A stretch of 44,232 bases of DNA, taken from Planctomycetota bacterium (GTDB lineage: Bacteria; Planctomycetota; UBA1135; UBA2386). The notes beneath the pieces are model-generated. The model searched no databases. It was not told where the DNA came from and saw only the letters and a list, made by a program, of their open reading frames with translations. The translations under genes were made by a program, and so were the position numbers. Location: contig JAEUHP010000078.1 of NCBI GenBank assembly GCA_016795295.1, positions 1 through 44,232 on the forward strand, written 5' to 3'. Within the stretch, counting starts at the first letter, position 1. Each line of letters begins with the position of its first letter. Below are positions 1 through 44,232 of this stretch, one piece after another.

Positions 1-686
1 AACTCCACTGCGCCGGACCGGACCTGCGCCTTGGCGTAGAACGGCGCCGTCGGCGTCGGCCACTGCGCCGCGCACTCTGGCAAGGCGGCCAGCCAAGCCG
101 GACTCGGTGCCGCGCTCCACACGGCCAGGGAGATGCCGTCCACTGCGGCTCCGTTGCCATCCACGACGGTGCAGGCGAGGGCCGCCGCTCGCTGCAGGCG
201 GCAGACGTGGTGCCCACCAGCCAACAGTTGCGGGGTCACGTCCAACGGCTGGCAGCCGGGGGCATAGAGCGCGCAGTGCCCTTGAGGTGGTGGGTTCGGC
301 ACCACCAAGCGACCCTGCACCGCAAGCCAACGCTGTTGGGCACCGCACGGCAAAGGTGTGGCCAAGGCCCCGTCCCAGAGGAGCGCCTGGGCATTGTCGA
401 CCAGCCGCCCGGCCGCGTCCTGGATTTCGAGGGTCAGCCAGGCGCTCTCTGGAGATTGGCTTGCGGGCGGGTCGGGCAACACCTCGACCCGGTGGCTGAC
501 GCCGTGGGCATCGGACGTCAACGATGGCACAGCGCTCTGGCTCGCATGAAGCGTTTCGGTTGTCGTGGGATCGGCCCCCGGCAGACTCGCGACCCAGAGC
601 CATGCCGCACAGGCGAGAGCGAGCGTGACTACCAGCCAACGAATGCGGCGGGAGACTGCCTGCCGGACAATCACTTGCATTCGCAT
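1..686 (-). CDS. Membrane-anchored protein of unknown function (3' end cut off by window edge)
   Basis: The minus strand is open without a stop from the ATG at 686 to the window edge, about 228 codons. A second in-frame ATG lies at 680. The N-terminus is basic (several Arg) and followed by a hydrophobic stretch around residues 16-34, so it is a signal anchor or uncleaved signal peptide with the rest outside the cytoplasm. The remainder is rich in Pro, Ala and Leu with regularly spaced Cys. It includes a stretch around residues 180-195 (VVDGNGAAVDGISLAVW) that resembles carboxypeptidase-regulatory-like or other beta-sandwich repeats. That resemblance is weak. No catalytic motif is visible. It is transcribed away from the SDR and flippase genes. 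I am fairly sure it is a gene because codon use and hydrophobic pattern are natural throughout, but its function is unknown. Confidence 0.7.
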   Translation of the reverse strand, partial: MRMQVIVRQAVSRRIRWLVVTLALACAAWLWVASLPGADPTTTETLHASQSAVPSLTSDAHGVSHRVEVLPDPPASQSPESAWLTLEIQDAAGRLVDNAQALLWDGALATPLPCGAQQRWLAVQGRLVVPNPPPQGHCALYAPGCQPLDVTPQLLAGGHHVCRLQRAAALACTVVDGNGAAVDGISLAVWSAAPSPAWLAALPECAAQWPTPTAPFYAKAQVRSGAVE

Positions 687-903
687 GGGTCGGTCCCAAT
701 CTGGATAAGGGAGGTGCACAGTTGCAGTCCGGCTGCCCGGGAAGGATCGCTGACGGCGACCCAGACGCGCACCCGAGCGCCGCTGCCCACGCACTTGCAG
801 ACTACCCCGGTCCACTGCCCCCGCAAGCCCCCCACCGCATCGAATCACGGGGCCTTTCCGTACCCACCAGCCCCAGCACAAAGCCATCCCCACCCAGAAC
901 AAC
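687..903. other. Intergenic gap between divergent genes
   Basis: This stretch separates the minus-strand anchored protein from the SDR gene. The plus strand is very rich in C and poor in G, especially from about 820 onward. I see no convincing promoter, terminator or RNA gene in it. The true start of the SDR gene may lie in its right part. Confidence 0.4.
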
Positions 904-939
904 ATTGCCCCCCACCGCCCCCGCGCAACACTACCCCCC

Positions 940-1728
940 CTGCCCGTCCCGGACCGCGCCCCCCAAACCACCCGCCCCTTCGCCGGCAAGGTCGCCATCG
1001 TCACCGGCGCCGGCGGCGGCATCGGCCGCGCCCTCGCCCGCGGCTTTGCCGCCGACGGTGCCCAAGTGCTCGCCTGCGGCCGCCGCCCCGACACCCTCAC
1101 CGAAACCGCGCGCACCGCCCCCGACGCCATCCACTGCCTCGCCGGCGACCTCGCCGACCTCCAGACCGTCGACCGCCTGTTCGCCGAAGCCGCTCGGCGT
1201 TTCGGCCGCGTCGACATCCTGATCAACAACGCCGCCGTCTACCCCAAACAACCGTTCCTGACCATGGACCGCGCCACTTGGCAGCGGTCCATGAACGTCA
1301 ACGTGCTCGCCCTCGCCGAGTGCTGCCGCCAGGCCCTGCCGTTCATGCAGCGCCAGCACCATGGCCGGATCCTCAACCTCGGCTCGTTCGCCTGGCGCGC
1401 CGCGTTGGCGAACGGCACCGACTACGCCGCGTCGAAGGCCGCGGTGATGGCGTTCACCCGCGCCTTGGCGGCGGAGATCGACCGCAACCAGTACCCCGAC
1501 ATCCTGGTCAACGAGTTCATCCCGGGCATCGTCAAAACCGGCATGAGCGACGAGGGCGACGATGCCGAACACGTCTACCCCGGAGCACGGCGCGTCGTGT
1601 TGCTGCCGCCGGGCGGACCGCACGGCCGCACCTTCCTGCGCGGCGAACTGCACCAAGACCACGTGCCGTCGCTGCTCGGCCGCGCGCGGCGGGCCGTGCA
1701 GAGACTGCTCGGGGGCAAGCCGCAGTGA
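940..1728 (+). CDS. Short-chain dehydrogenase/reductase (SDR), start uncertain
   Basis: This is a classical SDR NAD(P)-dependent oxidoreductase; the substrate cannot be read from sequence. The cofactor motif TGAGGGIG falls at residues 22-29 if translation begins at the CTG at 940. The NNAA motif, a catalytic Ser in LNLGSFA and the Tyr-Lys pair in YAASK are all present. The in-frame stop upstream is at 751-753, and between it and the first GTG at 1066 there is no ATG, GTG or TTG. The GTG at 1066 would remove the whole Rossmann nucleotide motif. Translation must therefore use a rare start (ATT at 904 or CTG at 940 are candidates), or an upstream frameshift hides the start. The stop overlaps the GTG of the flippase by 4 bases, so the two are probably translationally coupled in a glycan operon. 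Confidence 0.85.
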   Translation: MPVPDRAPQTTRPFAGKVAIVTGAGGGIGRALARGFAADGAQVLACGRRPDTLTETARTAPDAIHCLAGDLADLQTVDRLFAEAARRFGRVDILINNAAVYPKQPFLTMDRATWQRSMNVNVLALAECCRQALPFMQRQHHGRILNLGSFAWRAALANGTDYAASKAAVMAFTRALAAEIDRNQYPDILVNEFIPGIVKTGMSDEGDDAEHVYPGARRVVLLPPGGPHGRTFLRGELHQDHVPSLLGRARRAVQRLLGGKPQ

Positions 1729-3182
1729 CCGAAGCCGGCACGCAGCTCGACTCCCGCACCGTGAAACGCGGTGCCCTGTGGACCCTGGCCGGCTTCGGCG
1801 CCGGCCAAGTGGTGCGTTTCCTGTCGGGCATCGTGCTGGTGCGCTGGGTGTTCCAGGAAGCCGACTTCGGCGTTGCGGCGTTGGTGTTCGGCTTCCTGCA
1901 GGGCTTGATGAACTTCGCCGATCTGGGCCTCGCGGCCTCGATCGTGCAGAACCCGGCGGGCCACACGCGCGAGTTCCGCAGCACGGCGTGGACCCTGCAG
2001 GCGCTGCGCGGCCTGTTGCTGGCGGGGCTGGCGTGGGCCGTGGCGCCATGGGCGGCGCAGTTCTACGAAGAGCCGCTGCTGGCCGAATTGATCCCCTATG
2101 CGGCGATCGGGCTGTGCATCACCAGCCTTGGGCCGACCAGCTACCACGTCGCCAGCCGCAACCTGGGCCTGTCGCGCACCGTGGCAGTGGACCTCGGCAC
2201 CCAGGTGGCGGCCGCAGCGCTGAACATCGGCTGGGGCCTGCTCGACCCACGGCCGCACGTATTGGTTTGGGGCGCGGTCGCATCGGCGGTGCTGCGCTGG
2301 GTGCTGATCCGGGCTCTCATGGGCAGCGACGACCGGCTGGCGTGGCATCGCCCGTCGCTGCGCGCGATCCTGCAGTTCGGCAAGTGGGCGTGCCTGGGCT
2401 CGATCCTGACCTTCGCTTCGAGCCAAGCGGACCGCTTGATCTTCGGCGCGATGATCCCGATCGCGTTCTTGGGGGTGTACGCGCAGGCGGCGAACCTGGC
2501 CTCGATTCCGACCGAAGTGCTCGGCCGGCTGATCGTGGGTGTGCTGTTCCCGGTGCTGAGCCGGCGCTGGAGCGAACAGCGCCTCGACCACGACTTCTTC
2601 GCGCGGGCTCGGCGGCCGGTGCAGGCGCTCGCCGGGTTCGTGCTGGCGTGCCTGTGCGGCGCGGGACCGGCGGCGGTCGGGTTCTTGTTCCCGCCGAACT
2701 ACGCAGACGCAGGCTGGATGGTGCAGATCCTGGCGGCGGGTTGCTGGATCGGCACGGCCCTCGACGGCCCGCGCATGTGGCTCCTGATCGCCAGCGGCCA
2801 CAACCGCTGGTCGTCGTTCGCGGCGGGCTGCAAGCTGGTCGGCATGGTGGCACTGTTGCCGCTCGGACACCGGCTGGGCGGCTTCCCCGGGGCGATGGTC
2901 GCCTATGCGACGGCGGACCTGCTGAAGTACGGCGCGTCGGTGTGGGGCTGCCGGCAGATCGGCGTGCTCGATCTGCGCACCGACGGCCTGATGACGGTGT
3001 GGTTCGTCGCGGCGAGCGGCGTGGCGTGGCTGGTGCACGAAGGAGCCATGCTGGCCAGCGGCTCGTGCTTCTGGACCGGGCTCGCGGTGCTGGCCGTCGA
3101 AGCGCTGCTGTGGCTGCCGTTCGCCGCACCGCTGCTGCGGCGCAAGTCAGCCGCGGGCCAGGATCGCGTCGGCGACGCGTAG
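1725..3182 (+). CDS. Polysaccharide/lipid-linked oligosaccharide flippase (Wzx-like)
   Basis: A 485-residue polytopic membrane protein with about 12-14 hydrophobic segments, of the polysaccharide synthase/MATE-like flippase superfamily. Family members move undecaprenyl-linked glycan units across the inner membrane. The N-terminus (TVKRGALWTLAGFGAGQVVRF) has the typical Arg/Lys-rich start and first helix of the family, and the length fits. The GTG start at 1725 is chosen because it overlaps the SDR stop (GTGA) and gives the expected N-terminus. The 3' end overlaps the converging GMC oxidoreductase gene by 36 bp. With the glycosyltransferases downstream it suggests a surface polysaccharide locus. 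The exact substrate is not predictable. Confidence 0.9.
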   Translation: MTEAGTQLDSRTVKRGALWTLAGFGAGQVVRFLSGIVLVRWVFQEADFGVAALVFGFLQGLMNFADLGLAASIVQNPAGHTREFRSTAWTLQALRGLLLAGLAWAVAPWAAQFYEEPLLAELIPYAAIGLCITSLGPTSYHVASRNLGLSRTVAVDLGTQVAAAALNIGWGLLDPRPHVLVWGAVASAVLRWVLIRALMGSDDRLAWHRPSLRAILQFGKWACLGSILTFASSQADRLIFGAMIPIAFLGVYAQAANLASIPTEVLGRLIVGVLFPVLSRRWSEQRLDHDFFARARRPVQALAGFVLACLCGAGPAAVGFLFPPNYADAGWMVQILAAGCWIGTALDGPRMWLLIASGHNRWSSFAAGCKLVGMVALLPLGHRLGGFPGAMVAYATADLLKYGASVWGCRQIGVLDLRTDGLMTVWFVAASGVAWLVHEGAMLASGSCFWTGLAVLAVEALLWLPFAAPLLRRKSAAGQDRVGDA

Positions 3183-4766
3183 CGCGTTCGCGGCGATGGT
3201 CAGGCTCGGGTTGGTGCCGCCGCTGGAGGGCAGGAACGAGCCGTCGACCACGTAGAGATTGTCGAGTTCGTGGGCGCGGTTGTGGCGATCGAGCACCGAC
3301 TGCCGTGGATCGTCGCCGAACCGGCAGGTGCCGCAGGCGTGGCCGTAGTTGAGGTTGTTGACGCCGCCGAGGAACGTCAATTGGCCGCGACCGAGGCGGG
3401 CGCGCAGCAGCTGGCGGTAGCGCGCATTGCGGGCCATCAGTTCTTGGCGGTAGCGGTAGTGGAAGCGCATGCCGCTCGGCGTGGTCGCGTCCGGGACCAC
3501 GTGGTTGTCCGCGTAGGGCAGGTCTTCGACGATGGTGGCGAACACGCCGGCGTGCTGGAAGTAGAGGCCTGCGGCCGCCGAGGCCGGACGCAAGAAGGGC
3601 CGCACCAACGGCCGCCACCACTTCGGATCGCGGCTCTCCTTGGCGCGCAAGTAGCTGAAGATCTGCCAGCGGTCGACGGCGACTCCCATGGTCTGGAAGG
3701 TGCCGAGCTTGACCCCGTCGACCAGGTAGAAGTCGTTCAGCGCGATGCTCTTCTGCGGGCCCGCGGTGGCCGGCCGGCCGGTGGGCTTGATCGCCACCAT
3801 GTCGCTGGTGTGCAGCATCAGGTTGCGCCCGACCAGGCCACTGCCGTTGGCCAGCCCCTGCGGCCACTCGGCGCTGCGCGAACGCAGCAGCAGCACCGGC
3901 GACATCAGCGAACCCGCGGCCAGGATCACCAGCTTGCCGCGCACGGCGAATTCGGCACCGCCCTGACGCACGTGCACGCGCTGCACCTCGCGGCGCCCGG
4001 CCTCCAGTGCGAGCACTTCGCAGTCGGCCAGCAACTTCGCGCCGTGCTGCTGCAGCGCCGGCATGAGGCAGGCCCAGCCGGCGTCCTGTTTGCACTGCTT
4101 GGCGCAGAAGTGGCCGCCGCAGTTCTGGCAGTCGGGCACGAACCGGCAGCCGACATGGGCGCGGTACGGATGCAGCCCCTTGCCGGCCAGCAGCTCGAAC
4201 AGTTGCGCATCGCGTTCGCTGAGCGGGGGCGGCGCCGGCAGGTCGTCCGCGGCGACGTCCAAGGGATCGCGGGTGCCGCACACCGAAAACAACCGTTCGG
4301 CGGCGCGGTAGTACGGCAGCAGGTCGGCGTAAGCGATCGGCCACTGCTCCGGCAGCGTGCTCTCGGCCGCCTGCTGGTGCTGGGCACGCGGCGCGAAGTC
4401 GAGCGGCCGCAGCCGTTCCAGTTGCGCCGCGTAGAGCGTGCTCGAACCGCCGGTGCCGCAGCCGAGCGGGGCATGGAAGGTCAGTGCGCCGAAGCTGGTG
4501 TCGCCCGAGATCGGCACCGGCCAGCGCCCTCCCTGCAGCAGCGTCGCCGGGGAATCGCCGGTTCGGATGCTGGCAGGATGGGGGCTGCCGTCCTTGGGCA
4601 TGGCGGCCGGATCGTGCAGGAAGTGCCCCTTTTCGACGAACAGCACGCTGCGCCCGGCCTTGGCCAGCTGGCTGCCGACCACGGCCCCCCCGAGTCCGGC
4701 ACCGACGACGACCACGTCCCACAGTGGTTGGTCGGGGTTCTGGGCCAGGAACGGGCTGGGCGGCAT
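3147..4766 (-). CDS. GMC-family FAD-dependent oxidoreductase
   Basis: A 539-residue flavoprotein of the glucose-methanol-choline oxidoreductase family. The ADP-binding motif GAGLGG starts at residue 22, with the ribose-binding Glu in LFVEKG at about residue 45. The C-terminal GMC domain carries the catalytic His in HACGTCRFG and the partner Asn in GGTNPSLT. A Cys-rich stretch around residues 205-235 (CQNCGGHFCAKQCK and flanking Cys) occurs in a bacterial GMC subgroup and could bind metal; this is inference. The ATG at 4766 is chosen because the FAD motif begins shortly after it. A TTG at 4913 overlaps the upstream stop and would add 49 residues that look non-conserved. It follows two glycosyltransferases on the same strand and probably oxidises a sugar or lipid alcohol, but the substrate is unknown. 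Confidence 0.88.
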   Translation of the reverse strand: MPPSPFLAQNPDQPLWDVVVVGAGLGGAVVGSQLAKAGRSVLFVEKGHFLHDPAAMPKDGSPHPASIRTGDSPATLLQGGRWPVPISGDTSFGALTFHAPLGCGTGGSSTLYAAQLERLRPLDFAPRAQHQQAAESTLPEQWPIAYADLLPYYRAAERLFSVCGTRDPLDVAADDLPAPPPLSERDAQLFELLAGKGLHPYRAHVGCRFVPDCQNCGGHFCAKQCKQDAGWACLMPALQQHGAKLLADCEVLALEAGRREVQRVHVRQGGAEFAVRGKLVILAAGSLMSPVLLLRSRSAEWPQGLANGSGLVGRNLMLHTSDMVAIKPTGRPATAGPQKSIALNDFYLVDGVKLGTFQTMGVAVDRWQIFSYLRAKESRDPKWWRPLVRPFLRPASAAAGLYFQHAGVFATIVEDLPYADNHVVPDATTPSGMRFHYRYRQELMARNARYRQLLRARLGRGQLTFLGGVNNLNYGHACGTCRFGDDPRQSVLDRHNRAHELDNLYVVDGSFLPSSGGTNPSLTIAANALRVADAILARG

Positions 4767-4909
4767 GCCAGGTTGCGGGACGGGGGAGGACGGGGCAGCG
4801 CGAACGCGTACTGTGGCCGAAAGCAGCCGGCGAAATCCAGGAGAACCGACGGCCACGATTCCTCCAACTGGAATTGCTCGATCCCTCGCGAACTCTTGGT
4901 TTTCGCCAC

Positions 4910-6400
4910 TCAATCGGCGAGTTCGACCACCAACAGCCCCGGTTCAGCGCGCCGCACGGTGCCGTGTTCGGCCAGCCAAGCCGCGACCTGCGGATCGTCA
5001 CCGGGAGCGATCCGGTCGACGTACCAGCGGCCGCCGCGGGCGCGCACCTCGGCCAGCACTGCGGCGGTCACGCCATCGCTGGGGAGCACGAAGCCGCGCC
5101 GCCGGCTCTGCCAGAACAGCACCGGCTCTTCGTAGTTGTTCGGCCGCCGCCAGAACGGATCGAACCGCGGTTTGCCCGAACGCACCACCAGCAGGGCTTC
5201 GGGCGGCATCGTGGCGCGCAGCTCGGCGCCCAGAGCCACGATCGGATGCGCACGTTCCGCGGCGTAGCGTTGGTGTTCGCGGTGCAGCTGCCAAACTCCA
5301 CCAGCGACCAGCCCGAGCAGCAACAGCACCCCGAAGCGCCCAGGGCGCGCCGGCAGCGCGCGCGCCAGCCACCAACTGCCCGCGAACGCGCCGAACGCGT
5401 GGTACTGCGGCCCCATGGCGGCACTGTGGCTGTAGCGGAGGGCGCCGAGGACGCCGAGTGCGGTCACGAGCAACACGGCCGCATCGCTGCGGTCGAAGCG
5501 GCGCCGCACCAGGAGCCACAGGCCGGCCAGCACGCCGACCGGCCCGACCCCGAACTCGAGCGTGGCGTTGAAAGCGGCACGCCACAGCCATGGCTGCAGC
5601 AGATGTTCGAGGTCGGGGCTCTTGGTGTCGCCGAACGTCACCCCGAAAGTGAGCCCAGTCGACAAGCCGAGCCGACGAGCGTGCCAGAGCCACAGACCCA
5701 GGCACCCGAGCGCGGCCAGCAACGCGACCCAAACCGGCACTCGACGCAGGACCGCCGGGGCACCGAGCAACGCCCACAGCCCCACCAATGCCAGCCACTG
5801 CGCACTGGTGGGCTTGGTGAGCATCGCCAACGTGCACAGCAGAGTGGCGCCGATCAGCCAGGCCGAACGCTGGTGACGCAGGAACCCCAAGGCAACCCAC
5901 AAGCCGGCGACGCCGAACAGCGTGCTGGTCGGATCCGGAATCAGGCGGGTGGCGGTGGCCGCGAACTGCCCGCCGCACACCAGCGCAGCGCCGCCGAGGA
6001 ACGCCGCCCTGGAACCGCAGCGCCGTTCGAGCACGTGGAACCACAGGGTTGCCGACAGCACCGAGGCCACCAGCGAGAGCCAGCGACCGGGCCACGCCGC
6101 ACCCGCGTCCCCCGCCAAGGCCCCGACCATCGCTTGGTAGAGCGGCCACTCGCATTCGACGCTGCCGTCGGTGTCGCCGCGCCAATCGACGCGCGGCTGC
6201 AGCAGGTCGAAGTCCTCCCGCGCCAGATTCACGGCGATCGCCATGGTGTCCGCTTCGCGCCACGAGGCGCCGAGCGGCTGGCCGCAGCACCAAACGGCCA
6301 GCAAGGTGGCGTGCAGCAGCAGGAGCAGGCCGAAGGCACGCCGCAGCCCCGTCTCGGGCGCACTGGTCGTGTCCCACCAGCATGACCGCGACTTGGACAC
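4910..6400 (-). CDS. GT39/PMT-like membrane glycosyltransferase
   Basis: A 496-residue integral membrane protein resembling the dolichyl-phosphate-mannose mannosyltransferase/ArnT superfamily (GT39/GT83, PMT_2). These use polyprenyl-phosphate sugars on the outer face of the inner membrane. After the first membrane helix (about residues 23-38) comes READ at 47-50, in the place where the family has its acidic catalytic residue in the first outer loop. About ten more hydrophobic segments follow, then a soluble C-terminal part from about residue 380. The GTG start at 6400 sits one base after the stop of the GT4-like gene, so the two are co-transcribed. Acceptor and donor are unknown. Confidence 0.8.
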   Translation of the reverse strand: MSKSRSCWWDTTSAPETGLRRAFGLLLLLHATLLAVWCCGQPLGASWREADTMAIAVNLAREDFDLLQPRVDWRGDTDGSVECEWPLYQAMVGALAGDAGAAWPGRWLSLVASVLSATLWFHVLERRCGSRAAFLGGAALVCGGQFAATATRLIPDPTSTLFGVAGLWVALGFLRHQRSAWLIGATLLCTLAMLTKPTSAQWLALVGLWALLGAPAVLRRVPVWVALLAALGCLGLWLWHARRLGLSTGLTFGVTFGDTKSPDLEHLLQPWLWRAAFNATLEFGVGPVGVLAGLWLLVRRRFDRSDAAVLLVTALGVLGALRYSHSAAMGPQYHAFGAFAGSWWLARALPARPGRFGVLLLLGLVAGGVWQLHREHQRYAAERAHPIVALGAELRATMPPEALLVVRSGKPRFDPFWRRPNNYEEPVLFWQSRRRGFVLPSDGVTAAVLAEVRARGGRWYVDRIAPGDDPQVAAWLAEHGTVRRAEPGLLVVELAD

Positions 6401-6401
6401 G

Positions 6402-7595
6402 CTACGGGCCCGTGGGCGGGGTCTGGGGCAGTCCCGGCGGCGGCGTTCGCCCCGCGCGCTCGTCGAGGCGTTGCAGCAGCACGGCGCAGCGGCGCTCGAT
6501 CACGCGAGCCCAGGTGAAGTCGTGGCTGCGCAGCAGCGCATGGGCCCCCAACTGCTCGCGCAGCGGCCGATCCTCGGCGACGCGGCGCAGCAGTTCGACC
6601 CACGCCGTCTCGTCGTCGGGCGGCGCCAACAGCCCTTCCCGGCCCTCGCGCACCACCCAGCCAGCGGCTTCCGGCGACAGCAAGCACGGCAGGCCCGCGG
6701 CGAGTGCCAGGTAGGTGACCAACGGACTGCCCTCCTCGAAACTCGGCAGCACGAACGCATCGGCACGGCCGTAGAGCCCGGCGAGGTCCCCGGTGTGCGG
6801 GTGGTGCTCGACGTCGGGACGACGCAGCTGGGCCTGGCACCGCTCGGCGATCTCGGGCGCGAGATCCCCCACCAGCACCAGAGTGGCCCGCGGCGCGGCC
6901 CGCTCCCAGGCCCGCAGCAAGTGCGGCAGGCCTTTGCGCACGATGCCGTTCGCCACGAACAGAAAACGCGGCCGGTCGCTGCGCTGGGGCTCGGGGCGGA
7001 ACGAGGCCGGATCCCAACCATAGCTCGAGGGCAGCAACTGCCCGGGTTGGGCGCCGATCGCCGTCAGCGAACGACTGGTCCAGGGACTGCAGGTGAACAG
7101 ATAGTCCGCGAGCCGCACCCGTTCGGATTCGTCGGCAATCTCGGCTTCCCCGGGAATCCCGGTCGGCGGCCAACCGATCGCGGCATGCGCACGCAGCAGC
7201 GCGTCGCGGTGGGACGGCAAGGCGGTGTTGACGACCTCCATCACCGCCGCGCCGCCACGGTCGCGAACGGCGCGGTAGGCGGCGGCATCCACCGACGGAA
7301 ACAGCCAAGCGACGTCCCCCTCGCGGAGATCGGCGAGGAACCGTCGCACCACCGTGCGCCGCAACCAGCCGGGTTCACCGGCCACGCGATGCACGACTCG
7401 GGCCAGACCGTGCGGCAAAGCGGTTCGCTGGTAAGTTCGCTGCAACGGCGACTCGGCACTGGTGAGCCAGTAGCTGGGTGTGACGCGGCGCCGCAGCGAG
7501 TCACTGGCCACCAACGCATCCAACATGCTCAATGCCGCACCCGCGATACCCGTAGCGCGAGCACACCAGGGGAACAGCAAGTGGAGTCGAAACAT
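6402..7595 (-). CDS. Glycosyltransferase, GT4-like (GT-B fold)
   Basis: A 397-residue cytoplasmic glycosyltransferase. The C-terminal half has the GT-B nucleotide-sugar domain: FLFVANGIVRKGLPHLLRAW, then VLVGD, then PSFEEGSP and GLPCLLS. In most GT4 enzymes the EX7E motif reads EGxPxxxxEAxA. Here the second Glu position is Leu (EGSPLVTYLALA), so it is either a divergent subfamily or has altered catalysis. The N-terminal acceptor domain is divergent. The ATG start at 7595 is near the end of an intergenic gap of about 20 bp after the acyltransferase stop. It lies in a minus-strand run with the membrane glycosyltransferase and GMC oxidoreductase, consistent with glycan assembly. Confidence 0.85.
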   Translation of the reverse strand: MFRLHLLFPWCARATGIAGAALSMLDALVASDSLRRRVTPSYWLTSAESPLQRTYQRTALPHGLARVVHRVAGEPGWLRRTVVRRFLADLREGDVAWLFPSVDAAAYRAVRDRGGAAVMEVVNTALPSHRDALLRAHAAIGWPPTGIPGEAEIADESERVRLADYLFTCSPWTSRSLTAIGAQPGQLLPSSYGWDPASFRPEPQRSDRPRFLFVANGIVRKGLPHLLRAWERAAPRATLVLVGDLAPEIAERCQAQLRRPDVEHHPHTGDLAGLYGRADAFVLPSFEEGSPLVTYLALAAGLPCLLSPEAAGWVVREGREGLLAPPDDETAWVELLRRVAEDRPLREQLGAHALLRSHDFTWARVIERRCAVLLQRLDERAGRTPPPGLPQTPPTGP

Positions 7596-7616
7596 CGACG
7601 AAGGGGGCGCGCCGCG

Positions 7617-8543
7617 TCAGTTTATTCCGGCACCCGGTCGATTCCAGCGGCGACCCGCGCCGGGCGGCGCTGCGTTGCCATGGGCGTCACCGCTCCCCAC
7701 GGCGGCCCGGAATCGCCCCTCGACGAGGTCCCGCAGGCGCCGGCTGTCGCCGCCCACTTGCTCGGGCCGGTCGACGGCCAAGGTCTCGACGACCAGGCGG
7801 GGCTGGCGCGCCGGCGGCCGGTAGAGGGGCGTCGCATGGGAGAGGTAGACCGGGTCACAGCGCAGCAGCAGCGACACCACCGGCACGCCCGCCCGGCAGG
7901 CGATCGCAAACGCGATGCGGTCGAAGGGCCGCAGCTCCCCTTCGGGCGAACGGGTGCCTTCGGGAAAGACGAACAGGTGCATGCCGGCCCGAAGCCGCAC
8001 CATGGCCTCGTCGAGCACGTTCCCCACCGACCCGGGATCCAGACTCGGCCCCTCGAAGTGCATCGCCTGCGCCAACAGCGCACCGATCAGGCGCTGCCGG
8101 TAGACCGCCGGCTTGACCAAGGTGCAGCACTCCCCGAGCAGGACGATCAACGCGGTGGGATCGAGCGACGTCGGATGGTTGGCCACCACCACGCACGGCC
8201 CGGGCGGCAACTGCAGGCGCACCTGCCGGGCGTCGAACGAGATGATCCGGAACACGCGCAACCACCAGTGCATGCACCGCAGGCCGACCGCACACAGGCG
8301 CTGCAGGCGGCGCGCCCGCTCCACGGGCGACCAGCCGCGGCAGGCGCCAACGACCCGGAAGACGGCGTAGGGCAGGATGCCGCTCGGCAGCACCAGGAGG
8401 TACAGCCCGACGGTGACCACCACCCGCAGCGTGCGCAGGCCACGCCACAAGGGGTCGAGGGGTCGGGGCGGCAGCGGGCTCACGGCGGCGTTGTAGGGAG
8501 CGGCACGGCAAAGCGCGAGCAAATCGCGCGCGGCACGCGGCAC
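7617..8543 (-). CDS. PlsC-type 1-acylglycerol-3-phosphate acyltransferase family protein
   Basis: A 308-residue lysophospholipid acyltransferase-family protein (LPLAT, PlsC domain). The catalytic NHX4D motif is NHPTSLD at residues 122-128 and the substrate motif is FPEGTR at 193-198. One or two hydrophobic segments at about residues 40-65 anchor it to the inner membrane. Family members acylate lysophosphatidic acid or other lipid acceptors. The GTG at 8543 gives the longest form and leaves 10 bp to the divergent scpA start. A GTG at 8483 (20 residues shorter) would leave a 70 bp divergent control region and is a real alternative. It may act in phospholipid synthesis or in acylation of a product of the neighbouring glycan genes. 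Confidence 0.88.
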   Translation of the reverse strand: MPRAARDLLALCRAAPYNAAVSPLPPRPLDPLWRGLRTLRVVVTVGLYLLVLPSGILPYAVFRVVGACRGWSPVERARRLQRLCAVGLRCMHWWLRVFRIISFDARQVRLQLPPGPCVVVANHPTSLDPTALIVLLGECCTLVKPAVYRQRLIGALLAQAMHFEGPSLDPGSVGNVLDEAMVRLRAGMHLFVFPEGTRSPEGELRPFDRIAFAIACRAGVPVVSLLLRCDPVYLSHATPLYRPPARQPRLVVETLAVDRPEQVGGDSRRLRDLVEGRFRAAVGSGDAHGNAAPPGAGRRWNRPGAGIN

Positions 8544-8553
8544 GCCGTTCGGT

Positions 8554-9597
8554 ATGCTCCACCCAGTGTCCTACCGCGTCGAATTGCCGGTGTTCTCGGG
8601 TCCGATGGACCTGTTGCTGCACTTGGTGCGCCAGCAGGAGGTCGACATCCACGAGATCAAGCTGGCGCGCATCCTCGAGGACTACCTGAAGCACCTGACC
8701 ATCCTGCAGCAGCTCGACCTGCAGGACATCGGCGACTTCGTGGTGATGGCCAGCACGCTGATGGAGATCAAGTCGCGGGATCTGCTGCCGAGCGAGGCGG
8801 TGGAGATCGAACAAGAGCTCGACCCGCGCGACGACCTGATCCAGCGGCTGCTGGAGTACAAACGCTACCGCGACCTCGCACGGCAACTGGAAGGGCGCGC
8901 CGAACTGCGGTCCCGCCAGGCCCCCTTGGTGCTGAGCACGCCGAGCCAACTGGGCGAAGCGGAGGACGAAGACCTGCTCGACCTGGGCAACGTCGGCCTG
9001 TTCGACCTGACCACGGCGTTCGCCAAGCTGCTCGAAGAGATCGGTGCGCAGAGCACCATGCAGATCGAAGTCGAGAAGCGCGACGTGGGCTACTACACCC
9101 GCCGCCTGCTCGACGGTTTCCGCCAGCGCCGCGAAGTGCCGTTCTCGGCGGTGTTCGACCGCACCGAGGGCCGCTACGGCCTGATCGGCACGCTGATCGC
9201 CCTGCTCGAGATGATGAAGCAGGGCTACCTGCGCGCGCACCAAGAGCACTGCTTCGACGAGATCCAACTCGCGTTCCGCGGCGACGACTCCGTCACCGCC
9301 GACCAGATCCTCGCCGGCATCACCGCCGAGGAGCAGCGCCAAGAGGCCCGTGCCGCCGAGGCGGCAGCGGCGAACTTCGCCGAGGCACAGCGGCCGTTCG
9401 GCGCCACGGATGCCAAGCCGGCCGCAACCGGCGCGGCCCAGGGTGCCGACGAACCCGAGGACCTGAGCGCCTGGGACGAATTGCTCGACGCAGCCGACGC
9501 GGAAGCGGCGGCCGGCGAGCCGGCCGACGAAGTCGACGAAGTGCCGACGTTCGCGCCGCCGCCCGAGGAAGCAGGCGAAGCGGACGGCGCCAGTTGA
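8554..9597 (+). CDS. scpA: Segregation and condensation protein A
   Basis: The ScpA kleisin subunit of the Smc-ScpAB condensin, which bridges Smc heads during chromosome segregation. The N-terminus (YRVELPVFSGPMDLLLHLV) and the following IHEIKLARILEDYL region are typical, as is the C-terminal winged-helix part near residues 165-235. It is 347 residues, roughly 90 longer than common ScpA. The excess is an Ala/Glu/Asp-rich, probably disordered C-terminal tail from about residue 250. The ATG at 8554 is used; a GTG at 8566 would begin closer to the conserved VSYRVELP and is possible. No scpB follows; the next gene is convergent. It is divergent from the acyltransferase. Confidence 0.93.
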   Translation: MLHPVSYRVELPVFSGPMDLLLHLVRQQEVDIHEIKLARILEDYLKHLTILQQLDLQDIGDFVVMASTLMEIKSRDLLPSEAVEIEQELDPRDDLIQRLLEYKRYRDLARQLEGRAELRSRQAPLVLSTPSQLGEAEDEDLLDLGNVGLFDLTTAFAKLLEEIGAQSTMQIEVEKRDVGYYTRRLLDGFRQRREVPFSAVFDRTEGRYGLIGTLIALLEMMKQGYLRAHQEHCFDEIQLAFRGDDSVTADQILAGITAEEQRQEARAAEAAAANFAEAQRPFGATDAKPAATGAAQGADEPEDLSAWDELLDAADAEAAAGEPADEVDEVPTFAPPPEEAGEADGAS

Positions 9598-9615
9598 CCG
9601 CGGGCCGCGACGGAC

Positions 9616-10326
9616 TCAGTTCCGACTGACGGCCGACCCGTCGCCGATGGCCTTCGGGAACAGCACGTGGTTCTCGAGGTGCACGTGCTCCATGACTTCT
9701 CGCTCGAACTCGGCGAGACCCAGGTAGAGCGCGCGCCACGTGCCACAAGCACTTGCCGGCGGCACCAGGTCGTGAGCCAGTTCGCGCGTGCGCGCGAGGT
9801 TGCGCCCATGCTCGTCGTGCTCGGCCATCATGCACTGGATGGGCCCGGCCGCCGACCAGGCGGCGCCGGCGAGCAACATCGGGAACAGCACTTGCTCCTC
9901 CTTCTGCATGTGCTGTTCCAACTCCTGACCCAGGCGAGCCAGGTGGTCGGCGAGGCCGCGCGGGCACTCGGGCTGGTCGCCGTGCACGCGTTCGACCTTC
10001 TGGGCCATCTGCCACAGGCGCGGCACTTCGCGGCGGTGGCCTTCGTGGTAGCGCTCGAGCAGATGCGCGATCAGCTGGGCGCGGGTGCGCTCCGACCAAG
10101 GTTCAGCGGGAACCGGGGCGATCTCGGCCTGCAGCTCGGCCACCACGGCCCGCGGATCGAGACCGCGCTGCGCGCAGGCTTCGCCCAGTGACCGCTGCCC
10201 CTGGCAGCAAAAGTCGAGTTGGTGGCGCTGGAACACGCGTGAAGCACCGGCCCAGCGGGTGGCCAGCTCCGCGAGGCTGTGTTCGGGGCGTGGAGTGTCG
10301 GGACGTGGGGACATGGTGTTGGGCAT
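9616..10326 (-). CDS. ytfE: Iron-sulfur cluster repair di-iron protein (YtfE/ScdA/RIC family)
   Basis: A 236-residue repair-of-iron-centres protein, which restores Fe-S clusters damaged by nitric oxide or oxidants. The N-terminal ScdA domain has the DFCC motif at residues 38-41 (HQLDFCCQG). The C-terminal hemerythrin-like four-helix domain supplies likely di-iron ligands: His88, His94, His139 with Glu143/144, His170, and His214/His216 with Glu218. The ATG at 10326 is preceded by AGGAG at good spacing, one of the few strong ribosome binding sites here. Upstream (about 10,335-10,375) is unusually AT-rich for this window and is the likely promoter, but I could not identify a regulator site with confidence. 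It converges on scpA and diverges from the Rpn-like gene. Confidence 0.92.
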   Translation of the reverse strand: MPNTMSPRPDTPRPEHSLAELATRWAGASRVFQRHQLDFCCQGQRSLGEACAQRGLDPRAVVAELQAEIAPVPAEPWSERTRAQLIAHLLERYHEGHRREVPRLWQMAQKVERVHGDQPECPRGLADHLARLGQELEQHMQKEEQVLFPMLLAGAAWSAAGPIQCMMAEHDEHGRNLARTRELAHDLVPPASACGTWRALYLGLAEFEREVMEHVHLENHVLFPKAIGDGSAVSRN

Positions 10327-10466
10327 CGGATCGGCTCCTCGTGAATAACGGATCTTTGTGTCCTCAATTTCGCCGCGGTTCGGGGTGGAAGTGCGTAGAC
10401 GCGCCGGTTCTTGGCCCCCCCTCCGCACACCGGATGGGTGCCGCGGACCCGGCGCGAGCCCCAACC

Positions 10467-11144
10467 ATGACCACACCCCACGACACCTACCTGCTCACCA
10501 CGTTCGGCGACTCCCGCCAGTTCGCGGCTTGGCTGCGGGCGGTGCTGCCACGCCGGCCCCCGGACCTCGTCGCCAGCTGGCTCCGCTACCAACCGCACTT
10601 GACGCTGGTCGTAGACGACCTCGCCAAGCGAAGCGAAAGCGAACTGCAGCGCCGGCGCCTGCGGCCCGCGGGCATCTTGGCACAGCTCGCCATGCGCACG
10701 CTGACCGGCTGCGACCCGCCGCAGGCGCTGGCGGCACTGCGCCGCTGGGGACCGTTGCTCGCAGCCGTCGCTGCCGAGGACGAGCATTGCGGCAGCGAAC
10801 ATCTGTCGGCGTTCTTCTGGTATCTTCTGCACGTCACGGAAACCGACCCTCGAGACGCGCAGATGGCGATCCAACAACACTTGCCCCATCCGCGAGGTTC
10901 TTTCATGTCCACTGCCGAGAAGCTCCGCTCCGAAGGTTTGGCCCAGGGTCTCGCCCAAGGCCAAGCCTTGGGCCTTGTGGCAGGCCGAGCCGCAACCCTG
11001 GGCCGCCTGCTGACGCGCCGCTTCGGCCCCCTGCCCAGCGAAGTCGAGACTCGCCTGCAAGCCGCCACCCTCGCCGAACTCGATTCGTGGACCGACCGGA
11101 TTCTCGACGCCGGCAGCCTGCGGGAAGTGTTCCGCGCGCAGTGA
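10467..11144 (+). CDS. Rpn-family (PDDEXK transposase-like, DUF4351) protein, internally shortened
   Basis: A 225-residue relative of the recombination-promoting nuclease/putative transposase family. The N-terminus (DTYLLTTFGDSRQFAAWLRAVLP) matches the family start, and the C-terminus (GLAQGLAQGQALGL repeats, then RRFGPLPSEVETRL and LDSWTDRILDAGSL) matches the DUF4351 tail. Full-length members are about 300 residues or more and carry the PDDEXK nuclease core with a LLEHKS-like motif between these parts. Here the protein passes directly to a region like the one after that core (LTLVVDDLAKRSESEL). The nuclease core seems to be missing, so the protein is probably inactive or has another role. 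The reading frame is intact. A tandem repeat spans the stop codon. Confidence 0.75.
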   Translation: MTTPHDTYLLTTFGDSRQFAAWLRAVLPRRPPDLVASWLRYQPHLTLVVDDLAKRSESELQRRRLRPAGILAQLAMRTLTGCDPPQALAALRRWGPLLAAVAAEDEHCGSEHLSAFFWYLLHVTETDPRDAQMAIQQHLPHPRGSFMSTAEKLRSEGLAQGLAQGQALGLVAGRAATLGRLLTRRFGPLPSEVETRLQAATLAELDSWTDRILDAGSLREVFRAQ

Positions 11145-11179
11145 TGTTCCGCGCGCAGTGATGTATAGCGCGCAGTGAG
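11129..11179. repeat. Three tandem copies of a 17 bp unit across a stop codon
   Basis: Two exact copies of GTTCCGCGCGCAGTGAT at 11,129-11,145 and 11,146-11,162 are followed by a diverged third copy at 11,163-11,179 (GTATAGCGCGCAGTGAG). The stop codon of the Rpn-like gene lies in the first copy. Confidence 0.85.
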
Positions 11180-11185
11180 CCGGGC

Positions 11186-11968
11186 TCAGAGAGCCGGCAT
11201 GCCTGCCGCCAGCAGGGCCGCTTCCAGGTCCTCGGCCGTCGCGGCGGCGAACGGCGCTTCCTCGACGTAGCACCAGCGCCCCCAGAGCTCCGCGGCTCCG
11301 AGTGCCTGCGGGAAGTGCGGTGCGGGGACCTCTCTGGACCGTGGGTAGAGCCAGGTCGTGTCGCCGACCACCACCGCGGTCCACACCGCCGTGAGCCGCA
11401 ACTCGGCCAGGGCCAGCAGGGCCGCGGCCCGCGGTGCCGGCGCCCCGCGGACCCCCAGCAGGCAGAACGGCACCGCTTTGGCCACCAGCGACACGCCCGC
11501 CGGCAGGGCGAGCAGATCCGCCGGGGCCGCAACTTCGGGCAGTTCGGCCAGGAACGGCAGATGCTCCGGTGTGAGGTGCGCGTGGGCGCGCGCGATCGAC
11601 GCCGCGGCACCGACCTGGTTGACCATGCCGGTGCCGGCCGCTCTGACCACCCACTCCGCCACCAGCTGCCAGAACGCCGCGTCGGGTTCGCGTTGGGGGG
11701 CGCGCGGCCACAGCAGCCGCTGCGCGCGGGCGAACGGGAAGCGATTCGGCGTCAGCGCGAACGCCGCGTCGGACCAGAACGCTTCGCCGAGGATGCGCGG
11801 CACGGGACTCGGTGCGAACGCCGGGCGCGCCGCGCCCGGCCGGCCGTGCCGAAGCGCGCGTTCGGGCAACCAGACCAACTCGGCAGAGGCACCGAACACG
11901 CGCAGAGTGCGCGATGCCACGGGCCGCAGTGGCACCAACGCGGCTTCGGGAGCGGACAGCGGCAGCAT
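11186..11968 (-). CDS. HIT-superfamily-like protein of unknown function
   Basis: A 260-residue protein whose centre has N117, G120, S124 and A-H-A-H-L-T with His129 and His131 (NQVGAAASI then AHAHLT). This pattern is like the histidine-triad/GalT superfamily of nucleotide hydrolases and transferases. The preceding segment (LTPNRFPFARAQRLLWPR) also resembles the strand that precedes the active site in GalT-like proteins. This is inference from a short motif. The ATG at 11,968 is chosen; a GTG at 12,004 would add 12 residues. It is divergent from fmt with about 140 bp between them, so a shared control region is likely. Substrate unknown. Confidence 0.65.
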   Translation of the reverse strand: MLPLSAPEAALVPLRPVASRTLRVFGASAELVWLPERALRHGRPGAARPAFAPSPVPRILGEAFWSDAAFALTPNRFPFARAQRLLWPRAPQREPDAAFWQLVAEWVVRAAGTGMVNQVGAAASIARAHAHLTPEHLPFLAELPEVAAPADLLALPAGVSLVAKAVPFCLLGVRGAPAPRAAALLALAELRLTAVWTAVVVGDTTWLYPRSREVPAPHFPQALGAAELWGRWCYVEEAPFAAATAEDLEAALLAAGMPAL

Positions 11969-12110
11969 GCCGCGATGCTCGCCGGGCCGCGCCGCGGCGT
12001 CCACTGCGCGCAGATCGAGAGACGGAGCACGCCGGGCTTCCCTGGTTGCTCGCCAACCGCTACCGTGCGCAACCCGGTTCGACCGAACCAACTGAGGTAG
12101 CCCGCCCAAC

Positions 12111-13043
12111 GTGCGCATCGTCTTCTTCGGCAGCAGCGACTTCGCGATCCCGGCGCTGCAGGCGCTGACCGCCGGCGGCTTCGCACCGGCACTGGTCGTG
12201 ACCAAACCCGACGCCCCACGCGGGCGGGGCCGCAAGATCTACGACAGCGAAGTCAAACTGGCAGCGCAGGAGCTGCAGCTGCCGTGCGCACAGCCCGACG
12301 ACGTGCACGCGCCGGAGTTCCTCGCGCAACTGCGCGCGCTGAAGGTCGACCTCGGCGTCGTGATCAGCTACGGCGTGATCCTGAAGCCCGAACTGCTCGG
12401 CCTGCCCAAGCATGGCATGGTCAACGCCCACGCATCGCTACTGCCCCTCTACCGCGGCGCGGCACCGATCCAGCGGGCGATCCGCGATGGCCGACTGGAG
12501 ACCGGCGTGACCATCATGCGCATCGTCGAGAAGCTCGACGCCGGCGACATCCTGCTGCAGAAGGTGGTGCCGATCGACCCGCGCGAACACGCTGGAGCCC
12601 TGCGCGAACGGCTCGCCACCCTCTCGGGCCCCGCGCTGCTCGATGCCCTGGCGCGCATCGCCAAGGGCGATGCCCACTACACCCCACAGGACGAAGCCAA
12701 GGTCTCGTACGCCCCGAAGGTCGAGAAGGAGCACGGCGTGATCGACTGGCGGTTGCCGGCCCGCGAGATCGACCTGCTGGTGCGCGCCATGACGCCGAAG
12801 CCCGGCGCCCAGACGCGGCTCGGCGCCAAACGCTTCATCGTGATCGAGGGCATCGTCGAGCCGGACCTGTACGGCATGGGCATCCCGGGCGGGCTGCAAT
12901 CGTCCGGCGAAACCGGCATCCGAGTCTGCACCGGCAAAGACCTGTACCGCATCACCCGCATCAAGCCCGACAACGGGCGCAACATGACTGCGGGCGAGTT
13001 CGTGCGCGGCCACCACATCGCGCCCGACGCGCGGTTCGGCTGA
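12111..13043 (+). CDS. fmt: Methionyl-tRNA formyltransferase
   Basis: A 310-residue enzyme that formylates initiator Met-tRNA with 10-formyl-tetrahydrofolate. The N-terminus (MRIVFFGSSDFAIPALQAL) and the catalytic block are canonical: Asn105 and His107 in NAHASLLPLYRGAAPIQ, and the Asp in LDAGDIL at about residue 146. The C-terminal OB-fold domain (about 205-310) is present. The GTG start at 12,111 places the first residues exactly at the conserved start, with GAGG about 13 bases upstream. It is followed after 3 bp by rsmB, an operon pair common in bacteria. Confidence 0.97.
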   Translation: MRIVFFGSSDFAIPALQALTAGGFAPALVVTKPDAPRGRGRKIYDSEVKLAAQELQLPCAQPDDVHAPEFLAQLRALKVDLGVVISYGVILKPELLGLPKHGMVNAHASLLPLYRGAAPIQRAIRDGRLETGVTIMRIVEKLDAGDILLQKVVPIDPREHAGALRERLATLSGPALLDALARIAKGDAHYTPQDEAKVSYAPKVEKEHGVIDWRLPAREIDLLVRAMTPKPGAQTRLGAKRFIVIEGIVEPDLYGMGIPGGLQSSGETGIRVCTGKDLYRITRIKPDNGRNMTAGEFVRGHHIAPDARFG

Positions 13044-13046
13044 CGC

Positions 13047-14375
13047 ATGGCCTCGGCTCGCGCAGCGGCGCTCCACGCACTGGCCGAGCTCGAACGGGGC
13101 GCCGCCGAACGGCTGCGCACCGCCCTCGACCGCGAACAGCTCACCGGCCGCGACCAGGCCTTGGCGTTCGAGCTGGCGCACGGCGTGGTGCGCCGCGAAC
13201 GGCTGCTCGACCACGTGCTGTCGGCGTTCGCCCACCGCGGCCTGCCCAAGGACCGCGTGCAGCGGTCGGCGCTGCGGCTCGGCGCCTACCAGTTGCTGTT
13301 CGCCACCGGCATCCCGGCCCACGCCGCCGTGCACGAGACGGTCGACCTGGTGCGCAGCAACAAGGGCTTCCTCAACGCCATGCTGCGGGCCGTCGGCAAC
13401 TGCGTGCTGCCACGGGCCGCGGATCCGGCTCGCCCCACGGCCGAACTGGCGCTCGGCCCGGGCCGCTGCCTCGCGCTGCCGACGCCACTGCCCGAACTGG
13501 AACTCGAACGGCTGGCGATCGTGCACTCGCTGCCGTACTTCCTGCTGCAGCGCTGGCGGCGCGACTTCGGCGACGCGAGCGTGCGCCAGATCGCGGCGGC
13601 GGCGAGCGAACCGGCGGCGGTGTTCCTGCGGCCGATCGGTGGTGGCGCCGAAGCGCTCGCGGCGGAACTCGCGGCCGAGGGCGTGGTCTGCGCACCGGCC
13701 ACGCCCCCCTACCTGCGCTGGTCGGGTGGCAGTTCGCCGTTCGGCACGGCGGCGTTTCGCCAGGGCCGCTTCGTCGTCCAGGATCCGACGGCCGGCGCTG
13801 CTGCGGACGCCCTGCCGGTGCAGCCGGGGGACACCGTGGTCGACCTGTGCGCGGCCCCGGGCACCAAGACCATGCTGCTGGCCGAACGGGTGCGCCCCGG
13901 GGGCAGAGTGCACGCCTTCGACATCGACCCCGAACGGCGCGCGCGCATCGCCACGAACGCGGCTCGGCTCGGCTTCGCCGCCCAAGTGCAGATCGCGAAC
14001 ACGGCCCCCGAACTGCCGATCGCCGATGCCGTGCTCGCCGACGTGCCCTGCTCCAACAGTGGCGTGCTGGGGCGCCGGGTCGAAGTGCGCCGACGCATCA
14101 CCGGCACCACCCTGGCCCGCATGGCGGCCGAGCAGCGCACCCTCCTGCGCTTCGCCATCGGCCGCTGCCGGCCGGGGGGCACGGTGGTGTATGCCACGTG
14201 CTCGATCGACCGCGAGGAGAACGAAGCCGTGGTCCGCACGGTGCTCGGCCGCGGCGATCTGCCGCCCTGCACGATCGAAGCCGAGCTCTGCACGCTGCCC
14301 CTGCCTGGCGTCTGTGACGGCGGCTACTGGGCCAGGCTGCGCGTAGGCCTTCCGGGGCCGTCGGCGGCCGGGTAG
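13047..14375 (+). CDS. rsmB: 16S rRNA (cytosine-967-C5) methyltransferase
   Basis: A 442-residue RsmB/Sun enzyme. A NusB-like RNA-binding domain occupies about residues 1-125. The Rossmann methyltransferase domain follows: SAM motif VVDLCAAPGTK at 264-274, motif IV DVPCSNSGVLGR with Cys335, and the catalytic Cys385 in VYATCSIDREEN. Both m5C-methyltransferase cysteines are present, so it should be active. The ATG at 13,047 is 3 bp after fmt. The next gene begins 58 bp downstream. Confidence 0.95.
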   Translation: MASARAAALHALAELERGAAERLRTALDREQLTGRDQALAFELAHGVVRRERLLDHVLSAFAHRGLPKDRVQRSALRLGAYQLLFATGIPAHAAVHETVDLVRSNKGFLNAMLRAVGNCVLPRAADPARPTAELALGPGRCLALPTPLPELELERLAIVHSLPYFLLQRWRRDFGDASVRQIAAAASEPAAVFLRPIGGGAEALAAELAAEGVVCAPATPPYLRWSGGSSPFGTAAFRQGRFVVQDPTAGAAADALPVQPGDTVVDLCAAPGTKTMLLAERVRPGGRVHAFDIDPERRARIATNAARLGFAAQVQIANTAPELPIADAVLADVPCSNSGVLGRRVEVRRRITGTTLARMAAEQRTLLRFAIGRCRPGGTVVYATCSIDREENEAVVRTVLGRGDLPPCTIEAELCTLPLPGVCDGGYWARLRVGLPGPSAAG

Positions 14376-14433
14376 AACCTAGCGCCCTTCGATTCGCCTC
14401 GAGGTCGCCGTTCCCGGGCGACTACTCCCTTTC

Positions 14434-15021
14434 ATGGCCACTCCCTCCCGTTCCGCTTCGTCGCGCGCCCGCAGTGGCGCCGGTTCCCGCCCAGCCACCA
14501 GCGGCGGTGGCGATTCGCAGTTCATCGTGCTCGGCGGCATCGCCGTGTTGGTGGTGATCGTGCTGGTCGTGATGATGGGTGGCGGCGATTCGAAGTCCGG
14601 CTCCGGCAAGGGCCCGGGCAACGACGTTCCGGCAGCGCCAGAGGCCAAGACCCCGAGCACCCCCACCCCCGCACCGGTGTCGAGCTCGGCGAAGTCCGGC
14701 AAGACCCCGGCCAAACCAGCGCCGGCGCTGACCGCGGCCATGCTCGCCGAGGCGCGCGCGCTCGAAGCGAAGATGAAAGACTTCTACAACGAGGGCTCGG
14801 CCGCGCGCACCGCTGGGGACAACCAGAAGGCACGCGAGAAGCAGGCCAGCGCCAAGGAAGTCTACGACCAGATCGAGAAGCTGCTGATGCCCGCCCTGCT
14901 GTGGCAGGAAGACGCCGACCTCAACGACTGGGCGCAGCCGGCGGAGTTCGTCGAACTGGGCAAGCTATGGGGCTCGATCGCCAAGCTCAACAAGATGGTG
15001 CGCATGGGCGGCGGCAAGTGA
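14434..15021 (+). CDS. Single-pass membrane protein with helical outer domain, unknown
   Basis: A 195-residue protein. Residues 1-28 are Ser/Arg/Gly-rich, residues about 29-49 form one membrane helix (FIVLGGIAVLVVIVLVVMM), then a Pro/Thr/Ala-rich linker leads to a charged helical domain (about 100-195) that could form a coiled coil (LAEARALEAKMKDFYNEG). No family was recognised. It lies between rsmB and a TIM-barrel gene on the same strand with short gaps, but nothing ties it functionally to either. Confidence 0.8.
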   Translation: MATPSRSASSRARSGAGSRPATSGGGDSQFIVLGGIAVLVVIVLVVMMGGGDSKSGSGKGPGNDVPAAPEAKTPSTPTPAPVSSSAKSGKTPAKPAPALTAAMLAEARALEAKMKDFYNEGSAARTAGDNQKAREKQASAKEVYDQIEKLLMPALLWQEDADLNDWAQPAEFVELGKLWGSIAKLNKMVRMGGGK

Positions 15022-15045
15022 TGCGCGCCTGAGCGCGGCAGCAGC

Positions 15046-15879
15046 ATGCAGCTCGGCTACCACACCAGCGGCCTGCAGAACCACCGGCTCGACGAAGCCC
15101 TGGAGCTGCTCGCGGAGCTCGGTTACCAGGCGGTGGCGATCACGCCGGACACCTGCCACCTCGACCCACGCACCACCAGCGACCGCGAACTGGCCAGGGT
15201 CGCCACGCGGTTGCGCGACCTCGGCCTGCAGCCGGTGCTCGAAACCGGCGCGCGCTTCGCCCTGGACCCGCGCCACAAGCACGAACCGACGCTGATGACC
15301 CGTGACCGGGCGGCCCGGCAACGGCGCCTCGACTTCTACGACCGTTGTGCGGCCATGGCAGCCGGCCTCGGCGCCGCCGTGGTGTCGTTCTGGGCGGGCA
15401 TCGACCGCAGCCAAGACGCCGACAGCTGGTCGTGGCTGTGCGAAGGGGTGGCGAGCACCTGCGAACGCATTCGTGCCCACGGCCGGGTGCCGTCGTTCGA
15501 GCCGGAGCCGGGCATGGCGATCGAAACCCTGGCCGACTGGCACCGCCTGCGCGCCGCCCTGGGCACCGCGGCGCCGGCGCTGACCCTGGACGTTGGACAC
15601 CTTTACGCCGTATGGGAAGGCGATCCGGTGGCCAAGGTTGCCGAAGCCGTACCGTTCCTGGCGCAAGTCCACCTGGAAGACATGCGCCGGGGTGTTCACG
15701 AGCACTTGCTGCCCGGGACCGGCGACGTCGACTTCCAGGGTGTTCTAACAACCCTCCAATCAGGAGGTTACACAGGACCCGTGTGCTTCGAGCTGAGCCG
15801 CTCCAGCCACCAGGGCCCCACGGCGGCGGCCCATTGCGTTGCGCTCTGGCGTACCGCGCTGCCGCAATCGCGTCGTTGA
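15046..15879 (+). CDS. Sugar phosphate isomerase/epimerase (xylose isomerase-like TIM barrel)
   Basis: A 277-residue AP-endonuclease-2/xylose-isomerase-like TIM barrel protein. Metal-site residues of this superfamily are visible: Glu in PSFEPEPG, Asp-His in LTLDVGHLY, His-Glu in QVHLEDMRRGVHEHLLPG and the final Glu in CFELSRSSH. The start LGYHTSGLQNHRLDEALELLAELGY is typical. Substrates in this family vary widely (sugars, inositols), and neighbours do not narrow it. The ATG at 15,046 follows the previous stop by 24 bp. Confidence 0.85.
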   Translation: MQLGYHTSGLQNHRLDEALELLAELGYQAVAITPDTCHLDPRTTSDRELARVATRLRDLGLQPVLETGARFALDPRHKHEPTLMTRDRAARQRRLDFYDRCAAMAAGLGAAVVSFWAGIDRSQDADSWSWLCEGVASTCERIRAHGRVPSFEPEPGMAIETLADWHRLRAALGTAAPALTLDVGHLYAVWEGDPVAKVAEAVPFLAQVHLEDMRRGVHEHLLPGTGDVDFQGVLTTLQSGGYTGPVCFELSRSSHQGPTAAAHCVALWRTALPQSRR

Positions 15880-15941
15880 CCGAGAACCCAACCCGCCTAC
15901 GATCTGGCCGTGCGCTCCAACCGGCGTGCAACCCAACGCAG

Positions 15942-16337
15942 ATGACCTCCTGCCAACGCCTCTGTCCGACCGTCGAAGGCTCCAGTCCCCTGATCACCCA
16001 CCGGATCGGGGTCGAAGTCTGCTTGGCCCGGCAGAGCACGTTCTTCCACAAGTGCCACCGCTGCGTCTACCGGGGCAAGCCAGCCAACTGGGAAGCCGAG
16101 ACGCCCCAGCTGGCCATGGTGAACGTGCACGCAGCGGAGGAGCCAGTGCAGATCGACGTGGCCAAGGTCGCCATCCCGAGCCAGCCGGCCGCAGCCACTC
16201 TGACGAAGCCGGCCAGCCCAGCCAAAGGGGGCAAGGCCGCCCAGCGCAGCCCCGGCCAGCCGACCAAGGCGGCTCCGCCGTCGAAGCGCGGCCAAGCCGC
16301 CGCGGCGCCCGCCAAGTCGGCAGCGGCGAACGGCTGA
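15942..16337 (+). CDS. Small Cys-rich protein with low-complexity tail
   Basis: A 131-residue protein with two parts. Residues 1-45 contain cysteines in a CxxxC pattern near the start (SCQRLCP), a lone Cys in VEVCLAR and CHRC (residues 38-41), suggesting a small zinc-ribbon-like domain. From about residue 75 the sequence is a repetitive Lys/Ala/Pro/Ser tail, basic and probably disordered, which could contact nucleic acid. No family is recognised. The ATG at 15,942 fits the start of the Cys-containing part. It ends 46 bp before the converging HPt gene. Confidence 0.7.
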   Translation: MTSCQRLCPTVEGSSPLITHRIGVEVCLARQSTFFHKCHRCVYRGKPANWEAETPQLAMVNVHAAEEPVQIDVAKVAIPSQPAAATLTKPASPAKGGKAAQRSPGQPTKAAPPSKRGQAAAAPAKSAAANG

Positions 16338-16383
16338 TCGCCGGCCCCCCGATTCCCGCCGGCCCTCTGCTCCCCTCGGGCTT

Positions 16384-16746
16384 TCAGCCCTGGTAGCTGC
16401 GGTGCAGCTCGCGCAAGGCGCGTTCGGCCGTGGCGTAGTGGGCAACCAGCTCGGCGGTCAGACGCCGCGACTCCTCGAGCTGGTGGTTGCGGGTCGCCTG
16501 CTGCATCAGTTCGCAGGTGTCTTGCAGCAGCCGGGCACCGAGGTTGCCGGACGACCCCTTCAGCGAGTGCGCCGCGCGCTCCATCTTCTCGAAATCGCCA
16601 GCCAGCAGCCCTTCGGTCACTGCCCGCACCTTGTTGGGGCCGTCCTCGAGGAACATCTGGATCAGGTCCAACAGCAGTTCCGGGTCGCCCTCGTCGGCGA
16701 ACGACAACAACTCTTCGACGACCGTCATGTCCAACACTGGTTGCAT
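16384..16746 (-). CDS. Stand-alone HPt (histidine phosphotransfer) domain protein
   Basis: A 120-residue HPt domain with phospho-acceptor His60 in AAHSLKGSSGNLGA, flanked by the usual helices (ELLLDLIQMFLEDGPNKV before, the LMQQA and ELVAHYATAERAL helices after). HPt proteins relay phosphate between hybrid kinases and response regulators. No kinase or regulator gene is in the window. The ATG at 16,746 has GGAG upstream at suitable spacing. The next upstream gene ends at 16,811 on the same strand. Confidence 0.9.
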   Translation of the reverse strand: MQPVLDMTVVEELLSFADEGDPELLLDLIQMFLEDGPNKVRAVTEGLLAGDFEKMERAAHSLKGSSGNLGARLLQDTCELMQQATRNHQLEESRRLTAELVAHYATAERALRELHRSYQG

Positions 16747-16810
16747 CGTGGCTCCGGGGTGCCCCCCGGAGATCGGCTGCAACCGCGGTCGACTTGATCC
16801 CGTTCCTGGA

Positions 16811-18031
16811 CTAGGGCGCAGCCGCTTGGCGCACCTCGGCATCGGTGAGCAGCCGCTTGCTCGATTTGCCGGCCGCAAGGACGCGTTGCACGCGTTCCTC
16901 GGTCGGCTCGATGCCGAGTTTCTCCAGCACGAACGCCGCGTTCGACTTGCCGGCCATCGGCCCCACGGCAATGCGCTGCTCGAGACCGACCATGTGCGCC
17001 GGCACCCCCGAATAGACCGAGTCGGCCAGTTCCACGTCGCCCTTGCGGAACGCCTTGATGACGGCCGCGGCATGCACCCCGGTGCCGGTCTCGAACGCAT
17101 CGCCGCCCAGCACCGGGTAGTTGTGCGGGAGCTCCACCTCGAGCGCCGCCGCCGCCGCCGCCACGTAGGCCGGCAGCGTGCGCAAGTCGTTGTCGATCCA
17201 GCCCATCAGGCGGCAGTTGACCAGCAACAGGTCCATCGGCGCGTTGCCGGCCCGTTCGCCGACCCCGAGCGCCGTGCCGTGCACGCGGTCGGCGCCGGCT
17301 TCGATCGCCGCCAGGCAGTTGGCGATGCCCAGGTCGCGGTCGCGGTGGCCATGCCAGTCGACGCCGAGGGTCGGGTCGTGCTGGTCGGCGAGTTCGCGCA
17401 CGAACCGCACCACGGCGCGGGTTCCCTGCGGCGTGGCGTGGCCAACGGTGTCGCAGACACACAGCCGGCGTGCGCCGAGTTCGATCGCGGTGCTGTAGAG
17501 CGCGCGGATCGTCTCCGGGCGAGCCCGGGTGGTGTCCTCGGTCACGTACATGACCGGCAGCTGGTGCTGCCGGGCGAAGGTCAGCGCTTCGCGGGTGTTC
17601 TGCAGCATGCGCTCGAGCGTCCAGTCTTCGGCGTACTGGCGGATGTAGCTGCTGCCGATGAACGCACACACCTCGATCGGGATGCCGGCTTTCTGCGTCA
17701 TCTCCACCACCGGCTCGATGTCGGACACCACGGTGCGGCAGGCGACGTTCGCGCCGATGCGCAGACGGCGGTCGGCGATGTGCCGGGCCAGGCGCAGGAT
17801 GTCCTCCCGGGGCCGCCCCCCCGCCCCCGGCAAGCCGAGGTTGGCGGTGTGGATGCCGAGCCGATCCATGTGTTCGAGCAGCTCCAACTTCTGTTCGAGC
17901 CGCGGGTCGCTGACGGCCGGCGACTGTAGACCGTCGCGCAGGGTCTCGTCGTCGAACTGCAGGGGGCGGGACGGGCGGAACGTGCCGCCGGTCTGGTTCC
18001 AATCGTGGATCAGGTCCGCGATACGGTTCAT
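16811..18031 (-). CDS. 2-isopropylmalate synthase/HMG-CoA lyase family protein
   Basis: A 406-residue DRE-TIM metallolyase. The metal/substrate motif DDETLRDG is at residues 27-34. The His pair of HGHRD (227 and 229) and GERAGN (258-263) follow. LeuA, CimA and homocitrate synthases usually have TLRDGEQ; here it is TLRDGLQ, as in HMG-CoA lyases. GERAGN and the preceding GIANCLAAIEAGADRVHGT layout are like isopropylmalate or homocitrate synthases. It lacks a clear LeuA regulatory domain. The substrate is therefore open; an alpha-isopropylmalate synthase variant is my best guess. The ATG at 18,031 begins the conserved part. It is divergent from lysC across about 140 bp. Confidence 0.85.
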   Translation of the reverse strand: MNRIADLIHDWNQTGGTFRPSRPLQFDDETLRDGLQSPAVSDPRLEQKLELLEHMDRLGIHTANLGLPGAGGRPREDILRLARHIADRRLRIGANVACRTVVSDIEPVVEMTQKAGIPIEVCAFIGSSYIRQYAEDWTLERMLQNTREALTFARQHQLPVMYVTEDTTRARPETIRALYSTAIELGARRLCVCDTVGHATPQGTRAVVRFVRELADQHDPTLGVDWHGHRDRDLGIANCLAAIEAGADRVHGTALGVGERAGNAPMDLLLVNCRLMGWIDNDLRTLPAYVAAAAAALEVELPHNYPVLGGDAFETGTGVHAAAVIKAFRKGDVELADSVYSGVPAHMVGLEQRIAVGPMAGKSNAAFVLEKLGIEPTEERVQRVLAAGKSSKRLLTDAEVRQAAAP

Positions 18032-18170
18032 CTGGCTTGGGTCCTGGGGGGTGGGCGCATGGCGCGCTGCGGCAGTGTACGGCACGCGCCGCACCGGCCG
18101 AAGGGGTGGGCGGCGATTCCCCGCTTCCCGATTCCCGGCCCAGCTCTTCTAGCGGCCGCCCCAGGCCTGC

Positions 18171-19502
18171 ATGATCGGCCGCGTGATCGTGATGAAGTTC
18201 GGCGGCACGTCGCTCGGCGATGCCCGCCACATCCGCGAAGTGGTCGAGATCGTGCGCCGCCAGCTGCCGGCCCGCCCGGTGGTGGTGGTCTCGGCCCACG
18301 CCGGAGTCACCGACGCCCTGCTCGAAGTCGCCGCACGCGCGCCGCTCGGCGACGCCACCACCGAACCGATCGCCGCACGCCATCGGCAGATCCTCGTCGA
18401 CCTGGACCTGCCCCACCAGCTGCTCGATCCGCTGCTGGGCGAACTGCACGATCTGGCCCGCGGCCTGCGGCTGGTCGGCGCGGCGAGCGCCAAAGCACGC
18501 GATCTGCTGGTCAGCTACGGGGAACGCTGCAGCGCCCGCACCGTGGCCGCGGCGCTGGGTGCTGGTGGCATCCCGGCCACGGCCGTCGACGCGTTCGCTG
18601 CCGGACTGCGCACCGACAGCGCGTTCGGCCGGGCCAGGCCATTGCCCGACGACGGCCGCATCGAGCAGGCGATCGCCGCGGTCCCGGGCGTCCCGGTGGT
18701 CACCGGTTTCATCGCCGCCGACGAACTCGGCAACGTCACCACCCTGGGCCGCAACGGCAGCGACTACTCGGCCGCGCTGTTCGGCGCCGCGCTGCGCGCG
18801 ACCGAGATCCAGATCTGGAAAGACGTCGACGGCGTGCGCACCGCCGACCCTCGGCTGGTGCCGGAAGCGCGGCCGATCCGCCGCATGGGCTTCACCGAAG
18901 TCTGCGAACTGGCCTCGTTCGGCAGCAAGGTGCTGCACCCGGCGGCGATGGTGCCCGCGATGCAGGCCGGCATCCCGATGTCGGTGCGCCACACCGAAGC
19001 ACCGGACGCACCCGGCACCCACATCGAAGCCGACGTGGCCGTGCCGCACGGCGCGGTGCGCGCGATCGCCCATCGCGCCGGCATGGCGCTGGTCACGGTG
19101 CAGTCGGACCGCCTGGTGCCGCAGCACGCGTTCCTCGGGCGCGTGTTCGGCGAACTCGCGTCCCTGCACGGCGAACTCGGCCCGGTGGCGGTGTCCGAGG
19201 CCGCCGTCACGGTCGCCCTGGACCGCCACGCCGCAGGGCCAGCCGCGGCGCGGCTCGGCCTGCTCGGTGAAGTGGGGATCGAACCCGACCGGGCCGTGGT
19301 CGGGGTGGTCGCCGACGTGGCAGCCATCGAACACGGCGCCGCCGCGGCGGTGTTCGACACCCTGCAGAAGCAGGGCATCCCGGTGCGCTGCGCCGGGCAG
19401 GGCGCACGTGGCGGCACGCTGGCGGTGGTGGTCGCAGAGACCGACCTGTCGCGCACCGTGCGCGCGCTGCACCAGCGGTTCTTCGCCGAGGTCGGATCGT
19501 GA
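18171..19502 (+). CDS. lysC: Aspartate kinase
   Basis: A 443-residue monofunctional aspartokinase, the first step of the Lys/Thr/Met pathway. Motifs: KFGGTS at residues 9-14, SYGER at 115-119, GRNGSDYSA at 193-201, then two ACT-type regulatory segments from about residue 300 (VTVQSDRL and AVVGVVAD regions). Length and order are normal for a single-chain enzyme. The ATG at 18,171 gives a short N-terminus before the kinase motif; an ATG at 18,192 is an alternative. The stop overlaps the GTG of the signal peptidase gene by 4 bp. Confidence 0.95.
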   Translation: MIGRVIVMKFGGTSLGDARHIREVVEIVRRQLPARPVVVVSAHAGVTDALLEVAARAPLGDATTEPIAARHRQILVDLDLPHQLLDPLLGELHDLARGLRLVGAASAKARDLLVSYGERCSARTVAAALGAGGIPATAVDAFAAGLRTDSAFGRARPLPDDGRIEQAIAAVPGVPVVTGFIAADELGNVTTLGRNGSDYSAALFGAALRATEIQIWKDVDGVRTADPRLVPEARPIRRMGFTEVCELASFGSKVLHPAAMVPAMQAGIPMSVRHTEAPDAPGTHIEADVAVPHGAVRAIAHRAGMALVTVQSDRLVPQHAFLGRVFGELASLHGELGPVAVSEAAVTVALDRHAAGPAAARLGLLGEVGIEPDRAVVGVVADVAAIEHGAAAAVFDTLQKQGIPVRCAGQGARGGTLAVVVAETDLSRTVRALHQRFFAEVGS

Positions 19503-20761
19503 TCGCAAAGCCGGCAGCCGCCGTGCTGCGCGACGCCGTGCTGGTCGGCGCGCTCGCGGTGCTGACCGTGCAGGCGCTGCGGCGGCACGTGGGCGACCAG
19601 TACCCGGTGCCCTCCGGCAGCATGGAGCCGACCTTGCACGGCGACCCCCGGCACGGCGACGTGGTGTTCGTCCGCAAGTTGGCGCGCGCCGCCGACTGCC
19701 GCCGCCACGACCTGGTGGTGGTCGCCCACCCGACCGAACCTGGGCAACAGCTGGTGAAGCGCATCGCCGCACGCGGCGACGACGCCGATGCCTGCTGCAT
19801 CGAACTGCGCGACGGCGACGTGTGGCTCGGACCCGATCCGCAGCACCTGCAGCGCGAACGGAAGGATCCGCTGGAGCGACGCCTGCGCGTGCCCTGGGCG
19901 CGACTCGGGGACCGGGGCGACGCCGGCCGCGAGCTGTTCGACCTGCAAGCCACGCGCGCGGGTGCAGCACCCGGCGTCCTGGAGTTGCCCCCGCTGCAGT
20001 CCGGCCCGGGCGAAGCACGCAGCTGGTTCGCCGCGGCCGCGCGCACCGCGCGGCAAGCGGGTCCGCGTGCCCATCCCGACGGCTGCCTCGGCACCAGCCA
20101 GCCAGTCGATGCGGGGTTCGTGATGGCGACCGGGGTGCGCAGCGCACCGCGCGACCAGCTGCCGGTGCGGGACTGCGGCATGGACCTGCACTGTGTCGCC
20201 TTGCCGAACCGGCTGCTGGCGACCGTCGACACCCACCACGGCGCCTTCACGTTCGACTGGCAGCCGCGCACGGGCCAAGTGGCGTTGTGGCACGACGACG
20301 CCGAAGTGGCGACGGGCCGCCTGCCGCCGGTCGACCAAGGCGCGCATCGGGTGGAGTTCGGCCATCTCGACGACACCCTGTTCGTCTGCGTGGACGGCGC
20401 TCCGGCAAGCCTCTGGCTGGTGCCGCGCCAGCCACAGTGGACCCACCAGGAACTGCCGCGCAGTTCCTGGCCGAGCCCAGTGCGCACCCACCTGCATCTG
20501 GCAGCGCTCGGTGACACGCCGCTGCGGCTGCAGCGCCTCGAAGTGTTCCGCGATCTGTTCGCGATCCGCGAACGCAACGCCGGCTTGCCCTCGACCCCAG
20601 GCGACTGGCCCCGGCTGCTCGCCCCGGGGCAGTGGTTTCTGCTGGGGGACCATGCCCTGGACAGCCGCGACAGCCGGGTGTTCGGGCCGGTGTCCGACAC
20701 CTCGTTCCTGGGCCGCCCGGCGGCCGTGCTGGGCCCCTGGCCACGGCAGCGCTGGCTCTGA
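19499..20761 (+). CDS. lepB: Signal peptidase I with large internal insertion
   Basis: A 420-residue type I signal peptidase (S26 family), anchored by one N-terminal helix (about residues 9-27) with the active site outside the membrane. The catalytic Ser41 is in SGSMEPTL and Lys87 in LVKRI. The conserved box near the C-terminus reads GDHALDSRDSRVFGPV. Between the Lys region and that box lie about 270 residues, far more than in ordinary signal peptidases. This insert has a beta-rich part (about residues 225-350) that resembles jelly-roll carbohydrate-binding domains; that is inference. The GTG start at 19,499 overlaps the lysC stop, so expression is likely coupled to lysC. Confidence 0.88.
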   Translation: MIAKPAAAVLRDAVLVGALAVLTVQALRRHVGDQYPVPSGSMEPTLHGDPRHGDVVFVRKLARAADCRRHDLVVVAHPTEPGQQLVKRIAARGDDADACCIELRDGDVWLGPDPQHLQRERKDPLERRLRVPWARLGDRGDAGRELFDLQATRAGAAPGVLELPPLQSGPGEARSWFAAAARTARQAGPRAHPDGCLGTSQPVDAGFVMATGVRSAPRDQLPVRDCGMDLHCVALPNRLLATVDTHHGAFTFDWQPRTGQVALWHDDAEVATGRLPPVDQGAHRVEFGHLDDTLFVCVDGAPASLWLVPRQPQWTHQELPRSSWPSPVRTHLHLAALGDTPLRLQRLEVFRDLFAIRERNAGLPSTPGDWPRLLAPGQWFLLGDHALDSRDSRVFGPVSDTSFLGRPAAVLGPWPRQRWL

Positions 20762-20861
20762 CGTCCGAGCCAGCGGCGCGGGCGGACGCCGGGGCCTTCC
20801 GCGGCGGCGGATCCTGGTTGCCAGAGCGGCCCGCTGGGATACTGGCGGGAGCGACGCTGTG

Positions 20862-22652
20862 ATGCCCATCCCCACGCTTGCCTGCCTGTCTCTGTGCCTG
20901 CTGGCACAGGATCCCCCACCCGCGAACCGCGGTCCGATGTTGTTGCCGCAGGCCGTGGTGCTGCCGCGCGGCGACCAGCGCATCGCCGTCGACGGCACCC
21001 TGAGCGACTGGCCGGAACTGCCGGCGTTGCAGCTCGACGACCCCCGCCAACTGTCCGGGACCGCGCACCAGGCGTGGAACGGACCGCGCGACCTGAGTGC
21101 ATTCGCATTCCTGATGTGGGACGAGCAGGATCTCTATGTGGCCTGCACGGTGCGGGACGAATGGCATCGACCGCTCGACGCCGACTCGCTGCGCCAGTCG
21201 GAGATCCCGGTCGCCGATTCGCTGGTCCTGACCTTCGATCTGGACCGCAACACGCGCGGCATCGGCCCGGATCCCGGCCGTCGCGAAGACCGCGAATTCT
21301 GGCTGGCCGACAACACCGGCCGCGAAGTGGTGCAGTGGGACCGCTTGCGCGGCACCGCGCGCACCGTCGACGAGAAGCTGGCGCGCGTGGTGGTGCTGCA
21401 CGACACCGAGCAGGGCATCACCACCTACGAAGCGCGCCTGCCCTGGAGCGAGATCCTGCCAGTCGGCCAAAAGCCCAAAGCCGGTCTGGTGCTCGACCTG
21501 CAGGTGGTGGTCAACGACTACGACGAAGCCACCGATCCGTTCCCGCAGACGCGCATCGGCTGGACCTTCGGCTGCGGCGCCGCGGTCGATCCGGGGCTGC
21601 TCGGCAGCATGATGCTGGTCGCCAACCGCGAGGCGCTGCAGGGCAAGGTCCCCGAGTTCCCGCTGAAACCAGCCACTCCCGAACCGCCGGCGCCGCCCGA
21701 GGCGTATTGGCACGACCTCACTTCGCGCCTGCTGAACCATCCGCCGACGGTGTACGACGGCAGCACGGCACCCGAGCTGGCCGGCGGCAGCCAGCGCTTC
21801 AAAGTGCTCGAGGAGATCGACGATTTGTTGGAGCGCTTCCCGCGCGTCGACCTGCTCGAACTGCACCTGCGCAGCCACCGCCGTATGAACCGCGAAGTCG
21901 CCGGGATGATGGCGCGTGGCCTGCCATGGTGGTGGCGGCAGCGCCTGCAAGCGGTGTCGCGCGCGGCCGCGGATCCGGTGCCGAACGAGACCGTGCGGCT
22001 GTTCCGGCTGCCGATGGGCGGCTGGTCGGTGGCGACCCCAGTGGGCGGCTTCGGCGTCGACGTCGCCGGGGCCGATCTCGCCGAATGGCTGTGGGGCCGG
22101 ACGGAGTTCTGTGTGTTGACCCGCCCTCTGGAGGCCACGGCGCGCAACGACCAACTGCTGCTGCGCATGTTGCTCAACAAGCCGCCCCGCGCCGTCTTGA
22201 CCCACATCGCGTTCCACTTGCCGGCGATCCAGATGCTCGACATGCCCCTGGTCGAACCCGGCAGCAGCTTCGGTCCTCCAGGCGGCCCCCGCCTGCGCGC
22301 CCTCGGCACCAAACTCGCCGACGGCTCGGTGACCAGTTCGTGCAGCTACTCGGTGCAGATTCCGAACGGGCCACACCTGGTCTGGGTGGCGCCGGCCCTG
22401 CTGCCGATCGAACTGCCCACAGAGCCCATCGATGCCATGATTGCCTCGCCCTACAATCCGGCATTGTTGGAGATCGTGGCCAAGGGGCGGCCCAAGCTGG
22501 TCGTCCTGGACGAAGCCCTGGTCGGCCAAGCCTTGCCGAACCTGCCCAGGGTGAACCTGCGCAAACTGCACCAGATCCAGAAGAACCTGCAAGAACAGCC
22601 GTCGGTCATATTGGCCCCGGGTGAGAGCTGGGATATCGCGCGCAGTCGATAG
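20862..22652 (+). CDS. Secreted protein with CBM9-like domain and possible metallo-beta-lactamase-like C-terminus
   Basis: A 596-residue exported protein. Residues 1-16 form a signal peptide. IAVDGTLSDWPELP (about 41-54) and FLMWDEQDLYVACTVRDEW (about 83-101) are typical of family 9 carbohydrate-binding modules, which extend to about residue 245. A linker of helical character follows. The last ~210 residues (from GGWSVATPVGGFGVDVAGADL) have the strand pattern of a metallo-beta-lactamase fold, but no HxHxDH metal motif is visible, so this assignment is weak. The ATG at 20,862 is preceded by GGGAG. It follows the signal peptidase gene by 100 bp. Confidence 0.75.
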   Translation: MPIPTLACLSLCLLAQDPPPANRGPMLLPQAVVLPRGDQRIAVDGTLSDWPELPALQLDDPRQLSGTAHQAWNGPRDLSAFAFLMWDEQDLYVACTVRDEWHRPLDADSLRQSEIPVADSLVLTFDLDRNTRGIGPDPGRREDREFWLADNTGREVVQWDRLRGTARTVDEKLARVVVLHDTEQGITTYEARLPWSEILPVGQKPKAGLVLDLQVVVNDYDEATDPFPQTRIGWTFGCGAAVDPGLLGSMMLVANREALQGKVPEFPLKPATPEPPAPPEAYWHDLTSRLLNHPPTVYDGSTAPELAGGSQRFKVLEEIDDLLERFPRVDLLELHLRSHRRMNREVAGMMARGLPWWWRQRLQAVSRAAADPVPNETVRLFRLPMGGWSVATPVGGFGVDVAGADLAEWLWGRTEFCVLTRPLEATARNDQLLLRMLLNKPPRAVLTHIAFHLPAIQMLDMPLVEPGSSFGPPGGPRLRALGTKLADGSVTSSCSYSVQIPNGPHLVWVAPALLPIELPTEPIDAMIASPYNPALLEIVAKGRPKLVVLDEALVGQALPNLPRVNLRKLHQIQKNLQEQPSVILAPGESWDIARSR

Positions 22653-22757
22653 CCATGTTTTTCGGGAATCCGCGCTTGTAACACTCCGATTCCCGATGCA
22701 TCATCTCTGCCGACTCGAACGGCGTGAGCCGTAGGTCACACCACAACCACAAACCTG

Positions 22758-23183
22758 ATGGCAGACAACCAGCCCAATCCGGCGATGGAGTTCATCGTCG
22801 ATTCCCTGAAGCAGAACCGCGCCGCGTCCTACAAGGAGATCGCCGAGGCCGCCGGCAAGAAGAAGCTGAAGATCTATCCGATCATGTACGGCCGCGCTCA
22901 GGCGCTGCTGGGCATCGTCAAGGCCGCCCCGCGCGGCCAGGGCAAGGCCGCGAAGGCCAAGAAGCAGGCCAGCCAGCCAGCCGCCCCGTCGACCACGGCG
23001 GTGGCCGCTGCGCCGAAGCGCGGTCCCGGCCGCCCGCGCAAGAACCCGGTCGCCGCGCCGACCAGCTTCGACGGCAGCCTGGAGAGCATCGTCGCCGCGG
23101 TGAAGTCCTCGGAGCAGGCCCGCGCCCGCTACCGCGGCGCACTCGAGAAGATCAGCTCGATCCTGGCCGAAGTCCTGGCCTGA
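22758..23183 (+). CDS. AT-hook DNA-binding protein
   Basis: A 141-residue basic protein. Residues 1-55 are helical and contain SYKEIAEAAGKKKLKIYPIMYGRAQALLGI, which has the look of a small winged or helix-turn-helix domain. Residues 56-85 form an Ala/Lys/Pro linker. KRGPGRPRKNP (about 88-98) is a textbook AT-hook. A C-terminal helical part (SLESIVAAVKSSEQARARYRG and after) could oligomerise. It is plausibly a nucleoid-associated protein or regulator. Its upstream region is a 105 bp gap with TTGTAA and CATCAT near 22,676-22,704 that might be a promoter; this is weak. Confidence 0.85.
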   Translation: MADNQPNPAMEFIVDSLKQNRAASYKEIAEAAGKKKLKIYPIMYGRAQALLGIVKAAPRGQGKAAKAKKQASQPAAPSTTAVAAAPKRGPGRPRKNPVAAPTSFDGSLESIVAAVKSSEQARARYRGALEKISSILAEVLA

Positions 23184-23240
23184 GCGACGCCCGAGGCCAG
23201 GCTCCGTGCCAGACGCCGGAGCCGCCTGGCGCCCCCCGGT

Positions 23241-23262
23241 CCGCGGCGCATTCGCGCCGCGG
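23241..23262. terminator. GC-rich hairpin between convergent genes
   Basis: A perfect 9 bp stem (CCGCGGCGC/GCGCCGCGG) with loop ATTC lies between the AT-hook gene and the converging aminotransferase gene, just before the latter's stop. There is no T-run, so termination is likely but unproven. Confidence 0.45.
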
Positions 23263-23268
23263 CGGCTC

Positions 23269-24168
23269 TCATTCCGCGACGAGCGCGCGCCACGCCGGCG
23301 CATAACGATCGCGCAGCAGCCCAGCACAGTGCTGGGCGAACGCCGGCATCAGCACCGCCGTGCGCGGGCCCGGCCCACCGCCATGCAGGGCCCGGCCGTT
23401 CCAATGGGTGACCGGCGCGATGTCGCGCAGGGAACTCGACAAGAACATCTCCTCGGCCCGGTCGAGGTCGGTCCGGCGCAGGTGCTGCTCACGCACCCCC
23501 TCGCCACGGCCGGCCAGGAACGCCAGCAACAGCGCGCGCGTGATGCCCGCCAGGATGCCGGCCGCCAGCGGCGGCGTGCACCAGACGCCGTCGACGCGCA
23601 CGAACAGATTCGACGTCGACGCTTCGGTGAGTTCGCCCTGGGCGTTGAACATTGCACAGTCGGTTGCACCCTGGTCCTTCGCCTCGGCGAGACCGAGCAC
23701 CGAATTGAGGTAGTTGCCGCTCTTGGTCGCCGGGTCGAGGGCCCGGCGATCGTTGCGCAACCGGTCCACGGCAGCCAGCTTCGCCGGCAATCCGGCGATG
23801 CGCGGCGCCGGCCGCACCAGGATCACCCAGCACGGTTTGGCGGTGGCGTAGGCCAGGTCGATGTTGGGCGCTTCGCCGGCACCGCGGGTCACCACCACCC
23901 GCACGTAGCTGTCACCGTGGCCGGCCTGCGCCACGGTCGCCGCGATGCGCCGCGCCACCGTGCGCTGGTCGAGGTCCAGCGCCATGCGCAGCCCCTCGGC
24001 AGACGCCAGCAGGCGCGCCCAGTGTTCGGGGAAGGCGAACGGCACCTCACCCCAGGTGCGCACCACCTCGTAGATCGAGTCGCCGAACAGGAACCCCCGG
24101 TCGAGCACGGGGATGCGTGCGTCCGCCTCGGGCAGGATCACACCGTCGAGATTGCACAGGTTGGCCAT
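23269..24168 (-). CDS. Class IV aminotransferase (BCAT/D-amino acid transaminase/ADC lyase family)
   Basis: A 299-residue PLP enzyme of fold type IV. The PLP-binding lysine is Lys149 in ATKSGNYLN. The N-terminus PVLDRGFLFGDSIYEVVRTWG is typical, and TEASTSNLF at 181-189 contains the Glu and phosphate-binding residues. Family members include branched-chain aminotransferase, D-alanine aminotransferase and aminodeoxychorismate lyase. The sequence does not decide among them by eye. The ATG at 24,168 is only 31 bp from the purF start, so the two divergent promoters must overlap each other's 5' ends. Confidence 0.9.
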   Translation of the reverse strand: MANLCNLDGVILPEADARIPVLDRGFLFGDSIYEVVRTWGEVPFAFPEHWARLLASAEGLRMALDLDQRTVARRIAATVAQAGHGDSYVRVVVTRGAGEAPNIDLAYATAKPCWVILVRPAPRIAGLPAKLAAVDRLRNDRRALDPATKSGNYLNSVLGLAEAKDQGATDCAMFNAQGELTEASTSNLFVRVDGVWCTPPLAAGILAGITRALLLAFLAGRGEGVREQHLRRTDLDRAEEMFLSSSLRDIAPVTHWNGRALHGGGPGPRTAVLMPAFAQHCAGLLRDRYAPAWRALVAE

Positions 24169-24199
24169 GGCGGTCCGGATGGTAAGCTCCGCGGTCCCC

Positions 24200-25654
24200 A
24201 TGTGCGGCTTCATCTCGATCTTCGGCCCCGCCGAATCCGACGCGATCCACGACGTCCTCAACGGCCTGCTGGCCATCCAGCACCGCGGCCAGGACGCGGC
24301 GGGCATCGTCACCTTCCGCGACAAGTTCCAGGCCAAGAAGGGTCTCGGCCTCGTGCGCGAAGTGTTCCAGGACAAGCACCTGAACCGCCTGCGCGGGCCG
24401 CTCGCGGTCGGCCACGTGCGCTACCCCACGGTCGGCCTCGGTGAAGACACCGACGTGCAGCCGTTCTGGCTCGACTACCCGGTCGGCACGGCGATGGCGC
24501 ACAACGGCAACGTGACCAACTTCCACGAGCTGAAGCGCACCTACTTCGGCCAACGCAACATCCACCTCGGGAGCAACTGCGACCTCGAAGTGGTGCTCTA
24601 CGTGTTCGCCGACGCGCTGATGCGCCGCGCCGCGGACCCGATCACCGTCCAGGACGTGCAGGCCGCGGTGCACGAAGTGTTCACCCGCGTGAAGGGTGCC
24701 TACTCGGTGGTCGGCATCACCAGCCAGGGCATGTATGCGTTCCGCGATCCGTTCGGCATCAAGCCGATCATCTTCGGCAAGAAGGTGACGCCGGAAGGCA
24801 CGTGGTACGCGGTCGCCAGCGAGTCGGTGGTGCTCGACGTGTCCGGCTACGAGGTGGTCCGCAACCTGAAGGCCGGCGAGTTGCTCTGGATCGGCGCCGA
24901 CCGCGTGCCGCAATTCGTGCAGGTGGCGAACCAGCCGCACCGGCCGTGCATCTTCGAGTACATCTACTTCGCCCGGCCCGACACGTTCCTCGACGAAACC
25001 TCGGTCTACGAGGCGCGCATGGAGCTGGGCCGGCGTCTGGGCCGCGCCTTCCGCGCCACCGGGCTCGGCGCCGACGTGGTGATCCCGGTGCCCGAATCGG
25101 CGCGCACCGCCGCGCAGACGATGGCCGAAGAACTCGGCCTGCCCTGCCGCGAGGGCTTCGTCAAGAACCGCTACGTCGGGCGCACCTTCATCATGCCCAA
25201 CGACAAAGCCCGCCGGGACTCGATCCGCGCCAAGCTCAACCCGATTCGGGCCGAGTTCGAGGGCAAGAACGTGATCATCCTCGACGATTCGATCGTACGC
25301 GGCAACACCAGCCGGCAGATGGTCAAGATCGCCCGGCAGATGGGCGCGAACAAGGTCTACCTGGCCAGCTACTCGCCGCCGCTGCTGTTCCCCTGTCCGT
25401 ACGGCATCGACATGTCGACCAAGCGCGAGTTCGTGGCGCGCGGCCGCAGCCACGAGCAGATCGCGCAGGAACTCGGCGCCGACATGGTGCTCTACCAGAC
25501 CATCGAGCAGATGGTCGACGCGGTGCGCACCGCCGGCAACGGCAAGCTGGAGTTCTGCAAAGCCTGCTTCGAGGGTTCGTATCCGACCGGCGACATCACC
25601 GAGTCGATGCTGTCCGACATCGAACAGGACCGCATCGCCGCCGGCACCGCCTGA
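24200..25654 (+). CDS. purF: Amidophosphoribosyltransferase
   Basis: A 484-residue enzyme of the first committed step of purine synthesis. After the initiator Met, Cys2 of MCGFISIFG is the glutamine amidotransferase nucleophile, which fixes the start at 24,200 with no propeptide. AHNGNVTN and GHVRYPT belong to the glutaminase domain. The PRPP-binding loop VIILDDSIVRGNTS lies near residues 353-366. It is followed by pyrE 87 bp downstream on the same strand, giving adjacent purine and pyrimidine genes. Confidence 0.97.
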   Translation: MCGFISIFGPAESDAIHDVLNGLLAIQHRGQDAAGIVTFRDKFQAKKGLGLVREVFQDKHLNRLRGPLAVGHVRYPTVGLGEDTDVQPFWLDYPVGTAMAHNGNVTNFHELKRTYFGQRNIHLGSNCDLEVVLYVFADALMRRAADPITVQDVQAAVHEVFTRVKGAYSVVGITSQGMYAFRDPFGIKPIIFGKKVTPEGTWYAVASESVVLDVSGYEVVRNLKAGELLWIGADRVPQFVQVANQPHRPCIFEYIYFARPDTFLDETSVYEARMELGRRLGRAFRATGLGADVVIPVPESARTAAQTMAEELGLPCREGFVKNRYVGRTFIMPNDKARRDSIRAKLNPIRAEFEGKNVIILDDSIVRGNTSRQMVKIARQMGANKVYLASYSPPLLFPCPYGIDMSTKREFVARGRSHEQIAQELGADMVLYQTIEQMVDAVRTAGNGKLEFCKACFEGSYPTGDITESMLSDIEQDRIAAGTA

Positions 25655-25741
25655 GCGGTTCTGCGCCGCAGCGCGGCGCGCGCCGGCACTCCCGCACAGC
25701 TCGTCCTTGGCCCGCCCCTTCTCGCCCGTCATCCCCAAGCC

Positions 25742-26308
25742 GTGACCACCCAGTTCGACCCCGCGGCGGCCAAACGCCGCCTTCTCCAGCTGATCCGCGA
25801 ACGCGCCTACAAGGACGGCATCGACATCGTGCTGGCCTCCGGCAAGCGCTCCAACTTCTACATCAACGGCAAGAAGGTCTCGCTGCATCCCGAAGGGCTG
25901 TGGCTGATCGCCAAACTGCTGCTCGAGAAGCTGAAGGCGCACCCCGAAGTCACCGCGGTCGGCGGCCTGACCATCGGCGCCGATCCGCTGGCCAGCGCGG
26001 TCGCCGCGCTGTCGTTCGAGACCGGCCAGAACCTGCACGCGTTCCTGGTGCGCAAGGAAGCCAAGGGCCACGGCACCGGCTCGCGCATCGAAGGCGACCT
26101 GGCCAAGGGGCAGAAGGTGGCCATCCTCGAGGACACCGTGACCACCGGCGGTTCGGCACTGAAGGCCATCGAAGCGGTGCGCGAAGCCGGCGCCGAGCCG
26201 GTGGTGGTGATGGCGATCGCCGACCGCGAAGATCCCGACGCCGATGCGTTCCGCAAGCAGTGGCGCATCGAGTCGCTGGTGACGCTCAGCGAAATCCGCA
26301 GCCGCTGA
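25742..26308 (+). CDS. pyrE: Orotate phosphoribosyltransferase
   Basis: A 188-residue enzyme that joins orotate to PRPP to form OMP. The PRPP motif AILEDTVTTGGSA lies at 127-139, the flexible catalytic loop RKEAKGHG at 104-111, and the N-terminal SGKRSNFYINGKKV is the orotate-site segment. The GTG at 25,742 gives the usual length. The next gene starts 5 bp after the stop, so the fusion protein gene is probably in the same transcript. Confidence 0.95.
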   Translation: MTTQFDPAAAKRRLLQLIRERAYKDGIDIVLASGKRSNFYINGKKVSLHPEGLWLIAKLLLEKLKAHPEVTAVGGLTIGADPLASAVAALSFETGQNLHAFLVRKEAKGHGTGSRIEGDLAKGQKVAILEDTVTTGGSALKAIEAVREAGAEPVVVMAIADREDPDADAFRKQWRIESLVTLSEIRSR

Positions 26309-26313
26309 CCGAG

Positions 26314-27666
26314 ATGGCCCGCGCCGCGATCGTGCCCGCCGCCGGCCTCGGTTCGCGCATGGGCGCGGACAAGGCCCTGCTGCCGCTCGCAGGCAAGACC
26401 GCGATCGAACGCGTGGTCGCCACCTGCCGCGCCGCCGGCTGCCGCGACGTGCTGGTGGTGCGACGGAACGGTGCCGCTGCGCTGCCGAGCGGACTCGCCG
26501 CGACCGTGGTGGGCGTGCCACCGGGCGGCGCCATGGCCGACAGCCTGCGCGCCGCGCAGACCAACCTCGCCAGCGACGTCACCGCAGTGCTGGTGTTCCC
26601 AGTCGATCATGCACTGGTCGAAGCCGACACCGCGCTGGCGCTGCTGGCCTGCCTGGGCCCCGAGACCGAAGTGGCGCTGCCGCTCTACCGCGACCGACCC
26701 GGGCACCCGATCGCGCTGACCCGTGCGCAGTTCGCCGGCATCGGCGCCCCGAACGCCGTGCTGCGCGAGGTGGTGCGCGCTGCGGGCTCGCGTGTGCGTG
26801 CGGTGCCCACCGCCAACCCATGGGTGCACGCCGACCTCGACCACCCCGAGGACCTGCGCGCCGCCCAGTGCGCCCTGGCCGGCGCGCCCTGGAGCACGGT
26901 GGCGCAGATGTTCCGCCATCGCAGCCACCGCGCCTACCGGCCCGAGCCGATCCCGGCCGAACAGCTCGAACGCCTGGTCGACGCCGCCCGCCACGCTTCG
27001 ACCTCGAGCTTCATCCAGGCCTACAGCGTGGTGGCCGTGACCGACGCAGCGCAGCGCGCCGCCTGTGCCCGGCTGTGCGCCGACCAACCGCACATCCACT
27101 CAGCGCCGGTGTTCGCCGCGGTCTGCGCCGACCTGCACAAACTCGCGGCAGCGTGCGGGCAGCACGGCACCAGCCTGCAGGCGCAGAGCTTCGAACTGTT
27201 CCTGCAAGCGACCGTCGACGCCGCACTGCTCGGCCAGAACCTGCAGCTCGCCGCCGAAGCCGAGGGCCTCGGCGCCTGCATGATCGGCGCAGCGCGCAAC
27301 CACCCGATCGAACTGGCGGCCCTGCTGGGCCTGCCACCGCACGCCTACGTGGTGTTCGGCATGACGCTCGGACGCCCCGCCGACGACCCGGTGCCGCGCG
27401 GGCGCATGCCGCTGGCCGGCGTGCTGCACTGGGAGCGCTACGACACCGCCCGCACCGCCGAAGTGCTCGCTCTTGCCGACGCCGGCATGCGCGCCTGGAG
27501 CCGACGCACCAACGCCGAGCGCGGCGGCTACCAGGGCCGTCCAGTCAGCGAACAGAAGGGCTGGTCCGAACGCATGGCGACCCTGTGGGGCGCCCGCAGC
27601 GACTACGCCCAGAGCCGCCGCACCTTGGTCGAAGAACTGCGGCGCCTGGGTTTTGGGCTCGAGTGA
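26314..27666 (+). CDS. Fusion: MobA-like nucleotidyltransferase + NfsA-like nitroreductase
   Basis: A 450-residue two-domain protein. Residues 1-187 are a MobA/MocA-like NTP-transferase: AAGLGSRMGADK at 9-20 with PLAG after it, and PVDHAL near 96-101 where the family has its metal-site Asp. Residues about 195-450 are an FMN nitroreductase like NfsA: RHRSHRAYRPEPIP at 201-214, the STSSFIQAYSVV block at 229-240, QATVDAALLGQNLQLAAEAEGLG, and the end RMPLAGVLHWERYD plus a C-terminal tail. The domains join in frame without a gap or stop, and codon use is even across the junction, so it is unlikely to be a sequencing join. I do not know a precedent for this pairing. It starts 5 bp after pyrE. Confidence 0.85.
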   Translation: MARAAIVPAAGLGSRMGADKALLPLAGKTAIERVVATCRAAGCRDVLVVRRNGAAALPSGLAATVVGVPPGGAMADSLRAAQTNLASDVTAVLVFPVDHALVEADTALALLACLGPETEVALPLYRDRPGHPIALTRAQFAGIGAPNAVLREVVRAAGSRVRAVPTANPWVHADLDHPEDLRAAQCALAGAPWSTVAQMFRHRSHRAYRPEPIPAEQLERLVDAARHASTSSFIQAYSVVAVTDAAQRAACARLCADQPHIHSAPVFAAVCADLHKLAAACGQHGTSLQAQSFELFLQATVDAALLGQNLQLAAEAEGLGACMIGAARNHPIELAALLGLPPHAYVVFGMTLGRPADDPVPRGRMPLAGVLHWERYDTARTAEVLALADAGMRAWSRRTNAERGGYQGRPVSEQKGWSERMATLWGARSDYAQSRRTLVEELRRLGFGLE

Positions 27667-27683
27667 CGGCGTCGAGTGACGGC
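27658..27683. repeat. 13 bp tandem duplication over a stop codon
   Basis: The segment CTCGAGTGACGGCG is followed at once by TCGAGTGACGGC, so the last codons and TGA of the fusion gene are duplicated. It resembles the stop-spanning repeats at 11,129-11,179 and 28,260-28,310. Confidence 0.7.
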
Positions 27684-27773
27684 AAGGTCCGCTGCGATCG
27701 GGGGTCGGCCGCTGCCATCGCAGCCGCTCCCCGTGCCGCGCTGCCTGCCGAGGCTCTCGCGGGATAGACTGCC

Positions 27774-28274
27774 ATGCCCCCTTTGCTCATGAGCAACAAG
27801 CCGATCGTTCTCCTGTGCCTCGCGGGCGCCCTCGGCGCCGTCTGGTGGGCGCTGCGCAACCCTCCCGAGACCCCGCAACCGCCGGCCCCGGACGCGCCAG
27901 CCCCGGCCGAAAAGCCGCCCACGCCGATGCCCCCACCGCAGCCGGTGGCAGTGGCCCTGACCTTCCCCAAGGTGGAGCAGGTGCCGGAGAACGAACGGCT
28001 GAGCATGCCCGACGGCTCGTTCGTACCGACGCTGAACGGGGTCAAGAACCCGGCCAAGATCGCCTGGGGCGAGTTTCCCTACTCTCCGGTGGTCCGGATC
28101 CAGAAGGACCCGACCCTCGACTGGTACGTGCACGCCGACGGCACCTACACGACCACGATCATGCAGTGGCGCAGTGACCTGGGGCGCGAGGATCCGGTGA
28201 CGCTGTGCCTGCATCCGGCGCAGGCCACCGCAGTGGAAGCGCCCGACGAAGCCAGCGGCCCGCCCAAGCGCTGA
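27774..28274 (+). CDS. Small exported or membrane-anchored protein, unknown
   Basis: A 166-residue protein with an N-terminal hydrophobic helix (about residues 9-27: PIVLLCLAGALGAVWWAL), then a Pro/Ala-rich linker (about 30-58) and a small domain (about 60-145) with FVPTLNGVKNPAKIAWGEFPYSP and WYVHADGTYTTTIMQWRSD. No family is recognised. The ATG at 27,774 is used; an ATG at 27,789 would start directly before the helix. It has its own 107 bp upstream gap and ends before a strong hairpin. Confidence 0.75.
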   Translation: MPPLLMSNKPIVLLCLAGALGAVWWALRNPPETPQPPAPDAPAPAEKPPTPMPPPQPVAVALTFPKVEQVPENERLSMPDGSFVPTLNGVKNPAKIAWGEFPYSPVVRIQKDPTLDWYVHADGTYTTTIMQWRSDLGREDPVTLCLHPAQATAVEAPDEASGPPKR

Positions 28275-28310
28275 GCCCGCCCAAGCGCTGGGCCCCGCTT
28301 GCGCTGTGCC
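28260..28310. repeat. Three tandem copies of a 17 bp unit across a stop codon
   Basis: CCGCCCAAGCGCTGAGC at 28,260-28,276 is repeated with one change at 28,277-28,293 (CCGCCCAAGCGCTGGGC) and more loosely at 28,294-28,310. The stop codon of the preceding gene is in the first copy. Confidence 0.8.
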
Positions 28311-28343
28311 CCCCATACGCTGCGCCAACGGGGGAGCGGAAAT

Positions 28344-28383
28344 GCAAACGGCCCACGGATCGTGCGATCCGTGGGCCGTTTGC
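28344..28383. terminator. Perfect 19 bp stem hairpin, likely bidirectional terminator
   Basis: GCAAACGGCCCACGGATCG and its exact reverse complement are separated by TG. The stem ends in AAA/TTT, and the hairpin lies between two convergent genes, so it can end transcription from both sides. Confidence 0.85.
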
Positions 28384-28453
28384 CTCTACCAAGGTTTGCC
28401 TCAACCGACGAACGCGTGGCACCGACGGCGTGCGCCGTCGGCCCACCCGCCGG

Positions 28454-29566
28454 TCAGAGCGTCTGCTTGGTGCAGGGGCTGGCGTAGCCGATGTTCGTGG
28501 CGGGGTCCAGAGCGACCGCCTGCTGGATCAGCGGCAGGCCGGCGATGAAGCTGCGCGTGGACGCACCGAACGTGATCACGTTGCTGGCGGAGCCGCCAAG
28601 GGTGAAGCCGAGGGCGATCATCTGCACCGACGCCTGGTTGACGCACATGGCGCCGAAGGAGCCCGGCAGGAAGCCCGCCAGCGGGAACTCGGGGCCGAAC
28701 GCCGGCGAGATGTCGGCGAGGAAGAACACCACGCTGTTGTCCGGGATGCCGGTGTGACGGAAGGTCATGCCGACGTCGTCCGCGCGGTTGGCGATGCGCG
28801 ACGGGCTGCGCGAATCGGGATTCAGGCCCGAGTGCATGCAGGTCGTGCCGGGGAAGGTGTTGGCGGGAACGTGGAACGGGTCGTTGTAGTGCAGAGCAGA
28901 AGCCACACCGGCCGGCGAGGTGAAGATCGGCTCAATGTGCGACTGGCGGCGCACCGCGAAGCCGTGCGTCAGCGTCGACGGGGTGTACTGGCCGGAGTAG
29001 GTGTTGCCCGGAGCGACGACGGGTTCGGCAAAGCCAGCCTCGTCGCGCACCGCCGAGGTCGCATCCCCTGCCGTGGCCCAGATCGACAGGCCATCCGTGA
29101 TCGGGTTGGTCCAACCGAGCGTGGTGCTGACACCGACGAACACGTCGGCATTGGCCGGCGCGGCGACCGGCGTGGCGAAGTTCGCCGACACCAAGAATGC
29201 GCCAGCACCGGTGCCGACCGGCAACGTGAAGTTGCCAGTGGTGGCCAACGGCGCAGCCGTGTTTGGCACGCCCGGCGTGGTCGATGCGGTGAAGGCCGTC
29301 AGCTGGTAGGTGTCCTGCGTCGCGAGGTCCTGGTCCTGGATGTCGAAGCGGAGACCCGTGAACACGCGGAAGCCGGGCTGCGTCACGTCGACGCCCCAGC
29401 CGGCATAGTTGGCCTGGTTGATGCGGGTGTAGATGGTCGCCGGCACGAAGTTCGCGCCGTTGCGGGACGTGAAGGTCACCGCCATGTTCAGGAAGGAGCT
29501 CAGATTGTTCTGGGCCACGAGGGAGCTCGTCGCGACGGCGACGGCGATCAGCAGGTGCTTGCGCAT
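28454..29566 (-). CDS. Secreted protein of unknown function
   Basis: A 370-residue exported protein with a clear signal peptide (MRKHLLIAVAVATSSLVAQ, cleavage about residue 19). The mature part is rich in Ala, Thr, Gly and Asn with alternating hydrophobic strands, suggesting beta structure, and has few Cys. The last ~50 residues (TFGASTRSFIAGLPLIQQAVALDP and after) look like a C-terminal beta module that recurs in secreted proteins of Planctomycetota; this is from memory. The start is set by the signal peptide. The 241 bp upstream region should hold its promoter. The next gene upstream is another secreted protein on the same strand. Confidence 0.85.
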   Translation of the reverse strand: MRKHLLIAVAVATSSLVAQNNLSSFLNMAVTFTSRNGANFVPATIYTRINQANYAGWGVDVTQPGFRVFTGLRFDIQDQDLATQDTYQLTAFTASTTPGVPNTAAPLATTGNFTLPVGTGAGAFLVSANFATPVAAPANADVFVGVSTTLGWTNPITDGLSIWATAGDATSAVRDEAGFAEPVVAPGNTYSGQYTPSTLTHGFAVRRQSHIEPIFTSPAGVASALHYNDPFHVPANTFPGTTCMHSGLNPDSRSPSRIANRADDVGMTFRHTGIPDNSVVFFLADISPAFGPEFPLAGFLPGSFGAMCVNQASVQMIALGFTLGGSASNVITFGASTRSFIAGLPLIQQAVALDPATNIGYASPCTKQTL

Positions 29567-29807
29567 GTTGCTCAGGAGGGAAGGGTGGAAAGAAGCTGCG
29601 GCCGACTCCAACCGGGAGCCACCGCTCGGTTCGGGAAGTTTACCCGCGCCCACCCGTGCGGGGACGGCAGGGCGCCGCAGAATCCCTGTCCAGTTTTCGT
29701 AACAAACCTCTCGACAACGTCTTGCGCTCAAACGTACTGACAGGCCCGCCCCGGACCGCCGGTTGCCCCGACGGCCCAACGCCAAGGCAGGACCCCGACA
29801 GCCCGCC
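29567..29807 (-). promoter_or_regulatory. Upstream region of secreted-protein gene, probable promoter
   Basis: This gap is noticeably richer in A/T than its surroundings around 29,690-29,740. On the minus strand TTGTCG followed 17 bases later by weak -10-like bases is visible. No operator or riboswitch structure was recognised. Confidence 0.3.
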
Positions 29808-31256
29808 TCAGATGCCGACCACCAGCGCCATGCCCACCGAGGTGCCGACCGGCACCGGATCGGCCAGCGCCGGATCGTAGGCGAGGATCTGCGCGGCAAT
29901 CGGCAGACCGACGAACACGCTCGCAGCCGGGATGCCCAGCGGCGCCGACGCTGCACCGAGGCCGTCCGCCAGCAGCAGCGGCGTGGCGAGCGGGCTCACG
30001 TAGATCAGGACCGTGGCCGGAGCGCCGGCCACCGGGAACCCGCTGCCGAGTGCACCCAGAGTCAGCAGCCCGAAGCCGAAGCCGTTCGGCACCAAGTTGC
30101 CGGCCGCCACGGTGAATGCCGTGTTGCCAACCAGTGGCAGGCCGTTCGCGGGTGCAATCGAGGGCACGCCGAACGTGGTCGGCGAACCCGCACCCGAATA
30201 CGCCACCACCGGCGCGCGGCGGACGAAGCGCACGCCGCGGAACGCAGTGTTGGTCGGCGCCGCAGCGAGGGTCGTGAACGTGCCCGGCCCAGCGCCCGTG
30301 TCGACCACGCTGACCAGCGCATTGCCGGTGGTCGTGGCGAACAACGTGGTGACCCCACCCACCACCGAGCCCGACAGGCCGCGGCAGCCCACCGTGGCAC
30401 CCGGCGACAGCAAGTAGGCCAACGACCACACGCCGCCGCTCTGCACCCACTTCTCGATGCCGCCGCTGCCGTTGGTGCGGTCGTCGGCGACGTAGACCGT
30501 GTCGGCGTCGGCGAAGAAGAAATCGTAGGGCGAGGGCGCCGTACTGGTCGGGAAGCCCGGCAGCAGCGCGGCGGTCTGGCCACTCGTGGTCGGCAAACCG
30601 ACACCGAGCGCGTTGACCCCGCGGTTGCTGCCGCTGCCGCTGGTGACGTAGAGCTGGCCGGCGAAGATGCCGGCAACGCGGATGTTGGTCGGCGCCGTAC
30701 TGTTCAGCGAGGTCCCCGTGGTGGCACCGAGCGGGGCGAACACCACGCCGCTGTTGCCCCCCACCGCCCAGAACCGGCTGCCGTCGTCGGTGGTCGCGCC
30801 GCGCACATTGTTGGCGCTGAGCAGGTTGTTGATCGAAGTGCTGGTGTCGACGCTGCCGTCGAGGCCGATGCGCGCGATCACGCGCGGCACGCTGGCGCTG
30901 GCCGTCGAGGCGATGCCCGTGGTGCCGGGCACCGCGGCATAACCCGCCGCCACCAGGAAATTGCCGTCGTCCGACTGGGTCAGGATGCCCTCGGAAGTCG
31001 CCGTTCCCGAGTTGCCGTAGGCCAAGTTCGCGCCACTGGCCGCAGTCGGCAGAGCGATCGACTGCACGAACCCGCCGGCCGGCGTGTACTCGTCGAGGAA
31101 CACCGGCGTCGCGGCATTGGTCAGCGCCGCGGCGCCGGTACCAATGCGCAGCACGGCGACATTGCCGGGCGCGATCTGGGCCTGGGCTGCGGCGGCGCAG
31201 GCCGCGACGGCGGCGAGCAACAGGGAAACGGGGCTACGAAGCGTCATGGTGGGCAT
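29808..31256 (-). CDS. Secreted repetitive beta-propeller-like protein
   Basis: A 482-residue exported protein. The signal peptide is MTLRSPVSLLLAAVAACAAAAQAQ, starting at the ATG at 31,256 or the nearby ATG at 31,247. The body holds repeated strand motifs such as DDGNFLVAAGYAAVPGT, DDGSRFWAVGGNSGVV, AGQLYVTSGSG and ADTVYVADDRTNGSGG, spaced about 50-60 residues apart, as in a beta-propeller. The N-terminal part (TPVFLDEYTPAGGFVQSIALP) is a phrase I associate with secreted proteins of Planctomycetota and Verrucomicrobiota. The C-terminal ~70 residues resemble those of the neighbouring secreted protein. Function unknown, likely cell surface. Confidence 0.8.
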   Translation of the reverse strand: MPTMTLRSPVSLLLAAVAACAAAAQAQIAPGNVAVLRIGTGAAALTNAATPVFLDEYTPAGGFVQSIALPTAASGANLAYGNSGTATSEGILTQSDDGNFLVAAGYAAVPGTTGIASTASASVPRVIARIGLDGSVDTSTSINNLLSANNVRGATTDDGSRFWAVGGNSGVVFAPLGATTGTSLNSTAPTNIRVAGIFAGQLYVTSGSGSNRGVNALGVGLPTTSGQTAALLPGFPTSTAPSPYDFFFADADTVYVADDRTNGSGGIEKWVQSGGVWSLAYLLSPGATVGCRGLSGSVVGGVTTLFATTTGNALVSVVDTGAGPGTFTTLAAAPTNTAFRGVRFVRRAPVVAYSGAGSPTTFGVPSIAPANGLPLVGNTAFTVAAGNLVPNGFGFGLLTLGALGSGFPVAGAPATVLIYVSPLATPLLLADGLGAASAPLGIPAASVFVGLPIAAQILAYDPALADPVPVGTSVGMALVVGI

Positions 31257-31474
31257 CTCGGGTGGTTGGAGAATCCGTCTGAGGGTCGGCAAGGTGGCCG
31301 ACAACGCACGGTACCGCACCAAGCCAACATGAAGAATCACCCTGCATCTTGCGCCCAGGCGGAACCGAACCGGCGGGCAGGGCCTACGCCGATCGGCCCA
31401 CCCGGTCCGAACGCCCTGCGCTTCCCTCCTCGGGGCGCACACCCTATCCTGCTCCCCCCGCCGAAATCCCGACC

Positions 31475-32644
31475 ATGAGCGATCCCTACAAGGCCCTCGA
31501 TTTCTTCAACGTCGACGAACTCTACAGCGACGAGGAGCGCATGATCCGCGACTCCGTCCGCACCTGGGTGTCGGACCGGTTCATGCCGGTCATCGAGGAG
31601 CACAACCGGGCGGCCACCTTCCCCACCCACCTGATCCCCGAACTGGGTGAGATGGGCGTCTACGGCGCCTCCCTCACCGGCTACGGCTGCGCCGGCCTGT
31701 CGCCGATCGCCAGCGGCCTGATCTGCCAGGAACTCGAACGCGGCGACTCGGGTCTGCGCTCGTTCGTGTCGGTGCAGGGCTCGCTCTGCATGTATCCGAT
31801 CTGGGCGTTCGGCAGCGAAGAGCAGAAGCAGCGCTACCTGCCGAAGATGGCCACGGGCCAGCTGATCGGCTGCTTCGGCCTCACCGAAGCCGACTTCGGC
31901 AGCAACCCCGGCGGCATGCTGACCAAGGCGGTCAAGGACGGCGACCACTACGTGCTGAACGGCAGCAAGTACTGGATCACCAACGGCACCTGCGCCGACG
32001 TCGCGGTGGTCTGGGCCAAGTGCGATGGCACCATCCGCGGCTTCCTGGTCGACAAGGGCACCAAGGGTTTCCAGGGCAAGCCGATCAAGAACAAGTTCTC
32101 GCTGCGCGCCTCGGACACCAGTGAGCTGGTGCTGCAGGACGTGCGCGTGCACAAGTCGCAGATGCTGCCCGGCGTCGAAGGCCTCAAGGGCCCCCTGTCC
32201 TGCCTGACGCAGGCGCGCTACGGCATCGCCTTCGGCGCGATCGGCGCGGCCCAGGCCGCGTTCGACGAAGCCTGCCGCTACAGCAAGATCCGCGTGCAGT
32301 TCGACAAGCCGATCGCGCGCTTCCAGCTGGTGCAGAACAAGCTGGTGTGGATGGCGGCCGAGATCACCAAGGCGCAGCTGATGTGCTGGAAGCTCGGCAA
32401 GATGAAGGAAGCCGGCACCATGCAGCACTTCCACGTGTCGATGGCGAAGCGCAATTCGTGCTGGATGGCCTTGGAGTGCTGCCGGTTGGGCCGCGACATC
32501 CTCGGCGCGAACGGCATCACCGACGAGTACCAGATGATGCGCCACATGTGCAATCTGGAGTCGGTGATCACCTACGAGGGCACGCACGACATCCACGGGC
32601 TGATCATCGGGCGGCAGCTGACCGGCGAAGACGCGATCCTGTAG
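31475..32644 (+). CDS. Acyl-CoA dehydrogenase, glutaryl-CoA dehydrogenase-like
   Basis: A 389-residue FAD acyl-CoA dehydrogenase. The segment RSFVSVQGSLCMYPI at 95-109 and the catalytic Glu368 in TYEGTHDIHGLIIGRQLTG match glutaryl-CoA dehydrogenase. That enzyme oxidises and decarboxylates glutaryl-CoA to crotonyl-CoA in Lys/Trp breakdown. FGLTEADFGSNPGGM is the FAD/substrate loop. The glutaryl assignment rests on these motifs; other acyl-CoA dehydrogenases are possible. No electron-transfer flavoprotein or other pathway genes are nearby. The ATG at 31,475 fits the family start. Confidence 0.88.
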   Translation: MSDPYKALDFFNVDELYSDEERMIRDSVRTWVSDRFMPVIEEHNRAATFPTHLIPELGEMGVYGASLTGYGCAGLSPIASGLICQELERGDSGLRSFVSVQGSLCMYPIWAFGSEEQKQRYLPKMATGQLIGCFGLTEADFGSNPGGMLTKAVKDGDHYVLNGSKYWITNGTCADVAVVWAKCDGTIRGFLVDKGTKGFQGKPIKNKFSLRASDTSELVLQDVRVHKSQMLPGVEGLKGPLSCLTQARYGIAFGAIGAAQAAFDEACRYSKIRVQFDKPIARFQLVQNKLVWMAAEITKAQLMCWKLGKMKEAGTMQHFHVSMAKRNSCWMALECCRLGRDILGANGITDEYQMMRHMCNLESVITYEGTHDIHGLIIGRQLTGEDAIL

Positions 32645-32716
32645 GTCGCGGCGGCTGGGGAGAAGCAGCAAGAGGGCGACGAGCCCCACGCGTCCCTGGC
32701 CAAGCGATCCGCGGTG

Positions 32717-33193
32717 TCAGCCTCGCTTGGTCACGCGCTCCAATGCCTCGACATCGAGCAAGTCCTTGGGGCGGCCAGTAGCGCGCTTGTTCGCCAGCAA
32801 AGTCGTCAGACCCAAGAACGGCACGCGCCGCTCACCCCAAGACACTTCGACCCTGGCCTCCCACGCCTCGTCGAACGTGGACCCCGAGATGCCAGTGACC
32901 AAGTCGATGCGGCGCGGCGGGACGCCGAACTGAACCACCATGTCGGGCCGGGCGAAGTCGGCAACTTCGACACCAAGAGCCTGAACCGGAGCGCCAAAAC
33001 GGCGCAGAGCCAGCCAAGTGCGCTCAGCATTGGCTGCGCAAGGCCGAACGAACACATCCAGATCGCCGGTGGTCCGCGGGTGGCCATGCAGAGACACGGC
33101 GAAGGCTCCAATAACCAAAAACTCGACGCCGGCGTCGCACAGCGCTGCCACCATGTCGAGGAAGTCCGGATTGAGCCCCTCGACACCCTTCAT
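32717..33193 (-). CDS. Nucleotidyltransferase (AbiEii/MNT-like)
   Basis: A 158-residue nucleotidyltransferase-fold protein. GAFAVSLHGHPRTTGDLDVFV at about 29-49 holds the helix-capping Gly and the metal-binding Asp44 and Asp46. A later segment (RPDMVVQFGVPPRRIDLVTG) gives the usual strand with a third acidic residue. Proteins like this are found as stand-alone enzymes or as toxin-like partners in two-gene modules. The ATG at 33,193 overlaps the stop of the upstream gene (ATGA), so the two are translationally coupled. Confidence 0.88.
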   Translation of the reverse strand: MKGVEGLNPDFLDMVAALCDAGVEFLVIGAFAVSLHGHPRTTGDLDVFVRPCAANAERTWLALRRFGAPVQALGVEVADFARPDMVVQFGVPPRRIDLVTGISGSTFDEAWEARVEVSWGERRVPFLGLTTLLANKRATGRPKDLLDVEALERVTKRG

Positions 33194-33456
33194 TCCGCAG
33201 GCTCCTCGCCGCGTCGGAATTTGCGGATCGGCATGTTGGCGCGGTCGTACTCGGGAATCGGCTTGCCGGCCAAGGTCCAAGCCTGGACCACCAGCTCCCA
33301 CATGGCTCCCAAGCAGGCTTCTGGCGAACCCACGGGTTCGTCGGCTACCTGGTCGCCGAGCTTGGCGACGCGCACCGGCCACGCGGCGCGGGCGGCGCGG
33401 CGCGCGGCAGCCTCAACATCGCCAGGCACTTCCGTCGGCAAGGTCACTCTGTCCAT
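33190..33456 (-). CDS. Small partner protein of nucleotidyltransferase
   Basis: An 88-residue protein immediately upstream of the nucleotidyltransferase, overlapping it by 4 bp. The N-terminal half is Arg/Ala-rich. The C-terminal half (SPEACLGAMWELVVQAWTLAGKPIPEYDRANMPIRKFRR) is a pattern I have seen in small proteins paired with nucleotidyltransferases in other bacteria. Such a pair could be toxin-antitoxin-like; the sequence does not prove it. The ATG at 33,456 gives a start at MDRVTLPTEV; upstream in-frame codons look non-coding. Confidence 0.7.
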   Translation of the reverse strand: MDRVTLPTEVPGDVEAAARRAARAAWPVRVAKLGDQVADEPVGSPEACLGAMWELVVQAWTLAGKPIPEYDRANMPIRKFRRGEEPAE

Positions 33457-33629
33457 TCTACCAACCAGCGGCAAGGCTCGCACGGGCCGACCCAGACGCC
33501 AACGGCACCAACACGCTTCCAGCCCACTCCATCCCCGCCTCTCTACGCCCCTTGCCCCGTAGGCCAACACCGTAGCTCGGCGACCATACACCCTCGGCGC
33601 GGCCCCATTCCCCCGCGCCCGAGGCACCC

Positions 33630-37204
<3,575 letters not shown>

Positions 37205-37208
<4 letters not shown>

Positions 37209-38203
37209 ATCTCTGCACCGAGTTCCTGGGCTGGACGCTGCCGCATCCCTTCATCGCCGGCGCCTCGCCGCTCACCGACCATCTCGACCGCATCAAGCGC
37301 CTCGAAGACGCCGGGGTGGCCGCGGTGGTGCTGCGCTCGCTGTTCGAAGAGCAGATCGTCCACGAAGCAGAGGCCCACCACCACGCCGAGGTGCTGCACA
37401 GCGATGCCCACGGCGAAGCCGCGAGTTACCTGCCCGATCCCGAGGGCGTGGCGTTCGGCCCGGACGAATACCTGGAGCACGTGCGGGCGGTGAAGCAGGC
37501 AGTCGGTGTACCGGTGCTGGCTTCCCTGAATGGCACCAGCGAAGGGGGCTGGATCGACTACGCGAAGGCGATCGACCAAGCCGGCGCCGACGGGCTCGAA
37601 CTCAATCTCTACGCCGTCGCCACCGACGCCGGAGAGAGCGCGGAGGAGATCGAGAACCGCACCTTCGAGGTCGTGCAGGCGGTGAAACGCTCGGTGCGCA
37701 TGCCGGTGGTGGTCAAGCTGTCGCCGTTCTACACGTCGCTGGCGAATCTGGCGCTGCGGCTGCAGTCGGCCGGCGCCAACGGCTTCGTGCTGTTCAATCG
37801 GTTCTTCGAGCCCGACATCGACCTCGAAGCGCTCGAAGTGCGGCCGCATCTGGAGCTGTCCACTTCGCACGAACTGCTGCTGCGGCTGCGCTGGCTGGCG
37901 ATCCTCTCGGGGCAGTTGGACACGAGTCTGGCGGTCAGCGGCGGGGTGCACACGCCGCGCGACGCGATCAAGGCGGTGATGTGTGGTGCGCACGCGGTGC
38001 AGTTGGTGGCGGCGCTGCTGCGCGGGGGGCCGCAGGTGCTGACCGAGCTGCGCACGGGAGTCGCGGAATGGCTGGAGCAGAACGGTTACCGGTCGCTGCA
38101 GCAGATGCGGGGCAGCATGGATCAGAGTCGGAATCCGGATCCGAAGGCGTTCGAGCGGGGGAACTATGTGCGGTTGTTGCAGACTTGGCGGGGGCTGGAG
38201 TGA
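37205..38203 (+). CDS. Dihydroorotate dehydrogenase-like FMN protein coupled to nifJ
   Basis: A 332-residue TIM-barrel flavoprotein of the PyrD family. LEDAGVAAVVLRSLFEEQI, GVPVLASLNGTSEGGW, DGLELNLYA, PVVVKLSPFYTS and SGGVHTPRDAIKAVMCGAHAVQL mark the usual FMN and substrate strands. It is not the canonical pyrD by layout: it follows nifJ (GTG at 37,205 overlapping the TGA) rather than pyrimidine genes, and pyrE is 11 kb away. Genes of this kind often follow pyruvate:ferredoxin oxidoreductase, so it may use ferredoxin or another partner. Its reaction is inference. It ends 82 bp before the first attC of the cassette array. Confidence 0.9.
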
Positions 38204-38285
38204 GTGTGGGCGCTCGAGGTGGGTCCGATCGCGGGGCCGTGCGCAAGTGAACGAGGCTCAGCTGTACGGACATGCCAGGTCGATC

Positions 38286-38354
38286 AGACAACGGTTGAGA
38301 CGCTGAACCGCGAGCGTCGCAGCGGTGCTCGTCGGACCAAGCGTCGAGTTGTGC
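38286..38354 (-). repeat. attC site 1 (end of array)
   Basis: A 69 bp site with plus-strand cores AGACAAC at the left and GTTGTGC at the right, both somewhat degenerate. The inner stem is GAGCGTCGCAGCGGTGCTC. It is the last site of the array, 82 bp after the nifJ-linked gene. Confidence 0.75.
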
Positions 38355-38364
38355 TGCCACGGTA

Positions 38365-38712
38365 TCAGGAACTGGGTCTCGGTGGCCGCGATGAAGCTGA
38401 CGGGAGAGCCTGCTGGAACCGATCCTGGCAGTAGGCGAGCCGCTCCTGCAGACCAAGCACCTCAGAGGCTCTCATGAGGTCTTTCCAGAAAGCGCCAGGC
38501 AAGGCCAGACCCTGAGCTCGCTCGAGCAACAAGTCGAAGCGCTCGAGGACAATCGGCAACCCATCGGTACCGCGAAGCTCGTGCCAGCGCCGGAGAAGAC
38601 TGCTGTCTTCGTCGAAGGGAGGCCCGTCGATTCCAACGCGCCGTGCTGCACGCCGGATGTTGGCATCAGCGATGGTGACTCTCTTGGCCGCCCGCAGAAG
38701 CTCCATGCTCAT
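38365..38712 (-). CDS. Cassette protein, unknown, helical
   Basis: A 115-residue protein, mostly alpha-helical by composition (Leu, Arg, Ala, Glu), with a Ser/Pro/Arg tail. The segment IADANIRRAARRVGIDGPPFDEDSS is the only distinct stretch. No family is recognised. It is the terminal gene of the cassette array, followed 10 bp later by attC 1 and preceded by the long attC 2. The ATG at 38,712 lies 5 bp from that site. Confidence 0.7.
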   Translation of the reverse strand: MSMELLRAAKRVTIADANIRRAARRVGIDGPPFDEDSSLLRRWHELRGTDGLPIVLERFDLLLERAQGLALPGAFWKDLMRASEVLGLQERLAYCQDRFQQALPSASSRPPRPSS

Positions 38713-38717
38713 GGTCA

Positions 38718-38867
38718 GCCCAAAGTCTCTGGCATCGAGCCGCGAGCGACGTTGCGGCGCTCGCCGGCCTGCATGGCCTTGTCATGCGGCATGATCGTCA
38801 CCGCGAACACTCCGTGACTTGAACTGCCTCAGCAGGCGACTTCGTCGGCTCCTGTGCCGTGTTGCCC
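38718..38867 (-). repeat. attC site 2, long form (about 150 bp)
   Basis: The left half (GCCCAAA core, GAGCGACGTTGCGGCGCTC stem) matches the other attC sites. The right half of the normal site (CGTCGGCTCCTGTGCCGTGTTGCCC) appears only about 65 bp later. The site thus has an insertion or derives from two fused sites. Confidence 0.65.
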
Positions 38868-38871
38868 AGCA

Positions 38872-39348
38872 TCATTCCCCACGCCGGCTGGAGTGCCAAG
38901 AGGCGCGCATCGACGCCGAGGTCGAATGATCCACCCATGCTTCATCGCCAAGAGCCGGCAAGTCCGGGACGCCGTAGGGACGCGGAAAGAACCGACCGAT
39001 GAGCACATCGTCGCAGTGCCCCACGATGACGGCGTCTCCCTTGATCCCCTTGGTTGATCCGCGATCTGAAATCAACACCAGAAGGTACTTGGTGTCGGCT
39101 GGCCAGTCCCTCGGGTTGTCCCTGCGAACTGCCACCATCCCGCCGGCGACCGCCACGACGGTCCCGTAGGAGCCAACCCACCAGATGCCGTCCATCGCGT
39201 ACAGATCCGGAGGAGTGGGACACTCGGCGCTGGCCAGGCGCTCCATCTCCTCGAGGATGGACGTCGAAATGCCCGTCGTCAGTTGCGGAGTGCGAGTAGG
39301 CACCGCACACGCCGCAGTCACGATGAGAACAAGAGTGAGAGCGCGCAT
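38872..39348 (-). CDS. Cassette protein, putative lipoprotein/exported
   Basis: A 158-residue protein starting with MRALTLVLIVTAACAVPT, an export signal with a Cys that could be a lipoprotein anchor (the lipobox TAAC is imperfect). The mature part contains DGIWWVGSYGTVVAVAGGMVAVRRDNP and GDAVIVGHCDDVLIGRF, a beta-rich pattern of unknown function. The ATG at 39,348 is 5 bp from attC 3, as expected for a cassette; longer upstream frames run through the attC and are not used. The TGA is 4 bp before the right core of attC 2. Confidence 0.75.
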   Translation of the reverse strand: MRALTLVLIVTAACAVPTRTPQLTTGISTSILEEMERLASAECPTPPDLYAMDGIWWVGSYGTVVAVAGGMVAVRRDNPRDWPADTKYLLVLISDRGSTKGIKGDAVIVGHCDDVLIGRFFPRPYGVPDLPALGDEAWVDHSTSASMRASWHSSRRGE

Positions 39349-39352
39349 GTCT

Positions 39353-39421
39353 GGCCAACGTCTTTGCCCCTGGGCCGCGAGCGCCACTGCGGCGCTTGCC
39401 GGCTCAAGGGCTGCCCAGTCA
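39353..39421 (-). repeat. attC site 3
   Basis: A 69 bp site with a good left core GGCCAAC and stem GAGCGCCACTGCGGCGCTT. The right core (CCAGTCA) is badly degraded, so excision of the upstream cassette may be reduced. Confidence 0.7.
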
Positions 39422-39423
39422 CT

Positions 39424-39999
39424 CTACTGCACGATCTTGCACTGGGCGACATCCAGGCCATCGGGAAGGTCGCCGGCGGCGATCCCATCGTGACCACCCA
39501 GAGCGAAGCCGGGGATCCTCAGAAGACGAGCGATCTCCGCAAAGCGATCGGACTCGAAAATGAAGCGGTCATCAGCGTCATCAGCCAAAGCGTCGTGCCG
39601 AAGGACCTCCTCCAAGGCCTCGGCTGCATCCGGAACCTGAAACATCCTGCAGAGCAGCTCAGAATCTCCACCCTGCGGAGGCTCAGGATCTGAATCGGAG
39701 AAGTAATTTGGGCACGAGGAATACTCATCGACTTGCCTACCCGACTGAAAGACCTGGAGCAACAACACGCTGTCGTCGTGGTTGGTGATGGCCAATCCAT
39801 CGCACTCGAGTGCGCGCGTAAGCAGTCCGGCACACTCCGAGATTGACCCATCCTGCGCTTCTGAGGCGGCGTCGAACACGACCGTGCACCCTCCCACTGT
39901 TGGAGAGACAATCGAACGTCGGCGATCGGCAGACAACGCCCTGACTGCATCTGCCTGCGCGACTCCGACAAGAACAAGACTCGTACAAGAACGTCCCAT
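39424..39999 (-). CDS. Cassette protein of a conserved uncharacterised family
   Basis: A 191-residue soluble protein. The run SIVSPTVGGCTVVFDAASEAQD, the segment LAITNHDDSVLLLQVFQSG and VDEYSSCPNYF, then GGDSELLC, form an ordered pattern that I have met in small proteins of varied bacteria (motif of the type hDSDxLxYxLFxxGxxVDEYxScPxYF). I know no function for it. The ATG at 39,999 lies 14 bp from attC 4. The stop (TAG) is 2 bp before attC 3. Confidence 0.8.
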   Translation of the reverse strand: MGRSCTSLVLVGVAQADAVRALSADRRRSIVSPTVGGCTVVFDAASEAQDGSISECAGLLTRALECDGLAITNHDDSVLLLQVFQSGRQVDEYSSCPNYFSDSDPEPPQGGDSELLCRMFQVPDAAEALEEVLRHDALADDADDRFIFESDRFAEIARLLRIPGFALGGHDGIAAGDLPDGLDVAQCKIVQ

Positions 40000-40012
40000 G
40001 TGCTCCTGATCT

Positions 40013-40081
40013 GCCCAACGTCTTTGCCCTTGAGCCGCGAGCGCCGTTGCGGCGCTCGACGGATCCTGCGGCTATTTGGGT
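40013..40081 (-). repeat. attC site 4
   Basis: A 69 bp site with left core GCCCAAC and right core TTTGGGT, inner stem GAGCGCCGTTGCGGCGCTC. The stop codon of the upstream cassette gene abuts the right core. Confidence 0.85.
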
Positions 40082-40575
40082 GTCCTTGGGTAGTAGATCT
40101 GTATCGAAGGCATGAACAGCTCACCGACAACTCCCAGCAGGTCCGTCGATGCACCGCCATGCGTTGAGGTCACCAAAACGCCCAACGGGTTTCCCTGCAG
40201 AAAGCGACTGTGAGACTCGACCACACCCCGCAGGTCGCTTGCGCCACTCAGCACGTGCGGCTCACGGCCATGGGGAGGCGCCCCAGGAAGGTCACGCAGG
40301 CAGCTGTTGTAGACCGTGAGCACACCCTGAGCATCGATGTGGATGCTGAACCCCACGAAGGGATTCTCCCACTCGTACAGCATGCCGGATGGCGCCATCT
40401 CGAGGATCTCGGAGCGCCGCCGCTGCGCCTCCTCGAACGTGAACGTCTCCGAGTTCGGTCGAGGCAGCTCTACGACATGCTGCCGTTTGGACTCCCACGG
40501 ATTCCGCTCCCGGCGACTTGCGCAACTCAATGCCGCGAGACCCATGGTCAGCAGAGTGAGCATGCAAACCTTCAT
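40072..40575 (-). CDS. Cassette lipoprotein, unknown
   Basis: A 167-residue protein with a lipoprotein signal: MKVCMLTLLTMGLAALSCAS, lipobox ALSC with Cys18. The mature part has a charged helical stretch (FTFEEAQRRRSEILEMAPSG) followed by beta-like segments (FSIHIDAQGVLTVYNSCLRDLPGAPPHG). It probably sits at the membrane surface. No family is recognised. The stop codon lies in the attC 4 region, and the ATG at 40,575 is 6 bp from attC 5. Confidence 0.8.
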   Translation of the reverse strand: MKVCMLTLLTMGLAALSCASRRERNPWESKRQHVVELPRPNSETFTFEEAQRRRSEILEMAPSGMLYEWENPFVGFSIHIDAQGVLTVYNSCLRDLPGAPPHGREPHVLSGASDLRGVVESHSRFLQGNPLGVLVTSTHGGASTDLLGVVGELFMPSIQIYYPRTPK

Positions 40576-40580
40576 GGCAC

Positions 40581-40671
40581 ACCGTACGTCTCTGACGCTG
40601 AGCCGCGTGCGAGGGCTTCGGCGCTCGCGGTTGTGTTGGTCGCGGTCGTCGGCTCCTGCGTCACGTGGGAC
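40581..40671 (-). repeat. attC site 5, about 91 bp
   Basis: A longer degenerate site: left core ACCGTAC, right core GTGGGAC, stem around GCGAGGGCTTCGGCGCTCGC. It carries about 20 extra bases in one arm compared with its 69 bp relatives. Confidence 0.6.
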
Positions 40672-40678
40672 GGCCAGC

Positions 40679-40984
40679 TCACCACCCCATCACGGCAGGA
40701 AGTCGCCGACCTCCGGCATCGAACAGAGTCCAGAGGTTGACCAGGAAGCACGGGGCCAGCACGACTCGACCAGCTGCCGGAACGCGACGCCAGATCGCGA
40801 CGGCAAGCAGTGAGGCCAACGACGCGACCCCGACCGCCTGCATCACGATCGACCTGTAGTCGTTGGTTGCGAGCGTGATGATGTTGATCGCGAACGCGTA
40901 CAACGTCATGAGCAAGACGAGGACGTAGGCAACCGCAGCCCATGGGGATGTCCGCCTTGCCGCCTTGCCGGTTGATGCTGTCAC
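40679..40984 (-). CDS. Cassette membrane protein (three helices), unknown
   Basis: A 101-residue integral membrane protein with three hydrophobic segments (about residues 18-38, 46-66 and 72-90) joined by short loops. The GTG at 40,984 is the first start codon after attC 6 (10 bp away); longer frames cross the attC and are excluded. No motif points to a role. It is the first of three membrane-protein cassettes in a row. Confidence 0.7.
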   Translation of the reverse strand: MTASTGKAARRTSPWAAVAYVLVLLMTLYAFAINIITLATNDYRSIVMQAVGVASLASLLAVAIWRRVPAAGRVVLAPCFLVNLWTLFDAGGRRLPAVMGW

Positions 40985-40993
40985 GAGGGGTCC

Positions 40994-41062
40994 GTCCAAA
41001 GGATCAGCCGCTCGGCCGCGAGCGCCGTTGCGGCGCTCGCTGGCTGCAGCGGCCGGTTGGGC
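40994..41062 (-). repeat. attC site 6
   Basis: A 69 bp site with left core GTCCAAA, right core GTTGGGC and perfect inner stem GAGCGCCGTTGCGGCGCTC. Confidence 0.85.
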
Positions 41063-41092
41063 TGCGATCGTAGTCGCCAACTGCTTGCTTGC

Positions 41093-41326
41093 CTACCGCT
41101 TCTGCACGCGACCTCTGTGCCAGAGGCAAGCCAGCACTCGCGCAACGACCAGAACCGAGAGGATGACCGCAGAGCGGGACCATGGCGAGTCGGTGTAGGC
41201 CGCGTAGGGGGCGTAGAAGACCAAGGTTGGCTCGAGCCAAGAGAACTCGAAGCTCATCCATGCCAACGCCACCGATGCCGCCACGAAGACCGCCAACCAC
41301 ATCAACTCCTTCGTCAGTCGCTCCAT
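41093..41326 (-). CDS. Cassette membrane protein (two helices), unknown
   Basis: A 77-residue membrane protein with helices at about residues 8-28 and 52-69 (SAVILSVLVVARVLACLW), linked by an aromatic segment with several Tyr and Phe. The ATG at 41,326 lies about 18 bp from the remnant attC 7. Because that site is reduced, this gene is probably stuck to the one upstream as a compound cassette. Confidence 0.7.
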   Translation of the reverse strand: MERLTKELMWLAVFVAASVALAWMSFEFSWLEPTLVFYAPYAAYTDSPWSRSAVILSVLVVARVLACLWHRGRVQKR

Positions 41327-41343
41327 GGTGACCTGTTCCGCCC

Positions 41344-41378
41344 TCCCAGCGGGTCAGCCGCTCAGCCGCGAGTTGGGC
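41344..41378 (-). repeat. attC site 7, internally deleted remnant (35 bp)
   Basis: The left arm (CAGCCGCTCAGCCGCGAG) and right core GTTGGGC match attC 6, but about 34 bp in between, including one arm of the stem, are gone. The folded structure needed for recombination cannot form. Confidence 0.7.
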
Positions 41379-41396
41379 TGCCACGACCCCGGACGA

Positions 41397-41576
41397 TTAT
41401 CCATGAGTCTCCGGGGTGTCGCTGCGCTCGTCGGGTGCACGCTCCTCGACGAACCACCAGAAGAACAGCACGCCGGCCACAGCACCCGCGATGTGCGCAG
41501 GCTCAGGTCCCCAAGACCACAGGAGGATTCCCGTGGTGATGATGATGGCCACTCGCTGCTTGCCGACTGTCGTCAT
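41397..41576 (-). CDS. Cassette membrane protein (short), unknown
   Basis: A 59-residue membrane protein with two close hydrophobic stretches (VAIIITTGILLWSW and GAVAGVLFFWWFVE), perhaps two short helices. The ATG at 41,576 is chosen over a TTG inside attC 8. It ends 18 bp before the remnant attC 7. Confidence 0.6.
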   Translation of the reverse strand: MTTVGKQRVAIIITTGILLWSWGPEPAHIAGAVAGVLFFWWFVEERAPDERSDTPETHG

Positions 41577-41597
41577 TGGATGCTGATGATCTGGTCC

Positions 41598-41667
41598 GTC
41601 CAACGTCTTTGACCATCAACCGCCGGCACCGCTTGGCGCACCGATCGGCTGCATGGTCTCGTTGGCA
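41598..41667 (-). repeat. attC site 8
   Basis: A 70 bp site with left core GTCCAAC and right core GTTGGCA; the stem sequence differs from the GAGCGCC type, with outer arms CCAT/ATGG. Confidence 0.75.
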
Positions 41668-41669
41668 GG

Positions 41670-42146
41670 CTACCCATCAAACTGGACCCGTTGCATCCGC
41701 AAGAACTCATCCAGATGGCCAATCAAGTTGAACCAGCCGGTTTCGGGACACGCCTCGAAGATGATCTCAATGCGCTTGCCTGCCAGGAACTTGACGTACG
41801 TCAACCCGAGGCTGCGAAAGAGATCGTCGTAGCTTGTCGGCTCCGGAATCTCGTACGCGGCGAGCATCTCGGCGATGTCGCGTTTGGTCGGGGCAAGCAA
41901 GTCGACCGTGTTGCCCACGATGTACTGCGTCACCTCCCGAACGCGCTGGCAGTAGTGGCCGTCGAAGGGCCCCTCCTCTGGATAGACGAGGATGCGAGCG
42001 ACGCCGCCATCGCCTCGAGGGTAGTCACAGGAGAAGTAACTGAAGTCACCAGACGTGCTGGTCGAGAGGACGAAGTGGCCGACACCGGGGATTTCGAATC
42101 TCGAGGGAACGCTCCCGCCAGACCAGTCGCCGAATCCGTACTGCAT
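41670..42146 (-). CDS. Cassette protein, unknown
   Basis: A 158-residue soluble protein, acidic to neutral, with aromatic-rich strands near the start (GFGDWSGGSVPSRFEIPG, SGDFSYFSCDYPRGDGGVARILVYPEEGPFDGHYC) and a helical second half (VREVTQYIVGNTVDLLAPTKRDIAEMLAAYEIPEP). No family is recognised. The ATG at 42,146 is 22 bp from attC 9 and the TAG is 2 bp before attC 8. Confidence 0.75.
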   Translation of the reverse strand: MQYGFGDWSGGSVPSRFEIPGVGHFVLSTSTSGDFSYFSCDYPRGDGGVARILVYPEEGPFDGHYCQRVREVTQYIVGNTVDLLAPTKRDIAEMLAAYEIPEPTSYDDLFRSLGLTYVKFLAGKRIEIIFEACPETGWFNLIGHLDEFLRMQRVQFDG

Positions 42147-42167
42147 AACTCCTCAGGGCTCTTGTCC

Positions 42168-42236
42168 GGCCTACGTCTTCGACCTCGCGCCGCGTTCGCC
42201 GCTGCGGCGATCGCCGGCTCCAAGGGCTTGTTGGGC
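42168..42236 (-). repeat. attC site 9
   Basis: A 69 bp site with right core GTTGGGC and a degenerate left core GGCCTAC; inner stem CGCCGCTGCGGCG. Confidence 0.75.
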
Positions 42237-42260
42237 AGCGCATGCTACCAAGAGAACGAC

Positions 42261-42542
42261 TCAGCCGCCTTGGCCGTCCGTGTAGTGGAAGTGCTCTTGG
42301 GCCGCCGTGGAGAACGACGCCACGAACGCCGACTCGCCACCACGATCCTTGGCGCGGCCGGTCACCAGCCGCAACCGCATCGCCCAGTCGTAGCAACCCT
42401 CATCCACCGGGAACGCGGTCAGCACACCCGTCAGTCGACGCTCGCGGATCCAGCTCTCAGCAGCCTCACGGGTAGTGAATACCCCGCCAGGTGAACTCTG
42501 GGCATCACGCGAAAAGACCCAAACATGCTTCTCAGGGACCAT
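42261..42542 (-). CDS. Cassette protein of a small conserved family (DUF7710-like)
   Basis: A 93-residue protein. The pattern VWVFSRDAQSSPGGVFTTREAAESWI, then GVLTAFPVDEGCYDWA and a terminal EHFHY, matches a small family I remember from cassette arrays, which I believe is listed as DUF7710. The number is from memory. Function unknown. The ATG at 42,542 is 12 bp from attC 10. Confidence 0.8.
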   Translation of the reverse strand: MVPEKHVWVFSRDAQSSPGGVFTTREAAESWIRERRLTGVLTAFPVDEGCYDWAMRLRLVTGRAKDRGGESAFVASFSTAAQEHFHYTDGQGG

Positions 42543-42553
42543 GCGACTCGGCT

Positions 42554-42620
42554 GCCCAACGTCTTTGCCGCTGAGGCGCGGCCGGCTTGGCGGCCGGTCG
42601 CCTCCTGCGGCTTGTGGGGC
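42554..42620 (-). repeat. attC site 10
   Basis: A 67 bp site with left core GCCCAAC and right core GTGGGGC; its stem is built on CGGCCG rather than GAGCGCC, as in attC 11. Confidence 0.8.
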
Positions 42621-42625
42621 CGAGC

Positions 42626-43075
42626 TTACCCGAAGCGGGCCAGCAGGGCTCGATGAACGTCTCGCTCAAGATCCGGAGCTCCGCCCAGCACGAATGCCAC
42701 GAAGTGCTTCGGCACCCACTCATCGAAGGCCGTGCAGTCTGCGAAGAATTCCACAGCTTCGGGAAGCGGATCGTGATCGAACCAGCTTGTCATCACGAAG
42801 GGTCCCGATCGGCCATCAACCTCATCCATGACCGAGACCATGTCGATGGAGTCGTCCCAAGTACTGCTGGTAGGTCCGAAACACACAGCGTGCCGACAAC
42901 CGGCGCGCACGAACTGCTCCGACAAGCTCGCTTGCTCATCCGGCGAAACACCATCGTCGCCTACGACCAGAAGAAGGGCGAACTCTGACCCGCTGATCGG
43001 ACAAGCGAAGGAGTAGGGCGGCGTTGAGCGCCCAAGCCAAACCGTGCAGGAGCCTGTGTTCAGAATGGAGCGCAC
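42626..43075 (-). CDS. Cassette protein, DUF7684-like
   Basis: A 149-residue soluble protein. LLLVVGDDGVSPDEQASL, GCRHAVCFGPTSSTWDDSID and FVMTSWFDHDPLPEAVEFF match in order a family I recall as DUF7684 (pattern WDDSVD ... VMTTWHxxEPLxE), often found in cassettes. Function unknown. The start is the GTG at 43,075, 6 bp from attC 11; longer frames read through the attC. Confidence 0.75.
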   Translation of the reverse strand: MRSILNTGSCTVWLGRSTPPYSFACPISGSEFALLLVVGDDGVSPDEQASLSEQFVRAGCRHAVCFGPTSSTWDDSIDMVSVMDEVDGRSGPFVMTSWFDHDPLPEAVEFFADCTAFDEWVPKHFVAFVLGGAPDLERDVHRALLARFG

Positions 43076-43081
43076 GCTTCG

Positions 43082-43148
43082 GCCCAACGTCTTGCCGCTG
43101 AGGCGCCGGACGGCTTGGCGGCCGGTCGCATCCTGCGGCTTGTTAGCT
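43082..43148 (-). repeat. attC site 11
   Basis: A 67 bp site with left core GCCCAAC and right core GTTAGCT. The TAA of the upstream cassette gene lies inside the right core. Confidence 0.85.
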
Positions 43149-43481
43149 GGCCTCCAGCTTATCCAAGTCGACGACATCGCGCGCCCAGAAGGTTATCGCC
43201 CCATCGGTCCCCTCGAAGTCGGACACCCACACCCGAAGGCGGTCCAGTCGGCGCCCGCTGACGTCAAGGATTTGCATGCCGTACGTCGGGTGCGGGAAAC
43301 ACCCCTTTTCGATCTGGAACTGTTGTGGGGACCAGAATCGCAGCCGGCGAACCACGGCCTCGCGCTGAAGCACCAGATCAACAAAGGGCTCCGATCCATC
43401 GAGACCGGAGTGGTAGCGGAGCTCCGCGATCGAGTACTCCCACGGCCGATCGATGATGGGGTGATCCGGATCGCGATCCAT
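43143..43481 (-). CDS. Cassette protein, unknown
   Basis: A 112-residue soluble protein with a strong pattern of alternating charges: IIDRPWEYSIAELRYHSG, VDLVLQREAVVRRLRFWSPQQFQIEKG and FWARDVVDLDKLEAS. It looks like a compact beta-rich domain. No function known. The ATG at 43,481 is one base from attC 12, and the stop is embedded in attC 11, a typical cassette layout. Confidence 0.8.
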   Translation of the reverse strand: MDRDPDHPIIDRPWEYSIAELRYHSGLDGSEPFVDLVLQREAVVRRLRFWSPQQFQIEKGCFPHPTYGMQILDVSGRRLDRLRVWVSDFEGTDGAITFWARDVVDLDKLEAS

Positions 43482-43482
43482 G

Positions 43483-43551
43483 GTCTAGCGTCTTTGGCGC
43501 TCAGCCGCGAGCGCCGCTGCGGCGCTCGCCGGCTCCTGCGGCTTGTTAGGC
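43483..43551 (-). repeat. attC site 12
   Basis: A 69 bp site with left core GTCTAGC, right core GTTAGGC and a perfect inner stem GAGCGCCGCTGCGGCGCTC. The stop of the next gene lies in the right core. Confidence 0.9.
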
Positions 43552-44070
43552 CCACGACTCTACCGTCGCCACGCAAGCCGGCAACCGCTCAAGTAGGAAG
43601 CGGGACCACGCTCGGACGTGGTCCGGAGTGGCGTAGCGAAGCCAAACATCATCGCGCTCCGAGTAGGGCACGGCGTCTGGCACGAACTTCTTGCGATACC
43701 ACTGCGTCACGCTCTCCGAGACATGCAAAGCACAATGTGAATCCGGAGGGCGCGTCAGACCTGCGATGACAGAATTCTGCAGGGCACGCATCTCCTCGCG
43801 CGCCTCGACAGGCAGCAACCCGAACATCCTCCTGCGACGCGATGGGTGCGCACCGACAACTGGCTCACCGGACCTTTGAAGCTCAACGACGAACTTGGAT
43901 CCGGCGTACGCATCCCAGCCGTCTTGGGACACCTGAAACCAAACCACCGTGTAGGCGTCGCCGTGCGAACGGCACCAGCTGAGGAAACTCTTGGCACGCT
44001 TGAAGTCAGCGGCCTTGAACCAGGGGCCCAAGTCGGACTTTAGCAGCGCGTAAACCTCAGTCGACTTCAT
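43546..44070 (-). CDS. Cassette protein, DUF4304-like
   Basis: A 174-residue soluble protein: MKSTEVYALLKSDLGPWF, AKSFLSWCRSHGDAYTVVWFQ, SQDGWDAYAGSKFVVELQ, then ALHVSESVTQWYRKKF and DDVWLRYATPDHVRAWSRFLLERL. This order resembles DUF4304-type proteins, which are uncharacterised; the match is by eye. The ATG at 44,070 is 17 bp from attC 13, and the stop codon TAA lies inside attC 12. A longer frame to 44,169 would run through the attC and is rejected. Confidence 0.8.
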   Translation of the reverse strand: MKSTEVYALLKSDLGPWFKAADFKRAKSFLSWCRSHGDAYTVVWFQVSQDGWDAYAGSKFVVELQRSGEPVVGAHPSRRRRMFGLLPVEAREEMRALQNSVIAGLTRPPDSHCALHVSESVTQWYRKKFVPDAVPYSERDDVWLRYATPDHVRAWSRFLLERLPACVATVESWA

Positions 44071-44087
44071 GCGCGATGACCCGACGG

Positions 44088-44156
44088 GCCTAACGGATCG
44101 GCCGCTGAGCCGCGAGCGCCGCTGCGGCGCTCGTCGGCTCCTGCGGCGAGTTAGGC
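44088..44156 (-). repeat. attC site 13
   Basis: A 69 bp site with both cores intact (GCCTAAC and GTTAGGC) and the inner stem GAGCGCCGCTGCGGCGCTC. Confidence 0.9.
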
Positions 44157-44169
44157 GCCGACTCGACAC

Positions 44170-44232
44170 CTACCTCTCGCCTGGATGGTAGCTGATCGCA
44201 ACCCCGTCGACCTCCTGTCGCCCTGGCTTGCC
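44170..44232 (-). CDS. 3' end of a further cassette gene (cut off)
   Basis: On the minus strand the last 21 codons read as a plausible protein end (VDGVAISYHPGER then TAG), 13 bp before attC 13. The other frames look less natural. The fragment is too short to identify. Confidence 0.35.
   Translation of the reverse strand, partial: GKPGRQEVDGVAISYHPGER

What the first reader, a model, noticed from the sequence alone, without database searches (positions are those of the whole stretch)
38286..44232. Integron gene-cassette array at the end of a probable Planctomycetota contig
Thirteen attC-like sites with recognisable core sites and GC-rich stems alternate with twelve complete genes, all on one strand, several stops inside the site cores. 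This is the defining layout of an integron array. Integron arrays outside Gammaproteobacteria are less studied, and every cassette here is of unknown function.
Basis: seen in the sequence. Interest (0 to 1): 0.85.

Follow-up and report, generated by a model that had tools for sequence, protein, structure and literature searches.

The report
Planctomycete integron gene-cassette array
The end of this planctomycete contig carries twelve small genes of unknown function interspersed with predicted fold-back DNA sites of the kind integrons use to capture and shuffle genes, so it is likely a gene-collecting array of a known type, whose integrase gene was not found in this assembly.

Summary
Window 38285-44156 carries 12 attC sites, found by a covariance model built here (10 trained it, 2 were held out) and by a second model built from attC sites next to true integron integrases in relatives. 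Two further degenerate sites rest on position alone (8.5-8.6 bits). All 12 genes are on the minus strand, starting 0-20 nt from an upstream site. Strong sites are not scattered: 20 of 23 found in the assembly lie here and on contig C42. One cassette recurs in other arrays with different neighbours. No integron integrase was found in the assembly, but 17 of 34 genomes of the family have one, and in 8 loci it lies directly upstream of such sites. The contig ends inside the array on the side where the integrase is expected, so this is a true CALIN or a cut integron. Planctomycete integrons, reverse integrase orientation and CALINs are in print: a new member of a known kind. The most unusual lead lies outside the window: IS91-type elements abutting cassette segments in 5 of 5 testable copies.

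The parts
38285..38354 (-). attC S1 (strand given is that of the cassettes; the models match the other strand, as for all sites), the array's distal end, 81 nt after the gene ending at 38203; not used to train R1
   Evidence: R1 49.4 bits, R2 51.1 bits
38365..38712 (-). cassette gene c12, 115 aa, unknown
   Evidence: no Pfam or NCBIfam match
38717..38783 (-). attC S2
   Evidence: R1 59.7, R2 43.3 bits
38800..38868 (-). degenerate attC remnant S2b directly after c11
   Evidence: 8.6 bits unfiltered over 38833-38867, not significant alone; repeat similarity
38872..39348 (-). cassette gene c11, 158 aa, lipoprotein-like N-terminus (by eye)
39352..39420 (-). attC S3
   Evidence: R1 61.3, R2 48.4 bits
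39424..39999 (-). cassette gene c10, 191 aa, unknown
40012..40081 (-). attC S4
   Evidence: R1 80.6, R2 67.3 bits
40072..40575 (-). cassette gene c9, 167 aa, lipoprotein-like N-terminus (by eye); stop lies inside S4
40580..40671 (-). attC S5, divergent; not used to train R1
   Evidence: R1 39.9, R2 44.2 bits
40679..40984 (-). cassette gene c8, 101 aa, two hydrophobic segments, GTG start chosen
40993..41062 (-). attC S6
   Evidence: R1 77.2, R2 65.3 bits
41093..41326 (-). cassette gene c7, 77 aa, two hydrophobic segments
41343..41381 (-). truncated attC S7 between c6 and c7
   Evidence: 8.5 bits unfiltered over 41343-41378, not significant alone
41397..41576 (-). cassette gene c6, 59 aa, unknown, internal ATG chosen
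41597..41666 (-). attC S8
   Evidence: R1 58.4, R2 41.0 bits
41670..42146 (-). cassette gene c5, 158 aa, unknown
42167..42236 (-). attC S9
   Evidence: R1 75.8, R2 63.0 bits
42261..42542 (-). cassette gene c4, 93 aa, DUF7710
   Evidence: Pfam PF24819, 101.9 bits, cut-off 27
42553..42620 (-). attC S10
   Evidence: R1 67.7, R2 63.0 bits
42626..43075 (-). cassette gene c3, 149 aa, DUF7684, GTG start chosen
   Evidence: Pfam PF24733, 70.9 bits, cut-off 26
43081..43148 (-). attC S11
   Evidence: R1 53.3, R2 41.7 bits
43143..43481 (-). cassette gene c2, 112 aa; ATG abuts the upstream attC, stop inside S11
43482..43551 (-). attC S12
   Evidence: R1 84.8, R2 77.1 bits
43546..44070 (-). cassette gene c1, 174 aa, uncharacterised family found in other arrays; stop inside S12
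44087..44156 (-). attC S13, nearest to the contig end
   Evidence: R1 85.7, R2 86.0 bits
44157..44232 (-). probable 3' end of a further cassette, cut by the contig end
   Evidence: sequence; the window is contig C180 from base 1
37205..38203 (+). flanking chromosomal gene, dihydroorotate-dehydrogenase-like (name recalled); no attC found after it in relatives

Best explanation
Window 38285-44156 is an integron gene-cassette array, twelve attC sites interspersed with twelve complete genes all on the minus strand, and it is predicted to gain, lose and shuffle its cassettes through an integron integrase (IntI) that was not found in this assembly. Inferred steps: the + strand of each site (the cassettes' bottom strand) would fold into a hairpin, IntI would bind its R and L boxes and cut at the AAC core of the R' box, and circular cassettes would enter at the attI-proximal end. 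Polarity (gene, then attC) places that end beyond base 44232; in 8 relative loci intI lies on the cassettes' strand with its 3' end facing the array (shown there, inferred here). The left end, beside the gene at 37205-38203, would be the old, distal end. The function of the 12 products is unknown. The array is likely a sedentary chromosomal one, either a true CALIN or the distal part of an integron cut by the contig end.
For: Twelve sites by two models, two of them held out from R1; R2 was trained on 12 attC sites near IntI in relatives, though these had been picked with R1. Pairing and covariation beyond shuffles and slid controls in window sites and relatives' sites. Gene starts 0-20 nt from an upstream site, 12 of 12 on one strand (for c6, c7 and c11 one of the distances is to a degenerate site). 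Model matches track the integrase in the family: 17 of 17 intI-positive genomes have 3 or more matches, against 6 of 17 intI-negative ones, own genome included (Fisher p = 4e-5; without the own genome 5 of 16, p = 2e-5). The 20 matches of at least 38 bits in 8 intI loci all lie on the 3' side of intI with co-directional cassettes. Cassette c1 (75-76% aa) sits between attC sites in G028 and G030, and has a second copy on own C245, without similarity in neighbouring cassettes beyond attC itself. C42 of the same assembly holds 8 more sites, none used in training.
Against: No IntI over the TIGR02249 cut-off in the assembly; the best match (113 bits) is the recombinase next to an IS91-type transposase. 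Five of 12 sites lack an intact AAC in the R' box (38717, 40580, 40993, 42167, 43482), so some may be inactive. Site 42167 hardly folds better than shuffled sequence. Of 35 rows, 15 scored under 38 bits and were left out of the orientation count: 8 antisense copies of listed sites, 2 that fit, and 5 that do not (L045:3695, L040:3391, L051:2391, L038:6849 and 1942; 18-22 bits). In 12 of the 20 fetched IntI loci no match reached 38 bits: in 11 the stretch ends 2-866 nt after intI, but L047 has 9.8 kb beyond it. attI, promoter and recombination were not tested.
Confidence: 0.95

Rival explanations
1. A true CALIN: the cassettes were laid down beside the 37205-38203 gene by an integrase acting from elsewhere, or the integrase was lost, and no intI exists next to this array.
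For: No IntI in a 91%-complete assembly; attC sites lie on several contigs. With this family's model no attC was found after the homologous gene in 13 searched relatives, 9 of which have at least 6.4 kb downstream; the one match, 19.9 bits in L064, lies far upstream. 6 of 17 intI-negative family genomes have 3 or more attC matches. CALINs outnumber intI-bearing integrons in Bacteria (PMC9668308, passage seen).
Against: The contig ends inside the array on the side where intI is expected; drafts tend to break integrons at similar attC sites (PMC9024848, passage seen); 17 of 34 family genomes have intI.
Confidence: 0.5
2. Ordinary intergenic hairpins (REP- or terminator-like repeats) between unrelated small genes.
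For: The sites are GC-rich palindromes and several also match on the opposite strand, one at 38.2 bits.
Against: Strong sites cluster: 20 of 23 at E <= 1e-6 lie in two arrays; they sit at IntI loci in relatives and track intI presence; genes abut the sites with one polarity.
Confidence: 0.02
3. The cassettes are moved mainly by IS91-type elements carrying a tyrosine recombinase, not by IntI.
For: In own contigs C278 and C52 and in G031, G025 and G009 such an element ends directly at a cassette-like segment followed by attC, 5 of 5 copies with enough downstream sequence.
Against: No copy of the element was found on C180 or C42; its recombinase leaves the IntI model region 178-236 unaligned; intI presence goes with attC abundance.
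Confidence: 0.03

Closest known systems
Sedentary chromosomal integrons with Planctomycetes-type attC sites (PMC8352920, passages seen)
   Same: Tandem attC sites with conserved sequence and structure; that paper built a Planctomycetes attC model.
   Different: No integrase found in this assembly; an own model was used because the published one was not at hand.
CALIN, clusters of attC sites lacking integrases (PMC9024848, PMC9668308, PMC8618304, passages seen)
   Same: Two or more attC sites within 4 kb and no intI found.
   Different: The contig end leaves open whether intI follows; 12 sites is more than the average of almost 6 per CALIN given in PMC9024848.
Reverse integrons of Treponema and Blastopirellula marina (PMC3607928, PMC6557892, passages seen)
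   Same: In this family intI is transcribed toward the array, on the cassettes' strand (20 of 20 strong sites in 8 loci).
   Different: Seen in relatives only; not testable in the window.
Archaeal MAG integrons (PMC9668308, passages seen)
   Same: Cassette arrays spread over several contigs of one draft genome, mostly CALINs.
   Different: Host here is Planctomycetota.

Membership tests
Integron cassette array (attC array) | At least two attC sites less than 4 kb apart | tested here: met
   12 sites, start-to-start spacing 386-660 nt
Integron cassette array (attC array) | Sites share R and L boxes and a conserved fold with covariation | tested here: met
   R boxes listed, 5 of 12 R' boxes lack the AAC
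Integron cassette array (attC array) | One gene per cassette, co-directional, attC at the gene's 3' end | tested here: met
   12 of 12 genes co-directional; c6 is separated from c7 only by a truncated site
Integron cassette array (attC array) | Cassettes move as units | tested here: met
   For c1 only, by comparison: same cassette, different neighbours; the other 11 were not tested this way
Integron cassette array (attC array) | Sites are recombined by IntI | not testable with these tools
   Needs an assay
Complete integron | intI adjacent to the array | tested here: inconclusive
   None found in the assembly, but the contig ends inside the array
Complete integron | attI site and Pc promoter | not testable with these tools
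   Would lie beyond base 44232
CALIN | No integrase next to the array | tested here: inconclusive
   None found in a draft

The most novel reading that the evidence does not exclude
Cassettes in this planctomycete lineage ride on transposons as well as on integrons: an IS91-type element with its own tyrosine recombinase ends in an attC-shaped terminus (R''-like GTYCAAC, a long imperfect stem, a short spacer, a GTT core) that docks integron cassettes, so cassette arrays would be carried and seeded without IntI, and the attC site may share an origin with such transposon ends.
Probability: 0.17. Interest if true: 0.8.

Novelty: new member of a known kind. Interest (0 to 1): 0.4.

Why it matters
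It adds an integron-rich planctomycete family (intI in 17 of 34 genomes at E <= 1e-40) whose cassettes are largely new to family databases (10 of 12 window cassettes match no Pfam family over its cut-off), and it supplies a tested attC model for that family. The cassette-borne c1 family has a confidently predicted fold and two relatives named as Pseudomonadota or Niveibacterium, so cassette exchange across phyla can be tested. The IS91 lead, if it holds, would bear on how integrase-less arrays arise.
Full report
What is there. The window is contig C180 of a 5.5 Mb draft genome in 309 contigs, 91% complete. Its last 6 kb hold palindromic repeats of about 70 nt between small genes. I aligned ten of the repeats with a hand-set structure and built a covariance model, R1. 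In the window it returned 12 sites at 39.9-85.7 bits, all on the + strand; two (38285, 40580) had not been used for training. The best match off the array was 20.7 bits. Pair counts exceeded shuffles and slid controls.

Independent test. Of 34 same-family genomes, own included, 17 encode integron integrases at E <= 1e-40, 15 over the curated cut-off. I fetched 20 loci around them. R1 found matches of at least 38 bits near intI in 8 of the 20. Of the other 12, 11 end 2-866 nt after intI; L047, a partial intI with 9.8 kb beyond it, has none. Twelve of the simpler sites gave a second model, R2, with strong covariation. R2 finds the same 12 window sites at 41-86 bits. Caveat: R2's training sites had been chosen with R1. 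Over the family, R1 matches at E <= 1e-6 (lower bounds, about 148 candidates scored per genome; antisense matches counted too) number 3 or more in all 17 intI-positive genomes; among 17 intI-negative ones 9 have any and 6 have 3 or more (Fisher p = 0.0013 and 4e-5).

Not scattered hairpins. In the own assembly 25 matches reach E <= 1e-6: 12 here, 8 on the 5130-bp contig C42, single sites on C52, C278 and C280, and two antisense matches of the same palindromes. Weaker R1 matches (21-31 bits) lie on C245 and C279.

Anatomy. All 12 genes are on the minus strand. Start codons lie 0-20 nt from the upstream site and stops -10 to +30 nt from the next, three inside it. For c6, c7 and c11 one of these distances is to a degenerate site, and the starts of c3, c6, c8 and c11 were chosen by me. 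The polarity is gene-then-attC, so the array reads right to left and the attI end would lie beyond base 44232. In the hand-set consensus the + strand has one extra unpaired base on the 3' arm and a 6-versus-2 nt spacer, an asymmetry that attC sites have (comparison recalled). The AAC of the R' box is intact in 7 of 12 sites and altered in 5; IntI cuts in the AAC of the R box (PMC11641012, passage seen). A truncated and a degenerate further site score only 8.5 and 8.6 bits, no better than chance matches in the same list.

Integrase and host. No protein in the assembly reaches the TIGR02249 cut-off. In the 8 relative loci the 20 matches of at least 38 bits all lie on the 3' side of intI with cassettes on intI's strand. 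The 15 weaker rows were left out: 8 antisense, 2 that fit, 5 that do not. Reverse integrons are known, including Blastopirellula marina (PMC6557892, passage seen). Host: match coordinates in G009, G013, G012 and G011 coincide with JADZDL010000361, JAHBXX010000004, JAEUHR010000023 and JAEUHS010000019, all titled Planctomycetota bacterium. In an even draw of the phylum 52 of 294 genomes have IntI at E <= 1e-60, 49 over the cut-off.

Cargo. Pfam over its cut-off: DUF7684 (c3) and DUF7710 (c4) only. PADLOC gave none for the 10 cassettes given, NCBIfam none for the 6 given. c7 and c8 have two hydrophobic segments each; c9 and c11 look like lipoproteins by eye. c1 occurs in 3 of 34 family genomes, own included: between attC sites in G028 and G030, and in a second own copy on C245 with one weak upstream site; the copies are 75-76% identical to c1, and DNA similarity stops at the cassette ends apart from attC itself. 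It has 75 database relatives at E <= 1e-5, two with organism names (Niveibacterium, a Pseudomonadota MAG). Its predicted structure is confident without a solved counterpart found.

Placement. With this family's model no attC was found after the homologue of the 37205-38203 gene in 13 searched relatives, 9 with at least 6.4 kb downstream, so the array looks like a lineage-specific insertion there. Whether it is a CALIN or a cut integron cannot be decided from this draft.

A lead outside the window. IS91-type elements with a tyrosine recombinase lie on own C278, with partial copies on C52 and C207. Close copies exist in G031, G025 and G009. In the five copies with enough downstream sequence (C278, C52, G031, G025, G009) the conserved right end stops at or just after a GTT core (GTTGGGC in four, GTTTTGG in G009) and is followed by a different cassette-sized segment and an attC of 50-89 bits by R2. 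In four of the five a gene starts -3 to +18 nt from that core; in G031 the segment is 247 nt and no frame of 60 aa or more was found at its start. C207 has GATGGGC and its contig ends about 106 nt beyond. Two more distant family copies (G009:C29, G021:C5, about 50% identical) have no attC. The two left flanks available, C278 and G031, show no attC by R2 or by eye. Four distant planctomycete copies (G306, G248, G389, G385) have a terminal palindrome with an R''-like box and a GTT core, but R2 found an attC in only 1 of 27 phylum loci, at 25 bits, with about 1.5 kb of flank at most. Three proteobacterial copies have, by eye, a palindrome without the core. Docking of cassettes on the element, or targeted insertion at cassette cores, are both open.

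Verdict. A genuine attC cassette array in Planctomycetota, ordinary in kind and new in detail.

Noticed in passing
L056:1-5130 (own genome, whole contig C42): A second array fragment with 8 attC sites; the segment at 3253-3454 recurs at the contig's right end with 2 differences in 202 nt, a recent cassette duplication.
   Followed up: partly
L058:8728-11249 (C278), L057:1-372 (C52), L166:107-754 (C207): IS91-type element with tyrosine recombinase whose conserved right end has an attC-like layout; a cassette-like segment and an attC follow in 5 of 5 testable family copies.
   Followed up: partly
L216, L217, L220, L215 right ends; L208, L209, L211: Distant planctomycete IS91-type elements end with GTTCAAC, a long palindrome and a GTT core, then unrelated sequence. 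Three of four copies in G209 give shared ends, GTTGAAC at the left and CTTGGTT at the right; the alignment of the fourth (L210) runs on.
   Followed up: partly
L060:7158-7679 (own contig C245): A second, 75% identical copy of the c1 gene near two weak attC matches (R1 31.1 and 27.2 bits, R2 18.5 and 23.9) at a contig end.
   Followed up: partly
L037, L038, L042, L043, L044, L045, L048, L049: Integron integrases of this family are transcribed toward the array on the cassettes' strand, 20 of 20 matches of at least 38 bits.
   Followed up: yes
window:43546-44070: c1 protein family without Pfam assignment; confident predicted fold (pLDDT 95.7) with no PDB match at E <= 0.001; weak DUF4304 similarity in 12 of 51 members.
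   Followed up: partly
window:14495-14553: Lone attC-model match (29.8 bits with R2) inside a coding frame, probably chance.
   Followed up: yes
L057:387-1835: The first segment after the IS91-type end on C52 encodes a 482-aa protein with a C-terminal SEC-C-like motif (motif recalled), long for a cassette.
   Followed up: no
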